DNA from: Panorpa germanica
Taxonomy: Eukaryota; Arthropoda; Insecta; Mecoptera; Panorpidae
NCBI GenBank assembly: GCA_963678705.1
Contig: OY783213.1
Location: 13,768,451-13,832,450, forward strand
Length of the DNA stretch: 64,000 bases
Direction of reading: 5' to 3'
Shown: positions 1 through 64,000 of the stretch, one piece after another
How positions within the stretch are numbered: position 1 is the stretch's first letter
Layout of the letters: each line of letters begins with the position of its first letter
The notes under the pieces: generated by a model
Seen by the model: the letters and a program-made list of their open reading frames with translations, nothing else
Told to the model about the DNA's origin: nothing
The model's database searches: none
Position numbers and translations under genes: made by a program

Positions 1-189
1 TACCCTTACAAAGATATTAATATAGGGTGATAGGTAAAGTTAAGTGAAAACGTATTAGCGGTTAGAAATATGAAAAGGGAGATAAGAATTCATTATGTGG
101 AAAGCCTTATATCGTCGACGAAGTAAGTGGTTTTAACATTAATGTGCGAGCAGTTCCTAAAATGATTTATTAAATAGCACAGTTTGTTA

Positions 190-290
190 GACGACGACAT
201 AGTAAGCGAGATCAATAATGCTTGACGCTGACTGCAGCGTCTTCGGGTTCGATCCCCGGTTTAAAGTTATATTTTCAGAGTTTGATTATG
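190..290 (+). repeat. tRNA-derived SINE, 5' part
   Basis: The copy starts near GACGACATAGTAAGCGAG and contains a clean RNA polymerase III B box (GGTTCGATCCCC, 246-257) after the family signature GCTTGACGCTGACTG. The same head recurs at 6141, 8195, 28999 and 52079, which shows this is a dispersed family and not a single tRNA. No cloverleaf with an acceptor stem can be drawn, so it is not called as a tRNA gene. Confidence 0.65.
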
Positions 291-1591
291 ATTAGAGACT
301 ATCTACTACAGTACTCTCTACTGTAGTACTCACATTAACAATATAACGCTCATATATGTCTCACTCGCGCTCATGTGCACGGATAATACTCTCTCGCTCA
401 TATGTTTCGTCCCTTGGATCGGTCTGTCCTCTTTTAAACGTTTTCGCTGGCATATATAAAAATGGACCATCAGACTATAAGTGAGTTTAAGTTATTTTTT
501 TGTCAGCTTTAAAGCGTGCAAATACTTAGTGCAAAAAAGACTATTTGTTTTTCTTTGTAAACCGTGTTATTTCGAATCCGTGTAAAACGAGTGCTAAGTG
601 TAGTACGTACTAACCTAGTTCCATTTCCGAATTCGACATATATGATATGTATTCAGTATGTTAAAATGTTGATTAAAATAATTACAAGATAAACCCTTTT
701 AAAAATAGCATTTATAAAACTGAATTACAAACTTTATTAGATTTGTATAAAACTAATTATTTCACATGACTAATCACTATTCAGTAAATTTATTTATAGA
801 AACGAGATAGGTAGAATTATTCAGCTAATATGAGTATGTCATACAGGTGTAGGTATAATTAGCAGAAGCTTTGAACAACTCATTAAAAATTAAATTTGCT
901 CCCTCTGTTGCTCCACCCATTCCCATTCATTCACACCTGACTGTATTACACCTTGTCACTTTATGAACGACTGATTCATGTTGACTTAATCATTCACAGC
1001 CGGTGTAAGCAGTTAGTTATGATACACCTGGCAACGTGAAAGGTCGTCATTTTGTGTGTTAACATCTTATGCTACGACAGACTAAACTTAATGATTTATT
1101 TGTTTAGTAACGTTACTATCATATTAAATATATATATAGGTATATAAATAAATATTTAAAATTTTTGGGTTATGTAATTCGAGCGGCGCGTATTAGGTTT
1201 TATTTAATTTTGCATTTCCATCAGCAAAAGCATTCGGACCCATATCCGTCGAGTTTTCTACCCGGGTACCGGGTTCGGGTTTATTACTTATCCTCTACGG
1301 ATTCGGGTCTGGGTCATGTCTGCTCCAGAAGCCGTAGCATACTCGCGTATGATATCACAAACAAACAAATTTCACTGCAAATAAGTGAAGTGACATTTCT
1401 GACATTTTTAAAATAAAAATTTATTTGTAAAGTATAAAGTAACAAGAAAATTTACTTTTCCAGAAGAAATAACTCCCGATTTAAACTTTATATTGATTTA
1501 TATTAATAAAAGTAATGCTACACTTTTGAATAAAAAAAACATTTCTCTTAGTCTTATTTTGTTTGCTGAAAGTCGAATTTTACATTAAATG

Positions 1592-1650
1592 TGACGTCAC
1601 AAAGCTTAACATACCTCCTCCCCCCCCCCTTAGTCACGTCTTGTCACACT
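1592..1650. repeat. GTGACGTCAC palindrome next to a poly-C tract
   Basis: A palindromic GTGACGTCAC is followed within 30 bases by a run of ten or more C, then GTCACGTCTTGTCAC. The combination looks like the edge of a decayed repeat, but no terminal repeats or coding sequence are attached to it. Confidence 0.3.
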
Positions 1651-2349
1651 TTGTGGATCTCACCTTCTTTGCATGTGGATTGCATTGCACTATGTCGACA
1701 TAGTGAAGTATTGGTGAAGGTTAAATTAAAAAGCTTGCTTTCATGATAACAAGTACTAATACGAAACAACTTCTAAACAGTAGTACGTTCCAGTAATAGA
1801 GAACGATTATGGTAAACGTACGTTGCAAATGTAGAAATTTTTCATTAAATCTACAGCTAATAAATTCTCAACGATAGAAATAACTTTTCTATGTCAACGT
1901 AAACTTTCTTGCATATTTCAAAAGCCAAGCTATAAATCAAAAGTACATATTATAAATATTTCGCTTATCTCAACATTAATTAAACTATAAACTTATTATA
2001 ACTTTCCTGTAAGTAAGGTCACACACACATCGTTGCACGCTAACCGACAGCTAATCTACTGGGGGTTGTACATTGCTTTAATTAATTTTATTCCTGCGGG
2101 AACAATCAATAAGTATTATTGTTTCTATAAGTGTATAGAAAACATTTTAAATAGTCTTGTAACCCATGACCTAATTTCTATAAAACTGTATAATATATAG
2201 TTGCCAGAGCCTCAAATGTTCACTTATTTTTTAATAAGGTTCATTTTTTACCCTTTATTCATTCGCCTTTCGGCTTTACAATCTACATTCTTAATACATT
2301 TCATATACTTCAACTTACAATTAAATTTACATTATTCTCAGCTTATTTA

Positions 2350-2949
2350 TTCTCCTGTTTTTTCTTTCCTTCTTTCCTTCACTTGCTGGCCTCCCTTTAA
2401 TAGCTGGCCAATATTCCTTTCGCTCGCTACTTTTTCCTTACACTCAAACTTAATGTGCTCCAGTGTTTCGTCCTCCGCTCCGCACACTCTACACTTTCTT
2501 TCCTCACTCTTTTCCCAGTATCTGTTTCCTTTTTCCTCATTTCCCAATCTAAACCTTGCTGTTCTTCTTATGTGTTTTATGTCTTTTTCTATAAGGTACT
2601 GAGGCACATTATTTTCACATAACCTTTTATATCTTTTATTGTAGTTACTTTTTTCTATTTTTCCCATTCTCTCCTGCTGTTGTATCTCCTTATCCCTTCT
2701 CCTTAGTTCCTCTTCCACACTTGCGCCTCCTTCTCTTCTCCTCTCTGCCTCCTCGACCGCCATTCCATTCCTTTCAAAGTACTCCTTTCTCTTTTTTGGA
2801 CCTCCTCCCCCCCCATTCTTTATGCTATCCTCTCTTATTTTCTTTAAAATTTTGCTTTCCGCTCTGGTCAATTTCTCCTCGTATTTTACTGCTCTTTCCC
2901 CTGTTTTAATTCGTATATTATCTTTTTTTATATTTTCATAACGTTTATT
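2350..2949 (-). pseudogene. LINE retrotransposon ORF2, C-terminal fragment
   Basis: A single open frame of about 200 codons reads from 2949 down to a stop at 2347. It is highly charged (runs of E, K and R) and holds the segment ARFRLGNEEKGNRYWEKS followed by CRVCGAEDETLEHIKFEC. This C-x2-C...H...C pattern is the zinc-knuckle-like C-terminal tail of reverse transcriptases from one group of insect non-LTR retrotransposons. The catalytic reverse transcriptase and endonuclease domains are missing, so this is a 5'-truncated, dead copy, though this part has stayed open and so may be fairly young. The family assignment is from memory of the motif; the truncation is seen directly. Confidence 0.75.
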
Positions 2950-5900
2950 TTAATCAAAAATTAAAAAACGACCCTTAAAAGTGAATGCACTAACCCATTG
3001 TTAATGCACGCTTGCAGAAACGTGGTTTTCAGCTCAAACAAAGAAAACTATTAAGAAATAATTTTTTATGAGTTTACTTATAAAGTTGACGAGTTACTTT
3101 CATATACTACAACATTGTAATAAGAAGAACTATTTTATTTACGATCTATCATTCAAAATAAATTTTACGGTGTCTTCAATAAAATTATTTCGTACAATGA
3201 AAATACAAAATAATGTTCAATTTGTTTCCACAGAACATTACCCAATATACCGCCCGATAAAACTGCTTGTTGTAGTTATAGAAAAGTTTACAAATATTAG
3301 AAAAAGTTTACAAATCTAACACCCTGCAGGTATGAATAGAAAAACTGTTGGAAAACTATTTTAATGATAAGTTTTTGTTGATTCAAACTTTGCTCTTTAC
3401 AACTGGTTTTACGACGATTATATTAGATACCATAGCTGCTTCAATACTTTGTAAGTTTTATTTATTCTCATATATGTAGGTTTATCTTTCAATATAGGAA
3501 TAATACACAAGTATATTTAATAACTATTTATTCATAAAACAAACTCTCTTGCCTTCATAGTATATAGCTCCCTCTCTCTTTCAAATCTCAATCGTATTCA
3601 TTCTCTGATGGTAATACTGATAAAGTTCATGGGAGCCACTTAGAACAAACACTCGCATTGCTTACATAACAACTAGCTTACAGTAAGATAACGATAATGC
3701 TCGGTATATATCTCTCTCTTTCAACCCATCAATGTACTGCTGATTGTAGGAGAGTCCACGCATAGGTAGAAGATATATTAAGTTGATTTAATATTCAAAA
3801 AATTTAATCCTCATTGTGTCTTAATAATCAGTAAAAGGGTAAGTGGTCCTTCTAATGATCTTCATGTATTCTAAGACTAACAGGATATCCCTAATAACTC
3901 ACCCTTCCTTGCCTTGTTAATTCAATTTGAATCAGCAGCTTTACTTGAGATAGGGGTTTCAAACTACGTTTGTTTTCGCTGGGTTGTTTGTAAGCACGTC
4001 CTTTAATTGACCATTTTGTGGGTAGATTAATAATAGATGTGCTATAAATATTGATGTTTCAATTAGGCACGAGTATAACCAATTCGTTCTTAGTCTTAGA
4101 CTTTTCCAAATTGGTTTACTCATTATTTATTTACAATTACAATTATGTAATTAACATACTATTTTCCTCGCTCAATTATATTATATATACTCGTAGTTAT
4201 GTTTTCTAGAACACGTCCTCTACCAGTATTTATATTTAACCAGTAGGGTCGTCCTACGTCACACAAAAGGTCACAATCTAGTTTATTTGATAGTTGTTTA
4301 CAACGAAACTTCATCGAGTGCACCGCTCAAATATTCATAATCTGCGATTCGTTTAGTAGGCAAGTAACACATGGAAACTACATCACCGTTCAGTTAACAA
4401 CCTTCGCAATTACACCCGGTTTACTTATACATTAGACGCTATCAAATCGCGCTTATTAAGAAAGTACAATTATTTAATATGTCATCCAGATTATATCTTT
4501 TGATGAAGAATTCTGTCCCCTTAAAATTATTCTAGCTAGGCTAGTCCGTCACTGGCGATAAGTAACAACTTTAAATTATCCAAGAACTTTATATTTTGTT
4601 ACTTTTTTAATTCATTATTTTTTAAAACCTTAAAATGTTATAAAAAATAAATTACTAAACTTTTTGTTATTTTTAAGAAGTTTCAACGTTTTTCTTTATT
4701 TTTATCCTATTTTATTTATTCAAGTTGATTATAATTACAATTACCGGATTAAAAAGCCATCAGTCTTAAACCTCTAGCGACACACCCTAAAGCGGAAATT
4801 ATTTTTATAAATATACAGAAAAGAAAACCTGGTTAGTTAGTTTTCCAAAAATATTGATCATTTTTAAAATTGTTTTGAGAATGTACACGACAATAACGCC
4901 AACTAATTTAAGAACTAATGGAGGCTATTTAAATAGAAATACATCTGGGTAGAAAATACTTTTGTACTGAAATTTTTACATTTACTTGCTTGCCACAAGC
5001 TGATTTCCAGGTTACATTATCTGCAAATTTAAATATTTTTATTTAAGATTATTTTGTTATAAAAATAAATTTTGTTTTGCTTTTTTTAATTTATAAATTG
5101 ACAGGCTACTTAGGACGTCGGTCCTTTTTTCGTCATTTACATTACACAATCAATATCTACAATACTATACGAGTCTTGAATGATTTCTCATATCACAGCT
5201 GGAACGTGCTTAAATTTCCTTATTTTCTATTTTAATATAACAATAAAAATCAATAGTTGAACATGTGGTTTTACTTACCATCGTGTCACTTCGTTCAGAG
5301 ACGTTTTTGTTCCATTTATGAGGAAAACAATAGAAAGAATAGAAACTGTATCAAACTCTCTTGGTCACATATGGTAAAATCCCCAGATCCTTTATAAACC
5401 AACTGTCCAATATCAACTGACACTCTTGGATACCCCGTAATGCATTAAACGTGTTCCACATTACTTTTTAAACACAAGCTATTTAATTCTGTACAAAGCA
5501 GCTTTTTCTTGTCTGTAATAGTGATAAATTGAAATACAGATTTAATATAACGTTGAGTTTTTTGCTACGAATAAATATCCCAATCGTTAATCTTGATAAA
5601 AACAAACTAGAAGAACAGTTCATGCTGTTTGTCTATTTTTTTTAATAAATCCCGGATTTATAGTGACTTGAATAGCATGTATATAACTACTAATATGAAA
5701 TCAATATGTTATTTGAATATTTGATCGATAATTTCTCGGAATTTGTAAAACCGGTCTATTTTTAGCTACTTGTTTTTCATAAGGCATATATTTAAAATTA
5801 ATATGAAGTAATACATTTGTTAATATAAATAAGTATTTATATTGTTTATTAATTTAACATATAATGCCTTTAGGCATTTCATTCTTCTGTCTTAAATTCA

Positions 5901-6140
5901 TTGATTACCTTTCATTTACTTACCCGAGTCAAAATTTTAGACCTATCCTGATCCTAAAGTGGATATTTGTTCCTCCTTTCATCCTAAAAACAGTAAAGTG
6001 AACCTCTTCTCATCCTACTCAAACTCTGTGACCCTCATTTTGTCCTAAATAAATTTTTGTAGGTATAGAAAATACTTACATCGTCCTCTTCTAATACCTA
6101 CCTGCTCTGTATTTAAAAAAGCCTGTATTTTAAATTAGAT

Positions 6141-6192
6141 ACGACGACTCAGTCGACGAGAGCATTGATGTTTGACGCTGACTGCTGTATCG
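6141..6192 (+). repeat. SINE head fragment
   Basis: Matches the head of the SINE family (ACGACGACTCAGTCGACGAGAGCATTGATG, with TTTGACGCTGACTGCTG following). It breaks off before the B box. Confidence 0.5.
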
Positions 6193-6958
6193 GTAATTCG
6201 TCGAACTGAATACGGAGTACTATAATCTTATGATCTTAATTACTTTTACGAAGGGAACATTTTGTTCTATTAGCTTACTGATCCAATCGATACGCATACA
6301 ATTGGATCAGTGTCGTACAGTTGTTTTTTTAACGCTTGGCTAAAACATTTGCACAGAGTTCATCTTAATACCTAAAGCATCTGAGCGAGTGCTTCCTGTA
6401 TGTAACTTGCCCTAACTAATAGTACTTAATGTCATATTAAAAACGTCATCACATAAATGATCAAATAAATTTTATTTTATAATCGCGAAAATTCTAAAAC
6501 GTTCTAGATAATAACGTTATTCTTATGTAATACGTTAGTTGAGCCCTTAAAACGTAATCCACCATTATACATTAAAAAGTATAAGCCCTTTTTTAAAAAA
6601 ATTTGCATAATAATATCTAAAAGATAAAAAATATAATGTTATATCCGTAAATATTTTCTGTAGCTTAACTAATATGTATTATTAATGAGATGGCGCAGTT
6701 CTTTATTTTCTTAAAAGACATTTCAATCTCTGAAATGTGAAACATTTCATAAAGAATGTATAACGTTGACAACATTATATTAAAAATGTATACAGTATCC
6801 CACATAAATCTTACATCCTCATAAAATTGCCCGAACATTCTATCTTAAATATTTAATTATTTTTACATACAAGGTTTTGTGTATACAGAATTTCAGATTC
6901 ACTTCTCTGATTTGGTTATAAGGGTAATCTATGTAACTACTCTATTTTAACTATTAAA

Positions 6959-6996
6959 TATAGAGCTTTATGTGTGAGCACACATAAAGCTCTATA
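6959..6996. repeat. Perfect 18-bp inverted repeat (hairpin)
   Basis: TATAGAGCTTTATGTGTG is followed after the two bases AG by its exact reverse complement. The arms are perfect and the loop is too small for a microRNA precursor. It may be the residue of a very short palindromic element. Confidence 0.6.
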
Positions 6997-8194
6997 AATG
7001 TTATAATATTTGTTTATATTCATTTATGTAAATTGCAATACTTGAATATTCTAAACTGTGGAAATAACAAACATACAAACACTATTAAATGAAATATTAC
7101 ATAAACCACCTACCCCTTTCCCTCCTTCCCCACGTTATTTACGTCTAAAGCCTAAGTAAACACAGCGACAATCTCCGTTCCTATAAAGTAGATCGACGTC
7201 TCATTATGCCGTTGTTTTCCTTAGTAGAAGTGTCTATATATCTCACACCCACTACTTTATATTCAGTATACTCGTATATTTATTCAACACATATGTAACA
7301 TTATTCCGTATTAAGTTTTATCTGCTGTGCACGTTTCTCTGCATGCTAATAATATTGTTCGTGAAAGCTCGCTGACAGAAGCATCCGGCGCGTCCACCAC
7401 CTGATGGGCACGATTCAACTCGACCCGGCTGATCCACCATTTGTTTTACTAATGAAACTATTTTACTTTCTAATATGGTCCAGGTGTCACTGTTGACATA
7501 TTAGTTACATACCATACACCATAGATGTGCTACATTGTTTCAGAACTGAATAATTCATCTGAAACTGAAAAATAATTACGTTTTTCTGCTAAATTGTAAA
7601 TAAAATTTCTAATTATTTTAATACTATTCGTATCTCAGATGATCTCTTATTATAATTAATTTTTAAATTTTAATATCACTGTTAGATATAATGAACGTGT
7701 TTTTACATATTTAAATAAGTAGTTATTACGATTTTTCAGTTTTATTTCATATAGTTATAAAAGTTTGATATTAATTACTACTGTAAAATGTTATTACACA
7801 GTCATTAGTTTTGGTTGTAACATGCTCAACTTTATGTTGACCAAGCAGACTGTCAAAGTCATAAAAACTTCCATAAATTAATCTATGTTGTAGCAGTAAA
7901 ACTTTTATCACAGTTTTTCATCCGTCTGGGAAATTTACTCATATTTCCATAGCATTTGAAATGTATCTAGTTTAGTGTTATAAAATATGTGGCCGAATTT
8001 TATTTGAAAGTGACTCATACTTGAAAATATTAAAGAAAATTTATTATGAAACTGTATTTATTATAAGATTAATTGCTTTTTTAAATTGATCATGTCGGAG
8101 TTTCTTATAAAACTAATTGATGAAACAAAATAACAGTTAAAAATGAGCTATTTAAATTCTTATTGTTGTTAAACGCATTTTACTAATTTTAATG

Positions 8195-8401
8195 AAGACA
8201 AGACAGTGAGCAAGAGCATTGATGTTGTCTGCTGTGTCTTCCGATTCAATCTAGGGACCATTCATAAACTTATGAGGCAGCGGTATAATTCATATATATA
8301 TGAGGTCACAGAAACTGCCAACATAGTAGGATGTCGTCGGTGAGACCACTCAGCATAGGAAATAGCTCGACGTTAAATAAATAAAATAAAATAAAAAATA
8401 A
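8195..8401 (+). repeat. Near full-length tRNA-derived SINE
   Basis: This is the longest copy of the family, about 205 bases. It has the tRNA-like head (CAGTGAGCAAGAGCATTGATG), a mutated B box (CCGATTCAATC), a body running through TCATAAACTTATGAGGCAGC and GTCGTCGGTGAGACCACTC, and a 3' tail of short TAAA/TAAAA repeats. The body end GGAAATAGCTCGACGTTAAA is also found alone at 34633, which confirms that head, body and tail belong together. Confidence 0.6.
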
Positions 8402-10504
8402 AGATATTTTTTACTCATATTTTTTTATAATAGCAACTTAATATTACGAATATATGTACAACAATATAACAGCCTATAGAGCCGGTAATTGTAAAAAATC
8501 CCTTAGGGATCCTATACGTCTATTTTAAATCCTGAGATACACCTACATGTGAAATTCATAGCATGTGAGAAAGGAGTGGGTGGATATACGAGTATAACCA
8601 ACCGAATTTCACGCTTTGTTTTTTCATATACTAAACATCTGCAGGGTTTTAAATATTGTTTTAAAAAATATAAATAGAAATTATTTTTTTGGCTGAAACT
8701 TTTTTTTAGATTTCATGAATAATATTTTCTAATTTAAGTTAAAATTTCAATTATATATTTTTTTGTATTACGAAAATGCTTCTGTTATGTATTAATCTCA
8801 TCCGTTTTTCGAGGAAGATAAAATATAAATACTTGTTTATTAAAGGGAATCCCTCTTGAAAGTAACCTTGCTTTAAGCAATGGGCGTTTCAAAATACTTC
8901 AACTGGTAGAAGTACTTCGGTTTATATATTTACGAGAAAGTTAAAATTATGAATTGACACAACAGATTATATGAAATCGTAAAACCAAATATCGCCAGTT
9001 TAAAACATAAAAGTTGAGGTAACATTACAGATTACAAGAAAAATGTTATAGCTCGTTGAGTCGCTATCTTAACTAAATTGTCGTATGCTGATAATTCTTC
9101 TTTGGTGTTGTATATTTCTCGGATGGTTTCATGTAAAATGGTAAAATGTAGAAGTTGTTGAACAACCTTCAAACGTTATGTGTCAAAATTTCATGATATT
9201 CAGACCATTACTCTATGAGTTGCTGTGATTTTAGTGAAGCTACTTTTAAATTGGAAAAATACATTTTCTTTCGGAACATTACCTATAGCTAAAGGCCGCC
9301 CTAATACGCGATGATATCTCGAACATTGATTTCTACTCTACTTGTAAGTTATGTTTAAAAGAACGTAACTCTTTTTGTATAACCCTATATTGCTGAAATA
9401 CGAGTATATAGATAGAATGGTATTTTCAAGCAACGAAAAAACAAAGTAGCATGGACAGATGTAGCTGTAAAAAAATACAGAAAACAAAAACTAAATTCAA
9501 ATAAGTTAAACTTACAGTCAGATGGAAAAAAGTTTTCTCGTTTAGATTTAAAATGTAAATGAATATGGCAAACGAGCAGTCAAAGTTTTAAAAAACAGAA
9601 AAACTCCATCGAATACACAATTAATTTAATAAAATCTAAAGTTTAATAACATAAATGGTAAGTTTTAATAATCATAGTTAATAAAATAATGTTTATTAAT
9701 TGATGGAAATAAAATAATCCTTACTGTGCGAATCTGAGAAAAGGATGAAGTGATCCAGACTTTTATTTCGACTTGTACTGTCCTTAGCACCAACGTAAGA
9801 TTAATGTGTCTTGTACGTGTTGGCCGAAACATAATAAATCTTACTTATCTTTCTTGTTCTTCAACTTAAATACCTAACGATTATATAGCATAACAACGAT
9901 TTATAACTTTAATTTTTATAAGTTCATAAAACTTAAGTTTTCAACTTAGATTACTGAGAGTTATTGCTTTACCAAAAGTTTAAAGCTAATTAACACCTTG
10001 ATTTTAGATGTGAAATCGGGAACTTAGTAACAATAAGTTAAATATAATTATTAGATTTTGAAATCTTATCAAATCTAATCTTGTAAGACACTTTGAGATG
10101 AATATATAATAACTTGATGAGGAAATTGACTTACCATCATAGGGACAAGTTCAAACCAAACGAACAGGAAATAGAATATTTTCTTATCGCTTCCGAGGTG
10201 TCTAAATATATCCGTTGTTTCGAGGCAAGTATTATCTCTGAAAGACCTATTGTTGAATTTTCCACTGTTGAGTTAAAAAAGCAGATTTTAGCAGACAATT
10301 AACCTTGTTGATGTTACACATCAGTAACTTATTTAATTTACGTAACTATGATCTTTAAATCCTGTTCCTAAAATACAAATAAAACTAAGAAATCGGATAC
10401 AACTATAGATGGTATTTTTTGCAGTAACTTCATATGGATACAATGTGATACAATAAATATATTTACGATAGAATCTAATAGTTAATCGTCTATTGCTTCT
10501 TTTA

Positions 10505-10745
10505 ATCCTGCTCTCCATTCCTACCTATTGACCTCTTCCTCCACTTCGTCTTTCTATTTTGTCTTCAATCTTCCTCTCACTCTTGCTCCAATGAATTCCT
10601 TTCGAGGACTTTCCACACACGCTAATCTTTGCAGTCCTTTCCTTTTAATTTCTGTCACAATGTCAATTTCTCGATATCTACCATACATATATTTCCATAT
10701 TTGTTCTTATTCTCCATTGTCAGTTAATTTTTTCCCAAATCTGTA
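10505..10745 (-). pseudogene. LINE reverse transcriptase C-terminal remnant
   Basis: On the minus strand one frame reads WRIRTNMEIYVW and, after a frameshift, MYGRYREIDIVTEIKRKGLQ, RLACVESPRKEF and KDEVEEEV. This matches the usual C-terminal segment of insect LINE polyproteins (IDIVTEIKRKRLQWLGHVERM type followed by a GRP-rich stretch and a W-x-D-x-V-E-E motif). In-frame stops and the frameshift show it is dead. The upstream polymerase domain is absent. Confidence 0.65.
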
Positions 10746-11634
10746 AGAGATCACAACTGTTCTTCCTCAAAGTTTAAGTTTTCGTTCCATATAGTACAGC
10801 TGATTTTACTATTTATATTGTCTAATAGTAATCTGAAAGATACCCCTTAAATAATTTTTTCGCCATTGCAATAAGTTTTTTTCAAATCCCAACCAACAAA
10901 CACCAACCTATTATTCTAAGATAAATGACGGTGGAGATATTTTTTGTTCCGAAAGTATACAAAGTAGAAAGGTGATTTACGTGCGTGACCAATTGTTTTT
11001 GTCGTAATCCTCTATTTATTTGCAAAACCTTTTGATTCAATAGTACACCCTATTAAGAGGATTTTCTTTATCAAGTCCAAAAGTTAGTTCTACTAGACTT
11101 TTATGTTTGTAACTTGTATTTGCTTTCACATTTATTTTCGTAAGGGTAGAATTTTCACGGATTTAAAGAGAAATATAAAGTTCAAACAAAAAAGACCGTA
11201 TTGTAGTGTAGGTCTACGAAGGCATAAAACCAACCACAATAATGTACGAATATTTCACAATGTGTCAAGTAAAAGATGTAATTAAATCGACATAAAGCAA
11301 TGCTCATAAAGTACTTTATGTTTGAGGAGTGATTGTTTTTTTAATTAACTCAGCGCAGATGAAATTAATTTCCTGTATGCACGGTTTTATCCCAACTAAT
11401 AAAAGTGTTGCGAAATAAAGTGTACACTAAAAACAAGCCGTTTTAAAAAAATATTTATTTTCTATATATTTATTTACTTATTTGCCTTGACTTTCTTTCG
11501 TCATAGACACCATCAAACATTTTTTATACATCTTTTATAATTTATAATTCAATTTTACAAATTTCTAAATATTTCAATAATTCACTAATTAATTTTAAAT
11601 CACTTAACAAAAATTTAGTGTTAACAGGAAAAGT

Positions 11635-11859
11635 TTAAATCACATCTAATATTTCACTATTCAATTTTGATCTTTCTAAACTATAATTTATGCATTCAAA
11701 TATAATATGATCCAAAGTTCCTTCTTCACCACATTGACATCTATCGTCGGATTTAATATTAATTTTGTACAGATGAGCTGGAGTTTTGCAATGATTACTT
11801 TTAATTCTGAATATAGTTGATATAATTTTGCGGGACTTTAAAAAAATAAGTTCTCAAAT
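11635..11859 (-). pseudogene. Jockey-like LINE, C-terminal remnant
   Basis: The minus strand reads KSRKIISTIFRIKSNHC, HLYKINIKSDDRCQCGEEG and TLDHIIFECINY up to a stop at 11635-11637. The C-x-C-x2-E-x3-DH-x4-C pattern after a short basic lead is the hallmark of the C-terminal region of Jockey/TRAS-like and RNase-H-bearing LINE proteins. Only about 70 codons remain, so it is a 5'-truncated fragment. It differs from the two other LINE remnants, so at least three LINE lineages have left copies here. Confidence 0.65.
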
Positions 11860-14800
11860 TACAACAAAGTAAAAGTAGTATACCCAAAATTGCTAAAATC
11901 TTTTGGAGTGTTCTTGAAATACGGTAATTGTATTGGAGATCATGTTTCTTTTATATCACTAATAATTTCTTATATTAACACCTCGGTAAATACAAAACAT
12001 GGATGATACCTTAGATTGAAACCTAAGTAAGTAATTTTTACTCTAAATGGATCTTATTTTATAGCTATAGCCCAAATTACGATAGTTCCGCGGCGAGTTA
12101 TACTTAAAACAGGTTATTAGAGCTTTATAAATCTATAATGCGATAATTAATTTTATCTTATTTGTTTCTATATACATTATAGAAAAATAAGAGAGTCAGT
12201 GCTTTTTAGTTATATCGGAAGTTTATACCTTACAACTTGTTTTAAGTATGAGTCTATAATTTGAACTATATGTTAAAAGCCTTTAATTCCTAAAAAAGAT
12301 CTTCTTAAAATTTCACAATCCTTAAAAATGTCTACGTAAGTTAGTAAGTTTCTCTACCACCTACAACGTTACACATTTTCCACCGTTTAGAAATCGTCGG
12401 TATTTTTTGATAACACCTCTTGGTATTACTAAAGTAAAAAATAACTACAAGGACTAACTAAATGAATAAATTGTATAATCATATAAAAAATTATTTGGCT
12501 GTGGGTAAAAGAAAAAATAATTCGGTAAATTAGATTACCCTCTAACTTCATCAAGTGTTTCGGCCTGTTTCACTTTTATACCACCATAAATTGGATTATG
12601 TCATATGAAACTTTTTCGCCTACACATTTGAGTTAAGTATCTGTGGAGATGGACGCCCAGCCCACGTGAAGCGTGATGGAAAATTTATATTTTTCTTTAA
12701 AATAAAATAATACTCTTAGTAAATATTTTTATAACCTTATACCAGTGCTGAACTTATACTTTGAGACGTTTTTATAAGTAATACATAAAATAAATGTTAA
12801 CGGCAACTATTTTTATTCATTTTAAATTACTTGTGTTTTGTTACTCTGGTTTCTTAAGGCTTTGCACCTGTGAGCACAATAGTCTAACAACGACTATATT
12901 CTGCTAACTTCCCCGAATGTAATTTAATAATAATTAAATACGGAAAGCAATTGTGATTTTGAATAAAATAAATAACGATTGAGTGAATATTTGATGATGT
13001 AAACTTAAAAAATAGTACATTTCAATTCAAAACTAGCTTTCAATCAAGCTTGTTGGTATACATGGTGGAGTTTTCATATATAAAACATTGATCGAGTATG
13101 AATTTGAGTTTCTCTTTCTCCGAGCGTTGCCCTGAAAACAAAACAAGCACCGTTTGACGTTTTGAAGATTTATCGCTCTCATATATTCCTATATTCATAA
13201 AGTATGGGTACACAAGCAAATGTACGATATATCCGGATATTTCTCCGTTTAGTTTTCTATTAACCCCACAAGCACCACCCCCTCTATTAGCTCCCCTTTT
13301 TTGAGCTGTGTTCGAGCGCATACAGTAATCGCTGTCCTCCTGCTATCGATTCCTGGTTCCAGTCACATTAGTCACCTCACAGGCTCGCAGCCCGTGGCAA
13401 TGGATCCCGTTTCTGTACATGTATATATACCCGTTATTACATTTATAATTAATCGGTGATTGGGATTAAGTACACTCACATTAATAACACTTTTTGGAAT
13501 ATATACATTTAAAAAAATCTATTTTCGGACTTTATTTTTAATATGTAAAATACCAATACCAATACTATAGCCGAGATCGACGTTTAAACGCTTGAATGTG
13601 ATGCTGTAGCTAAGACAACTTAACATGCAACTTTAAAATCATACATTTTGGTACACAGGCTCAAAATAATAGCACGATAGCATGCTAATATCAAACATAT
13701 GCTACCTACTAGTAAGCACGAGAGCTCGTAATTGGAGACACAATGAAAAAGCATTGTCACTAGTTTTTGTATAATGTGTATAGGAACGAATGAGATAAAA
13801 TTCACCACCTTGTAACTGCCGAACTCTGATAATTTGAACTATACTAAAAATCAGCATGATTATTTTGAGTATGCTAATGAATCGCAACCCGGTCGCTTTT
13901 TTAGCATGCAACCTATTGTGTAAGTGGAATAGGGTGTGCTATTTAGAATGTCTCAACATGTTTTTACGTGCTTATTAACGTACTAGTACTACATAACTTT
14001 GTAGATCTAGTATAAAGTATCATTCCCACTCACTGCTTTAATATAATTTTGTATTTAATTTAAATTGTTTAGCATATGGCAATACGAGTAGTCATTCACA
14101 GTACCATTTTTAATTTAATTTATTTTTTAACTTTTCTTAATTTTTTTAGAACCTTACAAAGTCCAATGACTTAAATTAAAAATATTTAATTAAGAAAAAG
14201 TATATTATATTATAACCTCCAAAATGTAACAATCTGTCAAAATGCAATAGGATTTACTTTTAAAAGAATTTTAATGTCAGTTTTTGAAAAATATAAAACT
14301 GAAAACAATTTCTATTACTAATTGTTACTAAAAATAGCAATTTTAATTATTTCACATACAATTTTGTCAAAATGTATATTACTAACGATGCATACGCACC
14401 AACTAAATTAACCTAAACTTAAATTAAATACAAATGTGAAAAGGAATATTTAAACGAGAACCTGATATCTAGGTTACAATATTAAATAAAAACAGTAAAT
14501 TAAATATCAAAACAATGAGTGGGAATGAGGCTTTAAGCCATTAGAACTAAATCTATCACCTTAAATTAAAATATAAATTTCATATTCAAAATTAAATTAA
14601 TAATAAATTTTCTATAATATATATGGACATGCAAAAGTGGTATTAAATGTACGTGGTATACATGCAACATATAAAAGTACTAGCTGTATATTGAAAATAT
14701 ACAGTTATAAAAATAAAAAAACTAAATCACAAATGAAATACGTATATTTTAGAGTTATTTATAGCTTAATGTCTAGCGTGCTTAACGTAAAACCTAGGAA

Positions 14801-15888
14801 CGTGTCAAATGACATGAAAATAATCAATCTGAAACGTTATGAACAATTCGTTGAGTTAGCATTCAAAAGAAATTAATCCAAATAGTTAGGTGTATAACTG
14901 GTGTTAAAATGTGAATAGACCCAGGTGTTGTTGACCCATATGGTAACAAAACGATACTTCACTGTAAATGCGAATCTCTTCTTGTTATGATATATCACTT
15001 TACTCCTTTGGGGATGATGAAATAAATATACAGGAGGGTTGGCGTGTGATATTGTATATGATAGCGGTATCAAGGGAGTGCTTTAACTATTTAGAGTGTA
15101 GTTCAACTGAAATCACTGTATTCAGGGAAGTGTGGTTAAAATATTCGCATGAAACTCATAAGCTTTATCTTCCATCATTTAGAAAAAGTAGACGCGTCCA
15201 AATATTTTCAATGATGGCTCACTTTTAATAAACGTTTTATATCTCCATGTTCTCATGTTAAACGAATTCATTTTATTTATGTGAGTAGCAATAACAATTT
15301 TAAAGGGTGCTTATTCAAATTGAAAATAAAAATCTGTCAATTTGAATTTAAAATATTCACACATCGAGAGATATAAGTACATACTTATCCATAGAATGTA
15401 CAACAGTCGTCAATATAAAATATATGAATAAAATGTTATAGTTGCTTTAGAAATCCCTAAAGTGTGCTCGCTCGTTGATTCAACCTCTCAACACCAACCC
15501 TAGTTCCATGTCAAACGGCGCACAATATATTGTACATTCCTCTGTAACGCGGATAACAATACTGGCCCTATGTGAACTTATCTCCCACCTCCCACCTACA
15601 CACATTATGTATTTGTACGTATTATATATATGTGGTGTACAGATGGTGGAAGTGTTGTTGCCCACTTGAATGTTGCAGGCGCAACCATGCTGACGTCACG
15701 GAAATCCATTGATCGTGTAGCTCGGTTTAGAAGACGGTTTAGTACAAGCAAAGCTATAATAATATACGAGTATACTTCAAAGTTTGTTTTTTAAAAGTTA
15801 GGAAATGTTACATCTTGTCCTTTTTGGGCTTATAAGTTTTTATAAATTGTTTCATAAGTTAGCAACACATGTAATATGTGATATATAT

Positions 15889-16575
15889 ACAGGGTGTCCC
15901 AAAATTGAACGATAAACTGGCACCAGAGGGTGGCCTGGTCATGACTACACAAGAAAAAAGAAAAAAAAATTTATCTCATTTTGTTTAGGAATTTCAAAAA
16001 AAAAAATTTTTTTTTCGAAAATTGAAACACTAAGATGTTTTTAACTACCATGACCACAATTTTTCAAATATTTCTGATTTTGCTTATGTATCGGCAACCT
16101 AAATAGCACTGCTATTCACCACAACCATTAAAAATCCCAGAATGCTAGTAGTTTTACACAAAAATCAATTGAAATTATTTTTTTCCCTAATTTTTTTAAA
16201 GATTTTTACTTTCAGTCCACTTTAACTCATCGTGGTGTAAAAAAAAAGTATGAACATTATTATGGCAAGTTTTTTTTCAAAAATTGGCGCAACTCTTCAG
16301 GATTCCAAAATGGTATAATACTCTAGGAAAACTAGCAATAAAAAAAAATTATGCATACTATTTCTAAACAAGAACCAAATTTCATAAATTGTTGTAGTTG
16401 ATAGTTATCACATTTACAATACCCAAAATAGGTTTTTTATAGTTGAATGAAATTGAATGAAACAAATGGTACAAACAATTTTTCATTCATTTTATAAATT
16501 TATTTCATTATTTACATTACAGTAAATGTTCAAATTCTTCCCACCGGCATTAATACAGGCTCAACATCGCCTTAA
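15889..16575 (-). mobile_element. Decayed transposable element ending in ACAGGGTGTCCC
   Basis: The boundary ACAGGGTGTCCCAAAATTG at 15889 is a frequent terminal sequence of insect transposable elements. On the minus strand at about 16572-16535 a short frame reads A-C-I-N-A-G-G-K-N after one in-frame stop, similar to the last residues of some transposase ORFs, which usually sit just inside such an end. The interior is AT-rich and noncoding. Family assignment is uncertain; the terminal sequence and loss of coding capacity are seen directly. Confidence 0.4.
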
Positions 16576-16588
16576 AAAAGATCTTTTT

Positions 16589-16604
16589 ATATATATATAT
16601 ATAT
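16589..16604. repeat. (AT)n microsatellite
   Basis: Eight uninterrupted AT units, adjacent to the decayed element ending at 15889. Confidence 0.7.
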
Positions 16605-18277
16605 GATGCATGATGCGTTTGCGTTTCAATTAAGTCCTGTCCGTTCCATCAGTATCAGTATCATTACTCTCATCATTATTTACACTGCACGTTGTTTGTT
16701 CGCAGTAAACACCGTCTATTGATAGTTTTGTTTGACTTTGTACTACATTACCACTTTAATACCAACAATTTCCTGTGGTTGAATACCCCATCCCCCAGAG
16801 ATCCACCTACCTTTTAGTACCCCACTAACAAAATTATGTTATATACGTTTCCATGACAATATTTCGACATTGACTTTCCAATGACTTGTTGTAACCACAG
16901 TCAATTGTATTTGTTCAATGTAGTTTTATATCTTCCATCTCTTTCTTTCTTTTTGTTCTTCTTAGTCTGTAGGGAAATGAAACATAGAGTATTGGAAAAT
17001 AAAAAACACGATTTTAATCAATTTTATAAAGAAAAAGGGATAGGCAGAAAGTTAAATATTACATGAATTTTTTTTAATCAAAAATCTATAGCGGTGGCTC
17101 CCCCGTAGGAACAAATTCTCTTGATACTATTTTAGATTCATTCACAACACACTGTATATTAGTAGAGTAACAGAGTTGGTTCTGGCATGCTTTTGCTACC
17201 TGTGGAAGAAGAAAATTATTTTGTTGTCCAGGTCCAAATATTATCTTGTTTTAAAGAAATTTCAAGGGTTAAAACGTGAAACAAAATCTACGTAAAAAGT
17301 AATTGTCAACTGTACTTTGATTTACATCTTCTTACATATTTTTAATTAAAAGTTCATTACGTAAACAGAACTTTAGAGGAGTAGCAATTAGTACCCTTAT
17401 AATTTATAATTTTTGTTCTCATTCTTTAACAAAGCAACGTTTCTTTGAGCATCAAGGGTTTTGTGAAAGTTTGTTTCTTCAGAATTTTTTATGTCTGTAT
17501 TGTTCACTCTCTACGTGGGCGGATCGATCCCTTTCCCAGTTATTACACATTATTTTATGGACGGGATGCTAATGAAACAAAATGTGCTAAAAATTCTAAC
17601 TCAGCGAAACTTTTTTTTACGTACAAACTTTACTTTACTCGTATATAATTTTTTTGGTATAAATTACATTTTATAACGATAATTATTATGGGAATTTGAA
17701 ATATGTTGCTATAGGGGCTTCAAAATACCCTCTGGTTTTATTTATGATGTGTTCTATAATTTATACGTATAGCATATTTAGTCAAACTGCGGTCCCTTTA
17801 AATTTTTAATAAAATAATTTATTATCTTATATATTCCTATATATTACTGCCAGTCACGGGTACTTTATATTTTAGGACAGATATACCTACTTTATTGGCA
17901 CCTATACTTACTTCATTCTATTTTTAAATTTAGACCTATTCTAAACTTATTAACATTCTACTTTCATGCACTGAAAAGTCAACAACTATTCTAAATTTAA
18001 AATTATATTTCTCTTATTCTAAATTCATGATTCTAAGTTTATATTCTAAATAAGTAAAATAAAAACATACTAAGCTATATTTCTTAGAATTGAAGAATGA
18101 ATAACAAGATCCATAACAATTACCATACATTTAATATAATCAAAACTATCATGGAAAAATTTGGATTCAATAAACTTAAACAATTCAAATTCTTCCTGCT
18201 ATTATATTTCATTATACGAGTTTGTATGATTATTATTTGAAAGATCGTGTTATAATTTATTATTTCTTTTGTTACAG

Positions 18278-21200
18278 AGTTTGCTAGGAGAGTTCAATAA
18301 GGAGCAGGACGCTTTTATTAAAGGACAACAAAACAAGACGGACGCAGCTGTTCCTCCTTGGGTGGGATGCCCAAATGAAGAATCTCTTAAGGAAGAATGC
18401 CTCAGTCTATCAACCGTAAGTTTATTTCTTCATATAATCTACTGATGTAATAATAATGTCCATTATTAAATTCCAGTGGTATTCTAGTATTTAATTAGTA
18501 AACATCACTTATGCCGGTTTCACACCAAAGACAGTTTTGTTGTCAAAAAACAAAACAAAATCATGTTTTGTTTTATTTTAAAACAGTTCTGTTTTTTGAA
18601 AACAGATTGTTCATACTGGACAGACTGGTTTTGTTTTTAGTGTTTTTCTGTGTGTCCCATAAAAATTATAAACATGATAAACAACATCTGACAAGCGCAA
18701 ATGTTCACAAAAAACAAAACTGCGTGTTCAAATCAAGCAGACTAAGTTTTCCTTTGATCTTACCGACTCCAGATGGGAATGTGTTTTGTTTACTAAAACA
18801 GCAACAAGAGACAAAAATGAACTAAAGAACTATTTACTTTTTGTTTATGATGTAACGTTAATTATTTTATAATAATCGTTTTTCTCGTAAATTGGTAGCA
18901 CTGTACTGAATTACTATGCTAAATTTGAGCAAAAGCAGTCAACCAGTTTGATTGCAGCAATTGATTGATTTTAACAAAGAACGAAATTATTGAACAAAAA
19001 GTTTGCTTAAATTTGGTGCTGCGAAGAGAACATTGTGTTCAGAGAAAAATAAAATCGATTACTTATTAGTCGACAATTGTTTCGTGACGTCAATAACAAC
19101 GGGCTTGGTTTAGATAAATGTTGCAAAGGTAAATTTCTTCAAAATGTTGTTATCTTTAAATTTGGTAATAACTTCCAAAGCTGTAGAACCAACCAATGCT
19201 GAGATATTTGAAAGAAACCAAAAAATATCCGAAAATTTCTTAGTTTTTGTCCACAGATAGTTATTCCGAGATATATTGAGTTGGAAAACTTCGTGTTTCA
19301 GTACTGGTCTCATAGCACACCTTTTTCTGCTTAAAATTTGCGTATCTACTGTACTAAAATATATTACAAATATTTTTCTAAAGGTTCAAACAGACTTTTT
19401 CTATTTTATACAAATTTACACATAATACAATTACGTTTTGTTATAAATATAATAATATAATGAATAAACCTCGAGGCGAGGCTGTGTTTTTCATAGATTG
19501 TAAGTCTATAACCCGGAGCCTGCAGTCTAAACACGCTAGACCTTACGGCGTCGTTTTCTCGGCTATAGAACAAGAAGCCTTCATATAGTTTTCAGAGCTA
19601 TGCAGCTTTATTCGTTGAGAGAAAGAGCAGCCGCACTTTCGGGGCAACGTACAAGCGTATGGGTAGAGATAGAGATAATGTATATTCGCAGTAGTGATTT
19701 ATTTATTCATTACTTGAGCTATAGGTACATCAGTCTGTGTGTTATATCTACATATATAGACACGTTATATTCAGATAAAGTTGAAATGAGGAAATATGGC
19801 ATTATAATATTAAAATTTCATGAATTTATCTCAATTGAGAGTAAACTTTATGAATGTGTAATAATATTTACGTATTATATTTTTTTATTTTATTGTATAT
19901 GCCTCTTTCGTAAATCTAAGTAATCATCTAGTGATAAATTATTTAAAATTTTCGTTACAATGGAAAACGCACTTTAAAATTCATAAAGTATTAAAATGAA
20001 TTCCCAAAAATGTGTGAACAACTTACAGTAGTATACATATGCCTAGTCCTACGTCAGTCCCCAATGCGTTGTTATAATATTTTGATGTTTCCCTAAAACT
20101 ACATAAATCGACTCCAAAAACTTTTCTTCCCTGAAGACCCATATACATATAGTGAAGACACCATGTTGTTTATCACACTAAAATAACAAAATAACACCAT
20201 CTAGTTATATTATGCAAACATTTCCTCTAAACACATAACGTAAACTCATGTATTATTTAACGTAATACTTTTTACCTGACGTTGCGTTTTATTATTTACC
20301 GAAGTTTAACATACTTCTGTTACATGGACATTAAAAATCTTTTGCAAATATATTAATTTAATATGTTATTATATATAATCTTGCATAATATGTTTTATTA
20401 ACGTCACAAAGTGTACATTAATCGTGAGGTAACTATTGTTATGTAATCATACATTATATTAACCTAAAAAGTTTTATGTAACAAGTAAACTATTACGAGG
20501 ATTGATCAATAAGTGTTGGAAGACAGGTGGCATTGCTTGATGTTTAATAATAATCAATATTCAATCAATCGGCAGTCAATATTTTACGTGATAAGTATGA
20601 AAAAGGTGTCTGACCGATGGATGCCGTGATTGCTAATGATTGACAATATGCAAGTTTTTGCGTCGATGAAGCCTGAATACATTATTATACATAGAGATAT
20701 AAGAATAGAGTACGCGAAGTGTTCGAGAGATAGCCTACCGAGAGTCCTATCTGTTTCTTCCTATCCGAACCGCTGCTGCTGGCTTGGTTGATTGGCGGTA
20801 TGGTAGAGGGTAAACAAGCAAGCAGACGCTATTGTTAAAATAACAATAAAAATATTTGTAATAGTGAGCATAGCATACAGTAAATTTTAAAATGAATAAA
20901 CCGACACCGACAGCTCCCCACTCTGACGCAACATGGCTCTAGTTATATTTTCGTTAGCGCGGCAGTCAATCACAAGAGACACAGAGAACTTTCGCGGTTA
21001 TCTCTCTCTTTGCCTTTATTACAGTATTCAGCCTCTTGCGAAGAACGATCTCGTGGCAATACTACAGTGAATTATTGAACCTCTTCAATAAGAAAATAAA
21101 TAAGAGACGGCCCTATTTGATTAAGATAAGGGTGTTTAAACAGCAAAGTAACAAATGCCTGTTAAATCAAAACTAACCTATGAATCAATCTGAAATTGTA

Positions 21201-24200
21201 TATAGCGTCGTTTAAAGAATGTACAATGGCACTGAAAATTTCACTTAGCAAGCCACCGAACACGTGTACTCAAATATGCTAAAAAAGCATTAATACATTT
21301 AACGTAATTAATTACGTATATTAATAAGATAGTTAATAAGATTACAAACCATATTTAACAAACAAGATACATCATTTTATACTTACCGCCTTACAAATAA
21401 ACCTGTTATAAATTTACACCAGGTATAAAGCCCGTCCGACAGGCTTATTGTCAGTTTATACCTGGTATAAATTTTATAACAAGTTTATTTGTAAGGTGGT
21501 TAGAACTTACGTATTTCTTTCAGTGTAAATTTAAATATTTCTTTGCTGTCTAAGGCTTTGACTGTTTTATGAAACGACCGCGCCTGTTATAACAGCATTG
21601 TTGATGTAATAGAATTATATATAACAAAATTACCACAAAGTTACTCTAGAAGTTTTACGAGCGTTTATTAAACCAATTAGTTAAGTCTCTTGGGAAAACA
21701 TTACATAACTTATTTACCCTCTAATGGTTGAATATTACCTCCATGTAAATACCCCCAACAATATAGTAAATAAAAAATGTTAGAACGTGAGGAATAATTG
21801 ATCCACATCCAAGTAAAGATAATCTTCCATTTTGTCCTTACAAGTTGTTAACATCCTAAAAACATATTACCATCATTTAATAAATACGAGTATTTTATCA
21901 CTAAAGACGCAGTTAATTTTCTTGATACTTGTTTAACGTATTTTTCATGAGTTTTATACGTTATTAAGTTAACGACATCGTCTTGTGTGGGCTCACGGAA
22001 AATTTAGTGGAAAAAGAAACAGAAGAGAATATATGTATTTTGTACTCGTAGGCAACATTTTTTATTTTATTATTAAACGTGCGCTTATCATTATTTTCTC
22101 TAATGGAAAAGTTACCAAGTATTATCATACTCTCATGGCTTAGTGGAGGCTTCAGAAATGTCAATTTGTGAAGACTTTAAATTGATTTTGTCGCGTAAAT
22201 AAATCTGATTATTTTAGCATATTTATGGAGAGTCATATTTACGTTGAACGACGTTAATAGCGCACGTACGCCAGTCCATGTCGCTTGCTGATAATTGAAA
22301 TTCTCCGCACAGTGTTTATTGGCTTTGACACTTTAATTAGGTTATATCTGTTAGTATATATTTGGCAAAAACACTTTCTTAAATTTGTAAAAATCATTTT
22401 GACTATTTGTTGTAAAAAGAATTATACAGTATCTAAGCTATATTTCTTAATTAATTTATTTAAGGCAGGTCTATTTCCGATGTTCTATCACCTACGACCT
22501 CTTACTATATATTGGCAGTTTTTATAGTGACGTGGTCTAATATATGTAGACTATATCTCCAGCTAATAAATAAGTAAAGCCCAGAAAATATAGCGCTAAT
22601 CCTAAAGTTGAACATGAAGACGTAGCAGTCGGGCGAAGAGTGAACAGTTCTAAGAAGAATTGTTGTACACATAAAAATTAATATTTTGCGCATATTGACA
22701 AAATACAAGCATAAAAAAGTGCGTACACAGTGAATAACTGTGTTTAAATAAAATTATGTTTAATTCAGTTATCATACTTACCGTATATGATTAGGAAAGG
22801 CCATTGGAAACTTAGGCGCTAAACATAAATGAGGTTGAAAAATTTAAACTATGTCCTCTCATATCTGGTTAATATATTAAGAGAATTAAACATAATTTTG
22901 TGTGCGCACTTTTTTATTTGTGCAGTTTGTCAACGTACGCAGTTGCCTGTATGTGTTGCACTTGGTCTTTGTATGTATTTTTTTCGTTTGCAGTAGCCCA
23001 CGTTCGCAATTTTCTGTGTTTGCATTTGTACACAGTTTATTGTGTTACTTTATTTTGTAACACGTTGTTTTTCAAGTCTGTAATAATTTACATTGAATAG
23101 AATTGAGAATTAATAGAATATAGAATTGAGCGTTTTAATGAAATATCACTAGTACTAATGCACACACATCATTTTCAGTTTTCGACGTGATCGTGATATA
23201 GTGCGAATATTTCTTTGTGTACCTCCTTTGTAAGATAACTAGAGCCGCTACTGAGCTGAACACATAGATCCATCCAATAAACCCCATTTTTATAGCTTAA
23301 AGTCGCATCATACATTATGTTTATCACATATTTATATACCGGTGCTCGGTTATTACCTTACTGAGTTATTTTCCGTTATCAGAGGGTATTTCTCAGCTTA
23401 CAGAAGGGTCGTAGGGCTTTCCATTCTGTATTGAGCGCCGTACAACCTCCTACACCCTACCTTCGCGTGTCACACGAACCTGGTAATGGTCTGACCTTCG
23501 TTGCATAAAATTCCCTAAGGGCTGCAAAGGGTTTTGTATAGTAAACAAGTCTACCTTGTCTGGATAAACTGACAGCAAAAGAAAGAATGCGTATTTGTTT
23601 TTTATTTAGAAGACTTACTTTGTATGCATAAAGTATATTCTTTTGTAAAACTAATGAGCACGTTAAAACAATAGCAATTATACTGATTGTAATTAGATTC
23701 TGAATTAATAATTTCTGTGAACAACAAACTCGAACATATACAATAATTTAATAATTGCTAATATTCGTAATTTCAATTAAATGTAATCAGTTTTCAGCGG
23801 GTATATTCAGTTTTTTTCTCTTTATTTTAATAATGTAACTCCTACAAACATTCTGTTAATAGCTTTTTTGTAGATAATGATATTGTCTACAACTTTGATT
23901 AATGACTTTTTATTGTAGCTAGTTTAATGAAAAAGTTATGAGCATAAAGATATAACGTCTAATGATATTTTGGCGGAAAAGCTGGTGTACAAACTTTTCT
24001 AAGTTATTTGGGTGCTCCGATTCCGAATATCTTACTAATTTTAATTAAAGTGCTCTACTTTACAGCTGTGCAGCTCTCATATCTATCAAATATACGCAAA
24101 AGTGTTGTACGCACAAATTGTAGGACATTGAAATCTCTATCAAATTGGATAGAGTACCTATTTCTATCTTGGGACCCACCCGTAAGGAGATATTGTAAAA

Positions 24201-27200
24201 ACACCGCTTTTAGAAGGTATTTGTATAATATGGAGGCCCAAATCATCATAGTTGAGGCTGGTAAACAAAATATGCAGAATCAACACACCCAAGTCAGTCA
24301 GAAAAGTATATTTACTAACTTTTGGGATTCAGGGACACATTTCTAGTTAGCTGCCTAATCTAATCGAGGTGAATGGAACTATTTCCATATTCCACTATTG
24401 ACAGCTAAAGCTACCATTCTCTCTAAACGAGTGTACGTACTCGTATTGTTTATTTTGTGCCTTTCTGCGGGATGCCGGTATCGACTTCCTTTGAAGTGGC
24501 ATTGTGTAGCATGCCTTTGGTGTAGACGTAATCTGTGTGTAAATTCCAGTAAAACCCTGAAACAAGACTCTTTCATGTAGCGTAGTGTGGTTATAATGGT
24601 TCTTTATTTTTGAAGCGTAATACAGGAATTTGTCTTTTCGATTATCATGGTTTGTACACTCAGAATTGCTTCTAAATAAAGAAATCATTTATAATAAATA
24701 GGCGTTCTGATATGTTTTCGAGGAACATCGTTAGACTTGTGGGAAAATGATTGTTCACAATCGCAAAAAAAACAGTTCTTGTACGCGAATTTTCGGACTA
24801 TAAATATCATCGACCAAGAACCATGTTCTCTAGATTATTGGTTGCGAAATTTCTTCAGACCACTGCCCACTTTGCAAGATATAAATTTTCTTCATTTCTT
24901 CATTCAAATCCTTTGATATTTTCGATGTCAATAGCAACTAATGACTCGTTATTAAAACAGTAGTGGTCATTATGCGCTTCAACTTAAATTAAGTTTTGCG
25001 TTGCCGATTTTGATGACACGTAGTCCAAATTTAAAGATTGTAAAGTGTAGAAGCTATAAAACATATCTTTAAGAAACATTCTTATTTCAAACTTATATAG
25101 TATAAGAACAAAAACCGCCCTCCAAATGATTCTAAACCTGTTTTATAAACCTCCCCTCCCCCCTAAAATGTTTTAACGCCATTTGTGGTGCATTCTCGGT
25201 TGCTTTGGGATTTTCCCAAACTTAAGTTACCACTCGAATGAAGAAGTCTTGAATAGGTTTCAAATCATGAGTAAAAATATTGAAATCAACTAAGTACCGT
25301 TAACAGCTGCTAAGAATCCCGCCAATTAGGTACAATGTTAACAAATTACCATGACCATGCTTGCGATACTTTTAAATTACTAATTTCCATTACTATCTGA
25401 ATAGAACATAAATTTTATAATATATTTTCTTTTTAATATATTTCTAATAATTTTTTTCATGTTGTAGATTTAAGCAAAATGTATATCTTACTACGTGAAA
25501 ATCTTAACGAAGTTAATCATCTGTTTTCAATAGAATCTTCATGTCTTTGATAGACTTTATGGACTCAGTCACGTTTCCACGTAGAAAATGAGTATGATTT
25601 TCCACCACGTCGCTTCTATATTTATTTTCAGTCAGTTCATATTTTTGTAATATTTTATTGATACAGAATTTCACACATGTCAGTAACATGGACAATTCAA
25701 ATTGATAGTAATTTGGAAATAGTTATCAAAGCTTAAAATAAGAAACTTTTGATAGAATTTCTAGTGTTTGTTTAACTTGAACTTTTCATCGACTAAATCC
25801 ATTCTGTAAATCTTCATTATTTATCGCATTTACTTTCAAAATTGTTGAATTGTTGAAAACTTTGTAAATTGCTTTCGAACAAACCACGATATTTTACTTC
25901 AGCAATTTATAGCTGTCACATTTTATTTTTTGTTTTAGTTCCTAACGTTTTTGTGGAACTACATCCTGATTACTTTTGATACTGAATTTTTTAACCTTTT
26001 GAAAGTAGTGGTATATGTGTTATTCTATCTTTTCTGCAATTTACTTTTAATGGGCTAGTGAATTAATATTTTGGTACGTTTTTAAAATCTTTATCGAAAT
26101 ATAGGTTAACATGTGTATATTGGCGTTTCTATTTATTTAAATATCCAAAAGTTACCAAAGATATAGTTATTTTAATTTTGTATTTCAGTTTTCCCGCTTG
26201 TTTTAACTCTGCGTATGACGTTACAGAACAAATAAGTAATCGATATTATTTTACTTTCTTCAGAACTATCATAATATAAAACATGATGGGTTGTTCTGTT
26301 ATATAAAGGAGATGGCACATCATCGAATGTTACATGACATGCAGATTTATTTCTTATAACTTTTGAACTCTTTAATAATTCAATTATCAAAAATTATTTG
26401 TTAATATCTCCTATAATATTACAGCTTATTAAAAACTTTATCAATATAGAGAACACTTTTATAGAAATTAACTCATGGTTCTCAAGCTCGTTAAATTCCA
26501 GAGTTAAATAGCAGAGGTTATATTTTCTCGATTTATTTGATGTTTCGTTTCTATTGTCACTTGTAGAAGATTGTCGTCATTTTCTTACTATATTCGCCAC
26601 ATCTAATTGTATTTTTTCTAATTTCAGGACCGAAGGAACTTTGTCCGAGCACCCCCCGCTGGTGTGGACTTTAATTTCGACTATGACATATCTTATCCAA
26701 TTGCCATATCAATTATGGCAGATGACCCTAACCTTGAAAAAATGAGATTCGACTTGGTACCTAAAATGTAAGTTTATTAGTTCAATTTCATATTCCATAA
26801 ATCTATTTTATCTAAAATACAATGTTACAAAATCCACTAAACACAGTTATGTATCATTTACATATAATTTACGCTTAAATGGGGAAGAAAACATGCTGAA
26901 TTCTGTAAATATCAAATTTTCATGAAGTTGCTGCATTAAGTTTGAAATTATACAAAAAAATGATCATAGAAATTTGTATTCTCCATAAGAGCTCGTGTTA
27001 AAAATACAAAATTTTGATTTCGTTTTTAATAAAAACGGCGTGGTCAATTTTAAAATAATTAGTCTGATTTGATTTGCATTTAATCAACGAATAATTAAGC
27101 AAAGTTTTAAAACTACTTTAAATAATTATCGAAACACACAATTTATTTCTCGTTTACACAGCATAAGCTTCTGAGCATGGTTATGTTCTCCAGCAGTGTC

Positions 27201-30200
27201 GCATCAAGAATATGAATCGCCTGTGGCAAGTATCCAACTTGCGCCTCCAAAAAACAAATTTTGGTGTGTACCCCGAGGTGCGTTTATTGTGAAGGTAACA
27301 AATATTTTCAACCGGGACGGTATTCATTGTTTTGCGCCCCATACTTTGCAGCACCTTCTTCGCCACGCCTTCGTTACGTCAATGTTCTCTAGTGTAGTAA
27401 AAAACAATGATTTTCTCGTTTTTTATTGAACTTAACAGCATTGGTTTCTGAGCGATTCATTTCACAATACAAATCGAAATTACTTTTTTGTCAACCCAAT
27501 ATTTTGGACTGAGATCATTGTGTTTATATTTTGAAATACACAAGTAGCCCTGAAACATAAATAATGAGAAAGTGGGGATCTCTCCTATCGACTGACATTT
27601 AATCACACTTAATAAAATCCAATTTCAGTATCACTGAGGAAAATTTCTGGCGAAACTATTTCTACCGCATCTCATTAATCTGTCAAGCTAATGAATTATC
27701 TGCGATGGGTGGTGCCAATCCCGCGGAACGCACCTCTAGCATCGACCAACCCCAAGGTAAAGTGATTTCCTAAATGGTCTGACCTCTCCTTTTAATAAAA
27801 CGTTGTAACAGACATGTGTCATTCTTGTGTCTTATAAATAAAGCTGATGGTGATATTGAGATGAAAATATGCACAGGGTAAAAACAACGGGCAAACAACA
27901 TCTTAATTAGCTTCTGTGTAACTGATTAACTGTCAGGAACACTTTCATTTTATGTCAATTTTACTTTGTAATTGACATAAATCATTTAGTTTAAAATAAG
28001 ACGAAAAAAAAGAACATGTTTTGTTTTTTGATTAATTTTTCACCGTCGGTGTAGTCCGGGGTATGGATATTCAATTGAAGGAAAAGAAGGAAGGCTTAAC
28101 GCACATTGGAGAACAAAGAAAACTAAAGCAGTCTTGTTGTAAATGTGCGCTGCCTCAAATGCCCCATTAAGGTTCTCATAGTTCTCCTCAAACGCATTGG
28201 AAGCTACGGTTCTACTGACATCGACTTTAAAATAGATTGAATTGCTTCTCACTAAATATATACCTCACATATCTCACTAAAACCGTAACATTTGCTGCAT
28301 ACACTTTTCTTCCCACTTCCATTATCTTCCATGTTTCATATGATAAATTCAATGCGTTTGATGCTAACCATGCGGATTTACGACGATCACATTTATCCGC
28401 ACTGAGTAGCCAGACTAGACCATCAACATTTTGCCGATTTTTGAAATTGTTATTGTAGTATTATTTTCGTTAGAACCTTCTATCTTTTCTTAGCTATTAT
28501 AAGATTAATTGGTACAATTAATGCCTACAAAGAGACCGGGCACCCAAAACTATATCACATTAGAAACATTAACATATAATATTTAATAGGAAAATTATAA
28601 CATCAATTAATCTAACTTTACGTTATGTTTAGAAAACGTTACTAAAACATTGAAACAAATTTCCTATATTAACAATTTTAATTATGAAAATATTTATTTC
28701 AAAAATTAAAATAATTTAATTCAATTTCGTTTAGCGATAACGTACAGTAAAAACTTTTATATTTGCTTTTTATTTTAAAATTGTATTTTAGTTATTTTCA
28801 TGTGCTGTTATTTTGTGACACATTCATAATCTGACATTTGTTTTACTTGCAGAATTCATATTTTTAAATAAAAGTGTTTTTATGCACATGTCACATGCAG
28901 TGCAAAATGAATTCAACTTATTACAACTGTTAAATCATTTATTTGTTAAAAAAAACTACAATAGTAAAATTTTAAATTACTATTTTAATATAAAATGAGA
29001 CGACGCAGTGGACTAAAGCACCGGATCATCAAATAATCAAGTTAAATTGATTATATACATACATAATCATAAACTTATTATGCAATGGTGTGGCCAACAT
29101 ATATAAGTCTACCACATAGAAAAAATGAGTCAACGTTTAATAAATTAAATTCTATAAAATATTACTTTTTATTGATAAAGTTGACTATTAGCAGATCAAA
29201 TTTGCAATTATTTTTAATTAGTCACAGTATTATAACACATAAACATTTGACGTCATATTTGGCTTTGATGCTCTACCTTCTTATCTCTTGCCGTCTCGTT
29301 CTACATCAGAGATGAGATTTTTTTACCTGTGCATATTTTCTTTAATGTTCTAGATTATTAAAATTATATATAACACATTTATTTAAAATATTTACGGCAT
29401 AATTTATCTGCAACATAAATATTACGTAAATATTTTTACTGGATGTATGTATATATCAATATCCGGCTAATTTATCGCAATGCAATTCATCGCACAACCA
29501 CCATTCACTTTCCCTAGTTCCTTAATCATAATAAATTGCGTCTGCGATAGTTTGCATTGCGATTAAATATATATATACATCTTATGTGTTATAAATGATC
29601 GATTTATTCATAATTAAGTTCATCATTCCCTGCATAATCACTTCACGAACCCCGTAATACCTTGACCTACATAAGCTGATACTTATTATTTCCGGGTCAT
29701 TAAAGAACACTTAAGGGTGGCTCTCTGGGGTCGATAATTACCAAGTCAACCAACCAGCCAATGAGAACTGCGCATATCCAACACAATGCATGCATCATCG
29801 TTCATAGCGGTTTAGATTTATTTAATGTAGTAAATGCATTGTTAATTAATTATGTATGACTGATAAATTGATGTTGTGGTAATAGTTAATTGTCTAATTG
29901 TTCATTGAGTTACAGCTGTTTCTGAATATAGAGGATACGATACGAATGTCAACTTTCCAGGGTAGATAAATTACAATTAATGCTATTGGATTACTTGCTG
30001 CAGTATGAAATTTAATCCAAATTATAGCGAGATGTCGTCAGAATTAGATGTCGTCAACAACATCACTAGTTATTGACGACATCTAATTGTTACAACAAGC
30101 GTGTTATCTTCGCACACAACCTTTAACGATTACTGTTACTGTATTGCGGTTCATTGGTCCTATTGATGACTTTCTCTTACTAGTAATATGACGGAAACCC

Positions 30201-33200
30201 TTCTATTTTCCTAAAAAATTATAAGGAATTTAAAGGAAAGAAGAAGATGTTTTCATCGTATTTCTAGCAAGCGAAAGGCAGGAATAGGCCACAGGTTCTG
30301 TAGGCTAGTTAGTTTTATGGAAATAGCCGTTGAAAAATTAAAATTTAACGCATTTCCGACAGGCAACGTGAATAAATCAAGTTGAAATGAAAGTGCATCA
30401 TATGAAAAATACCCAGAAGAATTATTAAGCTTTAGAAATAAATAAATAAATTCATATTTTTCCATTATTTTGATAATTGAAAAAGTAGTGTCACTAATAG
30501 CTCTGTAATTCGTAAACTAATGATCATAACGACTTGAAATTTTGACATATATCGTTTAAACGATGGTACTATCTAAAAATCATGAGAATGTGTTAATATC
30601 ATCCTGAGAACTTATTCAGTGATGAGATATATGAGGATGAAAAATGATAATAATAATAGAGCTATCAACTTGTTAGTGGTAGAAACGTAATTAACCATAT
30701 ATTGGATTAATATCTTCGTCTATTTGAAGAAACAGCTTTAACTTCTAGAATGTATTTCGTAGCTTGTTCTATTTTGCATAGTAGCTCTCTAGACGTAGTG
30801 CCACCCACTTTAAGAAACAAGTTAAGTACACTCTCCACGCCGACTTCTCCAATTAATGTTTCTATGCTCTCATAAACTTTTTGCTATTTCTTATGTCTCA
30901 TACTTTTATTTATATAACTCTTAAGATTCTTTTTGTTTTCTTTTTTGCTATGGGTTACATATTGCAAAATGTTTTTTTATGGCACAAGGAGAACTTATAT
31001 TTGTATAATTTTTACAAGAGCTGTATATTAAGTTTTGCATTTATTAAAAAAGAGCACTGAAACCGTATTACAGCGAATTTTGAACTACGCTTTACCTATT
31101 CGAACTCTGTAAATGTAATGAACCTCGCACACTGCAAGCGGCAATGCCGTCCGAATACGGGCTAGACGTAGCTGTCATACTGGAACCTTATTCAAGCGAA
31201 TACAACGAATACAATTTTGTAAATGTAAACAGCCGTCTCAGACTGGAAGGGAATGCAATAGTCTTTTTTGTAAAAATTTGTTCTCTTTATAAATTATGTT
31301 AGTGCAAAACAACTCCAATACACCCTACATTACACAAGTTTGACTTGGCGTACTATTGTATCGGTACGTGGTATGTATGCATGTGTTGTGTACATGCAAA
31401 GAACGCCCGAATTCGCCGTCGCTTAGCGTAAAGCATATTTGCAGTGTGCGACATGCCTAAAATAAATACAGAATAATCTGAAACCAACATGCTTGACAAA
31501 AACGACCTTATTCTTATTGATTTATATTTATTTATTTTGCTTTTTATATTTATTTTTTTTATTTTTCTGTTTGAACCCTTATGTAGAAACAACAACGGAA
31601 AATAAATCAAAACGTCAAACAAGCGAGAGCGAATTTGTATCTGATAATTTTCGGGCATCCGAAAAAGATATCGAAGAAGTTCGAGAAGGTATGAAACGAT
31701 TAGGAATGGACGCTACTACCAAAAAAGGTAAGTTTCGTATATTTTATTTTATGTTGTCCTCTTCTTTTTCTATCTGATCAGATTTTAAATATTAAGTAGA
31801 ACTCAGCCGGTTTCCTTTCCTATCCTTGTTACACCTTTCAACACAAACAACAACATTATCTGAGTGTACGGGTATTTGTATAGTATATATGATTGATGGT
31901 AGTATGCAACTGGATGTAGATGCAATGTTGTAGCATCTTGAATTTGCATGATAGCTAACACTGTATGGTGTAGAGATTAGATTTGAAGCAGTGTGTATCT
32001 TATTAATGCAGAGTGCACATGCATACATAATACTCTTGGCGGATTTGCAATGCAAATTGTTCCTTATTATATAGTGTTGAGGTAAGCGTTCATAGGCCCG
32101 CTTCATGGCTCGCTTCACACGAATTAAATAGTATCAAACAGGAACGAAATGAAAAGCGGACACACTTTGTGTAATATTGCAACATTATATAACTAGCCAA
32201 GCATTGAAGAAATGCGCAATTTGAGTTGACTGTATTTGTGGTTGCATACCTTTCCACGACATTAAATGTCACCTCGTTATTAAGAGACATCATGACATCA
32301 AACTAACTCTATTTTAAATCACCTGGGTTTTTTTCATTTGCATGTGTTTCATAATTTACGTTCTCTCGCTTGCCTGAAATATTTCCTAGGTGAAGCACAC
32401 CTATGATAAATGCATTTTGTGGGTGTTGACCAATAGACACTTCATATTGTGAAACAAAATGTATAAATCTTGACGGTAATGCTTATAAATAGAACAAAAG
32501 GTATCTCTAATGACGGTTTCACACCCGAGACACAGTCCAATAAAACATGAACAAAAACACCAATGTTTACACCAAAGAAACAGTTCCTATTACATTTTTG
32601 TCTTTTGTTGCTGTTTTAATAAACAAAATAGATTTCCATCTGGACTAGGTAAGATCAAAGGAAAACACGTTTGTTGTTGTTTTTTAGTCTGCTTGGTTTG
32701 AACACGCAGTTTTGTTTTTTGTGAACATTTGCGCTTGTCAGTTGTTCTTTATCATGTTTATAATTTTTATTGGACACACAGAAAAACACTAATGTCAACA
32801 GTCCGTTTTCGAAAAACAGAACTTTTTAAAATAAAACAAAACATGTTTTTGTTTTGTTTTTTGACAACAAAACTATTTTCAAAACTGTCTCTCTGGTGTG
32901 AAACCGACATAACACCTATTAAAACTATCCGGGCCATCATACCAATTAAAATAAATTAAACATACCAATCTCTAAAAATAGTATTATTATTTAACAGTAC
33001 AGTCAACTATCAATAAGCATTGCTAAGTTAACTATAGTGTTGCATCATTTAGGCTTTATCAATCATTTTCAGATTAAAGGTTATTAACAATCACTTACAA
33101 CTGGCAACACTTTTTATCGTTAACAGTATCGTTTCGTTATTAACAACGTTAGGGAATCTAGCTACAGGTCTTGTTTACGTTAAGATAGAAGACTTGAAAT

Positions 33201-36200
33201 TAGATTACTTAAATTCACAAAAGCTATTCTAAATTTCAGATTTTTTAATAAATTCCAAATTGCAAATATGTAGTTCTTTTAAAAAGTGTGTAATCTTGAA
33301 GAGCATCAGAAATAAATTACAAATGGTAGTTAAACATGTAAGTTGGTATCATATTTAGCCTCGGCACTATCAGCTGTTAACATATTTCAAAAAATAGATC
33401 CAGGTATTCAAGAAGTCTTCCCAATCATAGTTATAAACAAACATAACTATAGTCTATCAGCGCCGTTCATCGCGGGTGTTGAACTCGGGCACATCTCCAA
33501 AAATACGGCCAAGAAAACTTGATAGTAACTTACAATTAGTGTACTGCATAAAATAAGAAACGAGTGTTTATATAATTAGTTTCAGCAACGCCACAAACAC
33601 ACAGGTGTTCAAAAGGTATACTTCAGTAGTCGTCAGTCAGTCTCATGGTTCTCTGAAAATACAATTATTAGCGATGTCTTTGTTTTAGACGTTTGTAAGC
33701 AAAAAAATACTTCTTTTAAAATAACCGTGATAATTTTACCAGCTCATTTACCTTCAACAACAAATTTATTCCTAAATGTTCTCCATTTATTTAGAATTCG
33801 TATGTTTATTAATATATTCTGTATACACATTGTCTAGCACCCATACTGTAAAAGTAAACCATTTTCCAATTAATAAAGCCTTGTTTAGACCTTGTCTGTA
33901 GACTTCATCGTTTATGTTCTCATTGTTCTTTGATGTTGACTTCGTTAAATTTAATTTAATTTCTTGTAACTAAGTTTCCATTAATAATTTTGTTTGTAAA
34001 TTTGATTTGGTCTAACATTATGTCTAAAATATATTTGTATACACGCGTCTGTACGCATTTGTGTTCAAAAATTTAATAAGAAGCAAGAGGAATATTTATA
34101 CACTTAAATGTAATTAATTCAGTTCAAAAATCTCTTTACTAAGTTGTTTTGACAATGTAAGCTTAGTAAGACTTTATTAAGATGTAATTTGCAATTCTTA
34201 GCGTCTAATATATAGACAAATAAATATTGGTTCAAAATATGTTTTGAGTAATATAAGCAGTACCAATTTTACCGTTGAGGGGCTCTTTATATAGATTTTC
34301 TGTTAAATAAAACATACCAATTTCTAATTGTTATATAGTTATTATCAGTATATAATTTTGAAAATAATATTAGTCAGCGAAATTTTGAGTAGGCAGCAAT
34401 TTTCTTTCTTTATCATATGAGTACCTGGATTTAAATTTTATTTATCGGCCGCCATCTTAAAAGTATGGTTTTCAAGTAAGGTAATCTGTTTTTGAGTTTA
34501 TCTTGAAAACTAAAGCTCGTACAAAATTTTTGCTAAGAGCAGATTTGTAGATAATAATATTATCTGCAACTTTTTCTAATACCTTTTTATTGTAGCTTTT
34601 GTAATAAAAAAGTTACAGGCAAAAATAAATCTATGTATCGTCGGTGATAGGAAATAGATCGATGTTAAATAAATAAATTTAAAAAAAGGAGAATTTTCCA
34701 AAGAATCTAAAAAAATATGGCTTAAAGAACAATCAGATCTACTAAATTTTAATTTCAATTTTATGTTTTAATCTTAAATGTGAATTTCTGCTTGTGAAAT
34801 AAAGAAATAAACATAGATTTAATAAATATAATACCTTATATTAAATAAAGATTATATATATTTTTAGAAGAAGTATATTTTTGAAGCACGATGCATGCGC
34901 GCTAAGTACATTCAAAATTAAAATTGAAACTATTACGAAGAAATAAACTTAACTTACTTGCCTTAAACTTAACTACATTGAACTAAAATAGTTAGGTTCA
35001 GTTTATATTAGTATCTGTATAATATATTGCAGCATATGGTGTCGTGGCTTATAATGTGATCAGCACCACTACCTTATCCTACTATATGATTATATTTCCA
35101 CCCACAAAAAAACATTCTAAACATTTATACACATATCTGAATTCAGAGACCCCGCAGTCAAGCGTAGGAGCTTCGTGTAGGTAGTTTCAAATTATATAAC
35201 GTGAACACCTTGTAGGCGGCCAGCATTTTCCATGTTCTGAAACGTATACAAGTTTGAACACCGTGTGTAGCCACCTTTAAAATAAATTCATACGTTTTTA
35301 TTCATTTATTTCTTTTTTTCCTAATGCATCATAATCACAATACTACGCTTTACATTTTCCTGCTACATCATTTTCCTTATCTTACGCTTTTCATTATCGC
35401 ATTTAACTCCTCTGAGCTAATAATCTTCTTATTCTTCTCCTTCATCATCATAACATATCATTCATTCATAACTCCTATCATACGCAGCTTGACGGTATTT
35501 TTTTTTTGGTTTTTTCTTTGGGGGATTAACAAAAATTGTTTGCCATCTTTCCCACAGCCTAAGAAGACAGTGGCGCCTCCATTAAAATGGTAATCCTTCC
35601 TTTACTTACTAGAATGGTTGATTCATATCCTTTCTGTGCTCCCTTCAATCTACTCGTACATTTCCGCACTTATTAAGCTTACTAATTGCAATTAACCTGA
35701 TTTTTATATTGAAAGAAATCAAAGTAAATTCTTTTAAATTAGCAATTGTAGAAAAGTTTTTATTTTATTTTCAATATAAATAAAAATTATTCTGATATCT
35801 TTTTACTGTAATTAAAATTATATTCATTAGCTTGTGATACATATTTAATTATCTTGTTTATCTTTAGCTAAATCTTTACTCAATTCTTCTTTGCACAGCT
35901 ACTGTACAGTTTCCAGAATCATTGCATATAAATACAATTCAATATAGTATTCTTTATTTCACTTGAGCAAATATTTAGCTAGACGACAGGTAAGCAAATG
36001 ACAGTGAAAATCAAATAAGAAAGTGATAAAATACATTCAAAAATTAGAATTATTTTTAAAAATTCTTTGTTGCTAAGGAAGTTATTTTAATTTGCCATTT
36101 CTAGTGATCATATCTATACATACGAGCTGTTATAACCTATAAAATGGGTCATAAGACTCGTAAATAATTAATTGGAGCCATCTTACGGTAAACTTGCAAA

Positions 36201-39200
36201 CTAGAATAACCGTCTAATTCTGTTCGGTTCAATGTTCTTAAAAATTGCAATGAAAGTAATCGGAAACACGATTTTTGTTTAGCTTATCGCGTACAATGTA
36301 TTGCAGAAGCAATATATTCTTGTGCGATAAATTTCAACTTTCGGGTAATGTCGGGTGATGTCGTATAGTGTGGTGGGGGATCAGCACAATAGAAGCGTTT
36401 TACCGCTGATATGGTTCATATGTATAGGAAGTTGCGTGCTGAACCATCACCGTACAAACAAAATTGTCCGAATGCGCTATACCTTACGCTCGTTACAAAC
36501 ATGCAATCGAGTACCGTGAAACATAGTCTGTTATTAACATTTACTTGATCAAATTTACATACATAATACGTCACATACTATTTTGTAATATTTACCAAAT
36601 TTTTACGTAAAATTTAGCTCTTATTTTATAGAATGTATATATTTTATATTTAGCGGATATTTTTTAATCATTTAAAATCAAAATCCAAATAAAAATGAAT
36701 TTATTTCTACTTTATTTTATCACTTTCTTAAATTTCACTTTGTCAATCAAGTATTAATTAATAATTTCTTTGATTAACAAACTTTTAATGGCAATAATTT
36801 TAGCTACAGCAAAATGAAAAATATATTGAGCTAATTATAAATAATAATTAGCTTAAAACAAAATTTAACAAAGTTGGTTTCTTTTGTGCGGGATATTATT
36901 AAAAATGAAAGGATTCCCTTTTTGTTGTACAGTTGAAAAACCCTTTCTCTTCCCTCTTTGTTGTATCAGTGGTGGTTAATTAATTAAAAGAATTAATATT
37001 AATTAAATAATAATAAAATAATTAATTTTAAAAACAAATAGTTTAAAGAAAAAAATAAAATAATAGCTACTACGTAGATAGGTAATATATATTAAAAAAA
37101 GAAAGATTTAAAAAAATGATGGAAAAAATTAAAATCCTTCGAAACTTTACAAAATATATTATTCGTGCCCGTGTGAACTCTGAATGTAAGACTCGTTTAT
37201 TGAAATGTAACCAGTTTTTAGCTAATTACTACGTACGTATATTGTAATTATTACATTTATATATCATCATCTACTACATATTAGCTTACTACAAGCTAAT
37301 TCCAAGGTTCATTTTCTACTTTTCATATAGAAATTGTCTTACAGTGCAATATTCACTTGCTAGCTTGTCACAAGCTAATTTTCTTCCTGTGTATTATATG
37401 TTTGGTAATGAATTTTGAATGGTGGCTTGGAAAAAAATTCTACCTTTCGGAATCTTCGGATTTTTCGCAAAATTGTGAATTATGTGGAAATATATATCCA
37501 CCAGCTGGTATACTAAACGAAAATTAAAAACATACATACTTCCTAGCTGCTTACAATCTATTTTATATCCCGTATTTTTAATATATAGGTTTTTATATAT
37601 TTATATAGAAGCATGATAATTAAATTCTTGCCGGTGGTTATGTATTTCTATATACTGTTCATCAAACGAATTTCCCAGAATTTTAACAACTTTTCAGCTA
37701 CCAAAATAATGGAATTTACCTCCAAATATGTGTTGACAAATTATATAGAATAACGTGAAAAATTGTAACAGTAAATAAATATGTTTCTATTTTTTATTTG
37801 GCTGATTCCATACAGAAAATTCTCGTGCGAGGTTAGCTCACTACTAGCTAATTTCAAGGTTCGTTTTGTACATGAGATAAAGAAATCACATTTGGATAAT
37901 AGAAAGTAGCGGTATAGGACAGCCTGTAGTTATAGCGAAGTTTGTATTCGGATTCGGAGATTCCTCGTTTGTTTTCGGCACTGAGAATTACAAGTTAAAA
38001 ACTCTTTTTGCAATATATAAATAAGGGATATAATTTGTGCTCTGTAGATTACCAAATTACTTAAAATTGACAAATTTAAATGTACAAAGCACTAAATACA
38101 TCCTTTATTTATATATTGTGAAATCTAAATTGTAAATTCTATTTCCCAATGCTTCAAAAAGCTTGAATAAAAAAGGATTGAAAGAGACACACAAATATTA
38201 TATATTAAAATCTACTGATACGGATGGTCTACATATACTCGTATAGCAGAAAGGTTATTTTAAATAAAAGTTTACAAACAAACAAACGTGGCGTTGTTCA
38301 CGGAATTTCTATTTCCGTTCATCTGTCATTATGATAAATAATTAATCGATGTAAACTCCGCAAATTCTCTAACACATGAAAATGGAAAATCACATTTTCA
38401 TGACATATATACACAATACAAACAAGTGGAAAATATGATATAAATGTAATAATTACAATAATGATTTTTGGTTTTAACAATAACTTTAAAAAAAAACAAT
38501 TATAATAAACTAACTAGAAAATAATTATTTTGAAATATATATTGTTATAAATTTTAAACAATATGAAATACTTTGAGGATAATTATATAAAAACGTAATT
38601 GACAATACTTAAAAACCAAAGAATATGGTAAATTGGTGTGTGTTAAATATATAAGAATTATTAATTTTTTAATTGATAAAACATTGTACAGTAACGAACA
38701 AATATTTTGGTTCCGAAATATTACATTTAATTTTCATCAGGTAACATTGTTTGCTTCACTTTGCGCGCCAATTTCAAAACAAATATCGCGATTCAACGGT
38801 CACTCAAAATTTAATGGCGCTCACATTTAGTGACGGAATACGAAAGTAATCTAGTTGTAAATTATTAAAATTTTGTTAAATAAGAAAAAAATAGTCAATT
38901 GGATTTGAATTAGGATCTTGTATATAGGATATTCCTTGTGGAAAGTTGTTCTGTTAACATAACTTTGAATTATTATCAAATTTGTATGAAATCAAAATGA
39001 AATATTTATGAAGTATCATAAGTAAGTTTCCACCAAGTTTGTGTAAGAAAAAGTGGCATTTTTATTTACAAAAACTAATCCATCGTTATTTAAAACGCAT
39101 ATCAACTGTAATCAATCAAAAAGATATTCTTATGTAATACATACAAATATAAATACTGCCTCAACAAAATAATGTACATCGTAGGTATATAAATAAAAAC

Positions 39201-40934
39201 ATGGAATGTGTAAAAGTCGCGCGCATATCAGGAGGAGCCAACATAAGGGTTGACATTAATAACTATTCAGCATTTTCTAACGTTTCTAGGTCATGGTGAA
39301 TCAAATGTTACCTTTCTAATCACTTGACATACTATAATATAAAAAAAACCCGAGAACAACACGAATTCTTATACATAGATTTTTAGGTTATTTTTTTTTT
39401 TTTTTGTAATATATTTTCCGAGAATCAAAATATTTAACGTGACTGTACAATGATGGTGGGGGGTTTTTATAGTTACCCATGTTAGTACAGAAATCAATAC
39501 GGAAACTCCGCTTCTACGATCTGGCATCCGTAAAATAACGTTACGTTTGCGTATTTTAAAATTATATGTCAAACGCCTGCGTATTGTATTCATTGTACTC
39601 GTTAATAATACTAATTAAAAATATTATATTAATTAATAACGAAGTTGTAAAAATATATTCATGTTTTTAAAAAGGGAATGAAGTTATATATTATAGGAAA
39701 TTGTTTTATTGAATAGATTGTACAGCGACGTGAATGTTTTAAGATTTATATGTAAAGTAGATCCTAATTATTACGTTAATCGAATATCATTTTAACAGTT
39801 CATTTAACCAACGCTTCATTAGCTAAATACTTCACGTTAATAATGTAGATTTATATAATAAAATATGATGGTATATTGATTCGAGTCTTCTTCTTCATCT
39901 TTCGAGAACTATTATTAACAAAAATCAATTTTGTTTAAATTATAAACTTAAGTAAATAAGAAAAGTACTGTACTTAAGTAAATCTTTTAAATTCTACAAA
40001 GTGCAAATTATATGCTTTATATATATATATATATTTGAAACTAAATAGAATGAAAATAGCAGTGACACATCCATACAAACAATTTGGACAAGAATCGTGT
40101 AAGATTCGTGCGAATCGTATTAGAATCGAATTAGAATCGTATAAGAATCGTAATAGAATCGTATAAGAATCGTAATAAATTCGTATAATTTATAGAAAAA
40201 TTGTTTCTAGGGATGTGTCACTACTAGGTATGACAAAGTCTTGATGTTATATTAATATACTCGAACAAAAACGTGCAAATCTCTCATACTAATTGGTAAA
40301 CTATCTAGTAAAATATATAACCAAATCCACTAACAACAGAGATTTATATTTTACATGACCAATAGTACACTCTTTGTGTAAAGCTAATTTCCATTTCAAT
40401 CATTAAAAAATTTACATAAATAGAACATAATATTTACATATGGGTCTAACATAAAGTTAATAAATTTACGCAAAATTGATTTATGTTATATTTTCAATAT
40501 ATTCAAAGCAATTTTAATTTAATTTGCCAGCGGTAAATATCAGAGGGCCTTTAATACTTAATTTAAAAATATACTTAACTAACCATACTATTATTACATT
40601 TTCATCCATTTCCTGTATCCTGTTTCCGGTACCTATTTCCTCTAAACAAACATCTTTACCCTATCAACCAACATCCGGCTTTATGCGCCCCACTTTCTGT
40701 AAAATTTAAAATTTCCTCTCCTGTGACTTTTATTTGGGGGTCACATCAACCCAAAAAAAATGACAACGTTGGTCTTCAACAGAAGAGGACTGGGAACGTG
40801 AATTGGAGGCCGAGCTTCAGGACTACGAGGTCGTCGCCGATGGTAACAGTGGAAACGGAAGTAGTGGAAATACAGGAGACAACTGGGAAAAAGACGTGGA
40901 TGACTTACTTGGTGATGATACGGATCTCAAGTGA
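18278..40934 (+). CDS. Sap47: Synapse-associated protein of 47 kDa (SYAP1/Sap47), 5' incomplete
   Basis: Five exons: 18278-18415, 26628-26767, 27629-27756, 31587-31727 and 40783-40934, with phases 0, 2, 1, 1 that join without a break into 232 residues plus stop. The first exon begins SLLGEFNKEQDAFIKG. A BSD domain follows (about residues 30-110): PPWVGCPNEESLKEECLSLS, then DRRNFVRAPP and IITEENFWRNYFYR with the diagnostic F-W pair. The acidic C-terminus holds SESEFVSDNF and EEDWERELEAELQDYEVVAD, as in SYAP1. The family is known from Drosophila synaptic terminals, where it affects plasticity, and mammalian SYAP1 is linked to Akt signalling. The exon with the start codon is not visible. Introns reach 9 kb. 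A polyadenylation hexamer AATAAA lies at 41490. Confidence 0.93.
18511..18815 (-). mobile_element. MITE, one end truncated
   Basis: It begins ATGCCGGTTTCACACCAAAG and matches, in reverse orientation, the element at 32510-32910, including GACAAGCGCAAATGTTCAC and TTTTCCTTTGATCTTACC. The far terminal repeat, about 75 bases, is missing. There is no transposase, so this is a nonautonomous element sitting in a Sap47 intron. Confidence 0.7.
20688..20830 (-). repeat. Dispersed repeat, copy 1
   Basis: The reverse complement reads GCTTGCTTGTTTACCC, CAGCAGCAGCGGTTCG, AACAGATAGGACTCTCGG and ends at TATATCTCTATGTA. The same order of blocks is present on the plus strand at 53287-53450 in a RASSF8 intron. 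No coding content. Confidence 0.6.
21386..21499. mobile_element. 114-bp palindromic MITE with TTA duplication
   Basis: The left arm CCGCCTTACAAATAAACC is matched at the right by GGTTTATTTGTAAGGYGG in reverse complement, and the arms continue inward through ACCAGGTATAAA. The element is flanked by TTA on both sides (21383-21385 and 21500-21502). A 3-bp TTA target duplication is typical of PIF/Harbinger elements, so I infer that superfamily. Confidence 0.65.
23861..23948 (+). repeat. Dispersed repeat, copy 1 of pair
   Basis: Contains TTTGTAGATAATGATATTG, TTTTTATTGTAGCTAG and AAAAAGTTATGAGC. A diverged copy in the same order and orientation lies at 34535-34622, in another Sap47 intron. Confidence 0.5.
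26768..27628 (+). other. Sap47 intron with a GC-richer block
   Basis: Positions about 27175-27400 are GC-richer than the surrounding intron and are open on both strands (27196-27429 plus, 27181-27366 minus). I recognise no domain. It looks like a young insertion of an unidentified repeat rather than an exon, because the flanking exons already join in phase. Confidence 0.5.
28999..29110 (+). repeat. SINE copy with internal deletion
   Basis: Starts AGACGACGCAGTGGACTAAA and resumes at CAAGTTAAATTGATTATA and ACATAATCATAAACTTATTA, shared with the copy at 52079. The B box region between them is lost. Confidence 0.5.
29471..29567. mobile_element. 97-bp MITE with terminal inverted repeats
   Basis: TTTATCGCAATGCAATTCAT at the left is matched by TGCGATAGTTTGCATTGCGA near the right end in reverse complement. 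The centre is unrelated and noncoding. Confidence 0.5.
30042..30088. repeat. 16-bp inverted repeat with 15-base loop
   Basis: AATTAGATGTCGTCAA is followed by its exact reverse complement. A third copy of GATGTCGTCA lies directly upstream (30031), suggesting local duplication. Confidence 0.55.
32510..32910 (+). mobile_element. 401-bp MITE, complete
   Basis: The ends are terminal inverted repeats: ATGACGGTTTCACACCCGAG at the left and, in reverse complement, ATGTCGGTTTCACACCAGAG at the right. The interior is noncoding. It is the complete relative of the inverted, truncated copy at 18511-18815. Confidence 0.75.
34535..34622 (+). repeat. Dispersed repeat, copy 2 of pair
   Basis: GATTTGTAGATAATAATATT, TTTTTATTGTAGCTTT and AAAAAGTTACAGGC correspond block by block to 23861-23948. 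It directly abuts the SINE tail at 34633. Confidence 0.5.
34633..34682 (+). repeat. SINE 3' tail fragment
   Basis: ATCGTCGGTGATAGGAAATA and GATCGATGTTAAATAAAT match the last 50 bases of the SINE at 8195-8401, including the TAAA tail. Confidence 0.5.
37283..37875 (+). repeat. Three spaced copies of an AGCT...AGCTAATT motif
   Basis: TTAGCTTACTACAAGCTAAT (37281), CTAGCTTGTCACAAGCTAAT (37360) and TTAGCTCACTACTAGCTAAT (37833) are variants of one motif; the first and third are followed by TCAAGGTTC- or CCAAGGTTC-like sequence. They look like remnants of an older repeat, not binding sites. Confidence 0.35.
40018..40034. repeat. (TA)n microsatellite
   Basis: About eight TA units, uninterrupted. Confidence 0.6.
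40091..40187 (+). repeat. AGAATCGTAATA-like minisatellite
   Basis: Seven to eight diverged units of 11-12 bases around GAATCGTATAAGAATCGTAA run head to tail, with the last units nearly identical. Confidence 0.7.
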
Positions 40935-43035
40935 ATATCTCATTTCACTATAATATTATTTATAAGCTAACATATGTCTAATGGTCAAATAAATACTCCA
41001 AATCTAATGTCAAACAAATGCTGTAAAGTACGGTTCAAATTTTATATTTTTTGAAATACATTCACTTTTTTTCACGGCTTATAAATTTTATTATTTAGTA
41101 TACATTCTAGGTTATGTTTTTTTGTATACCAACGTAATTTCATATATTTTGATTTGTAGTAATGGCATATTATAAGACTATAAGGCGTTATTCATCTCAA
41201 AAACGTTGTTTGAATAGATAAGATACAATTCTAAATGCTATAGTAAAAATTATGAAATGATTACATTTTTGAAAACTAGTAATAACGCCTGTAGTTAGTG
41301 TTACATAAAAATACAGATGTATCTCCTTTTTCCTAAACCAGTGCTGTCGTTTTTACATTTTTTTAAATATAAATATTCTTTTATAAATAATTATTTTGTA
41401 TTAATAATGAGCCAGCCATAATAGAAATAATAATAATAGTTATTTGAAATTGTTAATGTAAAATACTAATGTATTTATTACAAGAAGAAAATAAAACTTG
41501 TTCAGTACCTTTTCGAGTTGAATGTATAAATGCATGTATCAGAGATGAACAGGTGTTTCCGAGAAAATCAAGATTAAAGCTATTGAACAACAATGGCTCA
41601 TATATTTTATACATTTCATTTGAATCGGGACGAACGTCTTAATGTGAATGAAGATCTTGGATTTTGGGAAAGTTTAACAAGATGAGTTTAACTTCTATGC
41701 AGCATATTTTATTAGTAATTACTCAACCTTAAAAATTAACTTTAAAAAGAAAAGAATGGCCTCATGTATAATATATAATTGCAGATTGTAATAAATATTA
41801 TATAAAAAGATACTCCAGTAATATAAAAACATGTTGTTTATAAACTAATGTTATTTACTGTAAAACTGATATTACATTTTGGAAAACTTTTGTCTTTTCA
41901 TCTTCCAAACAATCAAAAGGAACATTTAAGTAAGCATTATTGTATTCGTCATATTTAATAAATCGTCAAAAAATTTGTGACAAAGTTGTACAAACATACA
42001 GACAAAATTTTGATTTGTGATTTCATCACAATTTATAGAAGAACAATCTTACTTATTTGTTTCCTTTAGGCTGATCTCTTAAGAGGTCTCTTGTACCGTA
42101 CAACTACTTATTGACATTATTAATCAATAAACCTAATGAAATCAATTACCACTCCAAAAAAATGACATTCCATGTTATAGGAATTATATAAACAAAAAAT
42201 CAAGTGTATTCTTAATATTTAAATGTGGTTCATCTAAATAACGCCTCAAAAATTAAATGTATATAAAGTTATAGCCTACCAAAATAAAAACTTATGTTGA
42301 AGCAATATTTAGAAATAAAAATTTATAAATTGGAATTTACTATATTTAAAATATATTTTAACGTTAAAATAGTTGCAATATATAAATATATTTTAATTTT
42401 TAAAATGTAATGTATATTTCTTTTTGTATATTTTAATTATTTAATTTTATTCGTTGTAACTATTTAATTAATATAAAATGTTAACGAACAATTGATGTAA
42501 TTGTTCATGTAGTAATATATTGTACTAAAGTGTATGTAAAAGTATTTAAAAAAAATCTAAAAAATAAATATCATTCAATTTAAAAATGTTGCATTTAATT
42601 ATTTTCTCACAAAAATAAGAGATGTATCTTGATAATATAACGTAAGGATTAGATCCTAGATAAGTAAAATTAAAATGTTCAGCTGTCTACATCATATTCT
42701 GGAAGTACTTTTTGCTAGATCATAAAAGAGAAAAACTTTGTTTTAAATTTAGTAAATTATAAAAATAGATAAATCCGTAATTAAAAAATGATTCTATCAA
42801 AGATTCTTAGTCTAGTAGCGACATCTATTAAGGAATAGCTAAAAATACAAGTGTGTTATTTGTTCAAAAGATGGCGCACCAATTTCATTACGCCTAGACA
42901 GTTTGCAACCTAATTTACACTCGTTCTTTTTGTAATTTAAGTAAATTGAAATTAAGTATTTGTGATGATGATTGACGAGAAAAGCACAAGTTATAAATAA
43001 ATAAAATGTAGTATTATAAAAGTTAAACACAAAGA
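40935..43035. other. Sap47 3' untranslated region and intergenic DNA
   Basis: AT-rich DNA with a candidate poly(A) signal AATAAA at 41490, about 555 bases after the stop. No other gene seen. Confidence 0.5.
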
Positions 43036-43060
43036 CGACAAATTTAACGACGTTTTTATT

Positions 43061-44204
43061 TTCATGGACATTTATAAAAAAATATTTAAAATTAATTTTC
43101 TTAAAAAAATTTGATGCAGTTATGTTCCTTATCTTCTAAAATAAGATACTGCTTCATTACATTTTAAATACCTACGCGATTCTGGCTTTCAAGCGACCTT
43201 TTTTATTTTCATGGACATTTTTAAAAAAAGATTAAAATCCATTTTCTTGAAAATTGTTGATGCAGTTAAGTTCCTTATGCTGTAAAATAAAAAACTGCAT
43301 CATTAGATTTTAAATACCTACGCGATTTTGGCTTTTAAGCGACCTTTTATATTTTCATGGACATTTTCTTCAAAAAGAAAAATTTACGTTTTCCTAAATT
43401 TTTTTGAAGCAGCTATATTCGCTATGCTCTAAAATAAAAAACTGCATCATTAGATTTTAAATACCTATGCGATTTTAGCTTTTAAGCGACCTTTTTTATT
43501 TTCATGGACATTTTCTTCAAAAAGAAAAATTTACGTTTTCCTAAAATTTTTTGATGCAGTTATGTTCGCTATGCTCTAAAATAAAAAACTGCATCATTAG
43601 ATTTTAAATACCTACGCGATTTTAGCTTTTAAGCGACCTTTCTTATTTTCATGGACATTTTCTTCAAAAAGAAAAACTTACGTTTTCCTAAATTTTTTTG
43701 AAGCAGTTATATTCGCTATGCTCTAAAATAAAAAACTGCATCATTAGATTTTAAATACCTACGCGATTTTAGCTTTTAAGCGACCTTTTTTATTTTCATG
43801 GACATTTTCTTCAAAAAGAAAAATTTACGTTTTCCTAATTTTTTTTGATGCAGTTATGTTCGCTATGCTCTAAAATAAATAACTGCATATTTAGATTTTA
43901 AATACCCACGCGATTTTAGCTTTTAAGCGACCTTTTTTATTTTCATGGACATTTTCTTCAAAAAGAAAAATTTACGTTTTCCTAAATTTTTTTGATGCAG
44001 TTATGTTCGCTATGCTCTAAAATAAAAAACTGCATCATTAGATTTTAAATACCTACGCGATTTTAGCTTTTAAACGACCTTTTTTATTTTCATGGACATT
44101 TTCTTCAAAAAGAAAAATTTACGTTTTCCTAATTTTTTTTGATGCAGTTATGTTCGCTATGCTCTAAAATAAAAAACTGCATCATTAGATTTTAAATATC
44201 TACG
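43061..44204 (+). repeat. Left satellite arm, eight 147-bp monomers
   Basis: Each unit runs from ATTTTCATGGACATTTTC through AAATTTACGTTTTCCTAA, TTGATGCAGTTATGTTCGC, AACTGCATCATTAGATTTTA and ACGCGATTTTAGC to AAGCGACC. The first two units are the most diverged; units 4-8 differ by only a few bases. The spacing is 147 bases in six of seven steps and 146 in one. Confidence 0.85.
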
Positions 44205-44700
44205 CAGGAACTCAAAAAATTGCATTGCTCTTAAAATCATAAAAGTGAACCTTTTCATCATTTTTAACAAGATTATAGTCTTCTTTCATTGCATACTCCG
44301 ATAAAAAGATTTAATATATTGATATATCATAAACTAAAATACTTATTTAAAAATGAATTATAAATTTGAAATCAGCATTTAAAATTAAGTTAAAATCCAT
44401 TATAAAATGACATATATTTTTCTTAAATTTTTATGAAAAGTAAGAAGAGTATAGTCTTCTTACTTTTCATAAAAATTGTTCGACTTTTTATGTCGATATC
44501 TCGTAAACCAAAAGGCTTATCTAAAAATTAATTACAAATTTGAAATCAGCATTAAAAATTATATAAAAAACCATTATAAAAATAACATATTTTCTTCTTC
44601 AGTTTTTCAATGAAAGAAGGCTATAATCTTGTTAAAAATGATGAAAAGGTTCACTTTTATGATTTTAAGAGCAATGCAATTTTTTGAGTTTCTGCGTAGA
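44202..44700. repeat. Centre of the foldback element
   Basis: An inner inverted pair (44202-44291 against 44608-44700, containing AAAGTGAACCTTTTCATC) continues the palindrome beyond the satellite arms. Inside it is a perfect 23-bp hairpin at 44426-44448/44455-44477 with the loop GTATAG. The intervening sequence is, unlike the rest, repeated directly: AAATTTGAAATCAGCAT occurs at 44362 and 44536, a 174-base step. Confidence 0.75.
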
Positions 44701-44701
44701 T

Positions 44702-45775
44702 ATTTAAAATCTAATGATGCAGTTTTTTATTTTAGAGCATAGCGAACATAACTACATCAAAAAAAATTAGGAAAACGTAAATTTTTCTTTTTGAAAAAAA
44801 TGTCCATGAAAATAAAAAAGGTCGTTTAAAAGCTAAAATCGCGTAGATATTTAAAATCTAATGATGCAGTTTTTTATTTTAGAGCATAGCGAACATAACT
44901 GCATCAAAAAAATTTAGGAAAACGTAAATTTTTCTTTTTGAAGAAAATGTCCATGAAAATAAAAAAGGTCGCTTAAAAGCTAAAATCGCGTAGGTATTTA
45001 AAATCTAATGATGCAGTTTTTTATTTTAGAGCATAGCGAATATAGCTGCTTCAAAAAAATTTAGGAAAACGTAAATTTTTCTTTTTGAAGAAAATGTCCA
45101 TGAAAATAAAAAAGGTCGCTTAAAAGCTAAAATCGCGTAGGTATTTAAAATCTAATGATGCAGTTTTTTATTTTAGAGCATAGCGAACATAACTGCATCA
45201 AAAAAAATTAGGAAAACGTAAATTTTTCTTTTTGAAGAAAATGTCCATGAAAATAAAAAAGGTCGTTTAAAAGCTAAAATCGCGTAAGTATTTAAAATCT
45301 AATGATGCAGTTTTTTATTTTAGAACATAACGAACATAACTGCATCAAATTATTCCAAAGAATCAAAAAAAATTTAAGAAAAAAAATGTCCATGAAAATA
45401 AAAAAGTTCGCATAAAAGCCAAAATCGCGTAGGTATTTAAAATATAATGATGCAGTTTTTTATTCTAGAGCATAAGAAACATAACTGCATCAAATTATTC
45501 CAAAGAATCAAAAAAAAAATTTAGAAAAAAAATGTCTATGGATTTCAAAAAGGTCGCATAAAAGCCAAATTCGCGTAGATATTTAAAATGTAATAATGCA
45601 GTTTTTTAGTTTACAGCAAAACGAACATAACTGCATCAAATTATTTCAAAGAATCAAAAAAAAAATTTTAGAAAAAAATGTCCATGAAAATAAAAAAGTT
45701 CGCATAAAAGCCAAAATCGCGTAGGTATTGAAAATCTAATGAAGTTTTTTTAGAACATAAGGAAAATAACTACAT
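44702..45775 (-). repeat. Right satellite arm, seven monomers
   Basis: The same monomer as the left arm in inverse orientation. Inner spacings are 147 bases, outer ones 145-146. The three outer units carry a variant segment (AAATTATTCCAAAGAATC) that is not obvious in the left arm, so the outer ends of the two arms are not simple mirror images. Confidence 0.8.
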
Positions 45776-45790
45776 CCAATCTTTTCTAAA

Positions 45791-47012
45791 ATATAGAAAT
45801 TTAATTTATAAAAAAATATCTATAACTTGAATAAGCTGCAAGTGATTTTAAACAATGTAATTTAGGTTGCCTGCTCCTCAGCTTAAAAATTTAACATATA
45901 CTTATTTAAACGGATCTATGAATCAGTGGTACATAATGTTTATTATTTACTTAACAGGTATCAGTTTAACGTTCATGAATATAAAGAACGTTCCAAAACA
46001 AAACAAAACATTAATTTTCAATACCGACGTAGCTGTTATAACCACACTAAACCTGTGTCCATCGTCTGATTAGAATTTTAGATCCCTATTTTTTAACTTA
46101 ACTAAAGTCCCATTAACATAAGGCGATTTTTCATAAACCTGTTTCTAAATTAGACTATTTATGCCCTCTGCATGGTATTGAACTTATTTTGCACTTTATG
46201 CAAGGTCCGCTACAAACTTTTGAGTAAACTTAAGTTCCTAATTTAGAAAATAATCTCTTAAAAAATTTTATACTTCAAATACAAATTTTCTAATAGTGTT
46301 AATTGAGTTGCATAAGTTCCTGGCGCAATAGAATTAATGTACCATCTGTTGAAGAAATATTGAACTTCAATTATTTTAAACTACTTAATAATAGATGTCA
46401 CCAGTAGGTTCATATTTTTAATAACCTAATTTTTACCGACATTTATCATAATTCAAAAATTCGTTTCTTTTATTAAATGAAAAAACGTTTTTAAAGTAAA
46501 ATTATTTGATTGTAACTTTTGAGCGTTGATTGTATTGATCATTATGTGTATTCTAATAGTCAAACACTTTATAAATTTATTAATTAATATTAATTCTCTA
46601 TAACTATAGTTGTCGCCTGACTGACAGTCAACTACTATAACAAGCTAACGAAATCTTAAATTAAATTGTTTGGGACTTATCTAAAGAAAATACATTTAAT
46701 AAATGTGCATCTTAATATGTGGGAGCACACAAACATTTAGGTTTAGTTATAAACATTGGTATAACAGTGTAATGTTTTATGTATTTAAGAATACAAATAT
46801 TTATATATACAGATGACAAATATAATAAATAAAATTTCAAACACCTTATTATAAATTAGTTTATATTTTTAGTTAATTATTTTAGAATATAAACAGTAGG
46901 TAGTAATAGTAATATACAAAATCTTAACTTATACAAATATCAATGAAGAAAACAAAAACAGTTTCGTTTGGATAACTTTTACAATGTGAACATTTTACAT
47001 TATGATTCTACT
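45791..47012. other. Intergenic DNA downstream of UNC50
   Basis: AT-rich with no recognised gene. It holds the 3' untranslated region of UNC50, read on the minus strand. The open frame at 45867-46073 has no recognisable content. Confidence 0.5.
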
Positions 47013-48116
47013 TTACAGAACTCGGTTATGATAAAAATTCATGACGGTGTGGCTCACATTCCAACCAATGGCCAAAGAAATTATATAAATAATAACCAAA
47101 ATAGGTAACGGAGCCAGCAAAATACGTGTATTCCGCAGTTTTGGAAGACCTAAAACAAAAAATATATTATTATAGTACGTAGTAGACATAACCTATGTGT
47201 TTCTGAAATGTTTTTTACGTACAGCTGTATCCCAAAAAAGTTATATAAATATAATAAGCAACAGCCATGATCCAAAAAGAATTTCCCAGTAAACGAGAAA
47301 TAAACCAGTCTTGGCTTATTAAGCCTGTAAACAAATATACAGTTTAAATCAAGATGTTTGGCACTAAATTAAAATCCACAATAATTACCATTATAAAAAA
47401 ATAATTGTATAAAATGCAGGATAACAAGTGGGGGAAAGAATGCGTTCATATGTACGTCAAATGCATATCCCCACTCCACGTCATCATTATTTGGATCTCT
47501 TCGAAGATATTGGTTAGAAACAAACCAAAATAATGTTGCAACTACCATTCCCATTGCAATACAATCCACAAACACTACGTAAAGTAGAAAACAAATAGTC
47601 TGCCAGAAACCAAGTCGCAGCACCCAAGCGAATCCTACAGATGTAACTAAAAAGAAAATCAACAATATTAGTATGCACATAAACATGTAATACTCAATAA
47701 TCATTAATCAATATACCTACCACACAACCACCCACTCAATAAAACTAGAAAAGCTGGATCATCTCTTGCAAATTGAGATTTAGTTTCTGGAACAATACAA
47801 GTGTATTTATTGCAAGCAATAAAACAATGTCGTAAGATTTAAATGATAAGAATTGACATTTTCGCTTACGTTTTCTATAATTGAAATTTCTATATACTTT
47901 TTGTGGTGCTATAAATAAATATATCATTTGCCACAAAGCAAATTCAAAATCCATTTGTTCAAATTTAAACATTCTTCTAAAATATTTATGGCTTTTTGTC
48001 ATTGCACTCATACAATCTCTTTGATGATTTGCGGGAGGTGGAAGCGGTGATGTTGTTCGCGAAAATCCCAATGGTGAAGTTGCGCGACTTGTAGAAGGAG
48101 ATGTTTGATATTTCAT
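47013..48116 (-). CDS. UNC50: UNC-50 homologue, Golgi membrane protein
   Basis: Five exons on the minus strand: 48116-47870, 47786-47721, 47646-47389, 47324-47223 and 47149-47013, all GT-AG and in phase, giving 269 residues (human protein 259). The start is MKYQTSPSTS. Diagnostic segments are FRRMFKFEQMDFEFALWQM, YRNFNYRK, FARDDPAFLVLLSGWLC, DVEWGYAFDVHMNAFFP, LVILHFIQLFF, YYIYITFLGYS and the C-terminal IGWNVSH. Several hydrophobic membrane segments follow a cytosolic, proline- and serine-rich N-terminus of about 35 residues. UNC-50 is a conserved multi-pass protein of the Golgi; in C. elegans it is needed for a subset of acetylcholine receptors to reach the surface, and yeast Gmh1 binds an Arf-GEF. 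The gene is head-to-head with PSMG2. Confidence 0.96.
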
Positions 48117-48608
48117 TTTTTTAACTATAATTTTTACTTGAATTTACAATAAATATTTTTTTCTTCGTTATACTAGAAGTAAACCTTTACGAATGTAATC
48201 ATTGTTATTATTATTTTTAGTCCATAAAAACACTGTCGATTTTCTAATATTGAATTAAAAAAACTAGTAATATCTACTACAACTGCTATGTTAACAATTA
48301 AATTTTCACTAGAGTCAACTAGAGTACTTGTCACTTTGACAAATATTTATTAGGTTAACTTATTTGTTGGATAGTTGGCCAACAGATGACGACCACAGCG
48401 TTCCGTGCAACATTTTTGGTAGACGTTATATATATTCATTTGGAAAAAGAAAACTTTTCATGACTGTCATGTTTTTGTTGTCATTATCGCATTGTTAGGT
48501 TAAATAATTAAAAGAACCTCAATAAAGTTTCTAGCACTTTCTAGTTTAATAATTTACACAGTATTTTAATTTATATTGCAAGTGAGAGTGATAGGAAATA
48601 TATCTACA
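48117..48608. promoter_or_regulatory. Shared intergenic promoter of UNC50 and PSMG2
   Basis: Only 492 bases separate the two divergent start codons, so both promoters must lie here unless 5' exons are further away. I see no TATA box at a fixed distance from either start and no DRE element. The interval includes GGCCAACAGATGACG and two TTAGGTTAA-like stretches (about 48350 and 48495), which are candidates only. Confidence 0.5.
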
Positions 48609-49445
48609 ATGATCGAACTATTCAAGAATGTCAACATCAAAGGTTATACATTTATTATGCCCTGCGTTTCTGTTGGAAATATATCTCAACTTTCCGCTGA
48701 TATATTTATTATGACACTAAATATGAAAAAGGCAGGAAAAGTTTGGCACCGATCTATTATGCCCGCTATTGGTTCCAATCCGTATAAATCTTCCAACTCT
48801 GATTCATTATTAACTTCTGAAGCTGAGTTATACTACAGTGACGAGAAGAAGCTTGTTATACTTCAAATAAGATCATCTATAATGGGACGTGGTAAAAATG
48901 ATTTCTTCAAAGAATTGTCTACTTTCATAAAAAGTAACGAAATTAATAAATTAATTCTTCTTACAAGTGATTTTGCACATACATTAAAAGATCATTGTGA
49001 GAAAATGTACTTTGATCAACTATCTTTCAAATTTCTTGCAAGTTCAAATATTAATGAAAAATATGCTGATGACTTTAAGGAATTGCGCTGGACTCCCTGT
49101 GAACCGGAGAAGGTAATTAAAATAAACGAAGACCATGCTGAACAACTACATAACTTCGGAGTGGCCGATTTTGAAAAGCCAGCGGAATATCGTACAATTA
49201 AATATTTTGCACCGGGTTATGGAAAGAAATTATACGATATTTGTGTTGCACAAAACATACCTACTGTTTTACTTGTTAAATATTGTGCAGAAGGAGACAA
49301 TAGACCTGACGCAATAAATACAACAAGGGATCTAAATAAATGGATTCATGTTCTTAATGAAGATGAAACAGGTCAGATTGCTATGAAATTTCCTGAATGC
49401 TGGAAATACGTGTTTGGTGGTGGACCACCAAAAGCCATGTTTTAA
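48609..49445 (+). CDS. PSMG2: Proteasome assembly chaperone 2
   Basis: A single-exon gene of 278 residues (human PSMG2 264). The start ATG at 48609 gives MIELFKNVNIKGYTFIMP, which aligns with the family start; the frame is open 11 codons further upstream but has no earlier ATG. Family landmarks are MPCVSVGNISQLSADIFI, the GSNPY motif, LQIRSSI, GYGKKLYDIC, VKYCAEGDNRPDA, and PECWKYVFGGGPPKAMF at the end. PAC2 pairs with PAC1 to hold and orient alpha subunits during assembly of the 20S proteasome ring in the cytosol. The absence of introns contrasts with the multi-exon neighbours, but there is no poly(A) tail or frame damage, so it is a functional gene and not a retrocopy by these signs. Confidence 0.95.
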   Translation: MIELFKNVNIKGYTFIMPCVSVGNISQLSADIFIMTLNMKKAGKVWHRSIMPAIGSNPYKSSNSDSLLTSEAELYYSDEKKLVILQIRSSIMGRGKNDFFKELSTFIKSNEINKLILLTSDFAHTLKDHCEKMYFDQLSFKFLASSNINEKYADDFKELRWTPCEPEKVIKINEDHAEQLHNFGVADFEKPAEYRTIKYFAPGYGKKLYDICVAQNIPTVLLVKYCAEGDNRPDAINTTRDLNKWIHVLNEDETGQIAMKFPECWKYVFGGGPPKAMF

Positions 49446-50196
49446 TATTAGATATAATTTATATTGAAATACATGTTTCTAAGTATATACTTCTTTCATT
49501 ATTTTAGCTTTTAACAACTACATATAATTTAAATTTATTTTAGATCACGGTGTTATTTTTTAATGAAATATTTATTTAAAAAGCATATATGCTAATCTTA
49601 CATAGTAATCAATGATAGATTTACGTATTATTTAATTACGAATTAATATTACACTAATATAGATTTTGTATTTTTATAATTAATAAATTCATTGTTTCAC
49701 TATTATATCGGAAACAAACTAGAAAATGATTTTTAAAATACACATTTTCCCGGGCAATGAACTTAATTTAAAATGGTACCACTTGTCAAAATAAATGCAT
49801 TGTTTAACCTAAATAATATATTTCGTTATTATATAATGAATAAAAAAGTTATAAATTAAATAAATTAATTAAATTGATTTTTAACACTAAAAAAGTAAAA
49901 TTCCTTTAGTGCGTGAAATAACAATTTTTGTTGTAGATTTACAGTTTTATAAACTTGTCCTATTTTGTTGAGAAATTATGTAGTTTACCTTTTGACCTTA
50001 TTTAGGTTAACGTATGCATACATTTACATATTTAAACGGTACACCATTATAGTATTGAAGTCAACGACCATAAAATTGTGTTATTTACTGAAATATAATA
50101 TGTTTTTGACGTTTGACATATGGGAGAGCAGAGAGTGAGAGAGTTTTCAATTAGGAAGTGAGGAAGTGCATAAAGTGGTAAATGTTGTGATTTGAT
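49446..50196. other. PSMG2 3' region and RASSF8 5' region
   Basis: AT-rich until about 50110, then a purine-rich stretch with GAGA-like repeats (GGGAGAGCAGAGAGTGAGAG, 50121-50140) about 60 bases before the RASSF8 start codon. This could be a GAGA-factor type promoter element or part of the 5' untranslated region. Confidence 0.4.
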
Positions 50197-53100
50197 ATGG
50201 AGTTAAAGGTGTGGGTGGACGGATTCCAGAGAATTGTCTGTGGAGTTACTGACAACACGTCGTGCCAGGTATTTTATGACATCTTTTTTCAATTTAAATT
50301 ATTCAGCTGTCAATATTTTATTTAAGGTTAGATTTGCAATATATCAGTTTTCATTAGTTTCATTATTCTTTAAGATTTAATAAACTGTCTTCCAAAATTG
50401 TAAGAGTAAGCGATAATATTTTCCAAATGATACAAATGACAATTATTAAATGTTAAGAGAATTTGATTTATACTTAACACTGTTATCATTCATAATAATT
50501 ATCATCATATCGAATAATCATTCATCAATTACATTTTGCATTAATATTTATTTAAGATATAATACAGATGGATGTTATAGATTTGACTATTTTAATTTGA
50601 TACCATATGAAAGTTTATACTGTTTTTTTTATATTCAGGATGTGGTTTACGCATTAGCGCACGCAACTGGTAAAGTTGGTAGATTTACTCTGATAGAGCG
50701 ATGGAGAAGTAACGAAAGACACCTGGCCCCTCATGAAAATCCTCTTAAAGTAATTACATTGTGAAAGCAACTCCTTTTGCTTATATTTTAACTACTCAAT
50801 ATTTATTGATCTTTAATCCCTCCACTTTATATTTTTTAATAGATTCTAATGAAATGGGGTGAATATTCGAGTGACGTACAATTTATTTTACAACGTTCAG
50901 AAGCTCAAAGACAAGCACAATCCCCTCAGCAGTTATTAAGGCAACAACAGAAAAATCAACAAAGCACAAATGGAGCATCAGGAAGTGATTTTACGGAATC
51001 ATCTACGTCTTCTATGGAAAGGAAAGATGTTAGAAAGAGCCTCACATTCAAGTAACTATAAAATATAATTCAAATAAACAATTATGAAATAAAGGAAATG
51101 CAATATAACTTATTTTTAATATAAATTTGTAGTCATCTGCAATCTGAAGTGAGATTAGCAGATAATGTTGGTGTAGTGAAAGGAGTTCCTCAAGTCAAAG
51201 CTGGCACACTTGAAGTGCGTGATCAAATAAACCAAACTGAACTTAAGAACTTAGGTGTAGTAAAAACGGAAACATTAATTAAAAAAAGTGATACTGTTGA
51301 CGAGAATGTCAGATCTAAAATATCACCAAATCAGAAAAAGGAGGCCCCTCCTTACAGGTATACTATTTAACAAAATGTTTATATGTATTCAAATATATCA
51401 TATATTTAAGAATTTAACTAATAACAATTGGAACAGAGACCCTCCTGGACATCTAGCGCCGCCACCATACAGAGATCCTCCACCTCCCACGAGTCCTCCC
51501 AAGCCATCTAATAATCACCTAGGCGCTTCTATAAATGCAAACAAAGTATTAAAGGTACATTGTTTAATAACGTGCCCGTTAAACACAGTTACATATGTTT
51601 AAGGTTTATTTTACATAAAAAAGTTTACACGTGCATAGCAGTTTTTAGGGTAATGGACAACAAACTGTGCCCTACAAACAATTTTGATCGGAATCCAATT
51701 AGATGCGAATCGTATCACTCTGAATGGTGATTGGAATACTATTAGACATTAGTGAGACATTACATGAAGCTTTGGACAGCATGTCTGCATCGGCCTGAAC
51801 GCTCCGTACCCCCTCTGATTGCCTTCCTAATACTTTCCAAACGAGGTTTGCCGAGGTGCAAGTCGTGGTACTACCCAGTACTACCACATATGTTCTCTCG
51901 AACACTGTGTGACTACTGTCCAACCGCTCCCTGATACGAGATTGCTAAGATACGACAAATTGTTTGTAGGGTGTAAGGTTACACAACAAAACAAAATATA
52001 TTTTTCGACATAAATATACATTTTTTGACGTTAATAAAGTTTTTTTTAAGAAAGATTATATAATCTTAAATACTAAATTGATGACACAGTGAGCAAAAGT
52101 ATTGATGCTTGACGCTGACTGATGTCTTTGGGTTCGATATCCGGACCAGGGATATATTTTCTGGTTCTTGTCAAGTTAAATTTGTTATGTAAATACATAA
52201 TCATAAACTTATTAGACAGCGACGTTTTGTGTTTAAAGAGTACAAATAAGGCGTTATTATACAATAATAATATGTTTTCAGGAGCCCCAACAAGCGAATG
52301 GAGGCTTGACTGAAATTAATGAATCTTTGTTGTATAATGTGCAGTATCAGGATTTGGTTCATTTAATAAATTTTCAGCGAGAAAAACTATCTTCTCAACA
52401 AGCTGATCTTAATAAGGTAATTAACACAATATGTATTAAAATATGTGGGTAACTGATTCTGAACTAAATATTTCTTCAAAAAAATTTAGTACGATGCAGA
52501 AATTGTTTATTTGGAGGGAAAGGGGCGCGAACAACAAAATCAATTGGATTTAATGACACAAGAAATATTACAAGCTGATACAGCTATTAGGCAAGGAAGT
52601 GAGCAGGTTGGTACTATAGCTGATAATATCTTAATAAATAAATATTAATATTCATTTGTAATCAAATACAAATTTTTATGTTTAGTTGCAAGCACTTTCG
52701 TATGTAGAAGAAGAGAACGAAATAGTTCGACAACAGGAAAAAACTTTAAAATCTGAAATAACACTTTTAAGATCCAAATTAGCAAATTGTGAGACTGAAC
52801 TTTTACAATGCAAAAATAAAATTAGATTATTAATGGATGATGTACAACTTGAACAGAGGGCGTATACCAGGCATTGTGATAATAGGTAATTTAAAATAGA
52901 GCAATATTTTAAATATGAAAAATTAAGTTTTATAATGAATAATATATAATAATTTGTATTTTAGGCAACAATTAGAAAGATGTTTACTCACTGAAGTCGA
53001 ACGATTGCAACATGATATCGATCAAGCTAAACAAGGCACAGAATTAACAACTTCCACTGCCGATAACTTAAGAAAAGAAGTTGCAGGTCTAGAAACCGCA

Positions 53101-53611
53101 ATTTTAGAGAAAAAGCGCCAGGTGGAAAAACTTGTCAATGAAATGAAAGAAGTAAATCTTCAAAGTTTAGCTGTCGCTCCAGCGGATGAAGTGAAACATT
53201 TGTTAGAAGGTATGACTTTATATATTAAACCCTAGAGGTATAATAATAGAGTGAGCAAGAGACTGAATACTGCAATAAAGGCACTGCGTCTTCTTGCTTG
53301 CTTACCCCCTACTTCACCAACCAATCCAGCAGCAGCGATTCGCCTAGAAAGAGACAGATAGGACACTCGGCAGCTATCTCTCTCTTTGCCTTTCTCGCTT
53401 CCTCTTACACGCAGCCGTACCCGCGCACTCTATTTTTATATCTCTATGTATTAAACAGTCATGTCTATGACCTTTTGAAATATTGGTGATGAAATTTCCT
53501 ATTCTTTTAGGTCCTCATAAACCAGGAAGTACACGTCGTATGATAGGATCACCAAGGCAGTTAGAGAATGCCGTACCTACCAATAAAAATCCTCATGGCG
53601 TTTGGGTTTGA
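50197..53611 (+). CDS. RASSF8: Ras association domain protein 7/8 (N-terminal RASSF)
   Basis: Ten exons: 50197-50268, 50639-50749, 50843-51051, 51133-51357, 51437-51554, 52282-52416, 52490-52606, 52686-52885, 52965-53209 and 53511-53611. They join in phase to 510 residues. The Ras-association domain covers about residues 1-82 ([51 protein letters not shown]). A serine-rich linker ending in KSLTF and a proline-rich exon ([20 protein letters not shown], about 206-245) follow. Residues of about 255-470 are coiled coil (exons 6-9, rich in Q, E, L, K). The end NPHGVWV matches the conserved family C-terminus. In Drosophila RASSF8 acts with ASPP at adherens junctions to control Src activity and growth. 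I cannot separate RASSF7 from RASSF8; most insects have one gene for both. Confidence 0.95.
51670..51971. mobile_element. 302-bp TIR element in a RASSF8 intron
   Basis: CCCTACAAACAATTTT at the left end matches AAATTGTTTGTAGGG at the right end in reverse complement. The interior is markedly GC-richer than the intron around it (CACTGTGTGACTACTGTCC, GCATCGGCCTGAACGC) and has no long ORF. A clear target duplication is not visible, so the superfamily is open. Confidence 0.55.
52079..52225 (+). repeat. SINE copy in a RASSF8 intron
   Basis: Head CAGTGAGCAAAAGTATTGAT, signature CTTGACGCTGACTGATG, B box GGTTCGATATCC (52131-52142), then CCAGGGATATATTTTCTGG and the shared body ACATAATCATAAACTTATTA. It ends just 57 bases before the exon that starts at 52282. 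Confidence 0.6.
53287..53450 (+). repeat. Dispersed repeat, copy 2, in the last RASSF8 intron
   Basis: Contains TTGCTTGCTTACCCCCTAC, CCAGCAGCAGCGATTCG, GACAGATAGGACACTCGG and TATATCTCTATGTA in the same order as the reverse complement of 20688-20830. It has about 40 extra bases (TTTGCCTTTCTCGCTTCCTC region); the phrase ATCTCTCTCTTTGCCTTT within it also occurs alone at about 20999-21017. Confidence 0.6.
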
Positions 53612-55529
53612 CCATTTGATCTCAGTAACTCGAAATATATGTTAGAATCTATAAAGCAATTCAAAATATTCTTTTTAGTATGAGTGAGTAGTATAAGTAA
53701 TAAAAATATAGTTTATATGTTAACAGCTATATTGAGTAAATGATAAATATTAAATTGATAGATATTTAATAAATTGTTATTTTGAGAAATAGGACCAATT
53801 TACTGATAGTGACTTTTGAAAGTAATTGAATCCAATTTATTTAATATGATAATTTAAATGAAATTAGAAAATTTGTTACATTATTCAGAAAAATGCAAAA
53901 GCGACATATTAATTGTAGGAAAATTATTAAAAGAAACATTTTTCTCATTGTAGAAAAAATGTGTTTTAGAAAAATTATTAAATTATTTTATAGTTTACAA
54001 AAGGTTACAAATATTGTTTGTGTAACATATACCATTTCCCACCATATTATAACTATTAGCAGAATTATATATTTAAGCTAAATTAAAATATTTAAGAATT
54101 ATTGTAATTAAACTATGGTGATGTAGAATGTCGACCGATATATATTTATTGCATACCCTTTTTCTTTTACTAAACCTATTAAAGGTCTACGTAGTATTTA
54201 CACAAATTTGCTACAGAACGTTTACAAGAAAGATGGTGTATAACAAAATCAGTGTAGCTAATTTTGTGACACGGAGTTTTTTACATGCTAATAATTCAAT
54301 TGGTTAAGTAAAAGACAACTGTCGACCCATATTCAATATTACCTACCTTATTTTAGTTTTTATCACTTGTTTGTTCAAGCAGTATTTCTAGTCTATATAA
54401 TTTGCCATTCAATGTTATTTTCAAATTAATTATCAAAATCATAAAAAAGCCAATTATTTAGATACAAATGACAATGGAACAGTGCATTTTATAACTTATA
54501 TAATAATACTTATTTTGTGAAACTTATTATAAACTTATTCGTACAAATTAAACCGATTTAGAATTATAATATTATGAAAATGTTTTCAATATAATTGTAT
54601 AAAACATAAATACAAAATAAAACTTGCTTTTTAATATATTACAATTCTCAAATGTTTGTCAGCAAATTAACACGTTATTCAAATATGCTGAATTGACTGG
54701 TTAGATTATATTTTTTAATAGTTTTAATATTACCTAATGATTTTGTTGTTAAATATTTCTTAGGTCTAATATTAAACAATGTCATCTTATCAATTATTTG
54801 AGGTACCAGATATCACAGTCCAAATAAATAAATAGGTGCTGAAATCTTTAAAAAGAACTACTTAACCATAAATCATGTATTCAAATATAAAGTATAAAAT
54901 AAGAAATCATTTCCTGGACCTCTCTTCGTATAAAATAGAAATTATAACGAGGAAGGATAATTATGTATATGCATGAGAAATAAAATAAATTATATATTAA
55001 TTGTATGTAAAAGTATTAAAGAATGAAACAAATTACACTAAAAATGGTTTTATAGATATTTTAAACATTCAGCTATGTGTCCGTGTTTAAATTTGTTGGA
55101 ATTTTATCTTTAGGTATAGGCGGCCCTTTTTGTAGTTTGGTGTAATAGGTCAAGTATATAACTTTCAATCAAAATATATTCTTAAAAGATTTATTAAACG
55201 AATAGTGTAGAAAAAACTTACAAATTAAATCAGAAATAAATATTGCCTACAAGAAAGGAAAACCTACACACTGTAGTTTCACATATTTTGACACAAAAGA
55301 CGATTAGTTATACCTAAATAAAATAAATAGAATATATTAAAAAAACTATCTATGAATGTACAAAATTTTCAAAAAATTTCTTATATAAAAAAAAAGCAAA
55401 GTATGCTATTTATAGGTGATATTCCACAAAAATGTTTTGTTAAATAATAATATATATTGGTTACATTTCAGTAAAATTTACAAATAATTTGAACAAAAAA
55501 TAATAGAATCTGATATAAAATAATTAAAA
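53612..55529. other. Convergent interval between RASSF8 and ING
   Basis: Both genes end here. The sequence is AT-rich 3' untranslated and intergenic DNA; an AATAAA at 54616 could serve RASSF8. Nothing else recognised. Confidence 0.5.
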
Positions 55530-57461
55530 TTATGTTTTCTCTTCCTTTTCTTTATTATATCGTTCCAATTCTTTTAAAAACTGTGCTTTAGGTTTCATTA
55601 CATTGGGTCTTTCACCACGGCACTTTGGACAAAACCATTTTCCTTTTGGTTTTGTTGTTAACGTAACACAAGAAAAATGGAACCACTCAATAGGACACAA
55701 ATCATTATCACAGAGAATCATTTCTCCAAATGAGATCTGATCGCACAAACAGTAAGTCGGTTCATCCGGGTCAATTGGATCTGGTTCTTCCGCAGGTGGA
55801 GTATCTTCACGATCTCGTTGATTAGTTTGTGTATTTGTTCTTGATTTTCGTTTCTTTTTCTTTCCGGCTCCTGCAAATTAAAGTTATAAAATTACATATT
55901 AGTAAAAAATTAAAGAAGAGTATTAGTGTTATTTAAATTCTTACCAGCATGTCCCTTCTTTTGAACACTATTTACTGATGAAGTAGAAGCCACAACAACT
56001 GGTTTTATAGGCGATGGTTCAGGTGTTAAAACATTTTCATTATTTGCAATGTCAGTACCAAGCATTTCCGTTCGAGTTCTCCTGGCTCGTTTCGATGCAC
56101 GTTCTCCTGCACTTAATGAAGCAGATGTGGTGTTCGTATTGGAGTTGACAAGTGGAGCTTGTGGTGGTGTTGGCGCCGCAGCCACAGGACTGACTGCAGT
56201 TGGGACAACTTCCTTCGCTGCTTCGGGTACTGGTTCATTATTACTGTAATCTGTAAGTTACAAATGTGTTTAATGACTATTATAAAGGAGTTAAATTATT
56301 GATGGCTAGAAAAATAGTTACCCAAATTTTTATAATCGGCATCTAGTTGTCTAGTTTTATTGTCAATAACATCTTGCAAAGATTGTTGTATTTTTAGTTT
56401 TTCATCTCCAACCTCTTGAGCCGCAATTAAAGACTTTGTGACTCTCGCTGTTACTCTTGCTCTCTTTGATATATTTTGTGGATTATCCGGATCAATATTA
56501 GGATTCAAAAAGAAATTCTGCGTTTGAACTTCCACGTCTCGTATAAAACCTGACAATTTTACATTTTTAGATACATTAAATATATTTTGATTAATTTTGT
56601 TAGAAAAATGTCTAAATTAAAAGTAATGGTTTCACAAATTACAAGCTGCTGCCACACGTTGAACATCGCGCTTTCGTAAGACATGAAGACTGAGATAAGT
56701 CCAGAAACAACAAAAATAAGTTAGAAGAGTTCGTGAGTTTAAGAAGCGCACATTTTGAGAATTGCATACTTTTAAATAATTATGTGTAACATATATAAAG
56801 TGTAATTTTACATTTATTAGCTGAATGGAACTGATTACATGGAGGCACTAGACGAATGATACACATGATTATTATCTCTGCACATGATGTGAGCAATGTT
56901 AAATCTAACTAAGGATAGCGTCTTCTTGGAATTCATGTAAATATATCACTGGGAGTGTTATTATTACTTCTGTTGTTATTTCTTATAATTACGTAATTAG
57001 ATTGTTTATGGAATCGAACAAAAATGGCTATGATATGGCTTGGTCAATGAAATATTACATAAAAAAGGTTTAGCTGTCAGGTGGTAGTTAGGTCCAACGA
57101 ACTATTTTATAGTGAATCAGCTATGAATAATAGAGAGAAAGATTTATTGAAATAGTTAATTTGATAAAAGCTTCTTCGTTTATCCATCTGTTAAGTAGCA
57201 TCTGTAATACTTCTTTTGTACAGCGAAACTTTAAGGCATGCAAGTTGATCACAGTACATAATAAAATTGTAAAATTAATGTGTGCCTTTTAATCATTATA
57301 CTGTAAATGAAAAAGTTACCTCTATATAGAACATCTAGCTCCCTAAGACGAGATAATTGTCTTTGTAGATCGTCTGGCAGGTTTTCAACACAGTCCAAAT
57401 AAGATTCCACATATGTAGCAGAATATATAGCTTCTTGGCTTGGCACTTGATTATTAATCAT
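55530..57461 (-). CDS. ING: Inhibitor of growth family protein (ING1/ING2 type)
   Basis: Four exons on the minus strand: 57461-57320, 56549-56322, 56250-55945 and 55870-55530, in phase, 338 residues. The start is [20 protein letters not shown]. The N-terminal ING domain (about 15-115) has [18 protein letters not shown] and [15 protein letters not shown] long alanine-, proline- and threonine-rich linker (about 123-225) includes a basic KRARRTR cluster, and GKKKKRKSR (228-236) is a likely nuclear localisation signal. The C-terminal PHD finger has all eight C4HC3 ligands: C266, C268, C279, C284, H290, C293, C306, C309, with W288 of the aromatic cage. A basic tail ([15 protein letters not shown]) resembles the polybasic region of ING1/2. 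ING proteins read H3K4me3 and anchor histone deacetylase (ING1/2) or acetyltransferase complexes. At 338 residues it is longer than human ING1b or ING2 (about 280), because of the linker. Confidence 0.94.
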
Positions 57462-57895
57462 TTTGAAATATAGTTATAGTTTTACCAATATAATTATAAA
57501 TTATCCTATATTATCTGTTTATGATCGAACAGAATTTTTTACCACCTCGACACAGACGCTTGAAATTATATCAAATAATTTGCCAAATTCTGTTTGGGAA
57601 TGAAGCAGAATGAAGTAAGTTTGTGATTTAGGATATGAAAGGTTCTGATCTTGGTTGAAGGTAACATGGTTATTGGCCGCTGATAAATATTCAATTTGAA
57701 GTTACCAAGAATATTATATTGGTAACTTGGCCTGACATTGTGGAAGTACTTCAATTATAAATACCTAGGCGCCGTCTAGTAGTAATAATTTAGTTATACT
57801 TTTATCGCAGTTTAATTTTGATCTCGAACGGTTTTCAGTTAAACGTTTATTTTTTGTGTTAATTCCGCGATAAATAATTATAAATAAATATTACC
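57462..57895. promoter_or_regulatory. Head-to-head promoter interval of ING and Jupiter
   Basis: 434 bases separate the divergent start codons. An arthropod-type initiator (TTTTCAGTT, TCAGTT at 57835) lies 60 bases before the Jupiter start codon and is the best transcription-start candidate for that gene. No TATA box sits 30 bases before it. Confidence 0.4.
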
Positions 57896-57951
57896 ATGAC
57901 TTCTACAAGTTTCAATGTTGGACTCCAAGACTCTGGAAAGAGCTCTAGCAA
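57896..57951 (+). CDS. Jupiter: Jupiter microtubule-associated protein homologue, first coding exon only
   Basis: ATG at 57896 opens MTSTSFNVGLQDSGKSSSK, with the last lysine split by a GTTAGT donor (phase 2). The start resembles Jupiter/HN1 (JPT1) proteins, in which a short S-rich N-terminus leads to an S-K/R-V-L-R-P-P-G-G-G motif, so the next exon should begin with G/A and encode VLRPPGGG. I could not find that exon before the window ends, which implies an intron longer than 6 kb; the Drosophila gene also has long introns. Jupiter binds microtubules in embryos and neurons. The call rests on 19 residues and the expected splice position. Confidence 0.65.
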
Positions 57952-58934
57952 GTTAGTAAATTTTAAATAGTACTTTAATTTGATCATGTAATTTACAAAT
58001 AATAACCGCTTTTTACATGTCATAACCTGCAATAATTTGTTTTATATTTTGTATAATAATAATTCCAATAACACCTTGTACGAATCATAAAAAGTATATG
58101 CTATTAAAATTTGTGGTTTATGAATATATTGTTTACATTTCAAAAAAAAGGTTGTGCATCTTTTTAACTTGTCAAACTTATATAAAAATGTACAAAATGT
58201 CTTATTATAGTTACATTTTATCATATTATTTTTATATTTCAAAGTTATATATTAAAGATTTAAAAATTGTTCCCAAAATGTACTTTTCAAAATTTTCACC
58301 TTGTCAAAACAGAAAGATGACAGATGCATTTACGTACTATTTTCCAAAAAATGTATAGTACTTGACATTACCCTTACAACGCTTACTACGGTTTGTAAAC
58401 TACAACCCCAATATAATTTCAGGTAAAACCTTTGTAAAACTCGCCCTAAAGTATAAATAATAAATCAAACTTCAGATAGTTTTATAAACAGATCTTACAG
58501 CTGAATGAAAACTATTAAAAGTAATCAAAGATTCTAGCTTAGTAGCTAATGAATATATTGTCTATTTACTAATATTAGATTACTTCCCAGTTGATATCTG
58601 TTCAGTGATGTTTTGATAACTTTACTTTAAAAAGTTAGAGAATAGTGATCTAACTATATCTATACAGAATTTCTCTTATCACAACTTTGGTGGTCATTTA
58701 TTTCATCTCAACTACTTTAATATTTATGAATACATCATCGTACATATGTAGTCTACTGTCAGTTTGTTGCTGTGTTGGTATCTTCTTTCACCGTTTCGCT
58801 CTCAATGAAACAATAAACACAAATGACAGCATTGGCACTGCTCCCGTTATTTACATATATGTATGCATTCAAGATTGTTCGGATTTCTGTGACTTGTAAT
58901 AGATCCCTTGACAGCATTTTGAACATAAAGTAGC

Positions 58935-59030
58935 GTATTAGTAAACATTAAAATAGAAGCGTTCTTTTATGATAAAGTGTGCTAATGCGACTACATCCTT
59001 CTGAAAAAATCGCAAGTCGTGTGATGTATT
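58935..59030 (+). repeat. Dispersed repeat pair, copy 1
   Basis: GTATTAGTAAACATTAAAAT, TAGAAGCGTTCTTTTATGAT and CTTCTGAAAAAATCGCA match, with divergence, the copy at 63050-63155 in the same orientation. Confidence 0.4.
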
Positions 59031-61996
59031 TACATTTTAAATAACTCTATTAACAAAATTGGACTACAATAGTCATTTTTTCATTTGAAATATTAAAGTT
59101 ATTAAGGTTACAATACATGTAACGTCACGTCCGCTAAATTGCCATCTCTTTTACACAACATAATGTAAAATACTTACCACAGAACTCTTATACATATAAC
59201 AAATAACAGACCTATCTCTTAATAGTGCGACATGTTACGTCATAAATATGGCCGATATCTGTAGCGCTAAAACTACAATACAAATTTTTAATTGCTTTAT
59301 CTCCGTCAACATTTAGATATTTAATAAAATTTACATTTATTAGCATCTATTGCAATGAACAATTAAAAAATCAACCCCCAAAAATTAAGTTCTGACTATG
59401 TGTTTCTGAATTTGAATAGCTCTAGTGATTTTAAAAGATTTTTAAAATGTAAGTAAAAGTGTTAAACGAAGTAAGAAAGAAATGTCATAAAAGATTTTTT
59501 ATAATTAGTATCATTTAAATTCTAAGCTAATTTAAATATTTATGAATGAACTCTAAAAGGTTAATCTCAAGGTCAGACATCTATTAGCGTGAAACTGTAA
59601 ACGATAGATCTGTCTTTGGTTAAAAGATCTCATAGAGGTCATCATTCCTTAAAAGTACTGTACACACTATATACTCTACAAACTACAGCCTCAGCCTCGC
59701 CTTGATGCATTGTATACGAGAGAAGTGATTCATGCATGATTCGATTTCTCTAATTTTAAGGAGAAATATTCAACTGAATAATATAAATAAATAAAGAGTT
59801 TTTATTATTGTTATTAAAATATTTATAATAATGTAATTATTAACGCTTACTTCAAAATATTAATAATCATTTTTATGATTTTTAAGTATATACTTTCAAA
59901 CTAAATTGTTAAGGTTGTACATTCTAATTTAATTTATATCGTTTAAATTGCAGATTTGTTTACTTTATGCTTTAGAACAGTTTCAATAATTAAACGGATC
60001 ATATGGGCTTATAATTTTAAAAAATATATAGATTGTTCTAGACTGTATTGTGAAAGTTATTGTTTCAGAAGTTTCAGAGTGTAATTTATTAACTACAGAC
60101 TTATTAATTTATACATAACAGGTAAGAAAATAATCGTGTCATTTGTGAGAATAATAATCGATAAAAAAAAGAACTTTACTTTAGTTTCACTAGGTTTTGT
60201 AACAGTTACATATTTAACTTCTAGCAGTTATATATAAATAATATAAGCTTCAAGTCAATAATTCCATTAAAAGTTCCAAAGCCTAATCTCCAATTAGGCC
60301 GTGTTTCGTGTCCTGTGCTGAACTGCATCTGAAGAAATCCTTTGTGTCCAAAACTCGCCCGCTAAGTGAAGTTGACATTACCATCTTTCAAACGACACCA
60401 TACAAAATTTCAGATTCATTTGTATTAAACGTGAATGGTGTTTTTCACAAATTTTAACTTTTGGACCAGAAAACGTGCGAATGCAGTAACTTATCTTGTT
60501 CGAAATTCGAACACACCCATTTATTGGATAGCGCCTTAAATTTTTATTTTGTAGGCAGATTGCAGCAAAGTTAAAATAAAATAATAGTTTTAATTTTTCC
60601 AAATATTTCATAGATTCAGTATTATTTTCACTGTTGTTTGTTTCGACAATGAGACGTAGAATAAACAAAGGATGAATTCATGCTTTTTATTCATTTCGCG
60701 ACTTTTTTATGTGTGAACTTTATAATACACACTTTTTATTCTTATGACTGTATTAGTCATTCAATATATAATCGTTAAGTCTTATTGGATTTAAATTCTG
60801 TTTCTATAAATGTAATAAAGTATTTTCATCCTTTTTAATTTTGTAATCCACTGTTTTAATCTTGTCAAAAATTATATGACAAAATGTTTCTGTGCATAAT
60901 TGATAGAAATGAATTGCAAGAGCTGCAAGTGGAAGATTATACCCGTGCAAACTGTCTTCTACAAAACTTATCTGAATTACAATCTTGTTTAAATATTAAA
61001 GTTAAAATTACCTTGCAGAAACTATTTTGACAAGTGAATAGCATTAATTTTCATTGTAGTTTCGAACTATAACCTTTTATAAATTAAATTTCTGTATGTT
61101 CGTCGAATACAGTGCCTTACTATTTTAAGGTGCCTTGCAATATTGAGTATTAATCCAAAGTATATATTTACTTACGTTTATTTATTATTATTTTTAGTCA
61201 TTTAAATGTTTTTGGTCAGATAATTATATATGGTAGACTAATGAATAGGAATAGTTGTGGTTTTATACATTTAAATATTTATTAAATAAAATCTTTTTTA
61301 TAATGCCTGAATTAGTTAAATACGAGTATATATTTGAAAAAAAAAAGAAAACGTTGCTTTATTACCCTGATAACTTTTTGAAGAATTATCGCAAAATATA
61401 TATGCAATTAGATTTCATGCATATTTCAAGCATCAATATATTCATATATAATATTATAAATATAATATATTTGAATACATTCGAATGCTTCTATCAGTTG
61501 TCTAAAAAACCATCACGTATTGTTGCATGTTTTTGTAATCTCTATTTTTATTACTAATATCTAAATATGACTTTGTTCTTATCAATAAAATATCTCGATC
61601 AAACAATTTGTAAATAAAATCGTAATCTTTGCTAAAGACTCTTTATGTGAAATAGAATTATGATATACAAAATATCGGTTTTGTTTGAAACACCATTTGT
61701 TTGATGAGGTTCTACAACACGTTCGCGCAGAAATAACATGTAACTTAATACATCCATATCGGCATCATTTGACGTTACTACGTATTCTTTCAATCAGTTT
61801 TGTATGTCTGGAAAACAATGTAATAAATTAAGTAATGAAACTATAATAAAGTAGTAAATAAAATAATGCAGGCTATAATAAAATTATTGAATACGTTGTA
61901 GAGTTTTAAATAATATTATATATTAATATAAATGTCGCATGTTGGAGGCACGGTAGTGTGGACAAAGTTTAAGGCTACTGCAACGAGACAGTCCTT

Positions 61997-62013
61997 TATA
62001 TATATATATATAT
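61997..62013. repeat. (TA)n microsatellite
   Basis: Eight TA units. Confidence 0.6.
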
Positions 62014-63049
62014 GAAACGTGATATGCCCTTAATACGAAATACTGGTACACTTTGAACCGATTCAATGTTCTAAAAAGTTGCTAATTTTGATAAAATTTC
62101 TTGACATTGAAACTTACAAAAGGTTAGTAGACTTTTATTTAGGTCATCAACCGACTGTAAATATTCCAAAAACACATAAAATCACTTTAAAAATCATTGT
62201 CATTAGAAATTATGATTTAAATACTACAAAAGTCTATTTTAAACTAAAATAGAGATATAAATAATCTGTCATCATAAATTTTTTATTGTGAGAGAGTAAT
62301 AATAAATATTTTAACTGTAAGATACGTATTATATATGTGACTAATATGACAGTGAAATTGATACGCAGGAACCAGACATGTTATTACATACAGGTAGGCA
62401 TAAATCATCGGCACAAACACGATTTTGTTTCAATACATATTCCTAATCACTAGGAAGGTGATGCATACTTTGAGGGGGAACTAACGGTACAACTAAATAA
62501 AAAAATATTGAAACTCATATAAAAATAACATTTGTTGTGATAAAAAAAATGTAATTAGGAACGTGTGAGGACTTGGACCTGTGTTTCTCTATATAATTAA
62601 CGACTTTAAACTAGGAAAGTTATGTTGATATAAAACGTAAATAAATTTGGTGCGTGTACATTAGGGGACATGCTGTATCTATCACTTTTTTTGTTTTGGT
62701 TTCAAAATGAGTCATAAACACCCAAAATATATGAAATACTTAAGACACATTCCAGACTATGACAGGGCAACTACATTCAACATGTCTGAAAGTCCTTTTT
62801 AGTTTTTTGAACAAGAGTAACACATTAAAAAATAGATTATAAAAAAAATATCTTCATTAGGTAACTCTCTCACATTGGCACAGACTACTTGCGACCTCTG
62901 ATTTTTCATTGGTGCGTATTGGAGACAGAAGCACCATTATATAGAACGACCGCGGTCTTCTTTGTGTTTACGATTTTATGCACAGCGGATCTTTGAGATG
63001 GGAAAACAATACAGATATATAATATGCACTTTTATTACCTTCGATACAG

Positions 63050-63155
63050 TGGTGTATTAATAAACAGTAAAGTAGAAGCTTCGTCTTATGATAATGAATG
63101 TTAATATGAAATAACTTGAATACACCCTACTGAAAAAGTCAGCGGCTCAAGCAGT
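63050..63155 (+). repeat. Dispersed repeat pair, copy 2
   Basis: GTGTATTAATAAACAGTAAA, GTAGAAGCTTCGTCTTATGA and CCTACTGAAAAAGTCAGC follow the same order as at 58935. Confidence 0.4.
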
Positions 63156-64000
63156 TTGCTTAGTGTGAGAGTAGCTTTAGACTTATGTGGGATTTTTATA
63201 GTTTTTTTTTTATTGGTTTTGTATTGTGGAATAAATACTTTAATTATAATTTGGATATAAATAAATTTAATATAATTTTTTGTTGAATATAGGTAGCATA
63301 GTCTTAAGCCCTATTCACACTCACTGTTTTTAGACTTTATTTAGGTTTTTATCTTAAAGTTAATTTTGAACATGTGGAATCATTCGTCATACGTCAATAA
63401 TATACATTATTTTCTAATAATTACTATCTTTGTTTAATAGAAATTATTGTACTTAATATAATTAATTTTATTTCTTTATATTTCAAATGCTGAAGCTTAT
63501 CTTTTAGGTTAAAACCTTAAATTAACACTAAAATTCAGCCTGAAATTTTGTTACTTATTCACAAAATTACTTTTTTTGTTCGCTTAATTTGACTTTGGAA
63601 AAAAATAAATTTCTGAAACACATCAGATTGTGATCTTCGAAAAAAGATTCTAATTTTAATGTTTACCTTTCCTATTCAGCTATAAAATTAAATCAACTTG
63701 CTACAATAATAAAAAAAAAAATCATTATGAAATAGCAATTCACAAGTTATTTAAATGCTATATAAAACTCAATAAAATAATGATATTTCTAACAAACATT
63801 TTTGTCGAAATTTTGCAATTAATTCATCAAGAACATCCAAGAATTTTTGTAGTAGAGTTTTTCTTAAAATTTAAAGTTCTTAAAAGGTCTTGGGCTAGAA
63901 CTGATACTGTTCTTCCATTTACTATTGATTGAAATTATAATTCTACGCTTTCCAGAACGATTCAATGTTTATTTTCTCATAAGTAGTCCCAAAAGTATCA

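Follow-up and report, generated by a model that had tools for sequence, protein, structure and literature searches.

A dispersed palindromic repeat family of foldback-like architecture in the genome of Panorpa germanica

A palindrome lying in a 64,000-nucleotide stretch of Panorpa germanica chromosome 10 (hereafter the window; C10:13768451-13832450, with C10 for chromosome 10 and C21 for the X, 47,989,005 bases) is probably a foldback-type DNA element that is non-autonomous and belongs to a set of several hundred related copies in this genome. In the mapped loci, two tandem arrays face a core, K, across fixed junctions, flanks vary from locus to locus, monomers are homogenised within loci and K variants are regional. 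The element is foldback-like by architecture. The kind is already known, and the family looks new.

Comparison of the window with itself, which the initial annotation had proposed as a dot plot, was made by BLAST and returned an inverted match of positions 43084-45805 onto themselves (85%, 2736 columns). An inverted-repeat search gave arms of 780 nt (43545-44324 and 44575-45354, 95% complementary), and TRF detected a 147-bp period on both sides (left, 43110-44205, 7.5 copies, 93% matches; right, 44694-45742, 7.2 copies, 90% matches). The annotated foldback palindrome of 147-bp tandem monomers was confirmed. With a monomer profile (nhmmer), each side of the core resolved into seven full monomers and a 67-bp part; the eight-against-seven count given initially holds only if the left partial monomer is included and the right one is not. 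The arrays (43111-44205 and 44694-45776) face each other around a 488-bp core, K (44206-44693), and together span 43111-45776, which corrects the ends of 43040-45790 given before (Table 1).

Inner monomers were the most alike, as had been annotated: identity across arms reached 93-99% for the six inner left and four inner right monomers, against 82-89% for the monomers at the outer ends (one on the left, two on the right). A conserved inverted pair, TGATGCAGTT / AACTGCATCA, is present in the monomer, and a binding site there is a guess; a single monomer folded no better than its own shuffles (z -1.4). The core contains a pair of direct repeats at a spacing of 174 bp. As single-stranded DNA it folded strongly, at -120.1 kcal/mol, whereas 100 shuffled sequences averaged -39.8 (z -19.3). 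Among 22 copies of K (L015 left out), mean pairwise identity was 98.7 and 99.1% for the two arms and 94.4% for the loop. Arms and core contained no ORF of at least 50 aa, and a protein-coding element was dropped on this ground.

Table 1. Features of the palindrome and its surroundings in the window (positions counted from the first nucleotide of the window; L numbers denote other loci)
Feature	Position	Strand	Evidence or remarks
Outer module T, left, probably terminal	42784-42921	+	Inverted partner 46295-46434 (67%); like modules flank other loci; T1 motif enriched beside arrays
Composition of left T	42784-42921	+	Inverted motif pair TAGCGACATCTATT ... AGATGGCGC, then CGCCTAGACAGTTTGCAAC
Flanking domain X, common to other copies	42921-43024	+	89.5% to L028 flank; parts in L011, L017, L019
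Decayed 29-bp monomer piece outside left arm	43046-43074	+	TRF, nhmmer
Left arm, seven full 147-bp A monomers	43111-44138	+	TRF, nhmmer
Partial A monomer, 67 bp, core junction	44139-44205	+	nhmmer; similar part on both sides of K in mapped loci
Core K, 488 bp	44206-44693	+	Fold, alignment and ORF checks
K outer arms, near-invariant	~44206-44289 and ~44610-44693		Alignment of K copies
K central hairpin, 26-nt arms	44426-44477
Partial A monomer, 67 bp, core junction	44694-44760	-	nhmmer
Right arm, seven full A monomers, outer three diverged	44763-45776	-	TRF, nhmmer, monomer comparison
Flanking domain F2, common to L012, L014, L024	45782-45913	-	81-85%
Outer module T, right, probably terminal	46295-46434	-	Inverted partner of 42784-42921

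The family was followed through the P. germanica genome (464,208,970 bases, one haplotype of one species). The species has n = 20 + X(O) (PMC3833739), and the assembly, from a male, comprises 464.2 Mb in 20 autosomes and the X at 52-fold HiFi coverage (PMC11464959). When three mismatches were allowed, a 52-base K pattern matched 493 places (247 forward, 246 reverse; reversed control, 0), spread over autosomes and the X, and an exact 69-base pattern matched 64 places, six of them on the X. Distinct loci are fewer than 493, since nine pairs among 100 listed K places lay less than 1 kb apart; extrapolated to all 493 places, this proportion would give about 450 loci. The presence of arrays is established for the mapped loci, which are fewer than the K places.

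Twenty-one loci (the window and 20 relatives of about 10 kb each) were mapped with nhmmer, and all 21 displayed the order array, ~67 bp, K, ~67 bp, inverted array; this layout was partly selected, as the relatives were those that resembled the whole palindrome most closely. Facing arrays were also present in 8 of 8 loci picked by K alone (the window, five overlapping the 20 relatives and two new ones). All 331 scored monomers of the 21 loci pointed at K. Arms held 4-16 full monomers and turned at K, a structure other than a long head-to-tail satellite array. Additional partial K copies were found in L020, L026 and L034. The genome search advised in the initial annotation thus returned many loci with the same inverted layout, in agreement with the Foldback architecture suggested there. 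A one-off inversion was ruled out by the 493 K places and the repeated layout, and a misassembled satellite array by the 52-fold HiFi assembly, the different flanks and the many loci.

Flank similarity among copies mostly ended within about 1.5 kb of the array edge (farther out in L023, L024 and L027), and at greater distance copies had only separate repeats in common. Ordered pieces, P, X and F2, recurred in the flanks of other loci. Segmental duplication of whole neighbourhoods was dropped because the flank stretches in common are short, and flipping of K relative to domain P is not claimed because P can occupy both sides (L028). A second inverted layer, whose ~88-bp monomer shows a relationship to the K arm, was nested around the palindrome of L027 (C9:4830700-4840600, at 1846-3665 and 6193-7535). 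An 11/22-bp minisatellite (AAGAATCGTAT) was common to window positions 40090-40188 and to positions 1-176 of L015 on chromosome 3.

Monomers were most similar within arms (91.8% between neighbours, 89.9% between others), and monomers of equal rank in the two arms of one locus (89.8%) were more similar than those of different rank across the same arms (88.3%) or those of equal rank in other loci (87.8% on the same chromosome, 86.1% on others). When all monomers of other loci were included, identity was 86.8% within and 85.3% between chromosomes. Cross-arm identity at equal rank decreased from 92% at rank 0, the innermost, to 85% at rank 7; this gradient partly reflects general decay, since inner ranks were also nearer to other loci (0.87 against 0.84 for outer ranks). 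Between loci, monomers of equal rank (ranks 0-4) were as similar on opposite sides of K (0.8724) as on the same side (0.8715), which indicates that arms keep no lasting side identity. Such patterns support an exchange of sequence between the arms of one locus, as was initially suggested. The exchange may take place through conversion, the route named initially, or through inversion of the core, and these data fit either.

K copies form regional, chromosome-biased sub-families. Each similarity list comprised the best 40 scored places, query included. With the K of a C9 locus as query, C9 occupied 16 of the top 18 places (0.24 to 18.2 Mb), the remaining two being one place on C18 and one on C3, at 98%, and with a C3 query the top 11 of 40 were all on C3 (5.2-9.6 Mb). 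The bias was weaker for the window K, for which C10 held ranks 1-3 with mixed chromosomes below, and for a C2 query, for which only the top two were on C2 and two further C2 copies stood at ranks 10 and 14, amid other copies of 94%. The nearest K neighbour was on the same chromosome for 19 of 23 copies (4.2 expected; maximum of 17 in 100,000 shuffles). Mean K identity within against between chromosomes was not significantly different for all 23 copies (p 0.14), owing to a single outlier, L015, whose K is only 82% like the rest; without L015 the contrast gave p 5e-5.

For the 151 K loci collected among the matches listed, clustering beyond a uniform distribution was detected on 8 of 11 chromosomes (p <0.05, uncorrected) and was absent on C9, C11 and the X. 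Among the matches listed, C5, C6 and C15 carried no K. C9 copies near 5-6 Mb matched the consensus exactly and were absent among the best 40 places of the C9 query, so that C9 appears, from these comparisons, to be shared by two K lineages; "regional" is for this reason a better label than "chromosome-specific".

The ends assigned initially were probably too short, as an outer domain seems to be part of the element. An inverted pair of modules, T (67%, E about 3e-12), lies outside them, and the palindrome with both T modules measures about 3.65 kb. In many flanks T consists of two TAGYGMCATCTATT-like motifs in inverted orientation, with CGCCTGATCAGYATGCAAC after them. Hits of the T1 motif were concentrated beside arrays: of 37 hits, 34 lay in the 63 kb that extend up to 1.5 kb from array edges, three in ~136 kb farther out and none in 62.6 kb of array. 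A second T pattern (up to four mismatches) behaved alike, with 28 of 34 hits within 1.5 kb. In the 64-kb window, GCGMCATCTRTT with up to one mismatch gave three matches, all at the palindrome flanks (0.38 expected; 1 of 100 shuffles reached three). Common ends and target-site duplications had both been proposed as signs to look for at other loci. The T1 motif occurred within 1.5 kb of arrays in 15 of 21 loci and was absent there in 6; around T, where ends are decayed, no exact terminus could be fixed and no target-site duplication was recognised by eye. For the T modules of the window, folding was no stronger than in shuffled sequences (z 0.0 and -1.1).

T probably belongs to the element as its end; it may instead be a separate repeat. 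Genome-wide, one form of T matched 287 places (control, 0). Among 100 listed, 26 lay within 5 kb of a collected K locus (0.33 expected under uniform placing) and 74 had no collected K within that distance, a number to be read as an upper bound because only 151 K loci were collected. The outer unit of L027 was commonest on C6 (18 of 41 matches, with 40 of 168 candidates scored), where T-like modules adjoin other repeats; as K was not seen there, T or its neighbours may exist on their own. Of 31 exact T-module places, 11 were on the X (2.9-8.9 Mb and 31.8-43.6 Mb). All of these were more than 5 kb away from the K loci collected, of which this chromosome contributed only six, and the same outer module may serve another array family there. 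About 2.1 kb from the right T module, the window also contained an uninterrupted 289-aa ORF (48576-49445, + strand) with a PAC2 domain (E 8e-10), which, judged by this domain, is perhaps the gene for proteasome assembly chaperone 2.

A search for possible transposase sources returned a single genome match to a MULE transposase (C12:4779183), more than 1 Mb from the nearest K collected on C12. P-type transposases were common (150 matches scored of 241 candidates), many of them equal in score and with an open frame about 910-914 aa long, on C18, C19, C20, C21, C4, C9, C12 and others; these look like traces of a P-superfamily transposon recently active in the genome. Among the 52 P-type places checked and the MULE place, the nearest was 12.6 kb from a collected K. 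A Galileo-like P-type helper is conceivable for the K family, to which no tie was seen. Elsewhere in the genome, 19 COX1 matches were found outside the mitochondrial contig (C249, 16,386 bases), on C16, C1, C3, C21, C5 and others, most with in-frame TGA and including one pair about 104 kb apart on C5; these are probably nuclear copies of mitochondrial DNA.

As a foldback-type DNA element, each copy would be composed, from the outside in, of T, a variable flank (P, X, F2), the 147-bp array, the 67-bp part, the K arms and a non-coding middle, so that each long terminal inverted repeat would have the array for its outer part and the K arms for its inner domain. Copies would have been moved by a transposase from elsewhere, with T as the end of the element. 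Arrays would lengthen and shorten through unequal exchange, and conversion or recombination inside the foldback would keep the arms alike, with loss and decay of monomers at the outer edge. New copies would mostly land or convert close to their source.

Outer decay with a homogeneous centre is also typical of satellite arrays, which speaks against a transposon. The palindromes could be a dispersed satellite, its units seeded by recombination or reintegrated circular DNA, perhaps beside existing T, and homogenised locally. The decaying outer monomers, the regional sub-families seen with the C3 query (top 11 of 40 scored) and the C9 query (16 of the top 18), the occurrence of T away from collected K loci and the finding of neither a transposase link nor a target-site duplication are all in its favour. 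Seeding of this type would, however, have to account for the constant junctions and for an inverted symmetry kept in every mapped locus, for flank pieces common to copies in the same order, and for C9-type K on C3 and C18 at 98%, which reads as discrete interchromosomal moves. We consider this origin unlikely, though it is the strongest competitor of the foldback element.

Selection could instead keep the arms complementary, if they were transcribed through K into hairpins yielding endo-siRNA or piRNA. The inverted orientation of all 331 monomers, the higher identity of K arms relative to the loop and the strong fold of single-stranded K agree with such hairpin-RNA loci. Arm exchange alone nevertheless explains the complementarity, positions 42000-47000 had no Rfam match up to E 0.1 (for which reason a known RNA family was dropped), and hundreds of copies exceed what is known of described single-locus hairpin RNAs, so that we hold this explanation to be improbable. 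It is more doubtful still that the palindromes have a host function as marks of chromosome regions, for example in homologue pairing during achiasmate male meiosis. Male meiosis in Panorpidae is reported to lack chiasmata (PMC3833739), and the regional sub-families (strong with C9 and C3 queries, weaker with the window and C2), the same-chromosome nearest neighbours (19 of 23) and the zones on 8 of 11 chromosomes tested would fit. Local spread, however, gives the same pattern without any function, two K lineages appear on C9, C9-type copies occur on C3 and C18, and C5, C6 and C15 lack K among the matches listed. Equally far-fetched is a chromosome-region barcode, locally homogenised, bounded by inverted T modules whose AGATGGCGC core may be close to the fly CTCF motif, and selected for homologue recognition or domain bounding in crossover-free male meiosis.

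The foldback element, our preferred reading, has precedents in Drosophila. The FB element possesses inverted arms of tandem repeats in variable number, as does the Panorpa element, and is set apart by description, its repeat length and sequence differing from those of the Panorpa monomer. The closest system is Tetris of Drosophila virilis and D. americana, described as apparently non-autonomous, with repeats also present in satellite-like arrays (PMC4079207). Its layout there consists of an external flanking domain, then an outer domain of tandem repeats, an inner domain and a middle that apparently codes for nothing. The Panorpa element agrees with this description domain by domain (PMC4079207). 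Compared by description only, the monomer is ~220 bp in variable number in Tetris and 147 bp with 4-16 full copies per arm in Panorpa. Tetris is reported with three complete copies and target-site duplications of 8-10 bp, whereas several hundred K places and no such duplication were found in Panorpa, which, unlike Tetris as described, displays near-invariant core arms and regional sub-families.

Galileo, of the P superfamily, shares the foldback habit and has nearly complete copies with a P-type transposase (PMC3573991); no transposase was linked to the Panorpa element. The repeat number of Galileo varies, exchange takes place among copies, the longest repeats occur in copies without a transposase ORF, and its tandem repeats are described as ~210 bp, in up to three copies and in one sub-family only (PMC3573991). 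The 1.688 satellite of Drosophila likewise forms short euchromatic arrays, enriched on one chromosome and with chromosome-linked variants (PMC7642928); palindromes around a core are not part of the portion of that account available to us, whereas Panorpa arms face one core in every mapped locus. A limited literature search found no published description of such a Panorpa repeat. The terms "satellite" and "repeat" do not appear in the accessible part of the main text of the P. germanica genome note (PMC11464959), nor "satellite" and "inverted" in that of the P. cognata genome paper (PMC10715201).

If the palindromes are transposons, Mecoptera would join the hosts of foldback elements with satellite-like arm monomers, and the hundreds of copies assembled from long reads would make arm conversion, array turnover and regional spread measurable. 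Galileo, itself foldback-like, generated inversions in Drosophila buzzatii (PMC3573991; PMC2775673), and chromosome numbers vary among Panorpa species (PMC3833739). By analogy with the inversions made by Galileo, the Panorpa family is a candidate cause of Panorpa rearrangements.
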